64,000 nt of DNA from Leptolyngbya sp. 'hensonii'. GTDB lineage: Bacteria > Cyanobacteriota > Cyanobacteriia > GCF-001939115. The notes below the pieces were generated by a model that saw only the letters and a program-made list of their open reading frames with translations, made no database searches and was not told the DNA's origin. The stretch is taken from positions 1 to 64,000 of the forward strand of contig NZ_MQTZ01000020.1 of NCBI RefSeq assembly GCF_001939115.1, given 5' to 3'. Positions 1 to 64,000 of this stretch are shown here, in pieces; the first letter of the stretch is position 1; each line of letters begins with the position of its first letter. The translations under genes and the position numbers were made by a program.

Positions 1-644
1 AAGCGACGGGCCTGACCTGTCAATCGCCGCAGTTGCTTAACATCAGCCTCGGCAGGAGAATCTGCGCCATGCTGGTAAGAGAAGCTGCCCAAATTCCAGA
101 CGCCGTTACCAGGGTCGCGATGACCATAGTAGGCCCAGGTTCTGCCCCCATCGGGAGTGCGTGTCCCCTCTGCTGCGCCCACGGCCTTTGCCACCAGGGA
201 GAAGGACCCGCCCTGAAACAGCAGGTCGAGGTCTATGACAGAGGGGGGAGCCTGCGCTTGAGCCATACTGTAAACCTGAGATTTGGCCTCAGATGGGGAG
301 GTTGTTTTCCCATGTGGACTGGTGGGGAGGGAGGCCAGATTGAAATCCAGATCGATCGAAGTGGGAACAGATTGGCCCTGCTGACGTTGATCTTGGGAAC
401 GGTGCTTCTGATGACTGAAGCTACCCTTGGTCCCAGAGGTGGAGATGGGGGACTCTTGGCCAAGGATAACAGAGGCATCTTTGGCCAGACCAAAATGGAG
501 GTGACTATCCTCCAGGCTGCTGGATTCTGCCTTAACTGGAGTGCCCGCCAGTAAGCCAATTAGGCTGACGACGGGTAAGATAGGCAGGTTCTCAAGCCAG
601 TTTTCGATCAGAAGTTCTGGCTCCTCTCTGTCTGTTGCATTCAT
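1..644 (-). CDS. Unrecognised cyanobacterial protein, C-terminus beyond window edge
   Basis: I read this frame directly; it is open from an ATG at 644 to the window edge, so about 214 residues are visible and the C-terminus is missing. The start overlaps the stop of the upstream gene as ATGA (641-644). Residues about 20-40 form a weak hydrophobic stretch (LPILPVVSLIGLLAG) that could be an anchor or signal. A low-complexity Ser/Gln-rich linker follows. Near residues 145-190 lies a conserved-looking block with FSLVAKAVGAAEGTR, TWAYYGHRDPGN and WNLGSFSYQHG. The AxxxxEGT pattern loosely recalls lysozyme-fold glycosidases, but that is only a suggestion. The codon use and unbroken overlap with the neighbour support a real gene. 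The function is not recognised. Confidence 0.75.
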   Translation of the reverse strand, partial: MNATDREEPELLIENWLENLPILPVVSLIGLLAGTPVKAESSSLEDSHLHFGLAKDASVILGQESPISTSGTKGSFSHQKHRSQDQRQQGQSVPTSIDLDFNLASLPTSPHGKTTSPSEAKSQVYSMAQAQAPPSVIDLDLLFQGGSFSLVAKAVGAAEGTRTPDGGRTWAYYGHRDPGNGVWNLGSFSYQHGADSPAEADVKQLRRLTGQARR

Positions 645-1105
645 GGTTTTGTTAAGGTGCGCTCCAGAATATTGCGGGATGGTTCCACGAAAGACCAGGT
701 TCCGCCTGGCTGTTTCCTCAGGGTTGCAAATTGCAGGTATTCGCCGGAGCCGATCGGCTGACCCGATTCCACGCCTCCCAGTTGGGGCCGCTTGAGCCCA
801 CAGAGGCGGAACAGGTAGGCAGGGACTTCGTCACTCGAAAAGACGACACAATCACTGCGAAAAGGTTGAACCTGGCCATTAAAGGGGGCATAGATCGTGT
901 TTCCTTTCAGCTCGATCGAGATATCTCCCAATCCTCCAATCACAGCATATTTCCCAACTCTGTCACCTGGTTGCAGTTCCCAGGTTTGAGTCAACCGGAT
1001 ATTCCGCCTTTCTACTTGGGTTTCTGGTTGGCAACCGGCACGGACCAGGACAAAGACCACAACAATCAAGCCCAGTCTAATGAGAGCTGAGCTGATAGCC
1101 CGCAT
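641..1105 (-). CDS. Membrane-anchored hypothetical protein of the left-edge cluster
   Basis: This encodes 154 residues from the ATG at 1105, chosen because GAGGGA lies about 8 bases upstream; in-frame ATGs at 1111 and 1120 are alternatives. The N-terminus (IRLGLIVVVFVLVRAGC) is one membrane helix ending in a cysteine. The position -3 residue is Arg, so it is not a canonical lipobox. The rest is predicted beta-rich: repeated glycines, then IYAPFNGQV and SGQPIGSGEYLQFA. This layout resembles a barrel-sandwich or M23-like fold but lacks the metal-binding histidines, so no enzymatic role is claimed. It overlaps the upstream gene by 29 bases and shares ATGA with the next gene, so the five genes are probably one transcription and translation unit. 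Confidence 0.7.
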   Translation of the reverse strand: MRAISSALIRLGLIVVVFVLVRAGCQPETQVERRNIRLTQTWELQPGDRVGKYAVIGGLGDISIELKGNTIYAPFNGQVQPFRSDCVVFSSDEVPAYLFRLCGLKRPQLGGVESGQPIGSGEYLQFATLRKQPGGTWSFVEPSRNILERTLTKP

Positions 1106-1463
1106 ATTCATTTCCCTCATAAAGAATCACAACCCAGGTTTGAGGGTCAAATTCAAGCGGGTAAGCTTCCCTCTCAGCTGTTGCACCAGCCCGAATTTCC
1201 AGGCTGGGTAGTTCACAGTAAGGCTCTTTCAAGATGGCCCGAACTTTCTGCTTTTTATCCCGTTCTGGAATGGTCAGCAGTTTAGCCAGTTGCTGCCTGG
1301 AGATGGCAGCTTTGGCCTGGACAACTTGTTGACATTCTCGTCCTGGGTTTTTCGTTTTCACCACATCTTGCAAATCAATCAGCAGAAAAAGAGCGGCCAG
1401 CATCGAGCCACCAGCCAGGACAGGATTTAGCCTGGAACGTTGCTGCGGCTCGTGTTGAGTCAT
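1077..1463 (-). CDS. Single-pass membrane hypothetical protein
   Basis: This encodes 128 residues from the ATG at 1463. A strong ribosome site (GGAGGAG) lies about 6 bases upstream, and the start overlaps the stop of the 28-residue gene (ATGA, 1460-1463). A longer reading from 1559 would overlap that small gene completely and is rejected. There is one N-terminal transmembrane helix (PVLAGGSMLAALFLLIDL), then a charged region containing SRQQLAKLLTIPERDKKQKV, and a C-terminal segment with WVVILYEGNEYAGYQL. The LTIPERDKK stretch recalls a small winged-helix or anchor segment, but I cannot name a family. It belongs to the overlapping membrane-protein cluster and probably acts with its neighbours at a membrane. 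Confidence 0.72.
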   Translation of the reverse strand: MTQHEPQQRSRLNPVLAGGSMLAALFLLIDLQDVVKTKNPGRECQQVVQAKAAISRQQLAKLLTIPERDKKQKVRAILKEPYCELPSLEIRAGATAEREAYPLEFDPQTWVVILYEGNEYAGYQLSSH

Positions 1464-1546
1464 GCCTGATCTCCTCCTCCCACCATCAGGGCTAGACTTC
1501 CTATTACCAGGAGCAGCCAGGCTCCACCAAAGATAAGAATCGTCAT
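1460..1546 (-). CDS. 28-residue single-helix membrane micropeptide
   Basis: This is a very small gene: ATG at 1546, TGA at 1460-1462. The product is 28 residues, nearly all one transmembrane helix (ILIFGGAWLLLVIGSLALMV) followed by GGGDQA. Support is threefold. GGAGGAA sits about 5 bases before the ATG. The ATG overlaps the stop of the 430-residue upstream gene as ATGA. Its own stop overlaps the start of the downstream gene the same way, and its last codons supply that gene's ribosome site. It is probably a small structural subunit of a membrane complex formed by this cluster. It could alternatively be a coupling leader without a protein function. Confidence 0.65.
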   Translation of the reverse strand: MTILIFGGAWLLLVIGSLALMVGGGDQA

Positions 1547-2835
1547 AGTCTTCCTCCAAGTACTAAACCAATGAGTATAAGTAGAAGCCGATAGCCCAAA
1601 ATTCGGCCCGATCGGGCCATCAAGGTAATTTGGTAGGTGGCAATAATCACTGGGGTCACCAGCAATAGGACGATCGGTGGCCAGAGGCTGGGGTTTGCAC
1701 TCAAAATGACCTGAAGCCCTAATCGAAGTCCTCCGGCCACAGCAATCCAGAGTGCTGCATCGGTGATCAAGGCTGGAAAGCTGCGAGGGGGGCATAGCAG
1801 ACTTCTGAACCAGCGAGAATAACGTCGGGGTGCCTGCTTCCGGCTGGGCTGCTCTACAGGATGGGTTGGAGCAGTTTTACCGGTAGAAGCAGCACCCGTT
1901 CTGGGCTTTGAGGGTCGGAGGGGAGAGGCTGATGCTGGACGTTTGACGGATGGCTGCCCCGTCCGGCGATTGCGGAGAAACTGAGCCGTTGAAGCCGCAT
2001 CCCGCTCTGCCTGTAGTAAGTCCACCCGCTTGGAGGCCAGTTTTAACCGACCATCCCGATGCTGTTTGATGTAAGGCAGGTTCACTGATGAACCCTCCAA
2101 GACGTTGGGAGGTTGCCCTGATGACATGTCTTCGCCAGATTCAAGGGCCTGACGCAGGCGACTGACGGTAACGGATAAGCTCCGTAACTCAATCATGGCC
2201 ATTTCTAAATTGGCTGAGAGCTGGTTAACATGCTGGACTTGTGCTTCCAGATGTTGCAAACCCCCACTCAATTGCTGATGCAGGGCCTCTGGTGAAGTCT
2301 GTGGGTGGGGTGAGGGAGAGAGTTCTGCTTTTTGCTCTGATCTTGGCTTTGCGGGTGGGGCAAGCTTAGGGCTTGTCGTCTGTCCGGATCTGGCAACGGC
2401 TTTTCCAGAAGCCGATTGCGGAACAGCCTGCCCGGGCCGATGTGGAGAGCTAAATTGGGGGAGTTGAATTTCTTTGGGTTTAGGAGCCTCTAGGGGGGCT
2501 TGAGAGCGCTGCAGGTCTTCCATCTTAATTGTGGAGCGCTGCCGTTGATAAGGCTGGAGCAACTCCTGAGCCGTTGATGGGGTTGGCTTCCTGTTTTTGG
2601 GAAGGGCTCCCTCCTCAGATCGGGGTGAGATGCTCTGATCCTGTTCGCTGGTGAAGATGGTGTTCTCTTCCTGAGAGAGGACTTTCTGATCCGCTTGATC
2701 CTCCGCAGCCAATTTCAGGAATCGATCGAGTTGAGTCCGCCCCATTGGTTTTTGCCCTGGGTGACTTGATCGGGTGGCGGGAGCTTTAGAAACCTGGGGG
2801 TTTAAGGTCTCATTTCTCAGGGTCTTGGTGCTCAT
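1543..2835 (-). CDS. Large hypothetical protein with C-terminal membrane helices
   Basis: This encodes 430 residues and is the first gene of the left-edge cluster. Residues 1-185 are low-complexity, rich in Ser, Pro, Gln and Lys. Residues about 185-240 form a coiled coil (LQHLEAQVQHVNQLSANLEMA). A short conserved block includes NLPYIKQHRDGRLKLASKR. After a basic proline-rich linker, the last 90 residues carry about three transmembrane helices (ALITDAALWIAVAGGLRLGL, PPIVLLLVTPVIIATYQI, LGYRLLLILIGLVLGG). The topology suggests a long cytoplasmic arm anchored by a C-terminal membrane domain, like a scaffold or tether. No enzymatic motif is visible and the family is not recognised. Four heptamer repeats lie just upstream of the ATG. 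Confidence 0.75.
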   Translation of the reverse strand: MSTKTLRNETLNPQVSKAPATRSSHPGQKPMGRTQLDRFLKLAAEDQADQKVLSQEENTIFTSEQDQSISPRSEEGALPKNRKPTPSTAQELLQPYQRQRSTIKMEDLQRSQAPLEAPKPKEIQLPQFSSPHRPGQAVPQSASGKAVARSGQTTSPKLAPPAKPRSEQKAELSPSPHPQTSPEALHQQLSGGLQHLEAQVQHVNQLSANLEMAMIELRSLSVTVSRLRQALESGEDMSSGQPPNVLEGSSVNLPYIKQHRDGRLKLASKRVDLLQAERDAASTAQFLRNRRTGQPSVKRPASASPLRPSKPRTGAASTGKTAPTHPVEQPSRKQAPRRYSRWFRSLLCPPRSFPALITDAALWIAVAGGLRLGLQVILSANPSLWPPIVLLLVTPVIIATYQITLMARSGRILGYRLLLILIGLVLGGRL

Positions 2836-2837
2836 AG

Positions 2838-2881
2838 AGGTTGTGCCGAAGAGGTTGTTGAGAGGTTGTCACTAAGGTTGT
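2838..2881 (-). repeat. Four iterated ACAACCT heptamers upstream of the 430-residue gene
   Basis: On the coding strand the heptamer ACAACCT occurs four times (plus-strand positions 2838, 2852, 2863 and 2875), spaced 14, 11 and 12 bases. The last copy lies 2 bases before the ATG at 2835. The two distal copies are part of a perfect 12-base tandem repeat (2864-2875 and 2876-2887). No purine-rich ribosome site is visible in front of this ATG, so the repeats occupy the place where one would be expected. They may be an iterated protein-binding site or an RNA-level control element. Confidence 0.55.
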
Positions 2882-3230
2882 CACTAAAACAGGGGGGGAG
2901 AAGGGATAGGATTTGGTAGAGAAAAGACCTGAAGTAATTACTTATGATACAAATGTACTATTATTCTGGCATAAAAACCTCAACTTGACCAGATGTTTCC
3001 AGAAAGATCTGATCGCAGCTCTAAATCAAAGAGGATAAAGAGGGCAAGGGTGGGAAGAGTTGGATGGAAATCCCTGGTTTTCAGTATTTCCTCTCCCTTG
3101 GAAGAGCTGAAAACCCCTGAAAATCACAGGTGAGGTGAAATGCTAGTAGAATTCAGCAAAATCCTGACTCAGGATGGGTTGAATGAGGCTAACCCCATCC
3201 TGTGAAGATCAGCCGTCTGCAGAGTTAAAC
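2882..3230. other. Intergenic region with one hairpin
   Basis: This is the gap between the MoxR gene and the membrane-protein cluster; both are on the minus strand. It holds no credible coding frame. The stretch from about 2930 to 2990 is AT-rich (for example around 2955-2975) and is the likely promoter area of the downstream cluster. An inverted repeat with an 8-bp stem (AGGATGGG at 3171-3178, CCCATCCT at 3194-3201) lies 30 bases after the MoxR stop. It may end that transcript, but it has no clear U-tract. Confidence 0.45.
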
Positions 3231-4142
3231 CTACCCTGGAATTGAAATAGAGTTCAACAAGTTGGTGACGATCGCATGGGAACGTTGCCCCCGTGAGGGA
3301 ATGATGCGATGGGCCAGGACATGGGGCGCAACCGATTTCACATCATCAGGCGTAGCGTAGTCCCGGTTTTCCAAAAACGCCATGGCCTGAGTTGCCCGAT
3401 AAAGCGCGACACTACCCCGAGGGCTTGCCCCCAGGGTTACGTTCTCATCTTCCCGGGTGGCCCGAACCAGATCGATAATGTACTGCTGCAGGGAACCATC
3501 GACCTTGACCTGGGTACATAGGGACTGCAATTCCTGCACCTCTTCCAGGGAGATGCAGGGTTCCAGCTCATTTACACTCACCTTGTCCTGCAGTCGTTGT
3601 AACATTTGGAGTTCTTCCTGGGACGTAGGATAGCCCAGGCTGAGGGAGAGGGCAAAGCGGTCCATCTGGGCTTCGGGTAGGGGGAACGTCCCCTGATACT
3701 CGACCGGATTCTGGGTGGCTATGACAAAGAAAGGACTGGGCACTTGACGGGAAACTCCGTCGATCGTAACCTGATGTTCCTCCATCACCTCCAGCAGGGC
3801 TGATTGGGTTCTGGGTGTAGCCCGGTTAATTTCGTCGGTTAGCAATACGTTGGCAAAGACTGGCCCGGCCATGAACTCGAACTGCCCCGATCGGGGATTC
3901 CAAATATTGGTGCCTGTGACATCGGAGGGAAGTAAATCTGGGGTGCATTGGAGGCGCTGAAATTTGCCATCAATAGAGCGGGCCAGGGATTTCGCGAGTA
4001 AGGTTTTGCCGACCCCAGGCACATCTTCCAACAGGGCATGGCCACCGGAGATCAAGGCAACCAGGACCAGACGAATCGCTTCGGATTTGCCCACGATTGT
4101 GCGGCTCAGGTTTTGTAGCAGGTGGTCAACTTGTTCTTTCAT
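3231..4142 (-). CDS. MoxR-family AAA+ ATPase
   Basis: This encodes 303 residues, the normal family length. Walker A is GVGKT (43-47), Walker B with its MoxR signature is DEINRA (103-108), and sensor 1 lies in ATQNPVEYQGT (about 146-156), followed by the characteristic PEAQMDRF. A C-terminal lid domain starts near residue 230. MoxR proteins are chaperone-like ATPases that act on protein complexes, often together with DUF58 and von Willebrand A proteins. Those partners are not adjacent here, so this is a stand-alone copy. A VWA protein does exist in the window at 39678-41417, but it is distant and a functional link is unproven. The ATG at 4142 is the only reasonable start. Confidence 0.93.
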   Translation of the reverse strand: MKEQVDHLLQNLSRTIVGKSEAIRLVLVALISGGHALLEDVPGVGKTLLAKSLARSIDGKFQRLQCTPDLLPSDVTGTNIWNPRSGQFEFMAGPVFANVLLTDEINRATPRTQSALLEVMEEHQVTIDGVSRQVPSPFFVIATQNPVEYQGTFPLPEAQMDRFALSLSLGYPTSQEELQMLQRLQDKVSVNELEPCISLEEVQELQSLCTQVKVDGSLQQYIIDLVRATREDENVTLGASPRGSVALYRATQAMAFLENRDYATPDDVKSVAPHVLAHRIIPSRGQRSHAIVTNLLNSISIPG

Positions 4143-4201
4143 AGCCGGTGCGTTTGCTCCCCAGTATTTTTTAAGGTTGTGGACTGGACCCTACAGGTCA
4201 G

Positions 4202-5284
4202 TCAGGGACTCGATCGAACAAAACCGTCTCCAGAATTGGAAGCCATCAGAATGGTTCGGGCGGTCTCGCAATCCGCCTGAATTTGTTCCTTCAACTCTGT
4301 CAGTGAGCCAAATTTCTGTTCAGGCCGAAGGAACTCTTCCAGGTAGACAATCAGCGTCTGCCCATAGAGATCCCTGCTCCAATCCAGCAAGTGAACTTCT
4401 GTCACCAGTTGGGTGCCATCCACAGTTGGGCGGCATCCCAGGTTCATGACGCCAGGTAGCCATGGGAGCAGTTCTGCAGGATCCCGAATCAATGGAGTTG
4501 TTTCAGGTGTACTGTTGGCAGGTGGATCTTGGGAAGCGATCCAGACTTTCACACAATACACACCCTTCCGAGGGAGAAATTTTTCTGGCGGTAATTTCAG
4601 ATTTGCGGTAGGAAACCCCAATGTTCGTCCCAGTTTTTGCCCAGGCACTACCGTTCCTGTTAGGCTATAAGACCGTCCTAGCAAGCGATTGGCCTGTCGC
4701 AAATCCCCCTGATGCAGGGCTGCTCGAATATTAGAACTGCTGATCCGTTCGCCCTGGCAGGTTTGGAGAGAAACGATCGTCACTTCAACCCCAAATCGGG
4801 CTGCGATCGCCTGCAGATCCTGAGCGGTGCCAGAACGCTGGTGACCGAAGCGAAAATCAACTCCGACGCTGATTTGTCTGGCCTGCAACTGTTGGATCAG
4901 AATCTGCTCTACAAATTGTTCTGGGGTCAGGTTTGCCAGTTCTCGATCGAAGGGAAGCAAAACGAGTTGGTCAATCCCCATTTGTTGTAACTGCAGCACT
5001 TTTTCATCAAGGGGGGTCAGGAGTTGTCGGGAGTGACCGGTAAAAAATTCTTGGGGATGGGGATGAAAGGTAACAACGGTTTTCTGGATTCGTTCTAATC
5101 CAGAACCGCTACCCTGTAAAACAGGCTGAATCACCTGCTGATGCCCCCGATGTACGCCATCAAAATTACCCAGGGCAATGGCAGTTGGCGTTAGAACAGT
5201 ATCTAGGGAAGAAATCACCCACACGCCCTTATTCTGACAGAAATCTTGCTCCTCTGTAACCGATGTTGATAGTTTCATTTCCAT
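4202..5284 (-). CDS. ribF: Bifunctional riboflavin kinase / FAD synthetase
   Basis: RibF makes FMN from riboflavin and then FAD in the cytoplasm. The N-terminal nucleotidyltransferase motif IALGNFDGVHRGHQ is followed by VVTFHPHP and the helper motif GERISSSNIRAAL. The C-terminal flavokinase domain shows LGRTLGFPTANL and GVYCVKV. This reading gives 360 residues; most family members have 305-340 and begin just before the first strand. A GTG at 5224 (MWVISSLD after initiation), with AAGGG close upstream, is therefore an equally good or better start. The gene lies between moxR on the same strand and a divergent L,D-transpeptidase gene. I see no FMN riboswitch in the 119-base leader. Confidence 0.95.
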   Translation of the reverse strand: MEMKLSTSVTEEQDFCQNKGVWVISSLDTVLTPTAIALGNFDGVHRGHQQVIQPVLQGSGSGLERIQKTVVTFHPHPQEFFTGHSRQLLTPLDEKVLQLQQMGIDQLVLLPFDRELANLTPEQFVEQILIQQLQARQISVGVDFRFGHQRSGTAQDLQAIAARFGVEVTIVSLQTCQGERISSSNIRAALHQGDLRQANRLLGRSYSLTGTVVPGQKLGRTLGFPTANLKLPPEKFLPRKGVYCVKVWIASQDPPANSTPETTPLIRDPAELLPWLPGVMNLGCRPTVDGTQLVTEVHLLDWSRDLYGQTLIVYLEEFLRPEQKFGSLTELKEQIQADCETARTILMASNSGDGFVRSSP

Positions 5285-5403
5285 GGACGTAGAAGCCTGT
5301 TGAGACTGTCTTTAGGGCAGGGGATCAGCCATTTCACGGCCTCCATTCTCCAAAAAATCGCTGTAAGCTTGAGACAACTGGGAGAAATTGGATAGGAGTA
5401 CGG

Positions 5404-6015
5404 ATGGCTGTGACCAGAAATAATTTGCTGGCGCATAGTTTAATGTGGCTATGTCTGGGATCCGCTGCACTGATCATACTCAGTCGGCACTCCGTTTCGT
5501 CACTCGAGGTCTCTCAGCCCCCAAGAGCGACTCCCGTTTCACCCCGTTTCCATCGCATCGTTCCTAAGGAATCTGGGCCATCAAGGGAGAAGCCGATAGT
5601 CCAGCCACTTCCAGCCCAACTGCCGATTCTTTCCCATGTGGTTGTAGATTTGAGTGATCGTCGGGTCTACCTCTACCGGGCTGAAAAGTTACAGAGTAGT
5701 TATCCTGTTGCAGTTGGGCAGGCAGGTTGGGAAACCCCGCCAGGAAACTTCAAAATCACTCAGATGAAACGGGATCCAGTCTGGACCCATCCAATTACAG
5801 GTGTAATTGTTTCCCCAGGACCAGAGAATCCCTTAGGTAGCCGCTGGATTGGCTTTTTGACCGAAGGAAAGCATGCCATTGGGTTTCATGGCACAAATCA
5901 GGACCGTTCCGTGGGAAAAGCGGTCTCCCATGGCTGCTTACGGATGCGCAACCGGGACATCATGGCCCTGTATGACCGGGTGGCTGTTGGTACCCCTGTG
6001 ACCGTGAAACCCTAG
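5404..6015 (+). CDS. L,D-transpeptidase (YkuD domain)
   Basis: This encodes 203 residues. An N-terminal hydrophobic segment (LAHSLMWLCLGSAALIIL, about 9-26) acts as signal peptide or anchor, followed by a proline-rich linker to residue 75. The YkuD catalytic domain spans about 78-203. The catalytic signature is HGT (162-164) and SHGCLRM (175-181), with Cys178 as nucleophile. The enzyme forms 3-3 cross-links in peptidoglycan or attaches proteins to it, in the periplasm. The start is the ATG at 5404; GGAGTA lies about 7 bases upstream. The domain is complete. The next gene (comFB-like) is convergent, 17 bases away. Confidence 0.93.
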   Translation: MAVTRNNLLAHSLMWLCLGSAALIILSRHSVSSLEVSQPPRATPVSPRFHRIVPKESGPSREKPIVQPLPAQLPILSHVVVDLSDRRVYLYRAEKLQSSYPVAVGQAGWETPPGNFKITQMKRDPVWTHPITGVIVSPGPENPLGSRWIGFLTEGKHAIGFHGTNQDRSVGKAVSHGCLRMRNRDIMALYDRVAVGTPVTVKP

Positions 6016-6032
6016 AAATGTTCTCTCAGGGC

Positions 6033-6581
6033 TTACCGGGAACCTTCCGCTTCAAATCTGGGAGCATAGGTCTGGAGCAAACTGCTTACCTGAGACAAAA
6101 CATCTCCTTCGCTGGCTGTCTTAGAGATGACCTGTCTTTCGGGGAAGAAGTCTGGCCGATCGAGGTTGCGAGCGATCGCTTCATTCACCTGCTGCGAAAT
6201 CAGACTTTGGAGTTCCTCCTTCGCCCGACTGCGCTGATAATTCGCCCCCTCCTCAGTTGTTGCATACAGGGGGGGCAGCCGATTGAGGGCATAGGCTGCG
6301 ATATCACCCAGATCTAATGTTCTGTTGCTGGTTGATTCAAACGCAGCGACCCGGCTAATTGCCTCTGTCAGCACCAATTCTTCCATTACATTGATGAATT
6401 GTTTACGAGGAACCGCGACGACTTCACCGGTCAGCAATGCTCCCATCAGTCGATCGAGGGCCATGTACTCTTCGATCGACAGTTCTGATGCCGTGTCACA
6501 GATGCGTCCGACCTCCGCTTCCATTGCTGGAGTCAAATAGCCGTCTTGCAAAGCCTGCTCAACAATTTTTTCAATGCTCAT
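6033..6581 (-). CDS. Late competence protein ComFB family
   Basis: This encodes 182 residues from the ATG at 6581 (AGGGA about 10 bases upstream). Reading farther to 6704 adds residues unlike the family and is rejected. The ComFB-like core contains YMALDRLMGALLTGEV, FINVMEELVLTEAISRV and DIAAYALNRLPPLYATTEEG. In Bacillus comFB lies in the competence comF operon with unknown role. In cyanobacteria these proteins are common; I recall recent work treating some as c-di-nucleotide binding regulators, but the sequence here does not prove it. The protein is cytoplasmic with no membrane segment. It is convergent with the L,D-transpeptidase gene, and the M23 peptidase gene lies upstream on the same strand. 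Confidence 0.85.
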   Translation of the reverse strand: MSIEKIVEQALQDGYLTPAMEAEVGRICDTASELSIEEYMALDRLMGALLTGEVVAVPRKQFINVMEELVLTEAISRVAAFESTSNRTLDLGDIAAYALNRLPPLYATTEEGANYQRSRAKEELQSLISQQVNEAIARNLDRPDFFPERQVISKTASEGDVLSQVSSLLQTYAPRFEAEGSR

Positions 6582-6696
6582 AGTGTTGTAATCCCTAATG
6601 GCACCATATTCAAACCAGGTATCCGTCTGTAACTTTGCCTTATTGTGGCCCAAACTGCTCAGAAAATTGCATCTATGGCAAGAAACAGTGAGTTTG

Positions 6697-7575
6697 CTAC
6701 TCAAACCCCTTTTCTCGCCAAGGTACCGGGTCTACACAGAGGCCATTGACATAAAGCCCCCAGTGCAGGTGCGGCCCTGTTACGGCTCCGGTAGCACCTA
6801 CAGCACCAATTCTCTGACCCGCCTGCACGAAATCCCCTTCCTTTACATTAATTTGACTGAGATGCAGGAAAATACTGACTACCCCCTGACCATGATCAAT
6901 TCCTATCGTATTGCCATGGATCTCAAATCCTTGAGATTCTCGACCGATCAGGGCAACCCGCCCAGAAGCCGGAGCAACAATGGGTGAACCAGTGCCACCA
7001 GCATAGTCTACTCCACGATGGAAGTAATCTTTAGCGAAAACTCCATTGTAGTAACGACGAATGCCATAGACCGCCGTAATTTCACCCTGATTGGGGCGCT
7101 TGAAAGGACCAGTCCAATATTTCTCAGGTGTCACTAGGGCTTTAAACGCAGCGACTCGATCGAACTCATAGTCGGTCCCCAACTTATCTTTGCCAGGGGG
7201 CAACCAGATCCGCTGAGTAGGAAATGAGCGGTTTTTGAGGTTGACAGTAAGCTTCTGCGTTTCAGCTCCAGTTATCACTTGGAGATTGAGTGCCCCAGCC
7301 TGATCCAGCGGAGTGGTGGGGAGCAGCGATCGAAAGCGATTGGCTCCCATCGGAAAAGCAGGATAGGTCTTTTTCCCCAGGGTCACAGTGGGTTTGGTGA
7401 TGGTAGGGTCTTCGACCTGGAAAACCACAGAGATGGTGTCACCCAGCCGGGGGGCAGAGGGCATCGTCTTCACCTGTAACGCCCGTAAGGGCTGGGCCAG
7501 TAAAATCAGGCAGGCAATACCCAGGAATAAGAGGACTGGAAAACCAAGTTTCAGGCGTTTTAGAAGTGGAGTCAT
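6697..7575 (-). CDS. M23-family metallopeptidase (peptidoglycan hydrolase type)
   Basis: This encodes 292 residues from the ATG at 7575; a TTG at 7593 is an alternative. Residues 11-30 form a signal or anchor helix (GFPVLLFLGIACLILLAQPL). Residues about 35-115 look like a beta-sandwich domain. The C-terminal M23 (LytM/lysostaphin) domain has its zinc ligands intact: HRGVDYAGG (His186, Asp190) and GPHLHWG (His271), with the extra conserved FLHLS (His238). It is expected to cut peptidoglycan cross-bridges in the periplasm, or to regulate amidases. All catalytic residues are present, so it is probably an active enzyme. Confidence 0.93.
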   Translation of the reverse strand: MTPLLKRLKLGFPVLLFLGIACLILLAQPLRALQVKTMPSAPRLGDTISVVFQVEDPTITKPTVTLGKKTYPAFPMGANRFRSLLPTTPLDQAGALNLQVITGAETQKLTVNLKNRSFPTQRIWLPPGKDKLGTDYEFDRVAAFKALVTPEKYWTGPFKRPNQGEITAVYGIRRYYNGVFAKDYFHRGVDYAGGTGSPIVAPASGRVALIGRESQGFEIHGNTIGIDHGQGVVSIFLHLSQINVKEGDFVQAGQRIGAVGATGAVTGPHLHWGLYVNGLCVDPVPWREKGFE

Positions 7576-7737
7576 AGAAGCTGATTTAAGCAAAAGCTAT
7601 CACTATTGCTAAGAATTATCCTTCCAAAAAATGCTTTTGAGTGGTGAAGCAGTCACGAAGTAAAGTTCGTTTTCTTCTTACCTGGATATTCCTAATACTC
7701 CGGATCATCCTGCCCCCGCCAGCGAGAAAACTCTGTA

Positions 7738-7755
7738 TCCTATAAATTTATAGGA
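7738..7755. promoter_or_regulatory. 18-bp perfect palindrome upstream of antiporter gene
   Basis: TCCTATAAATTTATAGGA is a perfect 9+9 palindrome ending 30 bases before the GTG start of the cation antiporter gene. It overlaps the place where a -10 box would be expected (TATAAA), so it could be an operator for a dimeric repressor. I do not recognise the binding protein. Confidence 0.5.
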
Positions 7756-7785
7756 CGTAACATTTATTTTTATTTTTAGAAAATT

Positions 7786-10119
7786 GTGCAAGAAGATTTC
7801 AGGTTAATTGTCGATCTGGTCATGGTTCTGGCAGCAGCAGCGGCAGGAGGGCTACTGGCATCCTGGTTGCGGCAACCGGTCCTCCTGGGGTATCTGGTTG
7901 GGGGGATGGTGGTAGGGCCAGCCGGGTTAGGGTTGATTAAGGAACTGATTCAGGTTGAAACGCTGGCTCAGTTGGGTGTTGCCTTCCTCCTGTTTGCTCT
8001 GGGGGTGGAGTTTTCTCTGGCAGAGTTGAAGAAAGTTCAGGCTGTTGCCTTGGGGGGCGGGACCCTGCAAATTGCCCTGACGATTCTGATTACGACGCTG
8101 GTCTCCCTGGGGGTTGGATGGGTGACTTCTCCAGCGCAAGGTGTGTTTTTGGGGGCGATTCTCTCCCTTTCTTCAACTGCAGTTGTGCTCAAATCCCTGA
8201 TGGAACGCAACGAGACAGAGACGTTGCATGGGCAGGTGATGCTGGGCATCCTGGTGGTTCAGGATTTGGCTCTGGGATTAATGCTGGCTGTTCTCCCAGC
8301 CCTGGATCAACCGGTTGAGCAACTGGGTATTGCGATCGCTTGGGCGTTGCTCCGGATTGGGCTGTTCGCCGCTGGTGCAGTTGCTGCTGGAATTTGGGTT
8401 GTACCGTCCTTATTAAGGATATTGGCTCGCACGGAAAGCCGAGAGTTGTTTTTACTGGGGGTGGTGGCTCTCTGTTTGGGGATTGCGCTGTTTACAGAGT
8501 ATCTCGGCTTGTCGATCGAGATGGGCGCTTTCGTGGCAGGTCTGATGATTTCGGAAGTCGAATATGCGGATCAGACTCTATCCTATGTAGAACCCCTGCG
8601 CAACATTTTTGCCAGCCTCTTCTTTGCTGCGATCGGGATGTTAATTGACCCATTCTTCCTCTGGAATAATTTGGAACTCATTCTGGGCCTGGTTGCCCTG
8701 GTTTTTGTCGGCAAGTTTCTCATCATCACACCCCTGGTCCGCCTCTTTCACTATCCCTTGAAAACAGCCTTAATTGTCGGGATTGGCCTGACCCAGATTG
8801 GGGAATTTTCCTTTGTATTGGCCAGCGAGGGACAAGCGATGGGATTGGTTTCCCGCCAGGTGTACTTGCTGATTCTGGGTACCACAGCTGTCACCCTGGT
8901 CCTCACTCCTTTTGTGCTACGGCTGCTTCCTCAGCTCCTAATTTGGGCGGAGTTGGTTCCCTGGTTCAAACACCACCTGGAAATGGCAAATTTGCCTCTG
9001 GCTGTCTCAGAAGACAGGCCCTTGCAAGATCATGTGGTTGTTTGTGGTTATGGGCGAGTGGGCCGTAACATTGTGCGGCTCCTGCAGGATCATGGCCATG
9101 CTGTAGTAGTGATTGAGTTGTCAGAACGGACGATTCAACAGCTACGAGACGCCGATATTCCCTATGTTTATGGCAATGCCGCCAGTCTACCGGTGCTAGA
9201 AAAGGCCGGGGTGGGTAAGTCGCGGGGCATGGCGATTGCCCTGCCGGATTCCATGAGTACCCGACTTTGCCTAAAGCGATCGCTGGAACTGTCTCCTGAT
9301 CTGGATGTTGTTGTCGAGGCTCATCAAGACAAGGATATTGAACTGCTGTATCAGTTAGGGGCCAGGGAAGTGGTTCAACCAGAATTTGAGGCCAGCCTGG
9401 AAATTTCCACCCACTTACTGACTGGTATGGGCTTACCCTTACCCCAGTTGCAGTTGGAAGTGCAGGAAATTCGCAATAGCCATTATCTGGAATTGAGGCC
9501 TCAGCGGTCTTCCCAAGAGGTCTCTCGCGAATTGAAGGTCGCAGCCCAGGACATGAACAATCGCTGGTACGCCCTGCCTCTGGATTCTCCCCTGACTGGC
9601 ATGACCGTAGAAGAGACAGGCTTGCGGCAATTAACGGGTATCAGCCTGATGTCCATTCGGCGAGCGGGAGGGGAAGAGATTGGCTATCCGGACGCCCATA
9701 CTACTCTGGAGCAGGGCGATCGCCTCTTAGTGATCGGTGAGCCAGCAGAGATGGCGGCTTTTGATGAACTGGCCAAGGGGGAAGCTGCGGTGCCCCAACG
9801 GAACACGTCCTGTCAGTGGCTGATGGTGCCGGAGCATAGTCCAGTCTTGGGTAAGACCCTGGCCCAGCTAGCCCTGCCCAAGAATTATGGGGTGCAGGTG
9901 CAGTCGATTCGACGGGAAGGCAAGTTTATCCGGTTTCCAGAAGAATCTGTAGATCTGCAACTGGACGATCGGCTGTTGCTGTGTGGCAGTAATGAAGACT
10001 TGATGCGAGTGCATCGCTGGCTTGTCCCAGTTGTCCCAATTCCTATGCTGTCTGTGCCGCTTGTAAAGCCCGTGGTGACTGAAACTGTGTCCGAAATTAT
10101 TTCACCCGATGGGTTTTGA
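7786..10119 (+). CDS. CPA2-type cation:proton antiporter with TrkA-N and two TrkA-C domains
   Basis: This encodes 777 residues starting at GTG 7786. Residues 1-390 form a 12-13 helix antiporter domain of the KefB/KefC/CPA2 family (PVLLGYLVGGMVVGPAG; GVAFLLFALGVEFSL; LSLSSTAVVLK; GLTQIGEFSFVLASEG). A TrkA-N (RCK) domain follows at about 410-540 with the nucleotide-binding VVVCGYGRVGRNIV. Two TrkA-C domains lie near 570-660 and 680-750 (GDRLLVIGEP; DDRLLLCGS). It exports K+ or Na+ in exchange for protons, gated by nucleotide or ligand binding. The doubled TrkA-C resembles cyanobacterial homologues. It is convergent with the TPR gene, with 6 bases between the stops. The palindrome at 7738-7755 may control it. 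Confidence 0.93.
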   Translation: MQEDFRLIVDLVMVLAAAAAGGLLASWLRQPVLLGYLVGGMVVGPAGLGLIKELIQVETLAQLGVAFLLFALGVEFSLAELKKVQAVALGGGTLQIALTILITTLVSLGVGWVTSPAQGVFLGAILSLSSTAVVLKSLMERNETETLHGQVMLGILVVQDLALGLMLAVLPALDQPVEQLGIAIAWALLRIGLFAAGAVAAGIWVVPSLLRILARTESRELFLLGVVALCLGIALFTEYLGLSIEMGAFVAGLMISEVEYADQTLSYVEPLRNIFASLFFAAIGMLIDPFFLWNNLELILGLVALVFVGKFLIITPLVRLFHYPLKTALIVGIGLTQIGEFSFVLASEGQAMGLVSRQVYLLILGTTAVTLVLTPFVLRLLPQLLIWAELVPWFKHHLEMANLPLAVSEDRPLQDHVVVCGYGRVGRNIVRLLQDHGHAVVVIELSERTIQQLRDADIPYVYGNAASLPVLEKAGVGKSRGMAIALPDSMSTRLCLKRSLELSPDLDVVVEAHQDKDIELLYQLGAREVVQPEFEASLEISTHLLTGMGLPLPQLQLEVQEIRNSHYLELRPQRSSQEVSRELKVAAQDMNNRWYALPLDSPLTGMTVEETGLRQLTGISLMSIRRAGGEEIGYPDAHTTLEQGDRLLVIGEPAEMAAFDELAKGEAAVPQRNTSCQWLMVPEHSPVLGKTLAQLALPKNYGVQVQSIRREGKFIRFPEESVDLQLDDRLLLCGSNEDLMRVHRWLVPVVPIPMLSVPLVKPVVTETVSEIISPDGF

Positions 10120-10125
10120 TGTCAG

Positions 10126-10950
10126 TCAAAACTCTGGATTCCAGGCTACCCTGCTCTCCTCTGGCAGAGAATAGAATGCCCGGTTAGCAGCGACATCCCG
10201 CAGGACATAGGCCTTTTCTAAAACCCGCTCGGTCAACAGGTAATCCTCAGGATGGCTGACATGGGTTTGAATCGCTTGGGTGAGGGACTCGATCGCTGCC
10301 GGATAGGCTTCTAAACAGTAGTGAACGACCCCCCGCAAGTACTGGGCTTGGGCTGCCCAGAGGCAGGGAGACCCCTGGCTGGCTAGGGCCTCTTCATGTA
10401 CCTGAATCACGGTTTGGAAGTCTTCCAGGGCTTTCGAATATTCACCCAGTTTGTAGTAAGCAAAGCCCCGATAAAAGGAAGCCTCAGCCCTGTCCCTCGT
10501 CACTGAAAGCAGGCATAGGGCTTGACTAAAATCACTGATAGCCATTTCCAGGATTTCTTCCCGCAGCGTTTCCCGATCAGAATTGGGCGTATCCAGGGAT
10601 AGAACGGCCTGATCGAGTTGTAATTGATTCAGATAAAGGTGTCCCCGATCGTTGTAGAGCTTTGCCTGCGAAGTATCAGAGGCATTCAGGCGAAGGGCTT
10701 CGGTATAGTCGTTCAGCGCTTCAGCATAGTACCCAAAGTCTGCGAAGGATCTGCCCCGATTGTGGTAAGCCTCAGCATAGTCAGGTTGCAATCGAATGGC
10801 TTGGGTATAGCTGGCGATCGCACCGCTCCAGTTACCGCTTTGTTCCAATTGCTGGGCCTGTTGAAAATGGTCCCGCGCCAGAGTCCTTGGGCTAGACGGT
10901 GTAACGTTATGCTCTGATGTACTGGGTTCTAAAGTTTCGTCTATCATCAC
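10126..10950 (-). CDS. TPR-repeat protein
   Basis: This encodes 274 residues with no signal peptide. Tetratricopeptide repeats are clear at about residues 27-60 (ARDHFQQAQQLEQSGNWSGA), 61-95 (YAEAYHNRGRSFADFGYYAE), 150-185 (AEASFYRGFAYYKLGEYSKA) and 205-235 (LRGVVHYCLEAYPAAIESLT). It is probably a cytoplasmic scaffold for protein interactions; no partner or enzymatic domain is visible. The ATG at 10950 is directly followed by a second ATG at 10947, and either may be used. The stop lies 6 bases from that of the convergent antiporter gene. Confidence 0.85.
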   Translation of the reverse strand: MMIDETLEPSTSEHNVTPSSPRTLARDHFQQAQQLEQSGNWSGAIASYTQAIRLQPDYAEAYHNRGRSFADFGYYAEALNDYTEALRLNASDTSQAKLYNDRGHLYLNQLQLDQAVLSLDTPNSDRETLREEILEMAISDFSQALCLLSVTRDRAEASFYRGFAYYKLGEYSKALEDFQTVIQVHEEALASQGSPCLWAAQAQYLRGVVHYCLEAYPAAIESLTQAIQTHVSHPEDYLLTERVLEKAYVLRDVAANRAFYSLPEESRVAWNPEF

Positions 10951-11361
10951 TTAATGCTCACCACTCATTGGTAGACCTGTCTAATCTGCAAACCCAGAAT
11001 GAACGCCTTTCCTAATGCCATTTCTCCTGAACAAGTGTCATGACTCCTTGTCGTACAAGTCTGGCATGAAATACCCTTGATGCTGAAACAAAATTTTTCT
11101 GTTAACCCACTTGCTCTCAATTTCCTGATGGGTTAAGAATCTGATTCTGCCTTTCTATCTTCCTACAGGCCAGATCCCTTAACGTATCCCTGATTGAGAA
11201 GTTTGGTGATTTATTAAATTCCTATTCTTCAAGAATGATATCGCAGGAATTAAGCTCCTCCATGTATTCCTTCCCAGGGAAATCCCTGGATGGGTGCCGC
11301 AACCCGTTCTGGATGACGAGATAATAAAATGCGGGGCGTTAAATGAGAGGGATAACCATCC
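10951..11361. other. Intergenic region between divergent genes
   Basis: This 411-base gap separates the minus-strand TPR gene from the plus-strand 171-residue membrane protein gene. It is AT-rich from about 11080 to 11230 and contains a small hairpin (CTTGT-CGT-ACAAG, near 11050). I see no credible gene or RNA. It should hold the promoters of both flanking genes. Confidence 0.4.
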
Positions 11362-11877
11362 ATGAACTATCTTGTTGCCGTATTGTCCGATCGTATGCAA
11401 GCAGAAGCAGCCTATTCTGCTCTGGAGAAGGAAAATTTTCCGATCAATAAAGTCGCCATTCTGGGCAAAGGGTACAAGACTGCCGACGAGTACGGTCTGC
11501 TGGATCCCAATGAAGAGGCCCGCAAGAATGTCCGTCTCATGGCCTTCTGGCTGATTCCCTTTGGCTTTGCGGCTGGTTTTACCTTCAGTTTGATCACTAA
11601 CCTCAGTACCTTTGCCTGGGCTGGAGAGATTGGTAACCATCTGATTGGGGGCTTGTTGGGAGCTTTCTCTGGTGCAATGGGAAGCTTTTTTGTTGGGGGT
11701 GGGGTAGGGTTAGCTTTTGGCAGTGGAGATGCGCTTCCCTATCGCAATCGCTTAAATGCTGGGAAGTATCTGATTGTGATCAAAGCCTCAGAGGGCTTCA
11801 TTCGTCAGGCTACAACGATTTTACGCCGATTTAATCCGGAAAGCCTGCAGGGTTACGTGGACTCTTCTATGACTTAG
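11362..11877 (+). CDS. Conserved two-helix membrane protein of unknown function
   Basis: This encodes 171 residues starting at the ATG 11362, with AGAGGGA about 9 bases upstream. The N-terminal 55 residues resemble a small ferredoxin-fold regulatory domain of the general-stress 17M type (YLVAVLSDRMQAEAAYSALE). A glycine-rich pair of membrane helices follows (LMAFWLIPFGFAAGFTFSLI; LIGGLLGAFSGAMGSFFVGG). The tail KYLIVIKASEGFIRQATTIL looks like a second small alpha/beta unit. Such proteins are widespread in cyanobacteria without an assigned role. A hairpin follows the stop. Confidence 0.8.
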   Translation: MNYLVAVLSDRMQAEAAYSALEKENFPINKVAILGKGYKTADEYGLLDPNEEARKNVRLMAFWLIPFGFAAGFTFSLITNLSTFAWAGEIGNHLIGGLLGAFSGAMGSFFVGGGVGLAFGSGDALPYRNRLNAGKYLIVIKASEGFIRQATTILRRFNPESLQGYVDSSMT

Positions 11878-11880
11878 GCC

Positions 11881-11907
11881 AATCCCTATAGCGCCTCTAT
11901 AGAGATT
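11881..11907. terminator. Hairpin between convergent genes
   Basis: An 11-bp inverted repeat with one mismatch (11881-11891 and 11897-11907, loop CGCCT) lies between the stops at 11877 and 11913. Its position suits a bidirectional terminator, although there is no U-tract. Confidence 0.45.
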
Positions 11908-11912
11908 GCGGT

Positions 11913-12746
11913 CTAGAAATGGGTTTTCTGTTCTGTGACCAACGTCAGGCTGACCCAGCCCCCTTTCTCATCGTATTGCCGGATCAGGCGTTGGCGGCGA
12001 TCGGGCTGGGAAAGCCACCCAGCCTCCAGGAAGAAAGGCTGACCTGGCTGCAGCCGGAGCGGGCAGGTGGCTGATCCTCCCTGGGGCAGTAGCAGCACCT
12101 GCACAGGCTGATCTCCCTGTTCGAAGCGCAAGCTTGAACCCAGGATTTGAGCTGTCGAGCCAATCCTGCGGCTGCCAGGACCGTCACCAAAGGTCAACTG
12201 TTGTTCCAGGTGGTGGTCTCCGGCGAGTGTGATCTGAAGGGTTGTCCTGCAAGTTTCCGATCGCCAATCTGGGGACAGGGTTACAGCTTCTCCCTGCCAG
12301 GTTCCGACCAGATCGGCGACCTGTAAAGAAGGAGACTCTGGAGCGCTGGAACCAGCCCGGCGTTCCCGAATCAATGTGAACTGCTTCAAGTTACCCTGGG
12401 GGTCAAATAATTCCACTAGTCGCCAGCGCCGATCGCCCTCAATGAATCCAAACTCCGCCCCAAATTCTGTAGAGGGTGCAAGTTGGATCGAGCCCTGGGA
12501 AAAGGCTCCAGTCTCAAAAAATAGGATGCCCCGTCCCAGGGTACTGTACTCCAGAACTGTTTCCTGGGGGACTTGGTGGGGGTAATAACGCCGGATTGTC
12601 TGGCGGATGGTCTGCTGCTGCTGCAAGCCCTCCAGGGTGACAAGGGTTGGCGTATCTTCAATCACGCTCCCTTGGGGGGAGAGTCGGGTAAAGGAGCCTT
12701 CCCACGCCCCCAAATTCTGTAGCAGGCAGTCCCATTGTGATTTCAA
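11913..12746 (-). CDS. DUF3598 lipocalin-like protein
   Basis: This encodes 277 residues from the ATG at 12746. The opening KSQWDCLLQNLGAWEGSFTR and TLEGLQQQQTIRQTIRRYYP are typical of cyanobacterial DUF3598 proteins, which are built from two lipocalin-like beta barrels related to the CpcS/CpcT bilin lyases. The second barrel begins near residue 143 (VADLVGTWQGEAVTLSPDW), giving two repeats each opening with a W-x-G motif. There is no signal peptide, so it is cytoplasmic. A lipophilic or pigment ligand is plausible from the fold, but the function is unknown. It is the last gene before a hairpin shared with the convergent neighbour. The metallophosphoesterase gene lies 50 bases upstream on the same strand. 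Confidence 0.85.
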   Translation of the reverse strand: MKSQWDCLLQNLGAWEGSFTRLSPQGSVIEDTPTLVTLEGLQQQQTIRQTIRRYYPHQVPQETVLEYSTLGRGILFFETGAFSQGSIQLAPSTEFGAEFGFIEGDRRWRLVELFDPQGNLKQFTLIRERRAGSSAPESPSLQVADLVGTWQGEAVTLSPDWRSETCRTTLQITLAGDHHLEQQLTFGDGPGSRRIGSTAQILGSSLRFEQGDQPVQVLLLPQGGSATCPLRLQPGQPFFLEAGWLSQPDRRQRLIRQYDEKGGWVSLTLVTEQKTHF

Positions 12747-12796
12747 GATGGTTTCCCTTCCTTTGGCCGATGTTTGTCACGGTTAAAACCTGCTGA

Positions 12797-13939
12797 TTAG
12801 CAGTCCAGGGCCAGTTGATTGCTTAAGGCCCGGTGTTTCAAGATCAGGGTCGTTGTATTGTCGCCAATGTTCAAGTGTTGACTGTTAATGCCTGAATTAA
12901 AGTTCTCGAAGTGACGCCGGATCTTCAAGGGAAAGTGAGGGAAGCTGAAGGACGCATCTCCATTGGCAATATTGGCCCAGAAGTAGCGCAGGTCTGGGAC
13001 TAAGGCTGCTGCTTCTGCTTCTGGTAAATTAAAGGGGGAGTGACTGAGCAGGCGCATCATAAAGGGAGCGCTTCGATCACCCATCCATTCCCGGGAAGTT
13101 TGCAACAGCGTAGGCCAACCGGGTACCGATTCCACGCGGGGAGATTCAATCTGTAACGTGTACTGTCCCTGATGATCGGTCCGGCAGGTCAGAATGCGAT
13201 AGGGGTGGGGGTAACTGACCAGAGAACCAGTGGTAATATCGTATACTCCCTTCCGGTAGGCAATATCTTGCACATGCAGATGGCCTGTAAAAACCAGTTG
13301 CACTCTAGCTTCCTGGAGCATCCGGACCAGCGTAGAGGCGTTCTCCAGCATGTAGCGGCGACCCAAAGGATGGCGCGACTGCCCTGGCAAATGTTCCACA
13401 ATGTTGTGATGAATCATAACCAGGACCAACTGATCTTTGACCTCGGCGAGGACTCGATTTAACCAACTGAGTTGGGCCTGATCTAAATACCCCCGTTGTT
13501 TTCCGCTGCTGTCAAACTGGTTGGAATTCAAGCCGATGAGCTGAACTCCGGGAAGTAGGGGACAGGCGTAGTACAAATGCTTGGGATTGTTGTCGTAGCC
13601 GAACTTGTGGTAGTAGCTGGGAAAGTCTGCCAGACCGATCGTCTGCTCAGTGGCCAGCAGGGATGGAACATCATGGTTGCCAGGGACCACATAGACCGGA
13701 AAAGGGAGTTGGCTGAGCCGATTTGCTAACCAGCGATGATTTTCCGGTTCGCCGTGCTGAGTTAAATCTCCCGGCAGGAGCAGAAAATCCAGGTTCAGGG
13801 ATTCCAGGTGGTCAAAAATAGCTTCCAGAACTGGAATACTCACTTCAACCAGATGGAACCGGCTAGGATGATCCCAGACCGTGTGGGGTAAAGCGATGTG
13901 AAGATCACTGACCACCGCAAATCGAAAGCTCAAGTTCAT
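12797..13939 (-). CDS. Calcineurin-like metallophosphoesterase
   Basis: This encodes 380 residues. The five phosphoesterase motifs are in order: VSDLHI (near 10-15), LPGDLTQHG (about 56-64), PGNHD (about 87-91), MIHHNIV (about 175-181) and TGHLHVQ (about 219-225). These supply the Asp, His and Asn ligands of a di-metal centre, so the enzyme should be active. The closest named relatives are the CpdA/Icc-type cyclic-nucleotide phosphodiesterases, but substrates vary widely. The roughly 120 residues after the core are an extension I do not recognise. No signal peptide is seen, so it should be cytoplasmic. Confidence 0.88.
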   Translation of the reverse strand: MNLSFRFAVVSDLHIALPHTVWDHPSRFHLVEVSIPVLEAIFDHLESLNLDFLLLPGDLTQHGEPENHRWLANRLSQLPFPVYVVPGNHDVPSLLATEQTIGLADFPSYYHKFGYDNNPKHLYYACPLLPGVQLIGLNSNQFDSSGKQRGYLDQAQLSWLNRVLAEVKDQLVLVMIHHNIVEHLPGQSRHPLGRRYMLENASTLVRMLQEARVQLVFTGHLHVQDIAYRKGVYDITTGSLVSYPHPYRILTCRTDHQGQYTLQIESPRVESVPGWPTLLQTSREWMGDRSAPFMMRLLSHSPFNLPEAEAAALVPDLRYFWANIANGDASFSFPHFPLKIRRHFENFNSGINSQHLNIGDNTTTLILKHRALSNQLALDC

Positions 13940-14134
13940 AGTTGTCGCGGGAAAGCCACTCCTATTGTGACCAAAAATTGGGGTTTCTGAAGGCTATGAT
14001 ACGGTCTCTGGTAGGTGGATGGCATGGCAACCGCTCCAGACCCAATCCCCAGGTGATAGTACAGATGGAGAAAATTTGAGTTTTGAACCCCCTCAGGGAC
14101 TATAGGATGGAAATGGCTTTGTGATCTATGTCCT

Positions 14135-14833
14135 ATGATGTCCAGTCATTTCATCATGCTCGGTTTGCTGCTCACCTTTGCGATTGCCCATAGTGGTCTG
14201 GCAGCCTCACGCCCTTGGGGGGAGTCAAAAATTGGAGCCAGAGCTTATCGGGTGATTTTTGCGCTGGTCAGCCTTCCCCTGGCGACGGTGTTGGTGATCT
14301 ACTTCTTTAACCATCGCTATGATGGCTTGCAGTTGTGGCAGGTGCAGGGGGTGCAGGGGGTCAAAGCAACAGTGTGGATTCTGTCAGCGATCTCCTTTCT
14401 ATTTCTGTATCCCGCTACGTTTAATTTGCTGGAGATTGCCGCTGTTCAAAAACCCCAGGTTCACCTGTATGAAACTGGGATTATTCGGATTACCCGGCAT
14501 CCTCAAATGGTGGGGCAGGTGATTTGGTGTCTGGCCCATACCCTGTGGCTGGGGAGCAGTTTCATGGTAGTGACCTCGATCGGTCTGATCCTGCATCATT
14601 TGTTTGGGGTCTGGCACGGCGATCGACGGCTGCAAGCCCGGTATGGCGAATCTTTTGAAACCCTGAAATCTCGCACTTCTGTGATTCCGTTTCTGGCTGT
14701 GCTCCAGAGACGGCAAACCCTCGACTGGAAAGAGTTTCTCCGCCCTGCTTATGCAGGTATTGCCGTCTTTGTCTTGATTTTTTGGTGGGCTCACCCTCTT
14801 TTGACTCGTGCAACAGGGAACATACCCTGGTAG
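14135..14833 (+). CDS. NnrU-family integral membrane protein
   Basis: This encodes 232 residues with five to six membrane helices. Family features are AHSGLAASRPWGE near the N-terminus, VHLYETGIIRITRHPQMVGQ, LWCLAHTLWLG-like hydrophobic stretches and GVWHGDRRLQARYGE. NnrU was named for proteins next to nitrite/nitric oxide reductase genes. Its plant relative Z-ISO is a haem-dependent 15-cis-zeta-carotene isomerase. The histidines in RHPQM and HLFGVWHGD are the ones expected for haem ligation. In a cyanobacterium a role in carotenoid isomerisation is possible but not shown here. The gene starts at the first of two adjacent ATGs. A thioredoxin gene follows 39 bases downstream. Confidence 0.85.
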   Translation: MMSSHFIMLGLLLTFAIAHSGLAASRPWGESKIGARAYRVIFALVSLPLATVLVIYFFNHRYDGLQLWQVQGVQGVKATVWILSAISFLFLYPATFNLLEIAAVQKPQVHLYETGIIRITRHPQMVGQVIWCLAHTLWLGSSFMVVTSIGLILHHLFGVWHGDRRLQARYGESFETLKSRTSVIPFLAVLQRRQTLDWKEFLRPAYAGIAVFVLIFWWAHPLLTRATGNIPW

Positions 14834-14872
14834 CATGATCCCAGACATAAATCAACTTATAGGCCTAGAGGG

Positions 14873-15223
14873 ATGATGTTTTTATCCGTTAGTGAGCAGA
14901 ATTTTGCAGAAGAAGTTTTAGAATCCTCTGTTCCTGTGTTGGTCAATTTCTGGGCTCCCTGGTGTGGGCTCTGTCGAGCAATTAATCCTCTGCTCACGCG
15001 ATTTCAGGCGGAATGGGGTGAGCAGAATATCAAAATGGTAAGCATCAATGCTGACGAAAGCTTGCGGTTGGCCAGCATGTATCGGCTGACAACCCTACCC
15101 ACTATCCTGGTCTTTGGGGGGGGGAAGGTGATGCATCGAATTGATAGTTTTCATGGCCGGGATGACTTCCGTCGAGCCCTGGAAAATATCATGACGAGTT
15201 CCCTCGATCCTGTACGCAGCTAA
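14873..15223 (+). CDS. Thioredoxin-family protein with atypical CGLC active site
   Basis: This encodes 116 residues, a single thioredoxin domain. The active-site region reads FWAPWCGLCRAINP, giving Cys31-Gly-Leu-Cys34 instead of the usual Cys-Gly-Pro-Cys. The cis-proline loop TTLPTILVF is intact. Loss of the active-site proline normally changes redox potential and pKa. I recall that one cyanobacterial thioredoxin class (TrxC) has this sequence, but I did not verify that. It probably reduces disulfides in selected partners. It may be co-transcribed with the NnrU-family gene. A MITE-like repeat begins at the last base of its stop codon. Confidence 0.9.
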   Translation: MMFLSVSEQNFAEEVLESSVPVLVNFWAPWCGLCRAINPLLTRFQAEWGEQNIKMVSINADESLRLASMYRLTTLPTILVFGGGKVMHRIDSFHGRDDFRRALENIMTSSLDPVRS

Positions 15224-15304
15224 GGAATCAGAATTAAATAAGATGAACAATTGGGGTGCAGGGGCGAAGCCCCCAAACCCCTACTTTATTTAGTTTTCGA
15301 TCCT
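15223..15304. repeat. MITE-like repeat, copy A (82 bp)
   Basis: The left end AGGAATCAGAATTAAATAA pairs with the right end (reverse complement AGGATCGAAAACTAAATAA), forming imperfect 19-bp terminal inverted repeats. The core holds GGGGTGCAGGGGCGAAGCCCCC. The same element recurs at 37505-37604 and, inverted, at 53253-53376. It begins at the last base of the thioredoxin stop codon. Confidence 0.75.
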
Positions 15305-15400
15305 AAGTATTAGAAATCTTCTTTAGACAATGGCATTCTGCTGCCCACCTCAGATTGAATCACAGGGGTAGAGGCAGCAGGGTGCTTTTATTTTGGCATT

Positions 15401-15548
15401 AATATACTTCATGCACCAACACTGCCCTCACCCCCGGCCCCTCTCCCAGAGCGGGAGAGGGGAGAAATTAAGCGTTAATGCCCCTTCTCCCCATTGTGGG
15501 AGAAGGGGTGGGGGATGAGGGGAAAGGGATTGGTGTGCCAAGTATATT
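15401..15548. repeat. MITE-like repeat with AATATACTT ends (148 bp)
   Basis: The ends are AATATACTTCATGCACCAAC and the complement of AATATACTTGGCACACCAAT, giving about 20-bp terminal inverted repeats. The interior contains two strong GC hairpins (CCCCTCTCCC...GGGAGAGGGG near 15437-15463 and CCCCTTCTCCC...GGGAGAAGGGG near 15481-15508). The core resembles the core of the element at 53113-53251, although the ends differ. The remaining bases of this 426-base gene-free stretch (15305-15400 and 15549-15649) hold an inverted repeat CTGCTGCC/GGCAGCAG (15338 and 15373) and the presumed uppP promoter. Confidence 0.7.
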
Positions 15549-15649
15549 GTTGCCTTTATTTTTTAGTCTAATTTGCTTCTCGTACCCCACCTCCTACAAT
15601 GGGATGGGACTTTGACAACCAGCTATTACAAAACCGAACGAATTTTTCT

Positions 15650-16543
15650 ATGAACCCATTACTCCTGATTGCGACAGAACCAGGCGCTTCCACGACTCCT
15701 CCGGTGGGATTATTGGAAGGGCTACTCCAGGCGCTGCTTCTGGGTTTCGTCCAGGGGTTAACGGAGTTTCTACCCATCAGTAGTACGGCCCATCTGCAAG
15801 TGTTTACCCAGGCTTTACATTGGGAAACCGTAGGGTCTAAACCCTTTGTAGCCACGATCCAGTTTGGCAGTGTCATTGCAGTTATTTTGTACTTTTGGAA
15901 AGATATCACAACCATCCTTCGGGGCGGCTATGAGGCGCTACAGCAGCGGGATTTCCAGCGGGAAGAGTGGAAACTGCTGGTTGGAATTGCTGTTGGAACG
16001 CTGCCGGTTCTGGGAGGGGGCTTCTTGCTGAAAGCGGCTCTGAATGATGATAGCTCCCTGATTAATAGCATGGTTACGATCGCCATTACTTCCATTGTCA
16101 TGGCGCTCCTGCTGGCCATTGCGGAACGGATGGGTAGTCGTAAGCGAGGCTTTGATAGTTTGCAGGTTGGAGATGGCATCCTGATTGGCCTGGGACAGAT
16201 GATTGCCCTGGTGCCGGGGGCTTCTCGTTCTGGTTCCACGATCACGACAGCCCTGTTCCTGGGCTTGGAACGGCAAACTGCAGCCCGCTTCTCTTTTCTC
16301 CTGGGTATTCCTGCGCTGACGATCGCCACCCTCTACGAGTTCATCAAATATGCGATCGGGAAAATTGACCTGCTGGTGGTTTTGATGGGGACTTTTTCTG
16401 CGTTTGTCTTTTCCTATCTGTCGATTGCCTGGTTGTTGCGCTACTTGCAGACCAGTAATATGTTCGTTTTCGTCTGGTATCGGTTGGCCTTCGGCGGAGC
16501 TATTTTGACCGCTGTAGCAGCAGGGTATTTACAGAATCGCTAG
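15650..16543 (+). CDS. uppP: Undecaprenyl-diphosphatase
   Basis: UppP (BacA) removes a phosphate from undecaprenyl diphosphate at the membrane, recycling the lipid carrier used for peptidoglycan and other glycans. The product is 297 residues with about eight membrane helices. Both signatures are present: FLPISSTAHL near residue 42 and PGASRSGSTI near residue 191, with the (E/Q)xxxE-type region VQGLTEFLP. The ATG at 15650 is chosen because the in-frame extension upstream (from 15599) has no family similarity. The gene is convergent with the globin gene, with 4 bases between the stops. Confidence 0.95.
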   Translation: MNPLLLIATEPGASTTPPVGLLEGLLQALLLGFVQGLTEFLPISSTAHLQVFTQALHWETVGSKPFVATIQFGSVIAVILYFWKDITTILRGGYEALQQRDFQREEWKLLVGIAVGTLPVLGGGFLLKAALNDDSSLINSMVTIAITSIVMALLLAIAERMGSRKRGFDSLQVGDGILIGLGQMIALVPGASRSGSTITTALFLGLERQTAARFSFLLGIPALTIATLYEFIKYAIGKIDLLVVLMGTFSAFVFSYLSIAWLLRYLQTSNMFVFVWYRLAFGGAILTAVAAGYLQNR

Positions 16544-16547
16544 AAGC

Positions 16548-16979
16548 TTAACCCTGTTTCACGCCTGCCAGCATGTGGCGACTGATTTCCCCAAAGGCAG
16601 TCAGCCAAGCTGTTTCCAGATCAGCAGACCACTGATCCCCCAGGTACTCGGCGAAGGTTGCCACCAGAGCGCGGCCCATATCGGGGAAGCAGTCTCCCTC
16701 GGTTCCATAGCCGATATGTCTTGACCCTAGCCCCTGAAGCATGGGACCAAATAAGGTAGGCTTTTGACAATTCCTGACAATCAGGTAAAGGGCTGACATC
16801 AGCATCCGCTGCTGTTCAGCCATATTGGTTTTGCTAAACAGGGGTTGAACGTCAGGACGCAACGTGAACAGGTGCTCGTAAAACCGAGCTGAAAATTCTT
16901 CTCTGCGAGATTCAATTTGGGCCAGACTACTTTCTAACAGGTGAGCTTGCATGAGTGAGGAAATTTCGTGGGGAAGCAT
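16548..16979 (-). CDS. Single-domain bacterial globin
   Basis: This encodes 143 residues, one full-length globin fold without the reductase domain of flavohaemoglobins. The proximal haem ligand is His88 in LGSRHIGYG, and the downstream GDQWSADLETAWLTAFGEI matches the G/H helices of Vitreoscilla-type haemoglobins and flavohaemoglobins. CD1-like Phe is in VQPLFSKTN. Such proteins bind O2 or NO, or act as haem-based sensors when paired with signalling partners. No partner gene is adjacent. It is distinct from the truncated (2/2) globins more usual in cyanobacteria. Confidence 0.88.
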   Translation of the reverse strand: MLPHEISSLMQAHLLESSLAQIESRREEFSARFYEHLFTLRPDVQPLFSKTNMAEQQRMLMSALYLIVRNCQKPTLFGPMLQGLGSRHIGYGTEGDCFPDMGRALVATFAEYLGDQWSADLETAWLTAFGEISRHMLAGVKQG

Positions 16980-17092
16980 TAAACAGGGAGCCTGATGAGT
17001 ACTCGTATCAAAGAGTACAAGATAAACCAGGAGCCTGGGCTGAAAAAACTATTAAACCTTGAAAGCCTGAGGCGAAATCGCTGCCTGAAAGT

Positions 17093-18211
17093 CTAGGGAG
17101 TCAGGGCTTTTAGTGCTGCTTCTGCTTGCTTCACCCCGACTTGATTCCCCTGCTGGGTATACAAAGCTCGGGATTGTTGGAAGGCATCGATCGCTTCCTG
17201 AATGCGATTGCGGCCCTGCAGGGCAACTCCCAGGTAATAATAGCCACGGGCATCCTGGGGGGCTACTTCGAGCAACCTGCGATAGGCCACGATCGCGCTC
17301 AGATAATCTCGATTTTGCAAGTAAATCGACCCAATACCGGCCTGGGCTTCTGTCAGCCCTGGTTTCAAGGAAATAGCTGCTCGGTAAGCATAGAGGGCGT
17401 CTATGAGATCCCCATCTGCTTGCAGCAGTTTACCAATCTGAAGTTGTAACTCGGCATTGCGGGGCTCTAGCTTGGAGGCCCGCTCAAAGGCTTTCAGGGC
17501 TTCTCCCTGATTCCGCAGGCTGAGCCAGGCGGCCCCAATATTGATCTGAATGCTTCCCTGTCTGGGAGCCAGGCGGGCCGCCTGTTCCAGCACGCGGAGC
17601 GCTTCCCGAGGACGCCCCTGTTGAATCAATAGGGTTCCGGTTAACTCCTGAGCCTTAAAATTTTTGGGCTCTAGCTTGGAAACCTGGCGATAGGCTGCGA
17701 TCGCCCCATCGTAGTTTTTCTCACGGGCCAGGACTACCCCCAGACCCAGGTAAGCATCCACATGGCGGCGGTTGAGTTGGGTGGCCTGGGTATAGGCTGC
17801 GGCAGCCCCAGCATTATCCCCCAGGTTGGCCAGACTGTAGCCCAGGGCATATTGAAAGTCCGCATTCTTGGGATCGAGGGCAATGGCCTGCTGATAGGCT
17901 TCCACCGCTGGGGCAAATTTTCCCTGTCGGGCCAGCAAATAACCAATCCCAGAAAAAATTTTCGGGTTCTTACTATCCAGGCTCGCAGCTTGTTGATAGA
18001 GGGCAATGGCCCCGTCCAAATTCCCAGCATCGACTAGCTTGCGGGCTTCTTTCAGCAACTGGGTTAGCTCTGAATTCGTTTGCTTTCCCCGCTGGCCTTG
18101 GGGTTGGGCGTTGGCATATTCTGTTGGGGCGATAATGGTCGCCCCCGTCAGCAGAAAGGTTGCCGCTAATAACAAAGCCTGGGCCTGGGCGGGTGGTTGC
18201 TTCAACTTCAT
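17093..18211 (-). CDS. Secreted or periplasmic TPR-repeat protein
   Basis: This encodes 372 residues. A signal peptide is visible (ALLLAATFLLTGATIIAP then ANA-Q, cleavage near residue 35). From about residue 48 to 365 the protein is built of nine or so tetratricopeptide repeats, such as GNLDGAIALYQQAASLDSKN, GKFAPAVEAYQQAIALDPKN and NYDGAIAAYRQVSKLEPKN. It should be a periplasmic or envelope scaffold. No catalytic residues are seen. trmB lies 117 bases further upstream on the same strand, and that gap holds no other gene. Confidence 0.87.
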   Translation of the reverse strand: MKLKQPPAQAQALLLAATFLLTGATIIAPTEYANAQPQGQRGKQTNSELTQLLKEARKLVDAGNLDGAIALYQQAASLDSKNPKIFSGIGYLLARQGKFAPAVEAYQQAIALDPKNADFQYALGYSLANLGDNAGAAAAYTQATQLNRRHVDAYLGLGVVLAREKNYDGAIAAYRQVSKLEPKNFKAQELTGTLLIQQGRPREALRVLEQAARLAPRQGSIQINIGAAWLSLRNQGEALKAFERASKLEPRNAELQLQIGKLLQADGDLIDALYAYRAAISLKPGLTEAQAGIGSIYLQNRDYLSAIVAYRRLLEVAPQDARGYYYLGVALQGRNRIQEAIDAFQQSRALYTQQGNQVGVKQAEAALKALTP

Positions 18212-18328
18212 GGGAAAACTCTCAACGTCACAGTAATGGCAGACGGGGCCTGACCAGCAGGAAAGGCCATCCCGGAGTTGGGGTCTGGCTTAACAACAAT
18301 ACATAATTTTAGCAACATTACCGGATGT

Positions 18329-18985
18329 CTATACAGCCGAGCATTCGGATGAGCGCTTGATGAAAAGGCAGCGATAGACGGGTTCCCCCCGCTCCAGAGT
18401 TGAAGTTTCCCGCTCTGTGGCCACCGGGAGGGGATTTTCTGACAGCCACGCTGTATTATCCTGGCCATGCAAGGCAGGACAGGCTGCAAAACGATCGCGC
18501 ATCTCTGCGGCTACCTCCAGGACATCGGACTGCAGGAACAGACTGCCACCGATCGCCAGATGCTGAGCGATCAGAGCAACCATGTCTGCTTGGACCACGC
18601 GCCGTTTCTGGTGGCGGCGCTTAAACCAGGGATCGGGAAACTGAATCGTCACTCGCTGTAGCACACCAGCAGGGCAGACCTGTAGCACTCCCTCCAGGGA
18701 GGTGTTTGCGTTACAAAACAGATAGTGCAAATTCCCCAGGTGCAGGTCATCCCGCCAGAGATTAGCCTGTTGGACCAGGGGTTCCCGAATCTCCAGCCCC
18801 AGAAAATTCCAACCTGGAGTCTGTTGGGCCATCTGGAGGAGAAATCGACCCTTGCCGCAACCAATATCCAAATGTAGAGGCTGGTCTGGCTGCAGATAGA
18901 GGTTCTGCCAGCAGGGTGGGGCCACTGGCGTTTGATATTTCTGACTCAGGGGATTGACGTGCTCGCGCACCCGAACAACAGACAA
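18329..18985 (-). CDS. trmB: tRNA (guanine-N7-)-methyltransferase
   Basis: TrmB methylates guanine-46 in the variable loop of tRNAs with S-adenosylmethionine. The SAM motif is LDIGCGKGRFL and the family signature is IQFPDPWFKRRHQKRRVV. The start is inferred to be the TTG at 18985, giving 218 residues beginning SVVRVREHVNPLSQKY after the initiator. This matches the usual cyanobacterial N-terminus, and AAGGA lies about 8 bases upstream. The longer reading to 19147 overlaps the kinase gene and is rejected. It sits 58 bases after the Pap-like operon kinase gene and may be transcribed from it. Confidence 0.92.
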   Translation of the reverse strand: MSVVRVREHVNPLSQKYQTPVAPPCWQNLYLQPDQPLHLDIGCGKGRFLLQMAQQTPGWNFLGLEIREPLVQQANLWRDDLHLGNLHYLFCNANTSLEGVLQVCPAGVLQRVTIQFPDPWFKRRHQKRRVVQADMVALIAQHLAIGGSLFLQSDVLEVAAEMRDRFAACPALHGQDNTAWLSENPLPVATERETSTLERGEPVYRCLFIKRSSECSAV

Positions 18986-19043
18986 GAGAGTTTTCCTTAA
19001 CGTAGTTTCCTGTTCTATTGTGCCGCCTCGATCGACGTCAATG

Positions 19044-20942
19044 CTAAAACACCAGATCGATATCCAGCAATCGCAAATCGATCGTATACAAAAATCCGCG
19101 CATCCGAATATCTTCCCAGGTGGCCAGAACAATCCCATAGTTAGCAAAGGGGGCGATCGCAGTCACCACCTGATCGGTTTCCACGGCTGCAGTTTTGGCC
19201 TGATCAATGCGTCCAAGCTGGCGTCCTTCCTCATCGATCAGCACAATTCTTCCCACAATATCGGTTAAGACATAGCCCCAGGGCATGGCGGCTATCAGAA
19301 CAGGCTGAATTTCCAGAGAGATCCGCTGCAGGCGATAGGGTTTGAGGTCAATCAGCAGGAGTGAAGCAGGATTATTTTTCTCCAGTGCCGCCAGACGATA
19401 GGGCACCGAACTGTTGATCAGATATTGGATGAGCACCGGGAGTTTCCAGCAACCGGTTGCCTGTCCCCGACGGGTGAAAACCTCAATCCAACTGCCTGAC
19501 TTGTGGGCTGACCCAGCCTGTTGTTCTGTGATTAAAACCAGGTAGCGTGAGTCCAGTGGTAACAGGCTGGATGTTGATAGCCAGTGGCGGCTGACAGAGT
19601 TGCCTATGGGTTTGAGTGGGTCTGTATGGGGCGGAGCCTGCCAGTTCAATTGCCAGAATTTTAATTGAGCAGTGAGGCTACTGGGTTCTGCACAGACGGT
19701 TGCGATCCAGGCTCCTCTGGGTTCCAGGCTGGCTATACACTTTGTATGCAACTGAGTCAGCAGGCGGGACTTAGGAGCCTCCATGGCATCGGTGGGTAAC
19801 AGATAAATCGCTCGCTGCGTCACAATCAGACAGCCCCGAGGATCCAGGAGGATTTGGTGGATGGGTTCCCGAAAAATCAGGGAGGTCATGGGCTCAAACT
19901 GGAGCAGGGTGCAATCCAGGTGAGCAATGGTAAAATGCCAGTCCTTACTTCCCCCACCGGCATAGTAGACCTGTTCCTGATCGGTGAGGGCCTGCCTGTT
20001 TAGGCCTGCCGACTTGTTAATACCCAGATGGTGAATGGGGCGGGTCAGATGTTTTTGCTGACAACTCTGGAAGGGATTCAGCGGTAAAACCAACGGGTCT
20101 GTTCCATGGAAAGGGCTGTGGGGTTTGTGCTTCAGCCAGGGGAGAACTTCTGAATCGGTACTGGCCGCTATAATTGCCTGCTGCATCTCCAACGCCGATC
20201 GAAATCGTCGGGCCGGTAATTTTTGCAGAGCGGTCAGCAGGATGGCCTGGAGCGCCTGGGGTAATTCGCCTGGAATCTTGACGAGATGATTCAGGTGCGC
20301 AGACATCAATTCTGTGGGAGACCCGGAGAAGGGGCGATCGCCGATCAGCAATTCAAACAGCATGACGCCCACAGCATACAGGTCAGAGGCTTCTGAATAC
20401 TGGCCGTAAAACCGTTCCGGGGCCATGTAGGCTGGGGAGCCCGTATTTCCCCCTTCCTGGGCCAATTCCTGACTGAGTTTAGCAATGCCAAAGTCCGAGA
20501 TTTTAGCCAGCCAGCCAGATGGCTGCAAGCTCAGCATGATATTCTCCGGCTTGATATCACAATGCACAATGCCCCGCCCATGGGCATGGGCCAGACCGGC
20601 CAGAATATCCACCATTAGGTTTAAGCTCTCGCCACAATTGAGGCTGGTCTCTCGGTCCATCAGACCCCGCAACGTTCCCCCTTCGCAGTAGTCCAGAATC
20701 AGACAGCGACCGGTGCGGGTATGCTCCAACGCCTGACAGGTAACGATATTGGGGTGCTGCAGGCTCAGTAAAAACCGCAGTTCGCGCAGAAATTTATGGG
20801 TGGGAAAGCGTTGATGGTCAAGGTTTTTAAGCGCAGCCAGATGGCCTGTTTTTCGATGAATGGCACAAAAAACTTTGCCAAACTGCCCCTGACCGACCAG
20901 GCCCAGGAGACGATATTTGGAACGTTTTAACTCTATTGCCAC
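19044..20942 (-). CDS. Ser/Thr protein kinase, last gene of Pap-like operon (SpkG-like)
   Basis: This has about 632 residues from GTG 20942; TTG 20984, overlapping the upstream gene, is an alternative. The N-terminal 270 residues are a full protein kinase: glycine loop VGQGQFGKV, catalytic loop IVHCDIKPENIML, DFG, and APE in SPAYMAPERF. The remaining 350 residues resemble a beta-propeller sensor (repeated W/L-rich strands such as GAWIATVCAEP and RYLVLITEQQ). The gene order matches Synechocystis slr0144-slr0152, where the last gene encodes SpkG (slr0152). The family link is from memory and context. No membrane helix is evident. It probably phosphorylates proteins in photosystem II assembly or stress response. 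Confidence 0.85.
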   Translation of the reverse strand: MAIELKRSKYRLLGLVGQGQFGKVFCAIHRKTGHLAALKNLDHQRFPTHKFLRELRFLLSLQHPNIVTCQALEHTRTGRCLILDYCEGGTLRGLMDRETSLNCGESLNLMVDILAGLAHAHGRGIVHCDIKPENIMLSLQPSGWLAKISDFGIAKLSQELAQEGGNTGSPAYMAPERFYGQYSEASDLYAVGVMLFELLIGDRPFSGSPTELMSAHLNHLVKIPGELPQALQAILLTALQKLPARRFRSALEMQQAIIAASTDSEVLPWLKHKPHSPFHGTDPLVLPLNPFQSCQQKHLTRPIHHLGINKSAGLNRQALTDQEQVYYAGGGSKDWHFTIAHLDCTLLQFEPMTSLIFREPIHQILLDPRGCLIVTQRAIYLLPTDAMEAPKSRLLTQLHTKCIASLEPRGAWIATVCAEPSSLTAQLKFWQLNWQAPPHTDPLKPIGNSVSRHWLSTSSLLPLDSRYLVLITEQQAGSAHKSGSWIEVFTRRGQATGCWKLPVLIQYLINSSVPYRLAALEKNNPASLLLIDLKPYRLQRISLEIQPVLIAAMPWGYVLTDIVGRIVLIDEEGRQLGRIDQAKTAAVETDQVVTAIAPFANYGIVLATWEDIRMRGFLYTIDLRLLDIDLVF

Positions 20943-20974
20943 ATGCCTTAAGGAGAGTGAGGAATGAGCAAGGA

Positions 20975-21631
20975 TTAACCACAAAGCTTTTGCATGATTG
21001 CTTCGTGACTGTCCTGCTTCTCAACCATCAGTTCGGCAGGCCCCAAACGTTTGGCTAAGCCCAAAACAAACCGATTGCAATCTGCCCCCAGGGATTCACA
21101 GGAGGTTTGAACACAGTGGAGGTCTTTACCAGTGAGTTGACTGAAGAAGGCGCTGAGAATCCCAGCTTCCAGGTGGCAGGCCGGTAATTTTCCCTTAGGC
21201 GCTTGAGCTGCAAAGGGAGAGTTCCAGATCTTAATGATCAAGAAGCCCCGTTGCTGGTAGCTTTGGTCCAGATCAATCTTGCCCCAACCGTGGGTTACCC
21301 AACATTGTTGCAGGCAGTGCAGAAACTCCACCATGCCCATGTCAGAGAGGGCAATCCCATAGTAATCAGTCAGTTCTTCATTGAACCGGATGTAGAAATT
21401 CTTACCCCACCAGCGGCCACAGTTCAGGAGAACCAGGCGGGCAGCCTGACCTGTTTCCTTATCTAGCCCGGCATAGATGGCTTCTATCAAAGTATGAGGT
21501 AGGGCCAGCAGGCGATCGCCCCGGCGATTTTCCAGCAAGCCTAACTCCAGATCACCCCGAACATAGGCATCAGTCGCGAAATAGTTGCCGGGGACTCGGT
21601 TGTCAGTCAGTAGATCAGCGACAGAAATCAT
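20975..21631 (-). CDS. V4R-domain protein (Slr0147-like)
   Basis: This encodes 218 residues. The V4R (4-vinyl reductase) fold covers most of the chain, with the C-terminal signature LTGKDLHCVQTSCESLGADC (Cys-rich, about 170-190) typical of V4R small-molecule binding domains. It follows the order of Synechocystis slr0147, whose product and its paralogue Slr0144 are reported to be V4R proteins that may bind bilins or chlorophyll precursors and help assemble photosystem II. It is distantly related to the 22561-23238 product, which is the second V4R gene in the operon. It lies 36 bases downstream of the phycobilisome-fold gene. Confidence 0.85.
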   Translation of the reverse strand: MISVADLLTDNRVPGNYFATDAYVRGDLELGLLENRRGDRLLALPHTLIEAIYAGLDKETGQAARLVLLNCGRWWGKNFYIRFNEELTDYYGIALSDMGMVEFLHCLQQCWVTHGWGKIDLDQSYQQRGFLIIKIWNSPFAAQAPKGKLPACHLEAGILSAFFSQLTGKDLHCVQTSCESLGADCNRFVLGLAKRLGPAELMVEKQDSHEAIMQKLCG

Positions 21632-21667
21632 AAGCGTAGGGGATAGAGGGTAAGGAGGCTAAAAGAC

Positions 21668-22192
21668 TTAAATAGCTGCCGAACTGGAATTGAGAAGTTC
21701 GCTCTGCGCTAGCTTAAGCAGTGGACTGAACAAATTCATCTGCTGCAGACTGAGGGTTTGGCTGAGACGTTGATTGAGAAGGCGGTACAGGACAACGTCG
21801 ATCGTCTGAGTACTATAGGTTTGCACATTCTGTCGCAACCAGCTTAGCAGTCGTTCATGCACGACCGATTCATCATTTAGCAGCATGGCCATGGCGCAGT
21901 AACGCAGCATCAGCAGGGCATTTTTGATACTGCGCTCCAGGTTAGCGATCTTCTCCTGGGGCAGCTCAGCCTGCAGTTGGTCCGCAACTTGTTGCATAAC
22001 AGCCAGTTCCTCATCCCGCAGCCGACGGTAAGTTTCCAAGCGGATGGGCAAGGTTTCAACATACTGGTTCAGAACATCAAGTTCCTCTGATTTCAGATAG
22101 CGGCTTTCGGCCTCATCGAAAATCGCTTCAATTTGTGGATGCATAGGATTTGCTATGGGGTTGGAAGGGGGATATGGGTTGAGAAGGGCCAT
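21668..22192 (-). CDS. Phycobilisome-fold protein lacking the usual bilin cysteine (Slr0146-like)
   Basis: This encodes 174 residues from the ATG at 22192; the ATG at 22144 (HPQIEAIFDEAE) is also possible and nearer the family N-terminus. The core LMLRYCAMAMLLNDESVVHERLLSWL matches phycobiliprotein helix F around LRY-x-x-YAML-x-GD. In phycobiliproteins the chromophore cysteine lies about 9 residues before LRY, in a CLRD-type motif. Here that segment reads ERSIKNAL and has no Cys, so canonical bilin attachment is unlikely. The one near cysteine is in LRYC. Position in the operon corresponds to slr0146. It is probably an assembly factor rather than a light-harvesting subunit. Confidence 0.8.
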   Translation of the reverse strand: MALLNPYPPSNPIANPMHPQIEAIFDEAESRYLKSEELDVLNQYVETLPIRLETYRRLRDEELAVMQQVADQLQAELPQEKIANLERSIKNALLMLRYCAMAMLLNDESVVHERLLSWLRQNVQTYSTQTIDVVLYRLLNQRLSQTLSLQQMNLFSPLLKLAQSELLNSSSAAI

Positions 22193-22234
22193 CTGCGCTA
22201 GCGGCAGCCTCTAGAGAGATCAAACCAATGCAGC

Positions 22235-22558
22235 CTAGAAAAGGCTAGAGAAGTCATCCAGAGTGAACCGGTCTGAACTGCCCTGATCTTGGGGTGGGAT
22301 CTCCAGAAGGGCAGGCGGGGGTGTAGCACCAGAAATTCCATCCCAGGGAATGGCTCCAAAAAACTGACCGACGGTCAGGGTGAGGCTGAGGGTTGTCTCG
22401 CCACTGAGGGCGATACTTTGCTTCAGTTCCTGGATTTTCAGGGGTTGATCATCCCAGTTAAACGCACCGAAGAACTCCCGCACCGAAGCCTGTAACCAGG
22501 TTGAGGACTCAGCAGCCGCAGCATTGCCATTGGTTGTAATCAGTGTCGTTGACCTCAT
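22235..22558 (-). CDS. Small protein with duplicated FFGAxxWD motif (Slr0145-like)
   Basis: This encodes 107 residues. Two copies of one motif are visible: VREFFGAFNWDDQ (about 27-39) and VGQFFGAIPWDGI (about 63-75), separated by a Ser/Thr-rich link. The rest is low-complexity and the acidic tail ends FTLDDFSSLF, which looks like a third weak aromatic motif. There is no membrane segment. Position in the operon matches slr0145. The repeated aromatic motif resembles a short docking peptide binding the same partner twice. It starts 2 bases after the upstream stop, suggesting translational coupling. Confidence 0.75.
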   Translation of the reverse strand: MRSTTLITTNGNAAAAESSTWLQASVREFFGAFNWDDQPLKIQELKQSIALSGETTLSLTLTVGQFFGAIPWDGISGATPPPALLEIPPQDQGSSDRFTLDDFSSLF

Positions 22559-22560
22559 GC

Positions 22561-23238
22561 CTATCTATCTCCCGATCGCAGCCGCTTTTCGATATCGCGG
22601 GCAGTGGCCCCTTCATTTAGCCAGAAGGCTGCCGCATCAATCCGTTCCTGCCCTCCCAGCAGAAATTTACAGTAGGTTTCTCCCATGGAGTAGCACTGAA
22701 TTTCGATGCAGCTGAGTTGTTTCTTCACCATTTCAGTGAAGAAGCCTGCGAATAATCCAGCATAGAGAAAACAGACGGGCTTGCCCACATCTCCCAGGGA
22801 GCGGGCCACCGCAGAGTCGAACAGGTTAATGAACATAAACCCCTGTTTGCGATCGCCCATATCTACCTCCCAGCGGCCCCAGCCCTGGGAAGTAAAAGGC
22901 CACCACCAGGTTTCCAGCAAGAACAACAAATTGGTCTGCCGGGGGCTGCGATCGAACTCCTTCTCGAACCACTTTTCAAAGAAGAAGGCATCCCGTTGGC
23001 CCCAGTCGCACCCGATCGTGTACATGGTGGCGGCAGAGGCGTCGCCCACTTCCTCCTCCAATCCTTCCACCAGACCAATAATGAAGTCTTCGCTGGTCAG
23101 AATGTTCTGGCTATTGTTCCAGTCTTCCAGCCTGCCCGTTTCAGGATCAAATTGAAAGAAATCACGGAATCCGTAGTGATTGTGCTTCTTGGGCAGCTTA
23201 TGTTTTGTTGTCAGGGGCTTAGCAGTTGCATTTACCAT
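22561..23238 (-). CDS. V4R-domain protein, first gene of Pap-like operon (Slr0144-like)
   Basis: This encodes 225 residues from the ATG at 23238, with GGAAA about 6 bases upstream. The family signature is in the C-terminal half: VKKQLSCIEIQCYSMGETYCK, then FLLGGQERID. The block EFDRSPRQTNLLFLLETWWWPF is aromatic and could line a hydrophobic ligand pocket. The protein lacks membrane helices. It opens a five-gene operon whose order (V4R, small protein, phycobilisome-fold, V4R, kinase) mirrors Synechocystis slr0144 to slr0147 plus slr0152. A hydrophobic pigment or porphyrin ligand is the family-based expectation. Confidence 0.87.
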   Translation of the reverse strand: MVNATAKPLTTKHKLPKKHNHYGFRDFFQFDPETGRLEDWNNSQNILTSEDFIIGLVEGLEEEVGDASAATMYTIGCDWGQRDAFFFEKWFEKEFDRSPRQTNLLFLLETWWWPFTSQGWGRWEVDMGDRKQGFMFINLFDSAVARSLGDVGKPVCFLYAGLFAGFFTEMVKKQLSCIEIQCYSMGETYCKFLLGGQERIDAAAFWLNEGATARDIEKRLRSGDR

Positions 23239-23460
23239 AGGTGTTTCCGACAGACCTTGCAATGACTATGAAGCAGACTATTTATAGAAAAAGTGATATA
23301 GGCAGATAGAGAAATGTCAGGTTAGAGAACTATCAAGTTAGAGATGCGGGGTTACGCTTGATCACAGCCTCATAAATACTGATGCGCTACCGGCGGAATC
23401 AGGCAGTATCCAGTAAAATTTTGCTCTGATTTGAGGAAGCCCAGAAATCCCTATTACAAA

Positions 23461-23477
23461 TCGTTATGTTATAACGA
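23461..23477. promoter_or_regulatory. 7-3-7 inverted repeat
   Basis: TCGTTAT-GTT-ATAACGA is a perfect inverted repeat with a 3-base spacer, about 220 bases upstream of the Pap-like operon start and 500 from dnaE. It may be an operator; the regulator is unknown. Confidence 0.35.
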
Positions 23478-23796
23478 ATGCCCATCTTTGAAGAGCACAG
23501 GAAATCAGGCAGTCTCACTGAATCCTTCCCGGTTCACTATTATTTTAGTGAAAGCGTCTGAGGACTGTTGGAGTGATTGCACCCACCCTCAATATTCCCC
23601 ATTTCATCTGGAACTAACAAACTTTGCAGGCATCCTCAGGATCCCTGTAAAGTCTCCTCATCCACTAAAGTTGATCCTGATCAGAATCGGCTATTCTGGA
23701 ACTAAATACATTAGTACTATCGATGGCTTCCAGGTGCAGTTCTGGGTCATCCTGCTTCAAGCCCATCCCAGCCCTACAGTCCACCCCTTCCAGGAA

Positions 23797-23835
23797 GGGA
23801 GAGGAAGAAACGGGAGAGGAAGAAACGGGAGAGGA
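23797..23835. repeat. 15-bp tandem repeat, about 2.6 copies
   Basis: The unit GGGAGAGGAAGAAAC occurs at 23797-23811, 23812-23826 and, partially, 23827-23835. It is purine-only except for one C, giving a homopurine tract upstream of dnaE. Confidence 0.65.
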
Positions 23836-23978
23836 GCAATTGTGGGGAAAGTCGATTGCTGGAACTACCGGACGATCGCCAGTCAATCCACTACATCTAG
23901 GGTATTTAATTGCGTGAATGGCTAGCGATAGGGGCTGAGATCGGTTAGTCTAATCTCTACTCGATTTGGGGAGTTGGG

Positions 23979-26900
23979 TTGTCTATGTCCTTTGTTGGCC
24001 TGCACATTCATAGTGATTACAGTCTGCTTGATGGGGCCAGTCAGTTGCCCGATCTGGTGGAACGGGTGGTGGAACTGGGTATGCCTGCGGTGGCCCTCAC
24101 CGATCACGGGGTGATGTATGGGGCGATCGAACTGCTCAAGGTCTGCAAGGGTCGCAGCGTTAAACCGATCGTCGGCAATGAGATGTATGTGATCAACGGG
24201 GATATCGAAAAGCAGGAACGTCGGCCCCGCTATCATCAGGTTGTGCTGGCTAAGAATCGACAGGGCTACAAGAACCTGGTCAAGCTCACTACCCTTTCCC
24301 ATCTCAGAGGGTATCAGGGGAAAGGCATTTTTGCCCGTCCCTGTATCAACAAAGATTTGCTGGCCCAATATCATGAAGGGCTGATTGTCACCAGTGCCTG
24401 TCTGGGGGGAGAGGTGCCCCAGGCGATTCTGCAACGCAAGCCAGAGATTGCCCGTCGGGTGGCCCAGTGGTACAAAGATCTATTTGGGGAAGATTACTAC
24501 CTGGAAATCCAGGATCATGGCTCTCCCGAAGATCGGATCGTGAATGTGGAGATTGTCAAAATTGCCCAGGAGCTGGAGATCAAGCTGATCGCTACAAATG
24601 ACTCCCACTATATTTCCTGCTACGACGTGGAGGCCCATGATGCCCTCCTCTGTATTCAAACTGGGAAGCTGATCACGGAAGAGAAGCGGTTGCGCTATAG
24701 CGGCACCGAGTATGTGAAATCCGCCGAACAGATGGCCCGGCTGTTCCGGGACCACCTGCCGGAGGCGGTGGTTCAGGCGGCGATCGCCAACACCCTGGAA
24801 GTGGCCGCCAAGGTCACAGACGACTATGGGATTCTGGGAGAACCCCGAATTCCCAATTATCCGGTTCCTGAGGGCTATACCGCAGACAGTTACCTGGAAA
24901 AGGTAACGCGGGAAGGCTTGCAGGATCGCTTCCATTGCACCACCTATGAGCAGATCGGGGCAGACTACAGCGATCGTCTGGAATACGAACTGCAAATGAT
25001 GAAACGGATGGGGTTCGCCACCTATTTTCTAGTGGTTTGGGACTACATCAAGTACGCCCGCGACCAGGGCATTCCCGTGGGACCGGGGCGGGGCAGTGCC
25101 GCCGGTTCCCTGGTGGCCTACGCCCTTGGCATCACCAACATCGATCCGGTGCACCATGGCCTGCTATTCGAGCGATTCCTCAACCCAGAACGGAAGTCCA
25201 TGCCTGATATTGATACGGACTTCTGCATTGCCCGCCGGGATGAGGTGATCCAGTATGTGACCCATAAATATGGCGAAGAACGGGTCGCCCAGATCATTAC
25301 CTTCAACCGAATGACCTCCAAAGCCGTGTTGAAGGATGTGGCACGGGTGCTGGATATTCCCTATGCCGAGAGCGATCGAATGGCCAAGCTGATTCCAGTG
25401 ATGCGGGGGAAGCCGACAAAGCTGAAGGTGATGATTTCGGACGACACCCCAGCCCCGGAGTTTCGGGAGAAGTACGAGAAAAATCTCAACGTTCCTGGAA
25501 CGGATCCCCCCGTTCCCTACCGCCGCTGGTTGGACATGGCGATTCGGATTGAAGGCACCAACAAGACCTTCGGCATCCATGCAGCCGGGGTCGTGATTTC
25601 GGCTGATCCCCTGGATGAAATTGTGCCCCTGCAACGGAATAATGACGGGTCCGTGATCACCCAGTATTTCATGGAAGACATCGAAGCTCTGGGTCTGCTG
25701 AAGATGGACTTTCTGGGGTTGAAAAACCTGACCATGATCCAGAAAACCCTGGATCTGATTCGCCAGTCGCGCCAGCAGGAAATTGATCTCGATCGCCTGC
25801 CCCTGGATAATCCAGAGTCTTATAAGCTCCTGGCCAAGGGAGATCTGGAAGGGATATTCCAGTTGGAATCTTCGGGGATGCGGCAAATTGTGAAAGATCT
25901 ACGTCCCTCTGGCTTAGAGGACATTTCTTCCGTTCTGGCCCTCTATCGACCCGGCCCTCTGGATGCGGGCCTGATTCCCAAATTTATTAACCGCAAACAC
26001 GGGCGAGAAAAAATTGAATACGAGCACCAGATTCTGGAACCCATTCTGAAAGAAACCTACGGCATTATGGTCTACCAGGAGCAGATCATGAAGATTGCTC
26101 AGGATATGGCTGGTTATTCCCTGGGCCAGGCTGATTTGCTGCGGCGAGCCATGGGGAAAAAGAAGAAATCGGAAATGGAAAAACACAAAGAAATCTTTGT
26201 GGAAGGGTCTAAAAAAAATGGGGTGCCGCACAAAGTTGCGGAAGAACTGTTTGAGCAGATGGTGTTGTTCGCCGAGTACTGTTTCAACAAATCCCACTCC
26301 ACCGCCTATGGCTATGTCACCTATCAAACCGCCTATCTGAAGGCGAATTATCCGGTGGAGTATATGGCGGCCCTGTTGACCTCCAACAGTGACGACCAGG
26401 ATAAGGTGCAGCCCTACATTGCCTGTTGCAATCGCATGGGCATCACGGTAGACCCTCCGGATATCAACCGATCGGGGGTGGATTTCACTCCCCTGGAGCA
26501 GAGTATTCTGTTTGGCCTATCTGCGGTGCGGAACGTGGGCCAGGGTGCGGTGGAGGCGATTCTGGAGGCCCGTCAATCGGGGCCGTTCAAATCCCTGGCG
26601 GATCTGTGCGATCGGGTGGATAGCCGGGCCGTTAACCGACGAGCCCTGGAAGCGTTGATCCACTGTGGAGCCTTTGACTGCATTGAACTCAACCGCAACC
26701 AACTGATCCACGACCTGGAACTGGTATTGGACTGGGCTCAATCCAGAGCTCGGGATAAAGCCAATGGTCAGGGAAATCTGTTTGATCTGCTGGGTGGCGG
26801 CGGCGATCAGGCTGGCGGTGCTTCCAGGCTGGACCTGGCCCCTAAAGCTCCACCCGTAGCAGATTTTCCCCAGCAGGAGAAGTTGCGGCTGGAAAAGGAA

Positions 26901-27515
26901 CTGCTGGGCTTTTACATCTCTGACCATCCCCTGAAGTCGATTCAGCAGTCAGCCCGGATCCTGGCCCCGATCAATTTGAACGAGCTGGGAGAACAGCGAG
27001 AGGAGAACACCACCCTCAGCGCGATCGTGATGCTGACCAGCGTCAAACCGGTGGTGACTAAGAAAGGGGATCGGATGGCGATCGTGCAGGTTGAAGACCT
27101 GACCGGGCAGGCCGAAGCCGTTATTTTTCCCAAATCCTATGAGCGGATTGGTTCTCTGATTGTGGCCGATGCCCAGCTCATGATCTGGGGGAAGGTCGAT
27201 CGGCGAGATGAACAAACCCAGCTCATCATTGAAGATGCCGAGTCGATCGAGGCGGTGCGGATGGTGATGGTTGAGTTAGATTTGCAGTTGGCCAGGGATG
27301 CGGAACACCATCATCGCCTGAAGGCGGTTCTGCTGGAGAACCGAGGGGAGGATACCAAGGCCAAGACACCGGTGGTGGCGATCGTTTCCGCCCCGCAGCG
27401 ACGGCAATTCGTCCGTCTGGGGGCGCAATTTCGGGTGCAGGACCATGAGGCGGCGGTGGCAGCCCTGATTCGAGCGGGCTTCCAGGCTCGATCCACCACC
27501 CTGATTGGAGCCTGA
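23979..27515 (+). CDS. dnaE: DNA polymerase III alpha subunit, continuous gene without split intein
   Basis: This encodes 1178 residues (1176 if the second ATG is used; [15 protein letters not shown] is the usual opening). It is the replicative polymerase. The N-terminal PHP domain has [13 protein letters not shown] and [10 protein letters not shown]. The C-family polymerase core has [19 protein letters not shown] (catalytic aspartates) and [12 protein letters not shown]. The C-terminal part contains helix-hairpin-helix and OB-fold ([18 protein letters not shown]) regions. Many cyanobacteria split dnaE with a trans-splicing intein between AEY and CFN. Here the reading runs unbroken through [11 protein letters not shown] (Tyr767-Cys768, nucleotides 26277-26282), so the gene is intein-free. 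Confidence 0.97.
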
Positions 27516-27528
27516 TCGAGGAGCTGCT

Positions 27529-27840
27529 TCATCCGCGCAAAACGGAACCAGCGTCAGACAGCTTTGCAATCGCCTGATCGGCACTGATCAGACGCTTGAG
27601 AACAACCTGCCCGATCGTTTGACTGCCCTGAGCTACCTGATCGGGAGCCTCCGGTTTCACTTCCAACATCAATACCTGATCCTCAACCTGATAGAGCCAG
27701 AGTTTTTCGTTTTGCTCAATCACGGCAATATTGAGTTTTTGGATCTGGGGTTTTCGCCGCCAGATATTTTCATTCCAGAGTCCGTTCGTTTCCCAGACCC
27801 TTCCAATTATCCAGCCGTCAGACAGAAAAAAATACTTCAC
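27529..27840 (-). CDS. Conserved cyanobacterial hypothetical protein
   Basis: This encodes 103 residues. It is a soluble protein with the conserved opening KYFFLSDGWIIGRVWETNGL and the ending GQVVLKRLISADQAIAKL. The central LWLYQVEDQVLMLEVKP is a beta-strand pair. I recognise this as a small cyanobacterial family often annotated as hypothetical, but I do not know the function. It is convergent with dnaE (13 bases between stops) and divergent from the 27937 gene. Confidence 0.8.
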   Translation of the reverse strand: MKYFFLSDGWIIGRVWETNGLWNENIWRRKPQIQKLNIAVIEQNEKLWLYQVEDQVLMLEVKPEAPDQVAQGSQTIGQVVLKRLISADQAIAKLSDAGSVLRG

Positions 27841-27858
27841 AGGGTTTCGACTTAGTAG

Positions 27859-27892
27859 GATTCACAATCTATTGAGTACGATTCACAATCTA
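27859..27892. repeat. 13-bp direct repeat in a divergent promoter region
   Basis: GATTCACAATCTA occurs at 27859-27871 and 27880-27892, a 21-base period, about two turns of DNA. The pair lies between the divergent 27840 and 27937 genes and may be a regulatory binding-site pair. Confidence 0.4.
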
Positions 27893-27936
27893 CAGTGAGT
27901 TAGACTCAATGCTATTAACTTTCGTGTCTTAGGGCA

Positions 27937-28587
27937 ATGCAAGAAACGGCTACTTCCGGAGTCACCCAATTGACTGCCATCAATACTGCCAAGATTCTGA
28001 CAAGCGTGATTCTGATTACCTGCGGTTTCTACTTTGGAGTCCAAGATCTGCGCCAGGTGCTCTATCTCTGTCTGCATCTGAGCTACTGTAGCTGGTGGCT
28101 CCTGGAGCAATGGCTCTACCCGTTGCGACGGCAGCAGATTTTTACAGAACCAGCGGGCAGCGGTGAATTCATGGTGTTACTGCTGATGGTGGGTCTGTTC
28201 TATGCCTTACCGGGATTCCTGGCTTTTACCAATCCGGAACCTCTGAGTTTGATCACGGTCGCGATCGCCCTGCCCCTCTACATTTTTGGCAACTTGTTCA
28301 ATGCCTGTGCCGATACGCAGAAACTGACAGCCAAGCAATATGGAGCGGGTCTGGTTCAGGATGGCATCTGGCGGTTCTCCCGGAACGTGAACTACTTTGG
28401 CGATCTGCTGCGCTACGTGAGTTTCAGCATTGTGGCCGGTTCTCCCTGGGCTTATCTGGTGCCAGTAACCATTCTTCTGCTCTATCTCCAGCGCATTGCT
28501 CAGAAAGAGAAAGCCATGGCTGAAAAGTATGAAGATTATGCAGCCTATCAAAAGTCCAGCACTCGATTGATCCCCTTTATCTGGTAA
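27937..28587 (+). CDS. DUF1295 / methyltransferase-like membrane protein
   Basis: This encodes 216 residues with about six membrane helices. The C-terminal region QYGAGLVQDGIWRFSRNVNYFGDLLRYVSFSI followed by EKYEDYAAYQKSSTRLIPFIW is characteristic of the DUF1295, steroid 5-alpha-reductase and isoprenylcysteine methyltransferase-like superfamily. RFSRNVNYFGD is the conserved cofactor-site motif. The substrate is unknown, possibly a lipid or carotenoid. The start is the ATG at 27937, preceded by TAGGGC. The very large kinase gene is convergent, about 100 bases downstream. Confidence 0.85.
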   Translation: MQETATSGVTQLTAINTAKILTSVILITCGFYFGVQDLRQVLYLCLHLSYCSWWLLEQWLYPLRRQQIFTEPAGSGEFMVLLLMVGLFYALPGFLAFTNPEPLSLITVAIALPLYIFGNLFNACADTQKLTAKQYGAGLVQDGIWRFSRNVNYFGDLLRYVSFSIVAGSPWAYLVPVTILLLYLQRIAQKEKAMAEKYEDYAAYQKSSTRLIPFIW

Positions 28588-28619
28588 ATCAAATCCACCC
28601 CGGTCCTACGGGTCACACC

Positions 28620-28632
28620 TCCCCAGAGGGGA
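28620..28632. terminator. Short hairpin between convergent genes
   Basis: TCCCC-AGA-GGGGA lies between the stops at 28587 and 28686. The stem is only 5 bp and there is no run of T, so assignment as a terminator is weak. Confidence 0.3.
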
Positions 28633-28685
28633 TTTCGTGGGAGTCAGCGCCAAGGGAGGATTCAGTCTCTGGGCAAGATGGGGGG

Positions 28686-31600
28686 TTAGCCGCTAATCGA
28701 ATAGCGATCGCGCCCCTGCTGTTTCGCCGCATACAGAGCCTGATCCGCTAGGGCAATCAGAACATCAGGGGACTGGTGCGGCGTGGGCATGAGACTGGCG
28801 ATTCCCAGGCTCACTGAGACGATCGAACTCACCTCCGATTTTGCATGGGGAATAGCCCGAGCCCGTATTGCTTGCTGAATCCGTTCTGCAATGGCGATCG
28901 CCCCAGGCTGATCAGTGTGGGGCAGAATCATGACAAATTCTTCGCCCCCGTAACGAGCAATCAGATCGGCGGGACGATTGACGCCTGCCTGGGCAGCCTG
29001 GGCCACCTGCACCAGGCAGGCATCCCCTGCTTGATGGCCATAGTAATCGTTGTAGCGTTTGAAATAATCCACATCAAACAAAATCAGGGAGAGAAATTGT
29101 TGTTCCCGTCCCAACCGTTGCCATTCCTGTTGGAGTTGCTGGTCAAAATAGCGACGATTGGCCACCTGAGTTAAGCCGTCCATGGTGGCCAGCCGCAGCA
29201 ATTCCCGATTGGCCACCTGCAGGTTTTGTTCAGCCTGCTGCCGTTCGCGAATCTCTTGTTGTAACTGTTGATTGATTTGGGCCAGTTCAGCGGTGCGTTG
29301 ACTGACTTCCCGTTCCAGTTCACGGGAATAGTCGGCAAAAATTTGTTCCGCTCGTTTGCGTTCCGTGATGTCCTGAAAGGCCGTGATTGCGTATTGGACA
29401 TCCCCCGCTTTGTTATAAATGGGGGTGCCCCAGGACTCGATCGGAATCACCCGATCGCCCTGATGAATTTCAATATCCTCGACACTGGAGGCTTCTCCCT
29501 TTAAGGCTCTGATGATCGGTAACTTTTCGTTGGGATAAAGGTCATCGGTTTGGACGATATAGGTTTGATACACCAGGGCAATGTCTTCAGCCGTGGCTTC
29601 TGCGGCAATGCCCTGGCCTAAAAGCTCTTTCGCCCGTTGATTCATGTAGTAGGGATGTCCCTTTGCATCTAAGACCCCAATGCCCACTGGAACGGCTTCC
29701 AGAAATTGTTTGAGCTGTTGTTCACTCTCCCGGACTCTGGCGTAGAGTTGGGCATTGCTGAGGGCGATCGCAGCCTGACCACTCAGGATCTGTAACAGTT
29801 CAATCCGATCGCGGGTAAAGGCTCCAGCCGTGACTTTATTCTCCAGATAGACCAGCCCCACGAGTTGGTTCTGGTCCAGGAGCGGATAGCAGAGGATGGA
29901 GAGGGGTTGGGCCAATTGAATGTAGGGGTCTTGAACAAACTGGCCCGATCGACTGGCCTCATCCAGCATCACACTTTCATGGGTGCGAGCCACATAATGC
30001 AGCACCGACTCTGGCAATATTTGGTGAATGGGTTGGGGCGGTGAAATGTTGGCGATGTCAGCAATACTGTGAATCGCAACCGAGAAATGCTCTACTCCTC
30101 CAGCTCTTGAAGTAGGCAAAACCAAACAGCCCGTTTGTGCGCCGGCATTTTCCAGCAGAATTTTCATCAAGGTCTGCAAAAGATTTTCAAGCACAATCTC
30201 GCTGGCGATCGCCTGCGAGGATTTCATCACCGTAGATAAATCTAGCGCCGCGCTGCTCTGGCTGTCGCTGGTCTGCGAAGAGGTTCGAGGGGGGGCTAGC
30301 TGTGATGACCACTCGCGGGTGAAGCACTGAGGGTACTGGGTTTCCAGGTGACGGACCTTGGCCGTTGCACCCCAGCACAGGTAGCAGTAGTGGGCCTCTT
30401 GCAGGTACACCTGGGCGATTTTCTCTTTCCCCCAATTTAGGTAAAACCGGCCAGCAAGTTCATTGGCCAGAGCTTCTTCTTGCAGGTATGCCTGTGCTTT
30501 TGCGCCTGCGATCGCCCGATCGTACAGGTCGATCGCAGCGATTGTCTGGCCCAAAACCCGACATTTTTCGGCTGCAACTAGATCAAACTTGTGACGATAA
30601 TTCATCGGGGCTGAAACGCTCCACTGCTCCAGCAGGTGCTGGTTTTTGTCTACCTGGAGCCACAGGGGATCTGAATGATCCAGGGGGTGCTCTGAGAGCA
30701 GGGCTAAGCAAGTCAGAGCATCATAAAAATAGAGAATTGGGACCGCTACTCCAGCCGTGCCACTGGAGATCGATTGCTGCGCCCATTGACTGACTTCATA
30801 GGCCAGGGCAAATTGCCCAAACCAATAACACAGGGGGAGTTTCACCGTGTAGAAATGCCACAAGCCTGCCTGATTGTGCTGTGCCTGCAGTAATGGAATC
30901 ACGACTTGTTCATCCAGAATTTCTCCAGCGAAGGTGTAGGGATGGGCCAATGTCCTGGTCAGATTTTCGATCGCCTGCTGGTATCCCTGCAGATAGGAGA
31001 GGGCTGATTTCTGACCCATCTGTTTTAGCACTTCGCTGTAATGCTGCATTGCTGATTGCACCTCCGAGAGCGACTGACCGATTAAATAGGCGTGGGTGCA
31101 ATAATCAAATGCAGCATAGCCTGCATAGGCAAAGTCTCCTGCTGCAATCCCAACGGCATGGGCCTGTTGCAGGTGGGCCAATGTTTCCCTTAAATGGATT
31201 TTCCAGTGACTGATGAAGGAATGCACCATCATCAGGACAGTGGCTTCAAATTCCCTGCTATCCGACTGGGAGATCAGGCCGATCGCCACCTGACCGAAGT
31301 CATACCCCTTGTCTAGATCGCCGACAAGCCCACATAGAATCAGCCCATAGGAGGAGTAGGCCACAGCAGAAAGGGGAGCATTGCCATATAAGATGGACAA
31401 TTCCACTTGTTTTAGGGTGATCAAGGGACTGAGTTTTAGAGAACTGACAAAACTGGCAGGGCCTAATTTGACCAGGAGTTGTAAGGCTGCAAGGGCTGTC
31501 GGATCCTGCATGGCCGGGAGATTGATTAATTCGCTGGGTTGGGTATCGGTAATGAGGGTTTCAATCTGTGCTAAAGCCTGGATGAAATCAACCGGTTCTG

Positions 31601-34202
31601 GAGCCTCAGGAAACTGAATGCCCAACTGGGCCAGGATGTCCAACCCGCTAGAGATAGCTTCCAGCAATCTGTTCTGACTGCCATAGGCTTCAATCCGAAT
31701 GGCACTCACCTGGACCCGATCCAGCGCAGTTTTTGCCTTGGCCATGACGATCGTTGCCCAGTTTTCCATGTGCTCAAACTCGGCACTGAGAAACGCAGCT
31801 TTCACGGCTTCGTTGTGCAGGGACAGACTCAATTCATAGTGGCTATCCCAGGAATTTGAACTCAACAGGGAAATTCCCCTGTCCAGATAGGTCATCGCTG
31901 CTTTATAGGCGGATGCGCCGATAGCCTTTTGTCCGGCCCTGAGATTTAAACCCGCGAAACGCTCCCGTTCTTCTGCATCGACGACCCCTACCAGACCGTG
32001 ATTGAGGTGTTCCACGAGGTCAAAAAGTCGGTCATCGAGATCGGTGTCTGCCAACCTGTTCAGTAACGATCGTCCGATTTGCAAATGTCTGTCAGCCTGG
32101 TCTTTTGCCGGAATCAGGGCATAGGCAGCTTGCTGAATCCGATCGTGACCAAACTGGTAGTCCTGAATTAGGAGCTGTTCATCCAGGGACGATCGGGCCA
32201 TCACAAATCCCTGCGCCATGGCTAGCTTGAGATCTGCGAAAAGACTGGCTGGAGTCTGATGCTTCACCCATGCGAGGGTTTCCAGATCAAATTCTGCCCC
32301 CAGGTAAGCCGCAGTGGATAAAGCTACTTGAACGGATGGGGGCAGTTTCTGCAACTGTTCGACCATGAGTTCCACCACATTATCGGTGAACCCGATGGCC
32401 TCAATCTGCGCCAAATCCCATTGCCACTGTCTCAGATGGTAATTGAAGGTCAGCAAGTGCTCACTGTAAAGGGTTTTGAGAAACTGATTGGCAAAGAAGG
32501 GATTGCCTTCAGTTTTGCGGAGCACCAATTCTGCCAGATCCCTGACCGTTTCAGGGCTTTGGTGCAATGTGTCTGCGATCAGTTGCCCGATCTGCTCCAG
32601 GGGGAGTGGGGTTAGGGTAATGGACTCAATCGGGGTGCCCTGGCGCTGGATCTGGGCGATCGTCAGGCTGAGGGGATGCCCGATCAACACTTCATTGTCT
32701 CGATAGGCAATGATCAGGAGTAAATGCTGGCTCTGTCTGTCTTCCAGGAGGCGCTCGATCAGATTCAAGGTTGCCCGATCGGCCCACTGCATATCATCCA
32801 GAAAAATCACCAGGGGATGCTCTGGGCTACAGCAGGCTTGCACAAAGCGTTGAAACACCCGATTAAACCGGTTTTGGGATTCACTGGCCCCCAACTCAGG
32901 CACGGGAGGCTGAGCCCCAATTATCAAGGCCATATCCGGAATGACCTCAATTACGACCTGCCCGTTCGGCCCTAGGGCATCTAAGAGCTGTTCTCGCCAT
33001 TGCTGCAGGATGGCCTCTGGTTCTGCCAGGAGTTGCATGACCAGACCTGCAAAGGCATTGACCACAGCCGAGTAGGGAATGTTGCGTTGAAACTGGTCAA
33101 ACTTACCCGAAATAAAATAGCCTCGTCGGGCTGTCATTGGTTTGTAGAGCGATCGCACCAGGGCCGATTTGCCAATCCCAGAGTATCCCGTCACCAGAAC
33201 GAGCTCGGCGGTGGCGTCTTTCCCCAAGACCGGGCTTACGCCTGCAACGCGCTCAAAAGCGGTCAGTAATGCGGCAAGCTCCCGCTCTCGACCATAGAGC
33301 TTTTGGGGAATGTGGAATCGATCGGAGACATCATGCTGACCAAGGGGGAATCTGGCGATGGTTCTGGTTTCCTGCCATTGGACCCAACAGGTCTCTAGGT
33401 CTGCTTTCAGCCCCCAGGCACTCTGGTAGCGCTCTTCGGCGTTCTTCGCCATCAGGGTGTTGACCAACTCCGCCAGGATTGGGGGAACCTGCCCACCCTT
33501 AACATCCAGCAGTGAGGCGGGCTGTTTGGCCAGGTGACAATGGACTAACTCCATGGGGTCATCGCTGGTGAAAGGCAGAGTCCCCGTCAAGAGCTCATAG
33601 AAGGTGACCCCCAGGGAGTAAAAATCGGTGCGGTAGTCCAGCACCCGATTCATACGTCCAGTTTGTTCTGGGGAAAGATAGGAGAGGGTGCCTTCTAGGG
33701 CACCTGGGGCTTGGAGCGAGGGATTTTCTCGACTCAACTGGGTTGAAATGCCCAGGTCAATCAGCTTCAGCGTTCTCGTCTTGGGGTTGAAGACGATATT
33801 GGCGGGATTAATATCTTTATGAATGACAGCCTGACTATGGAGCTGTCCCAGGGCACTCGCAATTTTGATGGCGAGGGGTAAAAATGCCTCTACTGTGAGC
33901 CCCTGAGGATACTGTTGTAACCACTGTTTGAGGTCAAGTCCATTGAAGTCTTCCAGAATCATGACCAGGGTTCTTTGCCATGGGTCTAGCCCATAGGCTT
34001 TGATTACCTCGGGTAATTGGAGTTGATGGGTGAGGTGATATTCCTGCCGGTAGCGCCTGAGTTGGTCGGGGGTTGGATAATCGGCTTTGAGGAGTTTTAG
34101 AATCACCGATCGCCCATCTTTAACCTGCCAGGCCCGATAGACCTGGGAGTTCTCTCCATCATGGATCCGAATTAAATCCTCATACCCGGATAGCGTGATC
34201 AT
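28686..34202 (-). CDS. Ser/Thr kinase - ATPase - GAF - PAS - GGDEF multidomain signalling protein
   Basis: This encodes 1838 residues. Domain order: Ser/Thr kinase (about 5-275, with IHKDINPANIVF and the DLG-type DFG motif); an AAA/STAND-type ATPase (about 310-640, Walker A GYSGIGKSAL and FLDDMQWAD); a long helical repeat region (about 640-1290); a GAF domain (about 1330-1490); a PAS domain (about 1500-1620); a coiled coil; and a GGDEF domain (about 1670-1838). The active site is GGEEF (1752-1756), with RPAD five residues before it as the RxxD inhibitory site. Most relatives end in a histidine kinase, so the diguanylate cyclase end is unusual. It should link phosphorylation to c-di-GMP. It lies alone on the minus strand. 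Confidence 0.9.
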   Translation of the reverse strand: MITLSGYEDLIRIHDGENSQVYRAWQVKDGRSVILKLLKADYPTPDQLRRYRQEYHLTHQLQLPEVIKAYGLDPWQRTLVMILEDFNGLDLKQWLQQYPQGLTVEAFLPLAIKIASALGQLHSQAVIHKDINPANIVFNPKTRTLKLIDLGISTQLSRENPSLQAPGALEGTLSYLSPEQTGRMNRVLDYRTDFYSLGVTFYELLTGTLPFTSDDPMELVHCHLAKQPASLLDVKGGQVPPILAELVNTLMAKNAEERYQSAWGLKADLETCWVQWQETRTIARFPLGQHDVSDRFHIPQKLYGRERELAALLTAFERVAGVSPVLGKDATAELVLVTGYSGIGKSALVRSLYKPMTARRGYFISGKFDQFQRNIPYSAVVNAFAGLVMQLLAEPEAILQQWREQLLDALGPNGQVVIEVIPDMALIIGAQPPVPELGASESQNRFNRVFQRFVQACCSPEHPLVIFLDDMQWADRATLNLIERLLEDRQSQHLLLIIAYRDNEVLIGHPLSLTIAQIQRQGTPIESITLTPLPLEQIGQLIADTLHQSPETVRDLAELVLRKTEGNPFFANQFLKTLYSEHLLTFNYHLRQWQWDLAQIEAIGFTDNVVELMVEQLQKLPPSVQVALSTAAYLGAEFDLETLAWVKHQTPASLFADLKLAMAQGFVMARSSLDEQLLIQDYQFGHDRIQQAAYALIPAKDQADRHLQIGRSLLNRLADTDLDDRLFDLVEHLNHGLVGVVDAEERERFAGLNLRAGQKAIGASAYKAAMTYLDRGISLLSSNSWDSHYELSLSLHNEAVKAAFLSAEFEHMENWATIVMAKAKTALDRVQVSAIRIEAYGSQNRLLEAISSGLDILAQLGIQFPEAPEPVDFIQALAQIETLITDTQPSELINLPAMQDPTALAALQLLVKLGPASFVSSLKLSPLITLKQVELSILYGNAPLSAVAYSSYGLILCGLVGDLDKGYDFGQVAIGLISQSDSREFEATVLMMVHSFISHWKIHLRETLAHLQQAHAVGIAAGDFAYAGYAAFDYCTHAYLIGQSLSEVQSAMQHYSEVLKQMGQKSALSYLQGYQQAIENLTRTLAHPYTFAGEILDEQVVIPLLQAQHNQAGLWHFYTVKLPLCYWFGQFALAYEVSQWAQQSISSGTAGVAVPILYFYDALTCLALLSEHPLDHSDPLWLQVDKNQHLLEQWSVSAPMNYRHKFDLVAAEKCRVLGQTIAAIDLYDRAIAGAKAQAYLQEEALANELAGRFYLNWGKEKIAQVYLQEAHYCYLCWGATAKVRHLETQYPQCFTREWSSQLAPPRTSSQTSDSQSSAALDLSTVMKSSQAIASEIVLENLLQTLMKILLENAGAQTGCLVLPTSRAGGVEHFSVAIHSIADIANISPPQPIHQILPESVLHYVARTHESVMLDEASRSGQFVQDPYIQLAQPLSILCYPLLDQNQLVGLVYLENKVTAGAFTRDRIELLQILSGQAAIALSNAQLYARVRESEQQLKQFLEAVPVGIGVLDAKGHPYYMNQRAKELLGQGIAAEATAEDIALVYQTYIVQTDDLYPNEKLPIIRALKGEASSVEDIEIHQGDRVIPIESWGTPIYNKAGDVQYAITAFQDITERKRAEQIFADYSRELEREVSQRTAELAQINQQLQQEIRERQQAEQNLQVANRELLRLATMDGLTQVANRRYFDQQLQQEWQRLGREQQFLSLILFDVDYFKRYNDYYGHQAGDACLVQVAQAAQAGVNRPADLIARYGGEEFVMILPHTDQPGAIAIAERIQQAIRARAIPHAKSEVSSIVSVSLGIASLMPTPHQSPDVLIALADQALYAAKQQGRDRYSISG

Positions 34203-34497
34203 GGCGATCAGTGTTGTGAATTAGGAGTGGGTGAAAATCAAGGCTGGCCTAGGCTTGACTTAAATTCTCCCTGATTCTCCCTGGGTTCTCCTACCTCTGC
34301 AGTGTAGTTTATGCTGAGACTGACGATCGTGCTCCCCGGCAAGCCAGTGAATAGATCCAGTTCTTGACGGTAGTTTACACCAGGGTTGACGATCGTGCCC
34401 TGGTTGGTTTGCAGCGTAGAGATCCTGGACAGCCAGACGGTGCGGATAAAAGCTTGCCAACCGTTCGCCAACGCCCCCAGGCAGGGGCAACACCCCT

Positions 34498-36015
34498 TTA
34501 CCCTTGCTGTCTATGCTGCTGCCGCCATGCCTCGGCTAAAACCCGCATTTTATCGAGATCGTCTGCATCCATACGGTTGAGATTGCCCAGCAGTACGTTC
34601 ATTCGCCCAATGGATTTGAGTTTCTCCTGGTGACGGTCCAGAAAGTCCCAGTAGAAAAAGTTAAAGGGACAGGCTTGCTCGCCCGTGCGATCGTTCGCAT
34701 TGTAGTAACAGTGACTACAATAATCGCTCATCTTCTTAATGTAGTTGGCCGATGCCGCATAGGGTTTGGAAGCCAATATCCCGCCATCCGCAAACTGTCC
34801 CATGCCAATGACATTCGTTTGCATGACCCAGTCATAGGCATCGACAAAAGCGGCGTGGAACCAGCCCTCAATCTCCTGGGGGGAGACACCGACAATGAGG
34901 GCAAAATTGCTCAGCACCATCAACCGCTGAATGTGATGAGCATAGCCAGTCTTCTCTACCTGGGAGAGAATCTGACGCAGACAGTTCAGATTTGTTTGAG
35001 TGCTGTCCCAATAGAACGCTGGTAAGGGCTCAGTGTGATGAAACCAGTTACTCTGGCCATAATCATCCTTTAGATAGTGGTAAAGGCCGTTCATATATTC
35101 TCGCCATCCTAGTACCTGCCGAATAAACCCTTCGACGCTATTTAACGCTAGATTATGATTCAAATAGGCCGTTTCTACGGCTGTAATCACTTCTCTAGGC
35201 TGGAGCAGTCCTAAATTCAGATAGGGAGAAACTAGGCTGTGCCACATCGTTTCTTCCTGGGTCACCATGGCATCCTGCAAAGGACCAAAGGAAGGCAGGC
35301 CGTGGGCGACAAAATGGTCTAAGACTGCCAGGGCTGAGGCTCGAGTTACCCCCCAACGAAAAGGCTCCAGAGCTCCATAGCCCGGAAAATCCAGAGCTTG
35401 CACCTCCTGTATCACCGCTTGGGTAATTGCATCGGGTTCAAACCACAAAGCTGAGGGCGGGTTCAACTGACCCTTGGGCGGTTGGCGGTTTTGCGAGTCA
35501 AAGTTCCACTGACCTCCGATCGGCTGGTCTTGATGCATCAGAATCTTAAATTCTCTGCGGCCTGTCCGATAAAAATCTTCTAATAACAATCGTTTGCGGG
35601 AGGTCGCCCATTGTTGGAAGTCTTCGGTACGCCACAAAAAATGATTGTTGGGTACAAAGTGAAGGGGACAACCCAGTTGCAGGTTATTAATGATTTGTCG
35701 GAAAGGGTGGTTGTTCGGATACATGACCCGTACTTCTGTGATTTTGTTGGCCTGGATCCATTGGTGGAGGGGAGTCCCAAAGTCATCTGCAATGGTGTAA
35801 GTGACTGACCATCCGTCTGCACGCAATGCTGCTGCAAAGTGACGCATGGCTGACCAAATCAGGACTAGTTTTTGCCGATGATAACGGTGCTGTCGTGCAT
35901 AATCGCGAGATTCAATCAGGATTACCGGTGTTTCTCTTTGAGCGCTCTGGCAACTTGCCAGTGCAGATTGCCCAGCCCAGAGTTGGTCTCCTAGTACCCA
36001 AATTCCAGTGGTCAT
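34498..36015 (-). CDS. Iron-sulfur photolyase (FeS-BCP / CryPro, PhrB type)
   Basis: This encodes 505 residues. The N-terminal part (TGIWVLGDQLW) is the photolyase alpha/beta domain and the C-terminal half binds FAD. Four cysteines have the exact spacing of the 4Fe-4S ligands of Agrobacterium PhrB: Cys345, x87, Cys433, x2, Cys436, x12, Cys449. The latter three lie in YCSHCYY and EQACPFN. Members repair (6-4) photoproducts using blue or near-UV light. The start ATG overlaps the stop of the cry-DASH gene as ATGA (36012-36015), so the two are translationally coupled. Downstream, 34203-34497 holds no gene I trust, only two diverged repeat units containing GACGATCGTG. Confidence 0.93.
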   Translation of the reverse strand: MTTGIWVLGDQLWAGQSALASCQSAQRETPVILIESRDYARQHRYHRQKLVLIWSAMRHFAAALRADGWSVTYTIADDFGTPLHQWIQANKITEVRVMYPNNHPFRQIINNLQLGCPLHFVPNNHFLWRTEDFQQWATSRKRLLLEDFYRTGRREFKILMHQDQPIGGQWNFDSQNRQPPKGQLNPPSALWFEPDAITQAVIQEVQALDFPGYGALEPFRWGVTRASALAVLDHFVAHGLPSFGPLQDAMVTQEETMWHSLVSPYLNLGLLQPREVITAVETAYLNHNLALNSVEGFIRQVLGWREYMNGLYHYLKDDYGQSNWFHHTEPLPAFYWDSTQTNLNCLRQILSQVEKTGYAHHIQRLMVLSNFALIVGVSPQEIEGWFHAAFVDAYDWVMQTNVIGMGQFADGGILASKPYAASANYIKKMSDYCSHCYYNANDRTGEQACPFNFFYWDFLDRHQEKLKSIGRMNVLLGNLNRMDADDLDKMRVLAEAWRQQHRQQG

Positions 36016-37487
36016 TGCAGGGGATGGTCTTCCGTAGATTTGATCGCAGCCTGATAGATCTTCTCATGCACTCGAATGGACTCAAAAAAGTCAACGATCG
36101 GGCGGGGATAGTCTACCCCTAGCCTGACACCATAACGCTTCTGGTCTTCTACAGATAACCGCCAGGGCTCATGCACGCTATGGCCAGGAATCGCTGCTAG
36201 TTCGGGGAGCCAGTGCCGGAGATACGCCCCTTCAGGATCGTAGTCTCTGGACTGCTTGGGAATATTGAAATAACGAAACCCCCGTGCATCATTGCCAATC
36301 CCAGTGGTGTAGTTCCAATTACCCCAATTGCTACAAACATCGTAGTCAATCAACAGAGACTCAAACCACTCTGCACCCATCTGCCAATTCAGGCCTAGAT
36401 TTTTAGTTAGAAAGCTAGCAACATTCTGCCGTCCCCGGTTGGACATAAAGCCAGTTGCAGCTAGCTCTCTCATATTGGCATCAACTAAAGGGAACCCAGT
36501 TTTCCCAGTTTGCCAGAGCCTGAAGCATTTCCAGTCCTCACACCAGGGAATTTTGATCCCACGCAATCCCGATCGGCGAAAAATTTTATGGCCATGTTTG
36601 GCACCCATCAAGCGAAAGAAGTCGCGCCAAAGTAACTCGAAGATTAACCAGTAGGTCGAATCATTCTGGATGCACTGGGTCTCATAGTCTTTGATCTGTG
36701 TGTAGATCATTCGGGGCGAAAGACATCCCAAAGCCAGCCAAGGAGAGAATTTAGAGGAGTAATCAGCGCCCAGCATTCTATTACGAGTTTCTTTATAAAC
36801 TTGGAGGCAGTTCCCTGTCCAAATATAGTGATTTAATCTGGCCAGACCCGCTGTTGCGCCGCCCTGAAAGTGCAGCCCTGCTCGGGCATCCATGTCTGGC
36901 CTCTCTAGGCCCAGTTCTTGTAAGGAAGGCAAATCCCCAAATGCCACATCAGGTAGACCTGGCAACCTTGGGGGAGTGGGAATCTCGTTCCGGACGATCG
37001 TCCGGTTTTCAACCAGTTGGCGAAATTTAGTGAACAGCTCCGGTGTTGTAGCGATCTTGAAGGGCAGATCATCGGGGTGATAGAGTGTCATGCCCCAAAA
37101 ACGATAAACCTTGACCTTCAAGACAGACAAGGCTGTTTCCAGTGCTGCTTCTACTGCTAGTTCCTCTGAGGTGACTTCACCCTGAAAATAGACTGCGTCT
37201 ACGTTTAACGCCCTCACTAAACCAGGAATGATTGCTTCTGGCCATCCCTTATACACTAGTAAATTGCTACCCAACTGGCAAAGAGATTGGCGCAAATCAG
37301 CGACACTTTCGAGTAGAAATTGAGCCCGAAAAGCACCCGTTTTAGGAAAGCCAAAAGCAGTTGTAGAAAATTGACGAGGGTCGAAGCAGTAAACAGGAAT
37401 AATTTGGGTCGCTTGTTGGAGTGCTTGAGTCATGGGCTCATGATCCTGCAAGCGTAAATCATTGCGATACCAGACCAAATTGATCAT
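36012..37487 (-). CDS. cryDASH: Cryptochrome DASH
   Basis: This encodes 491 residues. The N-terminal domain opens INLVWYRNDLRLQDHEP, and the FAD-binding half shows SKFSPWLALGCLSPRMIY, GKTGFPLVDANMRELAATGF and NWGNWNYTTGIGND. The last motif, with RGFRYFNIPKQSRDYDPEGA, is typical of cry-DASH. These flavoproteins repair pyrimidine dimers in single-stranded or loop DNA and can have signalling roles. It is the first gene of a two-gene unit with the iron-sulfur photolyase. A MITE-like repeat begins 18 bases upstream of its start codon, so its promoter probably overlaps or lies beyond that repeat. Confidence 0.94.
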   Translation of the reverse strand: MINLVWYRNDLRLQDHEPMTQALQQATQIIPVYCFDPRQFSTTAFGFPKTGAFRAQFLLESVADLRQSLCQLGSNLLVYKGWPEAIIPGLVRALNVDAVYFQGEVTSEELAVEAALETALSVLKVKVYRFWGMTLYHPDDLPFKIATTPELFTKFRQLVENRTIVRNEIPTPPRLPGLPDVAFGDLPSLQELGLERPDMDARAGLHFQGGATAGLARLNHYIWTGNCLQVYKETRNRMLGADYSSKFSPWLALGCLSPRMIYTQIKDYETQCIQNDSTYWLIFELLWRDFFRLMGAKHGHKIFRRSGLRGIKIPWCEDWKCFRLWQTGKTGFPLVDANMRELAATGFMSNRGRQNVASFLTKNLGLNWQMGAEWFESLLIDYDVCSNWGNWNYTTGIGNDARGFRYFNIPKQSRDYDPEGAYLRHWLPELAAIPGHSVHEPWRLSVEDQKRYGVRLGVDYPRPIVDFFESIRVHEKIYQAAIKSTEDHPLQ

Positions 37488-37504
37488 GCTGAGAGTTGAA
37501 AATT

Positions 37505-37604
37505 AGGATCACGAATTGAATAAGATGAACAATTGGGGTGCAGGAGCAACGCCCCTGCTTGGGGGCGAAGCCCCAAACCCCTACTTTATTTAGTTTTCGA
37601 TCCT
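37505..37604. repeat. MITE-like repeat, copy B (100 bp)
   Basis: It is the same family as 15223-15304: left end AGGATCACGAATTGAATAA, and right end whose complement reads AGGATCGAAAACTAAATAA. It differs by an 18-base insertion that adds the GCAGG...CCTGC hairpin half to the core. It lies just upstream of cry-DASH. Confidence 0.75.
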
Positions 37605-37690
37605 GAGGGACTGTTGGAACGGTTCAGATTCCGGTAGCCCTCAGGGCTAAAGTTGCAGCTACTAGAGCAAAACTACTGTTCCGTCAGGAA

Positions 37691-37720
37691 AATTTTGACG
37701 GGTCGAAGACCCGCAAAATT
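37691..37720. terminator. Strong bidirectional terminator-like hairpin
   Basis: AATTTTG and CGGGTC (separated by one bulged A), loop GAA, then GACCCGCAAAATT form a 13-bp stem with an AT-rich base. On the minus strand it lies 73 bases after the substrate-binding protein stop and is followed by TTTT. A second inverted repeat (TAGCCC-TCA-GGGCTA) lies at 37635-37649. Confidence 0.6.
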
Positions 37721-37754
37721 TAACCCCAATCAACAACCTGGATTTTGGCTGCCC

Positions 37755-37771
37755 GTCAATCATTGATTGAC
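37755..37771. terminator. 8-1-8 inverted repeat after the substrate-binding gene
   Basis: GTCAATCA-T-TGATTGAC is a perfect inverted repeat starting 22 bases after the minus-strand stop at 37793. It may stop or stabilise the transcript, together with the hairpin at 37691-37720. Confidence 0.4.
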
Positions 37772-37792
37772 TTACCACTAGCCTGTGTGAGT

Positions 37793-38890
37793 TCATTGGG
37801 AACGGCTCCAGAGCCGCTTAATCTCTTCCAGGGTCTGGGTGTTTGGGGTTTGGGCTACCTGGCCGGGTGGAGCCATCTGGGCTCCGGGAACGTTCTGATT
37901 CCAGGGGCTATTGGGGACAGATTTCAGATCAATATTACCGACGACAGGTCGGAAGCCATACTGAACAAAGACGGCCTGTTGCTCCGGTTGGGTCAGGAAG
38001 TCCAGAAATTTGCGGGCTGCATCAGCCGTGCTCCGATCGACCTGGCGACGGGCAATGACTGCCGTGGAAACGGTCTCGATCGTGGGATTGAGATAGTAAA
38101 TCTGGTATGGCTTGCCCTGGTTGGCCCCCGATTGCTGCCAGCGATAGAGGGCAATGCTTTCGTAGACCGTGGCCACATCGGCATCATTAGGACCCCGGCT
38201 GATGAACTCCTGCAGCAACACGTCCGTGGAGCGGGGCGGCTGGTAAACGGATTTGTGCACCAGGCTGAAGAGCGATTGTACGGTGGGCTGACCCAGGTTA
38301 GCGGGAGTGATCGGACTGTTCCCCAGTTTATTCTGACTCCAAAGGGTCATGGTGATCTGGCCGCTGTTCGATCGTTCCGGATCCGTCATCAGAAAATCGA
38401 AGTTGCCCCAATCCGGCTGGCCCCCGATCGCACTCCAGTTCCCTGTCTGCATGGCCTGTTCCAGCCGTTCCCAGCGAAAGGTGTTGTCTGGAAAGAGCAC
38501 CTTGCCCCGATCGTTCCAGGCAATGGCCACCAGGAGGGTTTTCGCTACTGGGCGTGGACTGTCATAAAATGCATCCGCGTTATTCTGTGCTTTCCAGCGC
38601 GCATTCATCTCGACCAGCAGTTCCCCATTGGCTGGAATGAGCACCGTTGGCTTAAAGTCATTTTTGTCATCCAGGTAGCGATTCACCACATCCTGCGACC
38701 CCTGGAATTTGAGTTCCAGCATGATGTCTGGGTTTTTCTGTTGAAACTTTTCTCTCAGGGCAGTCAGGGGCTCCTGGAGTTCGGTGCCAGCGACAACGGT
38801 AATCGTCCGACTCAGACCTGGCAGGGGGGCATAGGCCAGCCCCAAGGCGACGGCAATGATTCCCAGAGAGACGATCGGCTTGGTTTTCAT
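37793..38890 (-). CDS. Extracytoplasmic substrate-binding protein
   Basis: This encodes 365 residues from the ATG at 38890; GAGGAG lies 6 bases upstream. A signal peptide opens the protein (PIVSLGIIAVALGLAYAPLPG, about 5-25). The mature part is a type II periplasmic-binding-protein fold: TITVVAGTELQEPLTALREK, NGELLVEMNARW and FLTQPEQQAVFVQYGFRPV. It is related to the bacterial extracellular solute-binding families for sulfate, molybdate and similar oxyanions. It is the last of three genes with a coiled-coil membrane protein and a VWA lipoprotein that carries a similar domain. No permease or ATPase is nearby. Confidence 0.85.
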   Translation of the reverse strand: MKTKPIVSLGIIAVALGLAYAPLPGLSRTITVVAGTELQEPLTALREKFQQKNPDIMLELKFQGSQDVVNRYLDDKNDFKPTVLIPANGELLVEMNARWKAQNNADAFYDSPRPVAKTLLVAIAWNDRGKVLFPDNTFRWERLEQAMQTGNWSAIGGQPDWGNFDFLMTDPERSNSGQITMTLWSQNKLGNSPITPANLGQPTVQSLFSLVHKSVYQPPRSTDVLLQEFISRGPNDADVATVYESIALYRWQQSGANQGKPYQIYYLNPTIETVSTAVIARRQVDRSTADAARKFLDFLTQPEQQAVFVQYGFRPVVGNIDLKSVPNSPWNQNVPGAQMAPPGQVAQTPNTQTLEEIKRLWSRSQ

Positions 38891-38914
38891 CGGTTGCTCC
38901 TCTTGCGGCGGCAA

Positions 38915-39643
38915 TCAGGTTCGTTCGACCAGTAGATCCACATTTTCCTGGAACAATTTCAACTCATCACCCAGGGTTTGTAGGTCTTCCACCACTGCTG
39001 TGTCCTGGAGATTGGCAGTCCGGAGCTGGTTTTGCATGGATTGCAGCACACCAGCCGAGTCAAAGATCAGGCGGGCAAGGCTGACCACCTGTGCTTCACG
39101 GGCATCCTGACCCTGTTGGGCCAGTTGAATGTTGTGTTTCAGGCTCTGGGTCAACTGCAGGAGTTGCTCCCGAGCCGGGCCATCGACGGTTTTGCGTAAG
39201 CGATCCTGGGCTTTGTGGAGCTGGTTTTGCAGATCGGTGGCTGAGAGCAAGGAGGCAGAACCCCGAAACTTATGGGCTAATTCGTCAATTTTGTTGGGGA
39301 GTTCACAGGCCCGATCACAAGCATACTGCACCACCGATAACAGCTCCATTTGGGTGGAATGGGTTAGTAGACGGCTGGCCTCCGATCGCAAATCATGGGC
39401 TCTGGCTGCCAGGGCTCTTGCCTGTTCCTTGGCAGCCAGAATTTCCCGTTCCAGGGCCGGGTTCTCCAATCCCAGGGTTTCAGGTTCCCGGGCCTTCAGA
39501 ACGAGGGCTCCTACGGTTGCGACTGCTGCCGATAGGGGAAGTACCACAGCACCCGGTAAGTTGACAATACGCACGCCTACCACCAGGAGAATGCCACCTG
39601 CCAGCACAGCAAGGGGATAATGGAGAGGATTGGCCAGTTTCAT
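38915..39643 (-). CDS. Membrane protein with coiled-coil tail
   Basis: This encodes 242 residues. Two N-terminal membrane helices (YPLAVLAGGILLVVGVRIV; GAVVLPLSAAVATVGALVL) are followed by a predicted all-helical, coiled-coil region (LEREILAAKEQARALAARAH; NKIDELAHKFRGS; QLLQLTQSLKHNIQLAQQGQ). It is the middle gene of the three-gene cluster, 24 bases ahead of the substrate-binding gene and 34 bases after the VWA gene. It may anchor or connect the two extracytoplasmic proteins to the inner membrane. I do not recognise the family. Confidence 0.72.
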   Translation of the reverse strand: MKLANPLHYPLAVLAGGILLVVGVRIVNLPGAVVLPLSAAVATVGALVLKAREPETLGLENPALEREILAAKEQARALAARAHDLRSEASRLLTHSTQMELLSVVQYACDRACELPNKIDELAHKFRGSASLLSATDLQNQLHKAQDRLRKTVDGPAREQLLQLTQSLKHNIQLAQQGQDAREAQVVSLARLIFDSAGVLQSMQNQLRTANLQDTAVVEDLQTLGDELKLFQENVDLLVERT

Positions 39644-39677
39644 AGCTCAGGCTGTACAGGGTTGGATGGGGAGACCA

Positions 39678-41417
39678 TTAAAACTCAACTTGCAGGTCAC
39701 TCAGGACCCGTTCAATGGTGGCAGGGTCTCCCTTAGAGTAGTATCCCCCATTGAAATCAGCAATGGTTTTCAGGGCCTGGGGATCAAACTCGCCCTCTCC
39801 GCCATAACCAATGGTAAAAACAGCGATGCGGGGGGCATCCTCCGATTGAAATCCTGTTTTTTTCAGCTCCCTGCCGAGTTGATCCAGGGTGATTTGAGAC
39901 CCCTGATCCTCTCCGTCCGTCAGGACGACGACTGCATTAATAGCGTCGGGGCGCAGATTTTGCTGTAACCAGTTACGGGCATAGAGGGAGGCATCATAGA
40001 GGCGTGTGCCTCCCTGGGCCTGCAGGCTACTCACAAAAGCTAACCCCTTTTCCCGCCCGCTCGGAGTGCCATCGATGAATACCGGTTCTCCAATATCAGA
40101 GCTAAACCGAACTAAAACGGTTTTCTCTTTGTCCCCCAGGTTTTCGATATAAGTTTTGAGGGTATTTTGCATGGCAATGATTTTGTTGCCTTGCATGGAA
40201 CCAGAGGTATCGACGACTAGCACCACCTGAGAGGGTTTCTTGGTGACCTCCCGCCAGGATTTCAGCATGGCATTCACGACTTCGGGCTGGGGAGGGCGAT
40301 AGGAGTCGTAGGTGGGTTGGGTACTGACGCCATAGTCTGCCGTGAACTTAGGACCGGGGGGAACGCCGGGTACTCCTGGGCGCAGGCCCAGGCTGGTGGC
40401 AATTTGCTGAGTTTCGGGAGATTGGAAAAAGGCAATGACTTTTTCTGCGGCTGCCTTCTCATCGGGATTAATCCAGGGAGCGGTGGCCACGATCGCCCGC
40501 ATATTGGAGGAGAAAGTGGCTTTGGGGTAAACGGCCTCGTAGCGAGTCTGCCCCGGCTGCAGGCTAGAGTTAGCTGCAATCACCGAGGACTCGTACACCG
40601 ACCCCATGGAGGCCCAGAAAGGACCATTTTTCACCATTGCTTTGGCTAAGGAATTGGTGGAGATGCCGTAGCGGGTCACCTTTTTCTGAATTTGTTGAAT
40701 CTGGCTTTGATACGTTGCTACATCAGCAACTGTCAATTGATCTGGGCGCTTCCCGGAGATGGAGGCATACTGGGCCACCAAGGTTTGCAAACCAGAGTTC
40801 GATCGGGTGGGTGCTGTCTGTACGTAGTGTACGGTCAAAGGTGGACTGGATGACTCCATCTCCTTGTGGGTTTTGGCAGTGACCAGAGCCTTAAACGGAT
40901 CAGGCAATTTGCGCAGGCCCGCAGCCACATCGGGTTGAGCCATAAACACCATGGGGCTGTTGGCCAGCAGGGGAGAGTCGGTTATTTCGGGGATATACCG
41001 CTGTCCTGGGAACAGTTGATTCATCTGATAAATCAACTGGCTCTGGTAAATTTCTCCATCCACTGAAACGAGGGTGGGAAAATCAGGTGAGTCAGCCGGT
41101 AAGGTTCCCGACTTAAACTGCTGAGCCAGGGTTATCACCGTTGTCACCACATCGCCACTGCCCCGCGCCTCACATTCAACGTAAAAAGATTTGCCATTCT
41201 CCAGTTTGGGTTGTTGCTGGTTATATTTTTGGGCGGCTTGATGGCAAAAATCTTCCAGGGCACTGCCGACCAGAATCTTGACCGGAAACCCTGTTTGGGT
41301 GGGTTGGGTTTGGGATTGATTAGCATTTTGCTCGTTGCAGCCAGCCAGTAAAACAACACTGAGGGCAACTGCCAGCCGAGTCGTTAACCTGCGAAACTTT
41401 GGGATCATGGAAGTCAT
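39678..41417 (-). CDS. Lipoprotein with substrate-binding and von Willebrand A domains
   Basis: This has about 579 residues from the ATG at 41417; a nearby ATG at 41408 is possible. A lipoprotein signal ends in LLAGC (lipobox). Residues about 40-340 form a periplasmic binding protein fold (VKILVGSALEDFCHQAAQKY; VTRYGISTNSLAKAMVKNGP). The C-terminal VWA domain has a full MIDAS: VVLVVDTSGSMQG and a downstream VVVLTDGED, so divalent-metal-dependent binding is likely. The fusion suggests ligand binding coupled to protein-protein contact in the periplasm. It begins a three-gene unit with the membrane coiled-coil protein and a second binding protein. Confidence 0.86.
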   Translation of the reverse strand: MTSMIPKFRRLTTRLAVALSVVLLAGCNEQNANQSQTQPTQTGFPVKILVGSALEDFCHQAAQKYNQQQPKLENGKSFYVECEARGSGDVVTTVITLAQQFKSGTLPADSPDFPTLVSVDGEIYQSQLIYQMNQLFPGQRYIPEITDSPLLANSPMVFMAQPDVAAGLRKLPDPFKALVTAKTHKEMESSSPPLTVHYVQTAPTRSNSGLQTLVAQYASISGKRPDQLTVADVATYQSQIQQIQKKVTRYGISTNSLAKAMVKNGPFWASMGSVYESSVIAANSSLQPGQTRYEAVYPKATFSSNMRAIVATAPWINPDEKAAAEKVIAFFQSPETQQIATSLGLRPGVPGVPPGPKFTADYGVSTQPTYDSYRPPQPEVVNAMLKSWREVTKKPSQVVLVVDTSGSMQGNKIIAMQNTLKTYIENLGDKEKTVLVRFSSDIGEPVFIDGTPSGREKGLAFVSSLQAQGGTRLYDASLYARNWLQQNLRPDAINAVVVLTDGEDQGSQITLDQLGRELKKTGFQSEDAPRIAVFTIGYGGEGEFDPQALKTIADFNGGYYSKGDPATIERVLSDLQVEF

Positions 41418-41589
41418 TGGATTACAACGGGACTGTTTGTGGAGTCTGTATTCAGCGTTACATCCGTTAAATAACACTCCTAGCTTTCATGGTAATACAG
41501 CACCTCGATCGGATAGGACCCGAATTTTTCGTGAAGGATTGGGGCAGGTCATAGGGTTCAGTTGGGCGAGGGGAGTCGATCGGGCAACC

Positions 41590-41656
41590 TTGGGTTAGCA
41601 AAACCCAACGGCTAGTTCGGACAAGGCTTGCAAGAGTTTGGGCAGCCAAGCTCTTG
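41590..41656 (+). other. Two hairpins in the leader of the hybrid kinase gene
   Basis: The 41418-41744 gap separates divergent genes and contains no credible gene. Two hairpins lie close together: TTGGGTT-AGCAA-AACCCAA (41590-41608) and CAAGAG-TTTGG-GCAG-CCAAG-CTCTTG (41631-41656, closed by one wobble pair). They are 89 bases before the kinase ATG. They may be leader-RNA structure or DNA-level signals; no riboswitch class is recognised. Confidence 0.4.
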
Positions 41657-41744
41657 ATTGTAATGTTTTGAAGACGATTTGGGGTGGGGCTAAGGGGATT
41701 ATTAGATCATAAGAAACATAACTGATTGAAGCAGGAGCACTTCC

Positions 41745-44700
41745 ATGAGGTTCACCTCCACAATTGCTTTACCTCAAGGTGAGGATCTGTTCGCTGCGAT
41801 CGTTCATCCCCTTCATACCGCTGCCCCTGCAGATGTCGTCCAGGACGTGATCGCCCAGATGCATGCTGGGAGGATGACCTGCGATCGGTCCCGCAACGTA
41901 GAGACTGAATCCCCTCTGCAGCAGGCCCAAGGGCAGCAGAGTTGTGTGTTGGTGCTGGAAGACAATCGCTTGGTGGGGATTTTGACTGAGCAGGATCTGG
42001 TTAGTCTTAGCGCTTCAGGGCAGAATCTGGCCCAGGGGACGATCTCTGAGGTCATGTCTGCCCCAGTGTTGACCCTCAATGTTTCAGACTGCACCGATCT
42101 GTTGGTGCCCATCACGCTATTTCAGCGCCACGCTATCCGCCACTTGCCCTTAGTGGATGATCAGGGGGCTGTGGTGGGATTGCTCACCCTCGATAGCCTG
42201 CAACCCCTGCTAGCCTCGATCGGATTATTGCGCTTGTCTACAATCTCAGAGGTAATGACCCAGACGGGAGCTTACGCCCCATCGACAGCTACCCTGGCTG
42301 AACTGGCCCAGTTCATGGCGACCCATCACGTCAGTGCTGTGGTGATTGTGGAAGAGGGGCCTCAGGGGTCGGGTATCAGCCGTCAGGAGTCCCATATCCC
42401 CCTGATCCCGATCGGGATAGTGACCGAGGGGGATATTGCCCAGTCCTTAGCCCTGGAGCTGGATTTCGCAGCAGTTCAGGCCCACATGATCATGAGTCCA
42501 CCGACTGTAATGGTTGGGCCAGACCATTCCCTCTGGGACGTGCAGCAGTTGATGCAAGCCCAGCCAGTGAATCAGGTGGTGGTCACCGATGAAACCGGCG
42601 GGTTATTGGGCCTGGTTACCCAAGCCACAGTCTTGAGTGTTCTGCACCCAACTGCCCTTTACCGCAGGACGGAGCAGTTAATCCAAGAATTGCAGCAACA
42701 GAAAGACCTGCTGCGAGCCATCCTCGATACCACCCCCAACAAAGTTTTCATCAAAGACTCGGATGGGCGCTTTTTGCTGGTCAATCGGGCCGCTGCTGAA
42801 GCCTGTCACGCTACCGTGGAGAGCATGATCGGCAAGCGGGATGCAGAGTTTTTGTCTGATCCAGCCACCATTGCCCAATTCTTGCAAGAGAATCAGGCTG
42901 TGATTGCCAGTCAACAGCCCCTATTCATTCCGGCAGAAAAGCTATCCTTCGATGGCGAGGAACAATGGTTTCAGTGGCAAAAACACCCCATTACCCTGCC
43001 CGGTGACAACACCCCAGCGGTCCTGGGCATTGGGGTGAATATTACTGAACGGAAGCATGCCGAACAGGAGTTGCAATTGCTCAACCAGGAGTTGGAAGCG
43101 AGGGTGCTGGAACGCACTGCTGCCCTGCAAGCTAGCGAAGAACGGTGGCAGTTAATCCTGCGGGGCACCAACGATGGTATCTGGGATTGGGATCTGACAG
43201 CCAACAAAATTTTCTTTTCCAGTCGCTGGAAACAGATGCGCGGCTTTACTGACGATGAAATTGGCGACTCGCCAGATGAATGCTTAAGCCGGATTCACCC
43301 CGATGATTACGATCGGGTCATGGCTGCTGTGAACGAGCACTTCGCAGGACGCGCAGAGTTCTTTGAAGCTGAGTATCGCACCCAATGCAAAGATGGTTCC
43401 TATCTTTGGGTGCTGGATCGGGGTCAGGCTTTACGGGATGAATCGGGCCAAGCTGTTCGCATCAGTGGGTCTGAAACCGACATCACCCAGCGTAAACTGG
43501 CAGAAGATGCCCTCCGGGACAGTGAACGTCGCTATGCGACTTTGGCTGCAGCGGCTCCCGTCGCTATTTTCCGGTTTGATACCCCGTTCAACTGTGTCTA
43601 TGTCAACGATCGCTGGAGTCAGATGACCGGCAGAACCGTAGAATCCGCCCTGGGGCAGGGTTGGATGGAAGCCTTGCATCCCGACGATCGGGATGATTTG
43701 CTGGCCCAATGGGCTGAAGGCTACAGCCGAGCCATATCCAGATCCCAAATTCTCAACTGCGCTGAGGGCAGGCATCGCCGCCCAGATGGCAGCATTAACT
43801 GGTACTGCGTTCAGGTGGTTCCGGAAATTGATGCGACAGGGGCTGTGCTTGGCTATATTGGGACGTTAACCGATATTACCGATCGCAAGCAGGCTGAAGC
43901 GGCCCTACAAGCCTCTGAGGCTGAGTTGCGTAGTTTATTTATGGCAATGGATGATGTGGTGGTGGTGCTGAATCGGGCGGGCACTTATCTGAAGATAGCC
44001 CCCAACAGCCCTGAGAAACTCTATCTGCCATCTGATAGGTTGCTGGGGAGAAATATTCAAGAGATTTTTTCGACGAAGCAAACGCATCAATTTCTATCTA
44101 CCATCAGGCAAACCCTCGAAACTCAACAGACCCAGGAGTGCGAATATTCCCTTTTAATCCAAGAGACTGAATATTGGTTTAGTGCTAAGTGTTCTCCCCT
44201 GACGGATGAATCGGTTGTTTGGGTGGCCCGAGATATTAGCGATCGCAAGCGCATTGAAGCGCAACGTAGAGAGGTCGAGCTGGCCCTGCAGGACAGTCAA
44301 CATTTTGTCCAACAAATTGCCGACGCATCCCCCAACATTCTTTACCTCTATGACTTGCAATTAGATCGCAATATCTATGTCAACCGGGAGATTGGGATCA
44401 TTCTGGGCTACAACCCAGAAGAGGTTCAAGCCATGGGTTCAAATATGTTCCAAGCCTTAGTCCATCCGGATGATCTCAGTCGGTTGAGGGCATACTATGC
44501 CCAAATTTATGCCGCTCAGGATGGAGACATTCTGGAATTGGAATACCGCATGCACCATGCCAATGGGGAATGGCGCTGGCTCCACAGTCGAGATGCTGTA
44601 TTTAGCCGAGATGCCAATGGCCAGGTCCGGCAAACCATTGGTACGGCTCAGGATATTACGGTGCGTAAACGCCTGGAACAGGAACAAAACCGTCTTCTGG

Positions 44701-46319
44701 CCATCCTGGAAGCCTCGACTGACTACATTAGCATTGCAGATCTGACGGGTCAGATTATCTGGAATAATACCGCCCTCAAGCAAATCTGTGGCCTGGAGAG
44801 TGATGCTGCTGTCAGGCAACGCCACATTCAGGATTACCATCCCACATGGGCGATAGAACTGATTCTACAACAGGGCTTGCCTCTGGCCCTCTCTAATGGC
44901 AGTTGGATTGGCGAAACGGCTTTGCTGGATGCCGCTGGACAGGAAATTCCGTTGTCTCAACTGATTCTGGCTCATAAATCACCGCAGGGAGAGGTAGAGT
45001 TTCTCTCCACCATTGCCCGGGATATGCGCGTCCGCAAAGAATATGAGCAGCGGCTGGAGCGAACGAATGCGGAATTGCTTCGGGCCACTCGCCTCAAAGA
45101 CGAGTTTCTGGCCAATATGAGCCATGAACTTCGGACTCCCCTCAACGCGATTCTGGGTATGTCGGAGAGTTTGCTGGAGCAGGTCCTGGGTTCCCTGAAC
45201 GATCGCCAGAAGAAAGCGATCGCCACGATCGAACACAGCGGTCAGCACCTGCTGGAATTGATTACCGACATTCTGGAAGTCTCAAAAATTGCTGCGGGCA
45301 AACTAGAGCTCGATCTTTCCACCGTATCAGTTAGCCATCTTTGTGCTTCCAGCCTGGTGTTTATTAAGCAACAGGCATTCAAGAAACAAATTCAACTCAA
45401 CACGACTTTACCCAAAAACCTGGGGGATATCACCGTGGATGAACGCCGCCTGCGCCAGGTGTTGATTAATTTGTTGACTAATGCGGTTAAATTTACCCCT
45501 GCTGGCGGGCGGATTACGCTGGAAGCTCATCTCGAACCGATCGAAATTAACCTGGCAGATCGCGTCCCCACCAACCGGGCAGATGGGTTCCCGGAAGCCT
45601 GGGATGAACCCAGGGAAAACCATGGTCTGTTGCAAGATTATGATCTTTGTATTTCTGTGATCGATACCGGGATTGGCATCTCTGCTGCTGATCAAACCAA
45701 ACTCTTTCAGCCCTTTGTCCAACTTGATAGCAGCCTCAATCGCCAGTATGAAGGTACTGGTCTGGGGCTGACCCTGGTGAAGCAAATCGTTGAACTCCAC
45801 GGCGGCTCTGTCAGCCTCACCAGTACGTTGGGCCAGGGCAGTTGCTTTACGGTGCGTCTGCCCTACAATGGCCCTGGGATGGACATTCCCTCCCCCACCG
45901 CTCCTGACCCGATGGCAGAATCAGGGATGAAATCGGGTCAACCCCTCATTCTGTTAGCGGAAGACAACGAAACCAATATCAGCACCCTCTCCAACTACCT
46001 GGAGGCCAAAGGCTATCGCATGATCCTGGCCGGAAATGGGCAGGAGGCGATCGAACTGGCCCGCACCCATAGCCCTGATTTGATCTTGATGGATATCCAG
46101 ATGCCCAAGGTCGATGGCCTGGAGGCGATTCAGAAAATCCGTCAAGATTCCCAACTTGCTGCCATTCCCATTATTGCCCTGACCGCACTAGCTATGACGG
46201 GGGATCGGGAGCGTTGCTTAGCAGTGGGGGCCAGTGATTATCTGGCCAAACCCGTTAAGCTCAAGCAGTTGGATGACCTCATTCAACTGCTTTTAAATCT
46301 TGGGGATGGGACTTCCTGA
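41745..46319 (+). CDS. Hybrid histidine kinase with CBS and six PAS domains
   Basis: This encodes 1524 residues; AGGAG lies 8 bases before the ATG. Four CBS-type segments (about 20-310) precede six PAS units (about 315-1100), each recognised by sequences such as HPDDYDRV, HPDDRDDL and HPDDLSRL. The kinase core has H-box FLANMSHELRTPLNA, N-box LINLLTNAVKFTP, and G-boxes VIDTGIGIS and GTGLGLTLV. The C-terminal receiver is canonical: LLAEDNETN and PDLILMDIQMP (phospho-acceptor Asp intact), then KP. There are no membrane helices, so it senses cytoplasmic signals, perhaps adenine nucleotides (CBS) and redox or light (PAS). The convergent flavoprotein gene ends 53 bases downstream. Confidence 0.92.
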   Translation: MRFTSTIALPQGEDLFAAIVHPLHTAAPADVVQDVIAQMHAGRMTCDRSRNVETESPLQQAQGQQSCVLVLEDNRLVGILTEQDLVSLSASGQNLAQGTISEVMSAPVLTLNVSDCTDLLVPITLFQRHAIRHLPLVDDQGAVVGLLTLDSLQPLLASIGLLRLSTISEVMTQTGAYAPSTATLAELAQFMATHHVSAVVIVEEGPQGSGISRQESHIPLIPIGIVTEGDIAQSLALELDFAAVQAHMIMSPPTVMVGPDHSLWDVQQLMQAQPVNQVVVTDETGGLLGLVTQATVLSVLHPTALYRRTEQLIQELQQQKDLLRAILDTTPNKVFIKDSDGRFLLVNRAAAEACHATVESMIGKRDAEFLSDPATIAQFLQENQAVIASQQPLFIPAEKLSFDGEEQWFQWQKHPITLPGDNTPAVLGIGVNITERKHAEQELQLLNQELEARVLERTAALQASEERWQLILRGTNDGIWDWDLTANKIFFSSRWKQMRGFTDDEIGDSPDECLSRIHPDDYDRVMAAVNEHFAGRAEFFEAEYRTQCKDGSYLWVLDRGQALRDESGQAVRISGSETDITQRKLAEDALRDSERRYATLAAAAPVAIFRFDTPFNCVYVNDRWSQMTGRTVESALGQGWMEALHPDDRDDLLAQWAEGYSRAISRSQILNCAEGRHRRPDGSINWYCVQVVPEIDATGAVLGYIGTLTDITDRKQAEAALQASEAELRSLFMAMDDVVVVLNRAGTYLKIAPNSPEKLYLPSDRLLGRNIQEIFSTKQTHQFLSTIRQTLETQQTQECEYSLLIQETEYWFSAKCSPLTDESVVWVARDISDRKRIEAQRREVELALQDSQHFVQQIADASPNILYLYDLQLDRNIYVNREIGIILGYNPEEVQAMGSNMFQALVHPDDLSRLRAYYAQIYAAQDGDILELEYRMHHANGEWRWLHSRDAVFSRDANGQVRQTIGTAQDITVRKRLEQEQNRLLAILEASTDYISIADLTGQIIWNNTALKQICGLESDAAVRQRHIQDYHPTWAIELILQQGLPLALSNGSWIGETALLDAAGQEIPLSQLILAHKSPQGEVEFLSTIARDMRVRKEYEQRLERTNAELLRATRLKDEFLANMSHELRTPLNAILGMSESLLEQVLGSLNDRQKKAIATIEHSGQHLLELITDILEVSKIAAGKLELDLSTVSVSHLCASSLVFIKQQAFKKQIQLNTTLPKNLGDITVDERRLRQVLINLLTNAVKFTPAGGRITLEAHLEPIEINLADRVPTNRADGFPEAWDEPRENHGLLQDYDLCISVIDTGIGISAADQTKLFQPFVQLDSSLNRQYEGTGLGLTLVKQIVELHGGSVSLTSTLGQGSCFTVRLPYNGPGMDIPSPTAPDPMAESGMKSGQPLILLAEDNETNISTLSNYLEAKGYRMILAGNGQEAIELARTHSPDLILMDIQMPKVDGLEAIQKIRQDSQLAAIPIIALTALAMTGDRERCLAVGASDYLAKPVKLKQLDDLIQLLLNLGDGTS

Positions 46320-46372
46320 GCGGGTCAGGCTCCCCAGGGGAAAGGGAGAAAAGAATGGCGTAAGATGCAAGA

Positions 46373-47380
46373 CTATTTGGCTGCAGTTACCCGAGCAATG
46401 TTTTCTTCCCATTTTCGAGGGGTGCTGGCCCGCCGAATGTTGCGCCAAATTTGCGTTGCTGCCAGGGTTCCATCTGCGACTGCGATCGACACCTGATTGA
46501 TCCCTTGCTTGAGGTCTCCCAGGGCAAAAAGGCGAGGATGGCTGGTTTGCATCATGTTGTTCGTAATCAGATTTTCTCCGTCCCATTCCAGGCCCGCAAT
46601 CCCTTTCAGGTAGCGGTTATGGTAAATAGAACCCATGTTGATCAGGCCAGTCGTGGCTTCCACGATCGTGCCATCGGTCAACTCAATGCCGCTCATATGA
46701 TGGTTTTCTCCCAGAATCCGGGCGATCGGCGCTTCATAGAGGGGATAGCCATGATCGGCCAACTTCTGCTTCATTTCATCCCCAACCGTACAGAGGCCAT
46801 GGGTTAAAACGGAGATGTAAGGAGTAAACCAGTTCAGGACAAAGGCTGCATTAATCTGGGATTCCGTCCCGGCGATTAGAACTGCTTTTTGATCCCACAT
46901 GTCAAACCCATCACAAATCATGCAGACGTGGAGGGTGTAGCCCGCATAGTCATAGATGTTTTGCATGTTCTCGATCTGAGGCAAAATATCGATGATTCCG
47001 GAAGCGGCAATCAGGTACTTACTGTGAAAAACAGGATAAATACTGTTCTGTTTGCCGACCTTGACCCGAACAGCAAAATGGTCCCCTTCATCGACAACGT
47101 CTTCCACAAATCCGGGCAGGTAGTCTGCGCCCCACTGGATGGCCTGCTTAACCCCATGATTTAAAATATCCCGCCCGGGCGTATTCGGATCGATGCCCAG
47201 GTAGTTGCGCAGATCTTGCATCCACAGCGATCGGCCCCGCCCTTTCTCAATCACCAGGCACTTTAATCCGTAGCGGGCCAGGTAAATAGCGGCAGACAGA
47301 CCACCCATCCCTCCCCCAACGATAATGGCATCGTAGAGGGTATCTAGGCGCTGATCCAAATTCTTGCTTGAGAGTTTCAT
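46373..47380 (-). CDS. Thioredoxin-reductase-like flavoprotein
   Basis: This encodes 335 residues from the ATG at 47380. FAD binding is shown by DAIIVGGGMGGLSAAIYLARYG and the closing FALGDLKQGINQVSIAVADG. A CxxC redox pair is present as CMICDG (rather than the usual CATCDG of thioredoxin reductases). The NADPH-binding segment AVLIAGTESQINAAF lacks the classical GxGxxA pattern, so NADPH use is uncertain. It may reduce a thioredoxin or peroxiredoxin with electrons from another donor. The nearest partner is the peroxiredoxin gene 126 bases upstream on the same strand. Many cyanobacteria have such a reductase paralogue. Confidence 0.85.
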   Translation of the reverse strand: MKLSSKNLDQRLDTLYDAIIVGGGMGGLSAAIYLARYGLKCLVIEKGRGRSLWMQDLRNYLGIDPNTPGRDILNHGVKQAIQWGADYLPGFVEDVVDEGDHFAVRVKVGKQNSIYPVFHSKYLIAASGIIDILPQIENMQNIYDYAGYTLHVCMICDGFDMWDQKAVLIAGTESQINAAFVLNWFTPYISVLTHGLCTVGDEMKQKLADHGYPLYEAPIARILGENHHMSGIELTDGTIVEATTGLINMGSIYHNRYLKGIAGLEWDGENLITNNMMQTSHPRLFALGDLKQGINQVSIAVADGTLAATQIWRNIRRASTPRKWEENIARVTAAK

Positions 47381-47506
47381 GACTACCCCACCAGATTGAT
47401 GCAAGGGATGAATTGAGATGGGCAAGGAAAGTAACCTGGTGGGTCTCTCCTTGCCCAAACTCGTTGTCAGGGGCTGAATGTCATTTCAGGTTAGGGCGAA
47501 GTGACA

Positions 47507-48079
47507 TTAGCCAACAAAGGCAAGGCGAGGCTGAGAGACACCAGCGGACTCCGTGCCCTTGAGGTGAGCCAGCATGGTATCGGCATCGGAAACCTCGAAC
47601 GGGTCGATCGGGCAGTTGTCACCGAAGTCAGGCTCAACGAAGACTTTCTCAATCTTGCCGTCGTTCACCAGCATAGAATAGCGCCAGGAGCGCATGCCGA
47701 AGCCCAGGTTGGACTTGTCAACCAGCATACCCATCTTGCGAGTGAATTCGCCATTACCATCGGGCAGCAAAGAGACATTTTTCGCCCCAACCTGCTTGCC
47801 CCACTGGAACATCACAAAAGCATCATTGACGGAGATGCAGATGATTTCATCTACGCCCAGAGCCTTGAACTCATCATACAGTTCTTCGTAGCGGGGCAGG
47901 TGATTGGAGGAACAGGTGGGGGTAAAGGCACCGGGCAGGGAGAACAGGACTACTTTCTTGCCACCAAAGATTTCCTCGGTGGTCTTGTCTTGCCAGCGGT
48001 AGGGATTGGGACCGGGGACGGACTCATCCCGGACGCGGGTCTTGAAGACAACACTGGGGACACGTTCGATAACAGCCAT
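47507..48079 (-). CDS. Peroxiredoxin (Prx5 / type II)
   Basis: This encodes 190 residues. The peroxidatic cysteine is Cys56 in [16 protein letters not shown], and the Prx5-type [19 protein letters not shown] (near 150-168) contains a second cysteine. It reduces hydrogen peroxide and alkyl peroxides using thiols. In Synechocystis the homologue sll1621 lies divergent to the peroxide regulator slr1738 (PerR), the same layout as here. A 7-1-7 operator is found between the two genes. The ATG at 48079 has AGAGGTAAG a few bases upstream. The likely electron donor is a thioredoxin or glutaredoxin system. Confidence 0.94.
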
Positions 48080-48144
48080 GCTTACCTCTTTAGATGATTT
48101 TGTGAAAACTTGATCGGCGTTGACTTCAACGGTGTTGCTGTAAC

Positions 48145-48159
48145 TAAGAATAATTCTTA
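48145..48159. promoter_or_regulatory. Perfect 7-1-7 Fur/PerR-type box
   Basis: TAAGAAT-A-ATTCTTA is a perfect 7-1-7 inverted repeat, the geometry of Fur-family boxes, 66 bases upstream of the peroxiredoxin start and 160 upstream of the perR-like gene. The flanks are AT-rich and partly continue the symmetry. It suggests PerR control of one or both genes. Confidence 0.65.
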
Positions 48160-48318
48160 TTTAAGATTGAGTCAATAGTGATATTTGCTTAGTTATATAA
48201 AAGGTTTAAGATTCGGTGATCTTCTCAGATCATGGTGCTACCCTAAAAATGTAGATCGATCTGAAACGATGGGAGTTGTCCCGACAGGTAGCCTGGGCGA
48301 TCTCTGGAGTCAAGCGTT

Positions 48319-48762
48319 ATGCAGAAACAATCCGACCAGATTATCCAGACCTTGAAAGCCAAGGGATTGCGAGTCACGCCGCAGCGCTTTGCTGTGTATG
48401 CGAATTTGTTGGCGCGGATGGATCACCCTACTGCAGAAGATATTTTGAGTGATCTGAACCAGAATGCCCCCACCTCATCCCAGGCCACGGTCTACAGCTC
48501 TCTGCAGGCGCTACGGGATGCGGGATTGGTGCGGGAGGTTTTGCTCGAAGAAGGGGTCTGCCGCTACGATGCCAATATCTCTCCCCATCACCACTTTCGC
48601 TGCAAGTCCTGTGGGCAAATTGAGGATGTGGCCTGGGAACAGTTTCAGGGTTTGTCGCTAAACCGTCTGCGGGCAGGACTGAAGGTAGAAGGGTATGAGG
48701 TGACAGTCTATGGTGTTTGTGATCATTGTCACAATCACCAGGGCATTGGATCGGGGGACTGA
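48319..48762 (+). CDS. perR: PerR-type Fur-family regulator
   Basis: This encodes 147 residues. The DNA-binding winged helix contains GLRVTPQRFAVYANLL, and YSSLQALRDAGLVREVLL. The regulatory metal and structural zinc regions are HHHFRCKSCGQIEDV and VYGVCDHCHNHQG, two CxxC pairs. Peroxide sensing by His oxidation is the family role; PerR versus Fur is inferred from context rather than from the sequence alone. The divergent peroxiredoxin gene and the operator at 48145-48159 support PerR. There is no other Fur-family gene in the window. Confidence 0.92.
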   Translation: MQKQSDQIIQTLKAKGLRVTPQRFAVYANLLARMDHPTAEDILSDLNQNAPTSSQATVYSSLQALRDAGLVREVLLEEGVCRYDANISPHHHFRCKSCGQIEDVAWEQFQGLSLNRLRAGLKVEGYEVTVYGVCDHCHNHQGIGSGD

Positions 48763-48872
48763 AATCGGCACCCCTGAGACAGTAAAATTTACCTTGTGTA
48801 GATAAAGACTTTCCGGCAGCCGGATGGGATCTCCTAAAATGAGATCGACCGGACTTGAACCAGGTGACTGTG

Positions 48873-49163
48873 ATGTCTCCTAAATCTGCTTCAGTTCTGC
48901 CACTGATGCGTATCCTGCCTTTAGAGAATGGCGATCGGCTCACCCATCTTGAGTTTCAACGTCACTATCAGGCTTTGCCTCAGGTCAAAAAGGCGGAATT
49001 AATTGAAGGAATGGTTTACATGCCCTTGCCGTTACGCATCAAGGCACATGGAGAATCTCAGGTTCATATCATGCGCTGGTTAGGGGCCGACAAGGCTGCC
49101 ACGCCAGGTGTTGGCGTGGCGGATAATCCAACGGTGCGTCTGGACCCGGATAACGAACCATAA
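48873..49163 (+). pseudogene. Truncated Uma2-family (DUF820) nuclease-like fragment
   Basis: From the ATG at 48873 (AGGTGA 5 bases upstream) the product has 96 residues and ends TVRLDPDNEP at a stop. Uma2 proteins are usually 180-200 residues and continue PDV(V/A)L with catalytic residues past this point. The N-terminal part (THLEFQRHYQALPQVKKAEL, LIEGMVYMPLP) is recognisable. The bases after the stop show a further frame without clear Uma2 sequence. I take it as a decayed remnant, as is common for this highly duplicated family. Confidence 0.7.
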
Positions 49164-49249
49164 GACCAATGTTCACCCACAGGATTTGAACGAGGTGCCC
49201 TTGTCAACGAATTTATCCATACCCTGCGTCCAGGAATAGTGCCTCAACG

Positions 49250-50635
49250 ATGATTCAAATTAATCCTCTGGCCCATTCAGAAGAAAGGAGAGTGCAGAAC
49301 TTACAACTTCACTCCACCCTGAGAGACTTGAAAGCAGTAGAGTTTCAAGTGGATGAAACCTGTATCGGAGAAGAGTTATTCCGCATTTTCCAACGGAATA
49401 CAAGGCTGCCTGGTGCGATTTTCATCCGGCAGGGGGTCTTGACTGGGTTGATTTCCCGGGCCAGGTTTCTGGAAATCATCAGTCGTCCTTTTGGTCGGGA
49501 GCTATTCCTGAGTCGATCGCTGGGGGAACTGTACAACACGAACCCCTGCTTACGGGAGAATCTGATGGTCCTCCCTGCTGACTTACCCATCTTTGAGGCT
49601 GTCAAAATATGTTTGCAGCGTCCCTTCGACTCTCTTTACGAACCGATTGTGGTGGATATTGGTCAGCAAACCTATCAAATCCTGGCGTTGCAGGATCTGC
49701 TGGTAAACCAGACCCAAATCTATCAGGTTGCCATGCTGACGATCGAAGAACGCACGGCTGATCTGGCCCGGGCTAATGTAGAAATTAGTATGCTCAACGA
49801 GAAACTGGAGAGTGAAAATCTGCGGATGGGGGCAGAACTCAGCCTTCTGAAGCAAATGCAACAAATGATTTTGCCTAAAGCAGAGGAACTGGAAATTGAA
49901 GGGCTGGACATTGCTGGATTTATGGAACCTGCCGATGAAGTGGGTGGTGATTACTACGATGTCTTGCAAACGGATGGTGTGGTGACGATCGCCATGGGAG
50001 ATGTGACTGGCCATGGGTTAGAAAGTGGCATTCTGATGCTGATGGCCCAAACAGCCGTCAGGACGCTGAAAGAAGTGCGTGAACGTGACCCAGTCCGATT
50101 CCTGGATACCCTCAACCGCACGATTTACAAAAATGTGCGCCGGATGGATTCAGACAAAAATCTAACCCTGGTGCTCTTGAATTACATCGATCGCAAAGTC
50201 AGTATCAGTGGACAACACGAAGAGACGATCGTGGTGAGAAACGGCGGCTACATCGAACGGATTGACACCATCGATCTGGGATTCCCCATTGGTCTGGATG
50301 ACAATATTGCCAACTTCATCAACCATACAGTGGTAGAGTTATACCCCGGCGATAGCATTGTGCTCTATACCGATGGCATTACAGAAGCCAGCAACATCCA
50401 CAAAAACCAATATGGCCTGCAACAATTATGCGATGTGGTTTCCCAAAACTGGCAGCGATCGGCCAACGAAATCAAGCAAGCTGTGATTGAGGATGTGCGG
50501 CGTCATATTGGTTCCCAGAAGATCTTTGACGATATTACCCTCCTGGTCCTAAAGCAACGGGGGGATGAGACTCCGGGGATGATGACGTTCGAAAACGGTT
50601 CGATCGTCCCTGCTTCTGCTCCGAAACCTGTTTAA
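49250..50635 (+). CDS. SpoIIE-type PP2C phosphatase with N-terminal CBS-like domain
   Basis: This encodes 461 residues. N-terminal CBS-like sequences (LFRIFQRNTRLPGAIFIRQG, about 43-62) are followed by a linker and coiled coil (TADLARANVEISMLNEKLE), then a SpoIIE/RsbU phosphatase domain (about 225-445). Metal-ligand motifs are present: PADEVGGDYYDV, MGDVTGHG, YTDGITEA and DDITLLVLK. Such enzymes dephosphorylate STAS-domain antagonists in partner-switching control of sigma factors. No STAS or anti-sigma gene is adjacent, but a sigma-like gene follows 32 bases downstream. It may be the first gene of the long right-hand unit. Confidence 0.9.
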   Translation: MIQINPLAHSEERRVQNLQLHSTLRDLKAVEFQVDETCIGEELFRIFQRNTRLPGAIFIRQGVLTGLISRARFLEIISRPFGRELFLSRSLGELYNTNPCLRENLMVLPADLPIFEAVKICLQRPFDSLYEPIVVDIGQQTYQILALQDLLVNQTQIYQVAMLTIEERTADLARANVEISMLNEKLESENLRMGAELSLLKQMQQMILPKAEELEIEGLDIAGFMEPADEVGGDYYDVLQTDGVVTIAMGDVTGHGLESGILMLMAQTAVRTLKEVRERDPVRFLDTLNRTIYKNVRRMDSDKNLTLVLLNYIDRKVSISGQHEETIVVRNGGYIERIDTIDLGFPIGLDDNIANFINHTVVELYPGDSIVLYTDGITEASNIHKNQYGLQQLCDVVSQNWQRSANEIKQAVIEDVRRHIGSQKIFDDITLLVLKQRGDETPGMMTFENGSIVPASAPKPV

Positions 50636-50667
50636 GGAAAAGGCAATTTGAACCGGTATAACCTCCC

Positions 50668-51888
50668 ATGCATCCAAGGTCAGACCTGATTGAACTTTTC
50701 TCAACTTTTTTAAGGTTTGATCAGGCTGGGAGCCATGTCTGGGGGACAGATCCCGTGTTGCGACGCAGTATGCAGATCTGCCTGGACCAATATGGGCCGT
50801 GTCCTGATCGGGCCGCCTCTACTTCGCCAGAAGACGCGGAGCAATTCTGGGTGCTTTATTGGCATCGGCGCTGGCAACACCAGTCTGAACGTTTAGCCAT
50901 GGCCCATCTCTCGGCCTATTTACAGGAAACCTGCTACTGGTCTGCCTCCCGCATGACTCGGCAATTCGCCAGCCCGATTCATCATCTAGCGGATTACTTT
51001 CAAATGGCGATCACGGACCTGCCGAAGATTCTGGACCATTGTCAGCCTGAACACCTGGCTGGGTTGAAAGCCTATGCCTGGGTTGTATTTAGCAATCGGA
51101 TTCGGGATACCTTGCGGCGGCAGCGGGAAATTGACCTGTGCAGTGACTGGGGACTGTTATTGAAACTGAGTCGTAAACGATTGCAGGAGGCTTTGGCGCA
51201 GAGAGGGCTGTCTGACTCGGAGATGCAGCGCTATCTCCTGGCCTGGCGGTGTTTTACGGACCTGTATATCCCTGCTACGCCTGGGTTAAACCGATTAGCC
51301 AGCCCCACTCCAGACTTGTGGGCGGCGATCGCCCGATGCTACAACCAGCGTCAGAAAACTCAATTACCGGGTTCTGAGGTGGACCGCAGTCCTCAGGACC
51401 TGGCAGCATGGCTGGCGGATTGTGCCCGTCATATCCGGGCCTACTTTTATCCAGTGGTCACCTCCCTGAGTCAATCCCGACCGGAAGAGATGACGACCGA
51501 ATGGGAAGTGGTTCTGCCCGATGCCGTTACAGCATCGCCCTTAGACCTGGCGATCGTGCAGGAGGAATTGCGGGAGCGCCAAGAGCAATGGGGGCAAATC
51601 AGTCAGATCCTGCGAACGGCGATCGCCCAACTGGATGCAGCGAATCTGCAACTGGTTGAAATGTACTATGGGCAGTCCCTGACTCAGCAACAGATTGCTA
51701 CAGCCCTGGGCATCCCGCAATATACTGTTTCCCGCAAATTAGCCAGGGTGCGGGAAGCTTTATTGTCAGCTTTGGCGCGATGGAGCCAGGAGACGCTGCA
51801 TATTTTGCCAACTTCAACCGTTATCAAATCTATGAGCGTAATGCTTGAGGAATGGCTGCAGGTTTATTGCCAGCCACCAGACCGATGA
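50668..51888 (+). CDS. Divergent sigma-70-like factor
   Basis: This encodes 406 residues. Region 2-like sequences (AYAWVVFSNRIRDTLRRQREI, about 130-160) and a C-terminal region 4 helix-turn-helix (SLTQQQIATALGIPQYTVSR, about 344-363) fit an ECF-like or group-specific cyanobacterial sigma. The stretch between is long and unlike well-studied sigma factors. I cannot exclude a DNA-binding regulator without core-polymerase activity. It is followed 25 bases downstream by a DUF1822 gene. The recurrent neighbourhood suggests it controls the downstream surface and CHAT genes. Confidence 0.78.
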   Translation: MHPRSDLIELFSTFLRFDQAGSHVWGTDPVLRRSMQICLDQYGPCPDRAASTSPEDAEQFWVLYWHRRWQHQSERLAMAHLSAYLQETCYWSASRMTRQFASPIHHLADYFQMAITDLPKILDHCQPEHLAGLKAYAWVVFSNRIRDTLRRQREIDLCSDWGLLLKLSRKRLQEALAQRGLSDSEMQRYLLAWRCFTDLYIPATPGLNRLASPTPDLWAAIARCYNQRQKTQLPGSEVDRSPQDLAAWLADCARHIRAYFYPVVTSLSQSRPEEMTTEWEVVLPDAVTASPLDLAIVQEELRERQEQWGQISQILRTAIAQLDAANLQLVEMYYGQSLTQQQIATALGIPQYTVSRKLARVREALLSALARWSQETLHILPTSTVIKSMSVMLEEWLQVYCQPPDR

Positions 51889-51913
51889 TGGCTCGAACAG
51901 GAGGATCTGAATC

Positions 51914-53113
51914 ATGACAGTTCCAGGGGTGCCCCCCACCCAACTGGTTTTGGAAATTGCTTCTGGCTTGCAGCAGCAAGCCTGGTATCAGAGCCAGAAA
52001 TGTCCTCAACCTCAGCATCGGTGGACGATTTACCTGAACCTGGTCTGTCTGCACACCCTGTTACCCTGGCTCCAGGCGGAACAGGTGGCCCAGACCTCGA
52101 TCTGGCCGAATTGGGAATCCCTGATGCCTTTCTGGACGGTGGTCAACGGAACGGCGATCGCCTTCGGCTCAAAACGGCTCCTGCTGGTGCCCAGTCAGGG
52201 CCTTGATGCCCGTGAATTGTGTGTTCCCCAGGAATGGGTTGATCTGCCGACCTGGGCTGCCGATTACTATCTGGCAGTGCGGGTCAATCCCGATGAGCAG
52301 TGGGTGCATTGCTGGGGATACACCACCCATGCCCAGTTGAAGCAACAGGCCCAGTACGAGCCATGCGATCGCACCTATTGCCTGGATGCCCAGGCCATGA
52401 TTCCCGATCTGAGTGTCCTGTGGGTGGTGCAGCAACTCTATCCGGATGAACCCACGCGGGCACTCATTCCGCCCCTGCCAGTGTTACCGGAATTGCAGGC
52501 TGCTGAGCTGTTGCAGCGCTTGGCCAGTCCCGCGATCGAGGCCCCGCGACTGGAAGTCCCATTTCAAGTCTGGGGTGCGTTGCTGGAACAGGTGAACTGG
52601 CAACAACAACTCTATGAAAACCGTTATGGAGCTGGATCTATGAATGTTCTGGAAGCTGTGAAGTTGCCCGAAGTTGTGGAGTTGCCCCCTGTGAACTTGC
52701 GCCAGTGGTTCGAGGATGTTGCCGATAGTATTTGGCAGTCCCTCGATACCTTGTTTGAATCCCAGCCCGCCTTCAATTTTCGGCGCTCTGATGGGGCCAA
52801 TCGGGGGCGCGGCATTCGTCTACCCCGCCCCTTCAGTGAGGAACCCATTGCCCTGATCGTCAATCTCGATCTGGAACCGGATCATCGCATCAAGGTAAAA
52901 AGCCAGCTTTACGCTTTGGGACCATCCCGGACCTTGCCTACCGGGTTGCGCCTGGAAATGGTTTCAGAATCGGGTCAGGTTCTGGAGACGGTGATTGCTC
53001 GGGACCAGGACAACTGCATTCAGCTTCCCCGGTTCAAGTGTCCCCCGGGTCGATTGTTCAGAATTAGAACCAGCCTGCAATATCTGGTTTTTTCGACAAC
53101 GTTCATTAGTTAA
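51914..53113 (+). CDS. DUF1822 family protein
   Basis: This encodes 399 residues starting at the ATG 51914, with AGGAGG 9 bases upstream. Typical DUF1822 features are the N-terminal RWTIYLNLVCLHTLLPWL, the WADYYLAVRVNPDEQWVHCW-type core (here AADYYLAVRVNPDEQWVHCW), and the C-terminal IALIVNLDLEPDHRIKVKSQ. It is a soluble, apparently cytoplasmic cyanobacterial protein with no known enzyme motif. The usual neighbours are sigma-like and CHASE2 genes, as here. A MITE-like repeat begins at the last base of its stop. Confidence 0.85.
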   Translation: MTVPGVPPTQLVLEIASGLQQQAWYQSQKCPQPQHRWTIYLNLVCLHTLLPWLQAEQVAQTSIWPNWESLMPFWTVVNGTAIAFGSKRLLLVPSQGLDARELCVPQEWVDLPTWAADYYLAVRVNPDEQWVHCWGYTTHAQLKQQAQYEPCDRTYCLDAQAMIPDLSVLWVVQQLYPDEPTRALIPPLPVLPELQAAELLQRLASPAIEAPRLEVPFQVWGALLEQVNWQQQLYENRYGAGSMNVLEAVKLPEVVELPPVNLRQWFEDVADSIWQSLDTLFESQPAFNFRRSDGANRGRGIRLPRPFSEEPIALIVNLDLEPDHRIKVKSQLYALGPSRTLPTGLRLEMVSESGQVLETVIARDQDNCIQLPRFKCPPGRLFRIRTSLQYLVFSTTFIS

Positions 53114-53251
53114 GGAACGAGAATTAAATAAAGTGTCAAACTCCTGATTGCCCTCACCCCCCTGCCCCCTCTCCCAAATTTGGGAGAGGGGGAGGGGTTG
53201 GGGGTTGGAGATGAGGGCTGAAGAAATCCAGGTTATTTAATTCCCGTTCCT
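53113..53251. repeat. MITE-like repeat, copy C (139 bp, different core)
   Basis: The left end AGGAACGAGAATTAAATAA and the complement of the right end (AGGAACGGGAATTAAATAA) match at 18 of 19 bases. The core contains CCCTCACCCCC and a CCCCCTCTCCCAAATTTGGGAGAGGGGG hairpin-type tract, here described as a GC hairpin near 53164-53191. The core resembles the element at 15401-15548. It starts at the DUF1822 stop. Confidence 0.75.
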
Positions 53252-53252
53252 A

Positions 53253-53376
53253 AGGATCGAAAATTAAATAAAGTTGGGGTTTGGGGACTTTGGCTGGCAA
53301 AACGTTTTTCGAATGCCTTCAAGCAGGGGCAACGCCCCTGCACCCCAATGGTGCATCTTGTTGAGTTCGTCATCCT
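53253..53376. repeat. MITE-like repeat, copy D (124 bp, inverted orientation)
   Basis: Read on the minus strand, it follows the order of copies A and B: AGGATGACGAACTCAACAA at one end, ATTGGGGTGCAGGGGCG in the middle and the AGGATCGAAAATTAAATAA end. It lies directly after copy C, separated by one base, and ends 13 bases before the CHAT-CHASE2 ATG. Confidence 0.7.
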
Positions 53377-53389
53377 CAGTGGCGTTGTT

Positions 53390-55744
53390 ATGAGTCAATC
53401 AGTTGTCTTGAATTTAGGTCGTGGTAATTGTCAGCAAGGGTTTGCAACGGTTGTTGCCCAGTTTTGGCAACCCGATCGGGCTACCCCAGTGCAATTTACT
53501 GGCAGTCTTCCCCCTGCCAGGGACCTGATTGAGTTATATCACCAGTGGCAACGACTTTACGAGAGCATGTACGCCAGTTTGGGCTGGCGTTGCCGCCAAA
53601 CTCCGATCGGGGGCGATACCCTTGACTTTGAATTTGAACGGTCTGACATCACCCATATTTCCCGGGCTGAATTCGATCGCCTGTCCCAGATGTTGCAGCA
53701 GCGAATGAATCACTGGCTCAACACAGACGCCTTCCGCAATATTGAGCGCAAGTTGCGGACCCAACTCTCCCTATCGGAAGAATTTCGCTTCATCATTACG
53801 GCTGAAGATAGTCAGGTGTTACGTCTGCCCTGGTTCCTCTGGCAATTTTTTGAAGACTATCCCCAGGTGGAGATTGCCCTCAGTCCGCCGGATTATGCCC
53901 ATTCCCGCAAAGTTCCCCGACCTGTGACCCGGCGGAAGGTAAAAATTTTGGCGATTTTGGGGGATCAACAGGGAATTGATCTGTCCGAGGACCAGCGATT
54001 TTTAGAACAATTGCCTGATACTGAGTTGAAGCTTTTGGTGGAGCCGAAACCGGTGGTGCTGAATCAACATCTCTGGGAGGCTGGCTGGGATATTCTCTTT
54101 TTTGCTGGGCATAGTTCCAGTCAGGAAAAGGGGCAGATTCAGCTCAATCCTGAGGATGCCTTGACGATCGGCCAGTTAAAATATGGGCTAAAAAAGGCGA
54201 TCGCCCATGGCCTAAAGCTGGCAATTTTCAACTCCTGTGATGGGCTGGAACTGGCCCGCGACCTGGCTGATCTCCATATTCCCCAGGTCATCATCATGCG
54301 GGAGCCTGTGCCCGATCGGGTGGCCCAGGAGTTCCTCAAACAGTTTCTGATGGCCTTTGCTGGAGGTCAATCCCTCTATTTGGCGGTGCGGGAGGCCAGG
54401 GAAAAATTACAGATTCTGGAATCCGAATTTCCCGGTGCCAGTTGGCTCCCCGTAATTTGTCAGAACCCCTCGGAAGTGCCTACCCACTGGAACGATTGGC
54501 GGGGTGTTTCCTCCGCCCCCCGGCAAGTCTTTTCTCGCCGTCAACCGTATCAAAGGTTGCTGATCCGGAGTTTGCTAGTCACCGGGGTCATTGCCTGTGT
54601 GCGGGGGCTGGGTGCCTTGCAGGGACTGGAACTGGCAGCCTACGACCAGTTCATCCGCTGGCGACCCGCCGAACCTGCAGATTCCAGGATCGTGGTGGTC
54701 ACGATCGATCGGGCCGATGTCCTGGCCCAGGGGAATGAGCCGCGCCAGGGATCCCTGTCCGATCGCACCCTCAGTCGGCTGCTGGATACCCTGAAGCGCT
54801 CTCGGGCCAGTCTGATTGGGTTAGATCTCTATCGAGATTTCCCCGTTAGTTCCGCTGCCCCTGAACTGGCTCAAGAGCTGCGTCAGAACGATCGACTGAT
54901 TGCCATCTGCAAACGTCCAGACAGTGAAAGCAATGCCAGTAGCATTGCCCCACCGCCCGAAATCCGACCCACCCAGGTTGGATTCAGTGATTTTGTCGAA
55001 GACTCGGATGGGGTTGTGCGGCGTCATCTGCTGGCGATGTCTACCAAAACAGCCTCCTCTTGCACACCGACCTATGCTTTCAGCACCGAACTGGCCCTGC
55101 GGTATTTGCGCGATCGGGGGGTGAAAAGCCAGATCACTCCCCAGGGGAACCTGCAATTGGGCCAGACCATCGTCCCCAAATTGACCCGCCGCACGGGGGG
55201 CTACCAGCCGGTCGATGCCAGGGGAACGCAATTGCTGCTCAACTATCGGGCCAATCCGTCCCACAGTGTCACCCAAGTCTCTGTCCGTCAGGTGCTGAAC
55301 CGTCAAATTGACCCCACAGCCTTCGAGGATAAGATTGTCCTGATCGGCACTATCTTCCCGGATAACGGCGACTACTGGCCCACGCCCTATGGCAAAAACT
55401 TTGCCCGCCAGGTTCCGGGCGTTTTGCTCCAGGCCACCCTGGTCAGCCAGTTGATCAGTGCTTCTTTAGATCAGCGACCCCTGCTCTGGGTCTGGCATCC
55501 CCTGGTGGAGTGGTTCTGGATCTGGGGATGGGCCTTGGCCGGTGCGGGTCTGGTCTGGTCTGTGGCCTCACCGTTGCACCGCATCCTGGCCTGCAGTGCT
55601 GCTGGATTGGTCTTGACGGGCAGTTGCCTGTTCATTCTGATCAAAGGGGGCTGGGTGCCTGTTGTCCCGCCGCTCCTGTCCCTGGGCTTGACCGCCAGTT
55701 ATGTTGCCTATTTACTGCCGTTACGGTTACGGGATCAGCCATGA
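53390..55744 (+). CDS. CHAT-CHASE2 membrane protein (caspase-like plus extracytoplasmic sensor)
   Basis: This encodes 784 residues from the ATG at 53390; the earlier frame start at 53348 falls inside a repeat and is rejected. Residues about 185-370 form a CHAT protease-like domain with the catalytic pair His241 (FFAGHSSS) and Cys283 (IFNSCDGLEL). A membrane helix follows near 400-415 (LLIRSLLVTGVIACVRG), then a CHASE2 domain outside the membrane (about 420-680; VVVTIDRADVLAQ and NPTAFEDKIVLIGT-type elements), and three C-terminal helices. CHASE2 is a sensor module normally linked to kinases or cyclases. Here it is linked to a possible protease, suggesting an external signal that releases internal proteolysis. 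Confidence 0.88.
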   Translation: MSQSVVLNLGRGNCQQGFATVVAQFWQPDRATPVQFTGSLPPARDLIELYHQWQRLYESMYASLGWRCRQTPIGGDTLDFEFERSDITHISRAEFDRLSQMLQQRMNHWLNTDAFRNIERKLRTQLSLSEEFRFIITAEDSQVLRLPWFLWQFFEDYPQVEIALSPPDYAHSRKVPRPVTRRKVKILAILGDQQGIDLSEDQRFLEQLPDTELKLLVEPKPVVLNQHLWEAGWDILFFAGHSSSQEKGQIQLNPEDALTIGQLKYGLKKAIAHGLKLAIFNSCDGLELARDLADLHIPQVIIMREPVPDRVAQEFLKQFLMAFAGGQSLYLAVREAREKLQILESEFPGASWLPVICQNPSEVPTHWNDWRGVSSAPRQVFSRRQPYQRLLIRSLLVTGVIACVRGLGALQGLELAAYDQFIRWRPAEPADSRIVVVTIDRADVLAQGNEPRQGSLSDRTLSRLLDTLKRSRASLIGLDLYRDFPVSSAAPELAQELRQNDRLIAICKRPDSESNASSIAPPPEIRPTQVGFSDFVEDSDGVVRRHLLAMSTKTASSCTPTYAFSTELALRYLRDRGVKSQITPQGNLQLGQTIVPKLTRRTGGYQPVDARGTQLLLNYRANPSHSVTQVSVRQVLNRQIDPTAFEDKIVLIGTIFPDNGDYWPTPYGKNFARQVPGVLLQATLVSQLISASLDQRPLLWVWHPLVEWFWIWGWALAGAGLVWSVASPLHRILACSAAGLVLTGSCLFILIKGGWVPVVPPLLSLGLTASYVAYLLPLRLRDQP

Positions 55745-55773
55745 ATCATTGTTTCAAGTAGGAGCCTGGTTTT

Positions 55774-56598
55774 ATGAGTCACTTACACGGTTTTAAACAG
55801 ATTGTCGTGGTTCCGCTGTGCCTGGGGTTGATCAGTTTGGCGATCGTTCCAGGGCCTGGAGCGACGAAACAGCCCCTACAAAATGCCTCCGGGCCAGCCA
55901 CATCCGATCTGCGGTTCATTCCACCTGTCTTGAGCAATACCGCTGAGGAACCGGGAGGCCGCTCTCGTGGGGGTGGGAGTCGGGGCGACTGTGCCCGCTA
56001 CATTAATCTCACAGCCCTGGCTCCCAGCATCACCCTCGATCAGAAGGAGATTGTTTTGGGCCTGACAACAACTGCCCGCCCAACCTTCTGGTTTTATGTG
56101 CCCAGTGAACTCACCCGTGAGGCATTTGTAGAATTTGTTCTGCAAGATCGGAATGACAATCTGATTTACGAAACCAAGTTCAAAGCCGCTAAAACCCCCT
56201 CTGGCATCATCAGTGTGAGATTGCCCGATACGGCAGCAACCCTGGAACCCAATCGGTCCTATCAGTGGACCCTCTCCATTTACTGTAATCCGGCCAAACC
56301 CTCGGAATCTTCGTTTGTGCAGGGGTTGATCCGACGGGTGGCCCTGAAACCGGAACTGCAGGGTCAAATTGACAAGACTTCGAATCCCCTAGAACGGGCC
56401 AAACGCTATGCCCAGGCGGGAATCTGGTATGATGCCCTCACCATCCTGGGAAATTCCCTCCAACGGCAGGGGAATCAGGACCCGAAGTTGGCGGCGGCCT
56501 GGGCTAATTTGCTGCAACAGGCTGGTTTAGCGGATATTGCCAGAGTTCCTTTAGTTCCCTGCTGTCGCCCCCAAGGGGATCAACGGTCTGGTCTGTAA
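55774..56598 (+). CDS. DUF928 family secreted protein
   Basis: This encodes 274 residues starting at the ATG 55774, with AGGAG about 9 bases upstream. A signal or anchor helix (FKQIVVVPLCLGLISLAIV) begins the chain. A glycine/arginine-rich segment (GGRSRGGGSRGDCARY) precedes the conserved DUF928 core: FWFYVPSELTREAFVEFVLQ, DNLIYETKFK and SYQWTLSIYCNP. Family function is unknown. It has an immunoglobulin-like beta fold by appearance and is expected in the periplasm. It lies between CHAT-CHASE2 and the haemagglutinin-type gene. Confidence 0.86.
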   Translation: MSHLHGFKQIVVVPLCLGLISLAIVPGPGATKQPLQNASGPATSDLRFIPPVLSNTAEEPGGRSRGGGSRGDCARYINLTALAPSITLDQKEIVLGLTTTARPTFWFYVPSELTREAFVEFVLQDRNDNLIYETKFKAAKTPSGIISVRLPDTAATLEPNRSYQWTLSIYCNPAKPSESSFVQGLIRRVALKPELQGQIDKTSNPLERAKRYAQAGIWYDALTILGNSLQRQGNQDPKLAAAWANLLQQAGLADIARVPLVPCCRPQGDQRSGL

Positions 56599-56660
56599 AT
56601 AACTCGCATGATCTAGTCCTTCCCGCAGGACCTGGTGTGTATTCAGAGGAGGCCATCAGT

Positions 56661-59264
56661 ATGGTGAGAATGTTACAGGTCCATCTCTCCAGAAGCCTTG
56701 TTGTGAGGGGGAGCGGACTGATAGGTGTCGGACTCTTAGCACTACAACTCCCCTGCCCAGGGCAGGCCCAAATTGTGCCCGATTCTACCCTGGGTCCAGG
56801 GCAATCCAGCCTGACCCCAAATGTGATCCTTAAAGGGCAACCTGCCCTGCGCATTGATGGGGGCACCCTACGGGGGAGCAATCTCTTCCACAGCTTCTCG
56901 CAGTTTAATGTGGGCGATCTGGAGCGTGTCTATTTTGCCAACCCGGCAGACATTCAGGCGATCGTCACCCGTGTGACCGGTGGCAACCCTTCCAATATTC
57001 TGGGCACCCTGGGGGTGGCTGGGCCAGCCAGCCTGTTTCTGATCAACCCGAATGGAATTTACTTTGGCCCCAATGCTCGCCTGGATATCACGGGCTCTTT
57101 TGTGGCCACGACTGCCGATCGACTGAAGTTTGCGGATGGGAGCGAATTCAGTGCCACCCATCCCCAGGCTCCGCCCCTGCTCACCGTCAGCATCATACCC
57201 GGTATGCAGTTTGGGTCCAGTGCGCCGATGGCCACGATTTTCAACCAGGGGCAACTCAGGACGGGCCAGGATCTGGTGCTCGTGGCAGGGACCCTACGGA
57301 GCCAGGGACAACTGCAGGCCGGTCGAGATCTGATCCTGAGATCGTCCGATCTGCTCCAAGTCCAGAATGCTTCCCTCACGGTGACCAGCAATGGCCCTAC
57401 CCTGGGGACCATCACTATCGAGTCTCCGGCTAATGTCTTGCTGGATAACACCCAGATCACCACCAACAGTACCAACCATCCCCAGGGGGGCGGTGATATT
57501 GTGCTGACGGCAGCGAATCTGTTAGCCCTGAATGGGTCTAACCTGTTCACCACCACCAGCGGTGCGGGTCGATCCGGGGATGTCAGAATCACCACGTCCC
57601 AGACAACCACCTTTAATAGCAGCCGGATGACGACAGAAACCCGCAGTAGTGGTGCAGGGGGATTGGTGATAGTCAATACCCAACGGCTAACCCTGCAGAA
57701 TTCCAGCGTCTGGCGAGCCATTACCTTTGGTTCTGGACCAGGGGGAACCTTGACGATCGACGCAGCGGATTCAGTCAACCTGAGTCAAAGCTTGCTGGCC
57801 GTAGAAACCCGCGCTGGTTCTGGGCAGGGTGGCGATCTGGCAGTTACCACCCCGATGCTGAATGTTGATGGTAGTAGAGTGACAACAACAGTTCTACCCG
57901 ATGCCTTGGGTCGGGGTGGTGATATTTTGGTGCAGGCTAATGTGATTAATATTTCAGGGAACTTTAACCTGCCCCCTGGTCCACCGTCAGGGCTCTTTGC
58001 CGGAACGGTCGGTGGACCTGCTCCGGCAGGGAATATTGTGATTCAACCCCTGGCGGGCTATCCAACCCTCACGGTTAATTTTCTGGACAGTAATGACAGC
58101 ATTTCTGTCGCGGGTGGCCAGGGTCAGGGTGGCAATGTCATCCTGACTGCCCCTGAAGCCGTTACGATCCAGGGAGCTGGGAGGATTAACGTTTCTACGG
58201 GGGGTCCAGCCCCAGCCGGACGATTGTTGATTAGCAGTGGGGTTGTGATCCTTGATGGGGTCTTTTTGGAAGCGAATAGCTCTGGCTCTGGCTCTGGGGG
58301 CGATATCCTGATCACAGGAAAGTCCTTGCTCCTCTCGAATGGGGGAAGAGTTTTTACGGTGGCCAGAAACAGTGGCCCTGCTGGCAATATTGAGCTGCGG
58401 CTATCGGATCAGGTTATCCTCTCTGGGACAGGGACGGGGTTGTTTGCTGGAACGACCCCTAATTCCAGGGGCAACAGCGGTAATGTCATCATCGACCCGC
58501 AAACGGTTTTGATTCAGGATGGGGCAGGGATTGCCGTGAATAGTTTGGGCCGTGGTATTGGGGGGAATGTGGCAATTCAGGCTGGGAATTTGACCCTCGA
58601 TCGCAATGCCTTTATTTCAGCCGAAACAGCTAACAGCAATGGCGGGAATATCAATCTCCAGATCAATAATGTTTTGCTCTTGCGCCGCAATAGCACCATC
58701 TCTGCTACCGCTGGCGGGACGGGGGATGGGGGCAATGTGCAGATCACAGCTACTTTTGTGGTGGCCAATCCGTTTGAGAATAGTGATATCACCGCCAATG
58801 CGTTGTTTGGCAAGGGGGGCAACCTGCGGATTACCAGTCAGGCTGTACTCGGTCTGAAATTTGGCAATCAACTGACGCCGTTTAGTGATATCACGGCCAG
58901 TTCTGAATTTGGGGCTGATGGCCAGGTGGATCTGAATACCCCCAATACCGATCCCCAGCGGGGGCTGGTAAACCTGCCGGTAGATCTGCTAGATGCGACC
59001 CAGCAGATTGCGCAGGGTTGTGGTTCCCCTGGTTCTCAGCAGTCGGGTCGGTTTGTCAATGCCGGACGGGGTGGCCTCCCGCCAAGCCCGGCGGATCCCC
59101 TCAGTCGGGACCTGTTCTGGCAGGACCTACAACTCTATGGGTTGGGGGATGACCCCTGGCTATCCGGACCCCCACAACCCGGAGGGAATGGGTCTCCCAG
59201 GATTGCAAGGATTGCCTGCTCCAGATCCTTGGCCCGTCCCTCCAATCAGGAGGGGGCACCATGA
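56661..59264 (+). CDS. Filamentous-haemagglutinin-type secreted protein (TpsA)
   Basis: This encodes 867 residues from the ATG at 56661; AGAGGAGG lies 9 bases upstream. A signal peptide is visible (VVRGSGLIGVGLLALQLPCPG). The two-partner secretion (haemagglutinin N-terminal) domain occupies about 30-160, with FHSFSQFNVGDLERVYF and LFLINPNGIYFGPNARLDI (the NPNGI signature). The rest is a right-handed beta-helix of glycine- and asparagine-rich repeats (GGNVILTAPEAVTIQGAG; GGDILITGKSLLLSNGG). It should be secreted by a TpsB outer-membrane transporter, which is not in the window, and act as an adhesin or surface protein. It ends in ATGA overlap with the CHAT gene. Confidence 0.92.
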   Translation: MVRMLQVHLSRSLVVRGSGLIGVGLLALQLPCPGQAQIVPDSTLGPGQSSLTPNVILKGQPALRIDGGTLRGSNLFHSFSQFNVGDLERVYFANPADIQAIVTRVTGGNPSNILGTLGVAGPASLFLINPNGIYFGPNARLDITGSFVATTADRLKFADGSEFSATHPQAPPLLTVSIIPGMQFGSSAPMATIFNQGQLRTGQDLVLVAGTLRSQGQLQAGRDLILRSSDLLQVQNASLTVTSNGPTLGTITIESPANVLLDNTQITTNSTNHPQGGGDIVLTAANLLALNGSNLFTTTSGAGRSGDVRITTSQTTTFNSSRMTTETRSSGAGGLVIVNTQRLTLQNSSVWRAITFGSGPGGTLTIDAADSVNLSQSLLAVETRAGSGQGGDLAVTTPMLNVDGSRVTTTVLPDALGRGGDILVQANVINISGNFNLPPGPPSGLFAGTVGGPAPAGNIVIQPLAGYPTLTVNFLDSNDSISVAGGQGQGGNVILTAPEAVTIQGAGRINVSTGGPAPAGRLLISSGVVILDGVFLEANSSGSGSGGDILITGKSLLLSNGGRVFTVARNSGPAGNIELRLSDQVILSGTGTGLFAGTTPNSRGNSGNVIIDPQTVLIQDGAGIAVNSLGRGIGGNVAIQAGNLTLDRNAFISAETANSNGGNINLQINNVLLLRRNSTISATAGGTGDGGNVQITATFVVANPFENSDITANALFGKGGNLRITSQAVLGLKFGNQLTPFSDITASSEFGADGQVDLNTPNTDPQRGLVNLPVDLLDATQQIAQGCGSPGSQQSGRFVNAGRGGLPPSPADPLSRDLFWQDLQLYGLGDDPWLSGPPQPGGNGSPRIARIACSRSLARPSNQEGAP

Positions 59265-61960
59265 GGCCCCGATCGCCCCAGCCTTATTTCCTCAGGCGGT
59301 TGAGTCTCTTTCTGCTGACCTGGTGCTGTGTCCTCTTGCTAGGTCTGCCCCATCCCCTGCTGGCCCATCCCCCTGTGGCTCCGGAGGCCCGGAATCCGAC
59401 CGGGGCGGCGCTCTCTCGCCCGCCTCTAGGACTCCCCCTGGCGGACCTGCAGGTGGCTGTCCCGATGGAATTAGCTCAGGCCAATGACTCCCAGGCAACG
59501 ACCCAGGTGCAAGAGGGGATGGCCCTCTACCAGGCGGGTCGTTACCAGGATGCGATCGCCCTCTGGCAACAGGCGGTTGATCGATATCAGGGGCAGGGCG
59601 ATCGACTGGGACAGGCCATGGTGCTGAATCAGATGGCCCAGGCTTACCAGGCTTTACGGCAATGGGAACCTGCTCAGGCAGTTATTTCCAGGAGCTTTGC
59701 CCTGCTGGAACCTGCTACCGAAACGTCCCGATCGGGCCTGCTGCTGGCCCAGCTCTGGAACATTCAGGGACTCTCCCAATTGAATCAGGGCCAGTCTGAA
59801 CAGGCGATACGGTCCTGGCAACGGGCGGCTGATCTTTATACCCGTGCAGGTCAGAAAACGGGTCGCCTCGGCAGTTTGATTAACCTGGCCCAGGCACAAC
59901 AATCTCTGGGCTTCTATCGGCAGGCTCAGGCCATCTTGCTGCAGGTGTATCAAACGTTGATTCAGGAGCCTGACTCCCGCTTGAAGGCAATGGGCTTGCT
60001 CCATCTGGGGAACATCCTGCGGTTGACGGGGGGAGTGAACCTGGCTCAGGTGAATACTCCTTTAAGTTCACAACAGGTTTTGGAGGATGCTCTTGGTATA
60101 GCTCAGCGCCTACAGGAGCCTGATTTAGTTGCAACCATGCTGCTCAGTCTGGGAAATACGGCCTGGGCCGATCGCCAACTGGATCGGGCGATCGCCTGCT
60201 ATCAGCAGGCTCAGAAAATGGGCAGCGATGCCCTCACCCATCTGCAGGCTGGCCTGAATCAGTTGGCCCTCACCCTCGATCGGCAGCAATGGACGATCGC
60301 CCCCTCCCTGGTGCCGCCCCTGCGGGAACAGGTGCAGCGGCTACCGATCAGTCATGCCAGTCTCTACGCCCGTCTGCATCTGTCTCAGAGCTTAATTAAA
60401 CTCCTGCAGGTTCGGTCGATCGACGCCCAGGAAATTTTGCCAGAGTTAGAAGCTGCCCTTGCTGCTGCCAGGAGCCTGAGAGATCCACGGGCGGAATCCT
60501 ATGCCCTGGGTTATCAGGGGAAGGTGTATGAACAGGTTGATGCCTGGACCAGAGCCCAGACCTCTACTGAACAGGCCCTACTGGTGGCGCAAAATATGAC
60601 TGCGCCTGACATTACTTACCAGTGGGAATGGCAACTGGGGAGAATTCTGCGGCGGCAACATCAACCCCAACTGGCACGGGTTGCATTTGCCCAGGCTTAT
60701 GAAAACCTGAAGTCCCTGCGACAGGACCTGATCGCAGTCAATCCTGAAATCCAGTTCAACTTTCGAGAGCAGGTTGAACCCGTTTATCGGGATTATATTG
60801 ACTTACTGGTACCGTCGGGTCAATTTTCCACCCGCAGAACGGCTGAAGTCCCCCATGGGAATGCGGCGAATTTGATTGAAGCCCGTCAGGTGCTGGAATC
60901 GTTCCGCTTGGCTGAGCTGACCAACTTTCTGGGGAGCAATTGTCTGCAACCCGTGGCCATTGACCAGATTGCCCAGGTGCATGATGCTGCCATCCTCTAT
61001 CCCATCATGCTGCCCGATCGGCTGGCAGTGATTGTGAGTCTTCCTAATGAACTGTTGTCCTATACCGTTGATGTGACTCAGGATCAGGTGACGGAGGTCG
61101 TGGACCGCTTGAGACGAGAGTGGGAAAAGCCCTATACCTCGCCTCAGGGAAAACAGTTGTCTCAACAACTGGAGCGCTGGCTGATTCAACCGATCGACCA
61201 GCACCTGAGTCAGGCCCAGATCAAAACCCTGGTCTTTGTGCTGGATGGAAACCTGCGGAATGTGCCGATGGCGGCCCTCTACAATGGTCGGCAGTATTTA
61301 ATTGAGCGCTATGCGGTCGCCCTGGCTCCCGGATTAACCTTACTCGCCCCGTCTCCGCTGAAGGAAAAACAGTTCAATGCCCTGCTGGTCGGCTTAACCC
61401 AGGCTCGACAGGGATTTCCGGAACTGGTCAATGTGGCCCCAGAAATTCAAACCATCCAATCTCTCATGCCCAGTCAGGTGCTGCTGAATGAAACCTTTAC
61501 GAAGAAAAACTTACAGACCCTGGTGCAGGCTGCTCCCTTTTCGATCGTGCATCTGGCCACCCACGGCCAGTTTGGTTCAACTGTGGACCAAACCTTCATT
61601 CTGACCTGGGATGGTCGGTTGAACGTAAATGAGTTACGCAATTTGTTGCAAACCAAAAACCAAGCGATCGATCTGCTGGTCTTGAGTGCCTGCGAAACTG
61701 CTGCTGGAGATGAGCGAGCTGCGCTGGGTCTGGCGGGCGTTGCAGTTCAGTCCGGTACCCGCAGAACCCTGGCTTCCCTTTGGAGCGTGGATGATCAGTC
61801 GGGGGCGGTTTTTATTCGCTACTTCTATGAGGCTCTGGTGAAGGGGACGGGTAGCAGTGCTGATGCCTTACGTCAGGCCCAGCGTCTTCTCTTGAAAAAC
61901 CCTAGCTATCGTCATCCCCGTTACTGGGCCCCCTATGTGTTATTGGGGAGCTGGTTGTAG
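59261..61960 (+). CDS. TPR-CHAT protein (caspase-like protease family)
   Basis: This encodes 899 residues; the start overlaps the stop of the haemagglutinin gene (ATGA) and has AGGAGGGG close upstream. A signal peptide (LSLFLLTWCCVLLLGLPHPL) leads to a TPR-rich region (about 70-480). The C-terminal CHAT domain (about 560-899) has the catalytic His768 in HLATHG and Cys811 in LSACETA. CHAT proteins are caspase-related peptidases, some known to activate effectors such as gasdermins or to process partners. Here the signal peptide puts it in the periplasm or outside. Coupled expression with the haemagglutinin suggests that protein is its substrate or partner. The end overlaps the convergent GGDEF gene by 21 bases. 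Confidence 0.92.
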   Translation: MRPRSPQPYFLRRLSLFLLTWCCVLLLGLPHPLLAHPPVAPEARNPTGAALSRPPLGLPLADLQVAVPMELAQANDSQATTQVQEGMALYQAGRYQDAIALWQQAVDRYQGQGDRLGQAMVLNQMAQAYQALRQWEPAQAVISRSFALLEPATETSRSGLLLAQLWNIQGLSQLNQGQSEQAIRSWQRAADLYTRAGQKTGRLGSLINLAQAQQSLGFYRQAQAILLQVYQTLIQEPDSRLKAMGLLHLGNILRLTGGVNLAQVNTPLSSQQVLEDALGIAQRLQEPDLVATMLLSLGNTAWADRQLDRAIACYQQAQKMGSDALTHLQAGLNQLALTLDRQQWTIAPSLVPPLREQVQRLPISHASLYARLHLSQSLIKLLQVRSIDAQEILPELEAALAAARSLRDPRAESYALGYQGKVYEQVDAWTRAQTSTEQALLVAQNMTAPDITYQWEWQLGRILRRQHQPQLARVAFAQAYENLKSLRQDLIAVNPEIQFNFREQVEPVYRDYIDLLVPSGQFSTRRTAEVPHGNAANLIEARQVLESFRLAELTNFLGSNCLQPVAIDQIAQVHDAAILYPIMLPDRLAVIVSLPNELLSYTVDVTQDQVTEVVDRLRREWEKPYTSPQGKQLSQQLERWLIQPIDQHLSQAQIKTLVFVLDGNLRNVPMAALYNGRQYLIERYAVALAPGLTLLAPSPLKEKQFNALLVGLTQARQGFPELVNVAPEIQTIQSLMPSQVLLNETFTKKNLQTLVQAAPFSIVHLATHGQFGSTVDQTFILTWDGRLNVNELRNLLQTKNQAIDLLVLSACETAAGDERAALGLAGVAVQSGTRRTLASLWSVDDQSGAVFIRYFYEALVKGTGSSADALRQAQRLLLKNPSYRHPRYWAPYVLLGSWL

Positions 61961-63814
61961 GTCAGCCTGAAGTGACCCATCATTGCTCCAGAAAGTGCTG
62001 GCATAGCGATTTCGTCCCTGCTGTTTGGCGGTATAGAGCGCCCGATCGGCGCAACTGATCAGCGTCTCAGCGGAACTGCCCAGGGTCGGTATGATGCAAC
62101 TGATGCCCAGACTGACCGTGAGATACGGGCTGATGTCAGATTGCGAGTGGGGGATGGCCAGGGATTGGATAGCCTGTCGAATGTTCTCCGCCACTGCGAT
62201 CGCCCCTGTTGGATCAGTGCAGGGAAGAATGACCGCAAATTCTTCTCCCCCGTAGCGGGCCACCAGATCTGCGGGACGATTGACCACCTGTGCAGTGGTC
62301 TGGGCCACTTGCCGCAGACAGGTATCTCCGGCTTGGTGGCCATAGCAATCGTTGTAGCGTTTGAAATAGTCCACATCAAACAAAATCAAGGCCAGGGGCT
62401 GTTCCTCCCGGATTAAGCGTTGCCATTCCCACTGCACCCGTTCATCAAAGCAGCGGCGGTTTGCCACTTGAGTCAGCCCATCCACATGCACAAGTCGTTG
62501 TAATTCCTGATTGGCCACATGCAATGCCTGCTCTACCTGCTTCCGTTCCTGGATCTCAGTTTGCAACCGGGTATTGGCCTCAGCCAGTTGGAGGGTGCGC
62601 TGACTGACTTCCAACTCCAGTTCATGGGAATAATCTGACAAAATCCGCTCAGCCCGTTTTCGCTCGGTAATATCCTGAAACGTCACCAGTGCGTAGATCA
62701 CGGTGCCCATTTCGTCAAAAACGGGTGTTCCCCTCACTTCCAGAAGGATGGAGTTCGCACCACGGCGAATTTCCAAATCTTCCACAATCACGCATTCTCC
62801 CTGTAAGGCTCTAGCCACAGGAAGTTCGGAACTGGGATAGAGGGTCTCTGTCCCAATTTGATAAATCTGGTAGGTTGAAGAGAACTGCTCCACGGTCACG
62901 TTTGGATGGGTTCCCTGGAAAAGCAGATATTGAGCCATCTGATTGAAATAGAAAATGGAGCCATCCGGCTTATGCACGGAAACTCCCACAGGTAGAGCTT
63001 CGAGGAATTGAGAGAGTTGCTTTTCATGGGCCACAATTAAGCGATGGGCTTCCTGTTTTAACTGCTGGTTTTGCAGGTGCGTATGAATACAGGCCAGTAA
63101 CTCATCTTTAATGATGGGTTTGCTCAAATAATCATTGGCTCCCTGTTCCAGAGCAACTCTGATGTCTTCAAATTGATTATGGGAGCTGATCAAAATCACG
63201 GGCAATCGATCGGCACTAAACTGTTTTCGAATGATTGACAACACGTCATCATCCACAGCTCCCGGCATATCCACATTCAGTAAAATGAGGTCCGGCAAAA
63301 ATCCTCGCTCCAGCATGGCCAGTGCCTCTTTCCCATCCAGGGCAGAGGAGAGGGTATAGTTATGAAACTTGAGGAATTGCTTTAAAACTTGAATGGTGAC
63401 CGTATCATCATCCACCATCAAAATATGGGGAGTCTGGTCTTGAACAGATTCAGGTTGAGGGGGGATCTCCAGGGGGGGCACTGGGGATTCTGCCACCAGA
63501 GCATCCGGGCTAATCACAATCGTTTTTAATTCCCCGGTATCCGTCACTTCCCAGTGATAGGCGATAAACCCATCAGGCTCCGATGGATCTGGCAGAACCT
63601 CTTGCGTGGAGGGATGGAGCGGATGGTCTGTAAAGATATTCAGGGATTCCGGAGCTTTGGGTTGGGCTTGAGACTGATGCAAGCATCGGCTAATCAAGAG
63701 GCTGCTGAAAGCAAACAATATCCCACTGGTGAGCGCCAGGGTGAGATCGTTGGTGCCGAAGTCACCAAGCCATCTCATTGGTTCGATCGTCCATGTCATC
63801 CCAGCCCAGTCCAT
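61940..63814 (-). CDS. Membrane GGDEF protein with degenerate receiver and PAS domain
   Basis: This encodes 624 residues from the ATG at 63814; an ATG at 63799 is an alternative. One membrane helix (LTLALTSGILFAFSSLLISRC, about 24-44) anchors it. The receiver-like domain is at about 129-248: the acidic pocket VDDD and Lys232 are kept. However, the phospho-acceptor position reads Asn180 in PDLILLNVDMPG, where Asp is normal. A PAS domain follows (about 265-395), then a coiled coil, and a GGDEF domain with GGEEF and an RPAD inhibitory site five residues before it. It should make c-di-GMP, with the receiver acting as an unphosphorylated or structural input. Its end overlaps the CHAT gene. Confidence 0.9.
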   Translation of the reverse strand: MDWAGMTWTIEPMRWLGDFGTNDLTLALTSGILFAFSSLLISRCLHQSQAQPKAPESLNIFTDHPLHPSTQEVLPDPSEPDGFIAYHWEVTDTGELKTIVISPDALVAESPVPPLEIPPQPESVQDQTPHILMVDDDTVTIQVLKQFLKFHNYTLSSALDGKEALAMLERGFLPDLILLNVDMPGAVDDDVLSIIRKQFSADRLPVILISSHNQFEDIRVALEQGANDYLSKPIIKDELLACIHTHLQNQQLKQEAHRLIVAHEKQLSQFLEALPVGVSVHKPDGSIFYFNQMAQYLLFQGTHPNVTVEQFSSTYQIYQIGTETLYPSSELPVARALQGECVIVEDLEIRRGANSILLEVRGTPVFDEMGTVIYALVTFQDITERKRAERILSDYSHELELEVSQRTLQLAEANTRLQTEIQERKQVEQALHVANQELQRLVHVDGLTQVANRRCFDERVQWEWQRLIREEQPLALILFDVDYFKRYNDCYGHQAGDTCLRQVAQTTAQVVNRPADLVARYGGEEFAVILPCTDPTGAIAVAENIRQAIQSLAIPHSQSDISPYLTVSLGISCIIPTLGSSAETLISCADRALYTAKQQGRNRYASTFWSNDGSLQADLQPAPQ

Positions 63815-64000
63815 TCCAACCCACGCGAAGTTTCAGATAGTCTCACCTTACCCCTTGTGACCGCAAAAACTCACTGAATTGACCAAATTTTCTGTTCCAG
63901 GTTCCCAGGCTATTTAATCTATGCTCCTAACACCATCATCTATACACCAGGGGGTAACCTGACACGTCGGCCAGTTTTTTCGCTGGTTTTTCAAGAACCA

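Follow-up and report, generated by a model that had tools for sequence, protein, structure and literature searches.

Five minus-strand open reading frames at the start of a contig of Leptolyngbya sp. 'hensonii' overlap head to tail and, in the reading that we favour, probably encode an envelope-anchored peptidoglycan-remodelling module that is carried on the chromosomes of a subset of mostly filamentous cyanobacteria. The stretch of DNA analysed here, referred to as the window, comprises the first 64,000 nucleotides of the contig (C20:1-64000; genome size 5.94 Mb), and the five genes, named G1 to G5, are laid out as follows:

G1: 2835-1543, minus strand, 430 aa
G2: 1546-1460, minus strand, 28 aa, with an ATGA overlap with both neighbours
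G3: 1463-1077, minus strand, 128 aa
G4: 1120-641, minus strand, 159 aa counted from the first ATG
G5: 644 to 1, minus strand, 214 aa, cut by the contig start and incomplete

Consecutive frames share 4, 4, 29-44 and 4 bases. The first-pass annotation had described three ATGA junctions and one 29-base overlap. The three junctions can be read directly from the sequence (1546-1543, 1463-1460 and 644-641), while the length of the overlap between G3 and G4 varies with the choice among three closely spaced ATGs as the start of G4 (44, 35 or 29 bases), the value of 29 corresponding to the third. To follow the gene order across cyanobacteria, 80 loci surrounding the G5 domain were retrieved from named genomes, and the order G1-G3-G4-G5 was found on one strand in 43 of them. 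The named hosts are mostly filamentous cyanobacteria of the Leptolyngbyaceae, Nodosilineaceae, Oculatellaceae and Pseudanabaenaceae type. The order is kept in many families. A pattern in which the neighbours differ in all relatives was also looked for; instead, relatives retain G1-(G2)-G3-G4-G5, and it is the flanking genes that vary.

The distribution of the individual genes tells the same story. G3, G4 and G5 occur in 98, 97 and 103, respectively, of 242 genomes of the class; all three are present in 95 (the core genomes) and none in 137, and their pairwise co-occurrence is highly significant (Fisher p below 1e-55, for 242 genomes that are not phylogenetically independent). In a phylum-wide sample of 194 genomes, G4 was detected in only seven, all belonging to the class of the window. 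G3 and G4 are moreover fused into one protein at several loci (L053-L055, L070, L075 and L077). The recurrence of the order in 43 loci and the co-occurrence of G3, G4 and G5 indicate that the overlapping arrangement is not due to chance and, together with the fusions in several lineages, support the earlier proposal that the genes encode coupled subunits of one complex. The family defined by the transmembrane (TM) region of G1 is present in 88 of the 242 genomes; G1 was not found in ten core genomes, which implies that the module can work without it; among the ten are G020, G050, G074 and G085, where a G3-G4 fusion is seen or is suggested by the length of the frame. There are also G5 copies that occur by themselves. 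Searches of Pfam, NCBIfam and PDB sequences with the five window proteins returned nothing useful, the PADLOC anti-phage defence models did not match the relatives of G1, G3, G4 or G5, and our literature searches found no paper on a G1-G5 operon.

Upstream of the operon lie genes that we read as a MoxR-type ATPase and RibF. In another family (L037 and L038), RibF and MoxR also precede the operon, with a response-regulator-like gene inserted, a case of partial local synteny. The G1 start is preceded, at a distance of about 28 bases, by a perfect tandem repeat of the 12-mer AGGTTGTCACTA (two copies, 2863-2886), a possible regulatory site, and an ordinary M23 peptidase gene (6697-7593; E 4.5e-30) is found about 4 kb upstream of the operon. 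At the opposite edge, window positions 1-245, which cover part of the EGT-domain region of G5 on the minus strand, are 99% identical to a segment of another contig of the same genome (G000:C17:9988-10232) that sits within an intact, 411-aa G5 paralogue with a different N-terminus; either gene conversion has taken place recently, or the assembly was broken or joined at a repeat here. A second G3-G4 pair, unaccompanied by G1, G2 or G5, is present on a third contig (L005; G000:C43, about 96,390-97,250) and, with the G5 copy on C17, gives this genome a split second set.

The first of the families that the first-pass annotation left unrecognised is that of G4, which combines a TM or lipobox anchor with a degenerate M23/LytM domain bearing two invariant cysteines (C91 and C107) and a conserved core (GD.(V/I)AG...GGLGD.SI.....YAPF.G.V in the alignment). 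Since many members carry a lipobox-like Cys, G4 may be a lipoprotein rather than a single-pass protein. A Pfam search with G4 gave no match, and neither did a direct hhalign comparison with a general cyanobacterial M23 alignment give a significant one, so that the link to M23 rests on intermediates. One of these is a 501-aa protein (L065, in genome G188) in which an M23 domain (Pfam 8.9e-7) is followed by the same EGT domain that is found in G5; G4 aligns with this M23 domain with an E-value of 1.3e-9. Another is encoded on a plasmid of Leptolyngbya boryana (L201), where an EGT gene lies three genes downstream of it. This second M23 domain is canonical, keeps the metal ligands (HNGVD, HLHF) and matches ordinary cyanobacterial M23 sequences with an E-value of 2.9e-15, and G4 aligns with it over the whole domain (hhalign probability 98, E 2.6e-14; score 83.6, compared with at most 22.7 in 200 shuffles). 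These comparisons indicate that G4 is homologous to M23 through intermediates. The metal ligands themselves are missing from G4: the His/Asp segment falls in a gap of the alignment, and the HxH motif reads LQF, or LHF at most. With that segment deleted and HxH lost, G4 is best described as a pseudo-M23 (LytM) domain and, judged from its residues, is not a peptidase. An additional profile match of G4 to designed 'Cake' beta-propellers was discarded as an additive repeat artefact, each repeat scoring an E-value above 100.

G5 consists of a signal-peptide-like N-terminus, a low-complexity linker and a 170-residue EGT domain. The linker contains repeated [L/V]xFx[L/I] motifs, of the LxFxL type in the window; in operon-linked G5 proteins 85 are seen, against 16.6 +/- 4.0 in shuffled sequences, for a motif that was picked after inspection. 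The conservation of the EGT-containing domain, already noted in the first-pass annotation, is confirmed by an invariant signature (AEGT...H.DPGN...N.G..S.Q), the window copy being incomplete. An AF2 model of the domain (pLDDT 95.3) has as its top PDB matches lysozymes, muramidases, lytic transglycosylases and GH46 chitosanases, led by P22 lysozyme (Z 8.4), a GH46 chitosanase (8.2) and an Acinetobacter baumannii prophage muramidase (8.1), and further including MltF, MltE and the muramidase domain of SpmX; Z-values of 7-8.4, for this domain as for G3, are at a middling level that can reflect a common arrangement. Foldseek gave no hit against the PDB below an E-value of 0.001. In the model, Glu31 ends the first long helix, as does the invariant Glu of GH24 phage lysozymes, GH46 chitosanases and MltE/MltF, whose overall fold is shared, and Asp49 follows 18 residues on, a spacing that we take to be that of GH46 chitosanases. 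Both residues are invariant in 63 EGT sequences, including those of phage endolysin type, and are retained in the window G5 (P0005) as E159 and D177. In contrast to these known enzymes, the EGT domain has a signature of its own (H.DPGN..N.G..S.Q) and no significant sequence match to them: a Pfam scan of the 63 members gave no lysozyme-type match (SLT, GH24, GH46), the PHROG models gave no lysozyme match, and in the alignment rows inspected the GH24 catalytic spacing (E-8x-D/C-5x-T) is absent, there being no conserved Asp or Cys at E+9. The modelled fold, with its moderate Z-values, thus places the EGT domain in the lysozyme superfamily as a putative new family that is absent from Pfam and PHROGs. 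At one locus (L053:5743-7530), a G5 homologue is extended at its N-terminus by an NlpC/CHAP-like region (DUF1287, E 2.8e-4, below the cut-off).

Outside the operon, the EGT domain occurs in phages and plasmids. In a Microcoleus phage array it lies between amidase and LD-endopeptidase/M23 genes, and it is also part of a giant phage tail-type protein that includes an endolysin segment. On viral contigs (L154-L156, L159 and L160), on plasmids (L198 and L201) and in genomes (L065, L202 and L203), EGT is either fused to M23 or next to it. A provirus-like region (L061:1039-8499; G124:C29) encodes a phage-tail-like protein of 2486 aa, within which an EGT domain is embedded, adjoined by an 833-aa protein with an M23 domain. 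In the tree, which has long branches, most of the phage and plasmid copies linked to M23 fall outside the chromosomal copies, while some viral copies nest among host copies; the domain has been transferred between phages and hosts. The M23-EGT lysins of Microcoleus phage My-WqHQDG, the Leptolyngbya sp. BL0902 plasmid and the L. boryana plasmid have the same EGT domain beside or fused with M23, but the M23 domain keeps its metal ligands (in L. boryana), whereas that of the operon is dead and split off as G4.

If EGT catalysis had been lost, G4 and G5 would both be pseudo-enzymes forming a structural scaffold that anchors the envelope or septum to peptidoglycan, a function that has been proposed for other lysozyme domains, the muramidase domain of SpmX among them. 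G4 is clearly dead, SpmX is among the structural matches of EGT and the GH24 spacing motif is missing, all of which would suit such a scaffold; we nevertheless regard it as unlikely, given that Glu31 and Asp49 are invariant in all 63 sequences, phage endolysin types included, and that the phage copies lie in lytic arrays.

G3 is composed of a TM anchor and a domain with two invariant cysteines (C44 and C83). Modelled alone, because a joint G3+G4 alignment to the fusion had misplaced its last strand, this domain adopts an alpha-alpha-beta4 arrangement (pLDDT 91), the best matches being BamE (Z 7.1; 68 residues, 2.8 A) and BLIP (Z 7.0), both below Z 8. The BamE profile (PF04355) did not match the window G3 and produced only weak partial hits in relatives (0.048 in one fused relative). 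G3 may share with BamE/OsmE and BLIP the predicted fold, which serves protein contacts, but differs from them in its TM anchor, its two invariant cysteines and the lack of a BAM context. G1 looks disordered, with a long Pro/Ser-rich N-terminal part, a coiled-coil segment and a C-terminal hydrophobic region with three TM helices (by inspection) that ends in a conserved GYRLLL..GL.LGGRL; it is probably a coiled-coil scaffold with three TM helices, in keeping with the scaffold-like protein with C-terminal helices initially proposed. G2 is a 28-aa single-TM microprotein whose relatives carry the motif LGAAWLLxV. It is lineage-restricted, with homologues in about 8-9 of 45 loci plus both loci of genome G023, and seven of the eight listed homologues begin at an identical position, -4 behind G1.

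These small proteins, and the viral copies of EGT, could also be accommodated by a phage lysis cassette that has been domesticated to serve programmed lysis or the fragmentation of trichomes, with G5 as the endolysin, G2 as a holin-like peptide and the BLIP-like G3 as an inhibitor holding G5 off until it is required. EGT is indeed found in phages with M23, some viral copies nest among host copies and the predicted fold of G3 resembles BLIP inhibitors. Such a cassette nonetheless appears quite improbable to us: most loci have no G2, the signal-peptide-like N-terminus of G5 means that no holin is needed, a G3-G4 fusion is more in line with a structural partner than with an inhibitor that can be released, and the tree does not separate phage-to-host from host-to-phage transfer. 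Secretion- or conjugation-type machines typically include lysozyme-fold enzymes that clear the wall and have M23 or NlpC partners, and the L065 and BL0902 plasmid homologues do have small genes around them and a putative NTPase nearby, but a VirB1-like role for G5 in such a machine is very improbable, as there is no ATPase, pilin or secretin beside the chromosomal operon in the nine neighbourhoods listed and it is flanked by housekeeping genes that are unrelated to it and vary from lineage to lineage.

We return to the peptidoglycan-remodelling module. What computation shows is a conserved gene order, genes that co-occur and are in places fused, assignments of fold and homology, the disappearance of the M23 ligands from G4 and the persistence of the invariant Glu and Asp in G5; we infer enzymatic activity, partners, a contact between G4 and G5, a topology and a role in the filament wall, which would fit together as follows. 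G5 would be exported, its lysozyme-like EGT domain probably cleaving glycan strands, while the dead LytM protein G4, tethered to the membrane on the outside, probably binds G5 and activates or positions it. G3 would be a bitopic partner of G4, the two being fused in some lineages; G1 probably serves as a cytoplasmic coiled-coil platform whose C-terminal TM helices link the module to the cytoplasm; and G2 would be an accessory TM peptide in some lineages.

A direct precedent is provided by Caulobacter crescentus, where DipM, through its inactive LytM domain, binds the soluble lytic transglycosylase SdpA and stimulates it (PMC10336132), the same pairing of a dead M23/LytM domain with a lysozyme-superfamily peptidoglycan enzyme as in G4-G5. 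The best reading, by analogy, is that G4 may control a muramidase-like G5 as DipM controls SdpA, a putative role consistent with the co-operonic arrangement, the co-occurrence and the M23-EGT fusions in relatives. The two systems differ in that DipM is soluble and has LysM domains, whereas G4 is membrane- or lipid-anchored, very degenerate and co-operonic with its enzyme and with G3, G1 and G2; EGT is not a member of the SLT family by Pfam. EnvC and NlpD similarly have a small LytM domain that has lost its M23 metal ligands, and an envelope location, but they activate amidases, of which the G1-G5 operon has none, and G4 lacks the whole His...Asp segment.

The role of the module may be tied to the wall architecture of the filament, that is, to the septum, cell separation or trichome breakage. 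HetR, which belongs to a proposed core set for filament formation with Synechococcus PCC 7335 as an exception (PMC2821919), was taken as a filament marker; it is present in 92 of the 95 core genomes and in 30 of the 147 others, an association whose significance is inflated by the relatedness of the genomes. The operon is confined almost wholly to HetR-positive, filament-type genomes, the window's own not among them: G000 gave no HetR match (PF03574) although it is 99.98% complete. Given this relatedness and the missing match, we treat the filament link as a lead rather than a result. More tentatively, the operon could be an undescribed morphogenetic machine of filamentous cyanobacteria that arose from a phage- or plasmid-type pair of M23 and muramidase lysins, the peptidase having lost its activity and turned into a tethered regulator. 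In lineages that do not form heterocysts, such a machine would cut the wall, septal or lateral, to shape the filament, separate cells or break trichomes.

How the shared septal wall of filamentous cyanobacteria is perforated, split or kept is known mainly from heterocyst formers, through amidases and septal junctions. For a different group of filamentous lineages, the operon supplies a concrete wall module that can be tested, and it suggests a means of cutting or remodelling the cell wall that has not been described before. It is also a clear example of how a catalytic M23 partner has become a co-operonic pseudo-enzyme. Because it also occurs in cyanophage lysis arrays, the EGT family may in addition serve as a laboratory tool for cyanobacterial walls.
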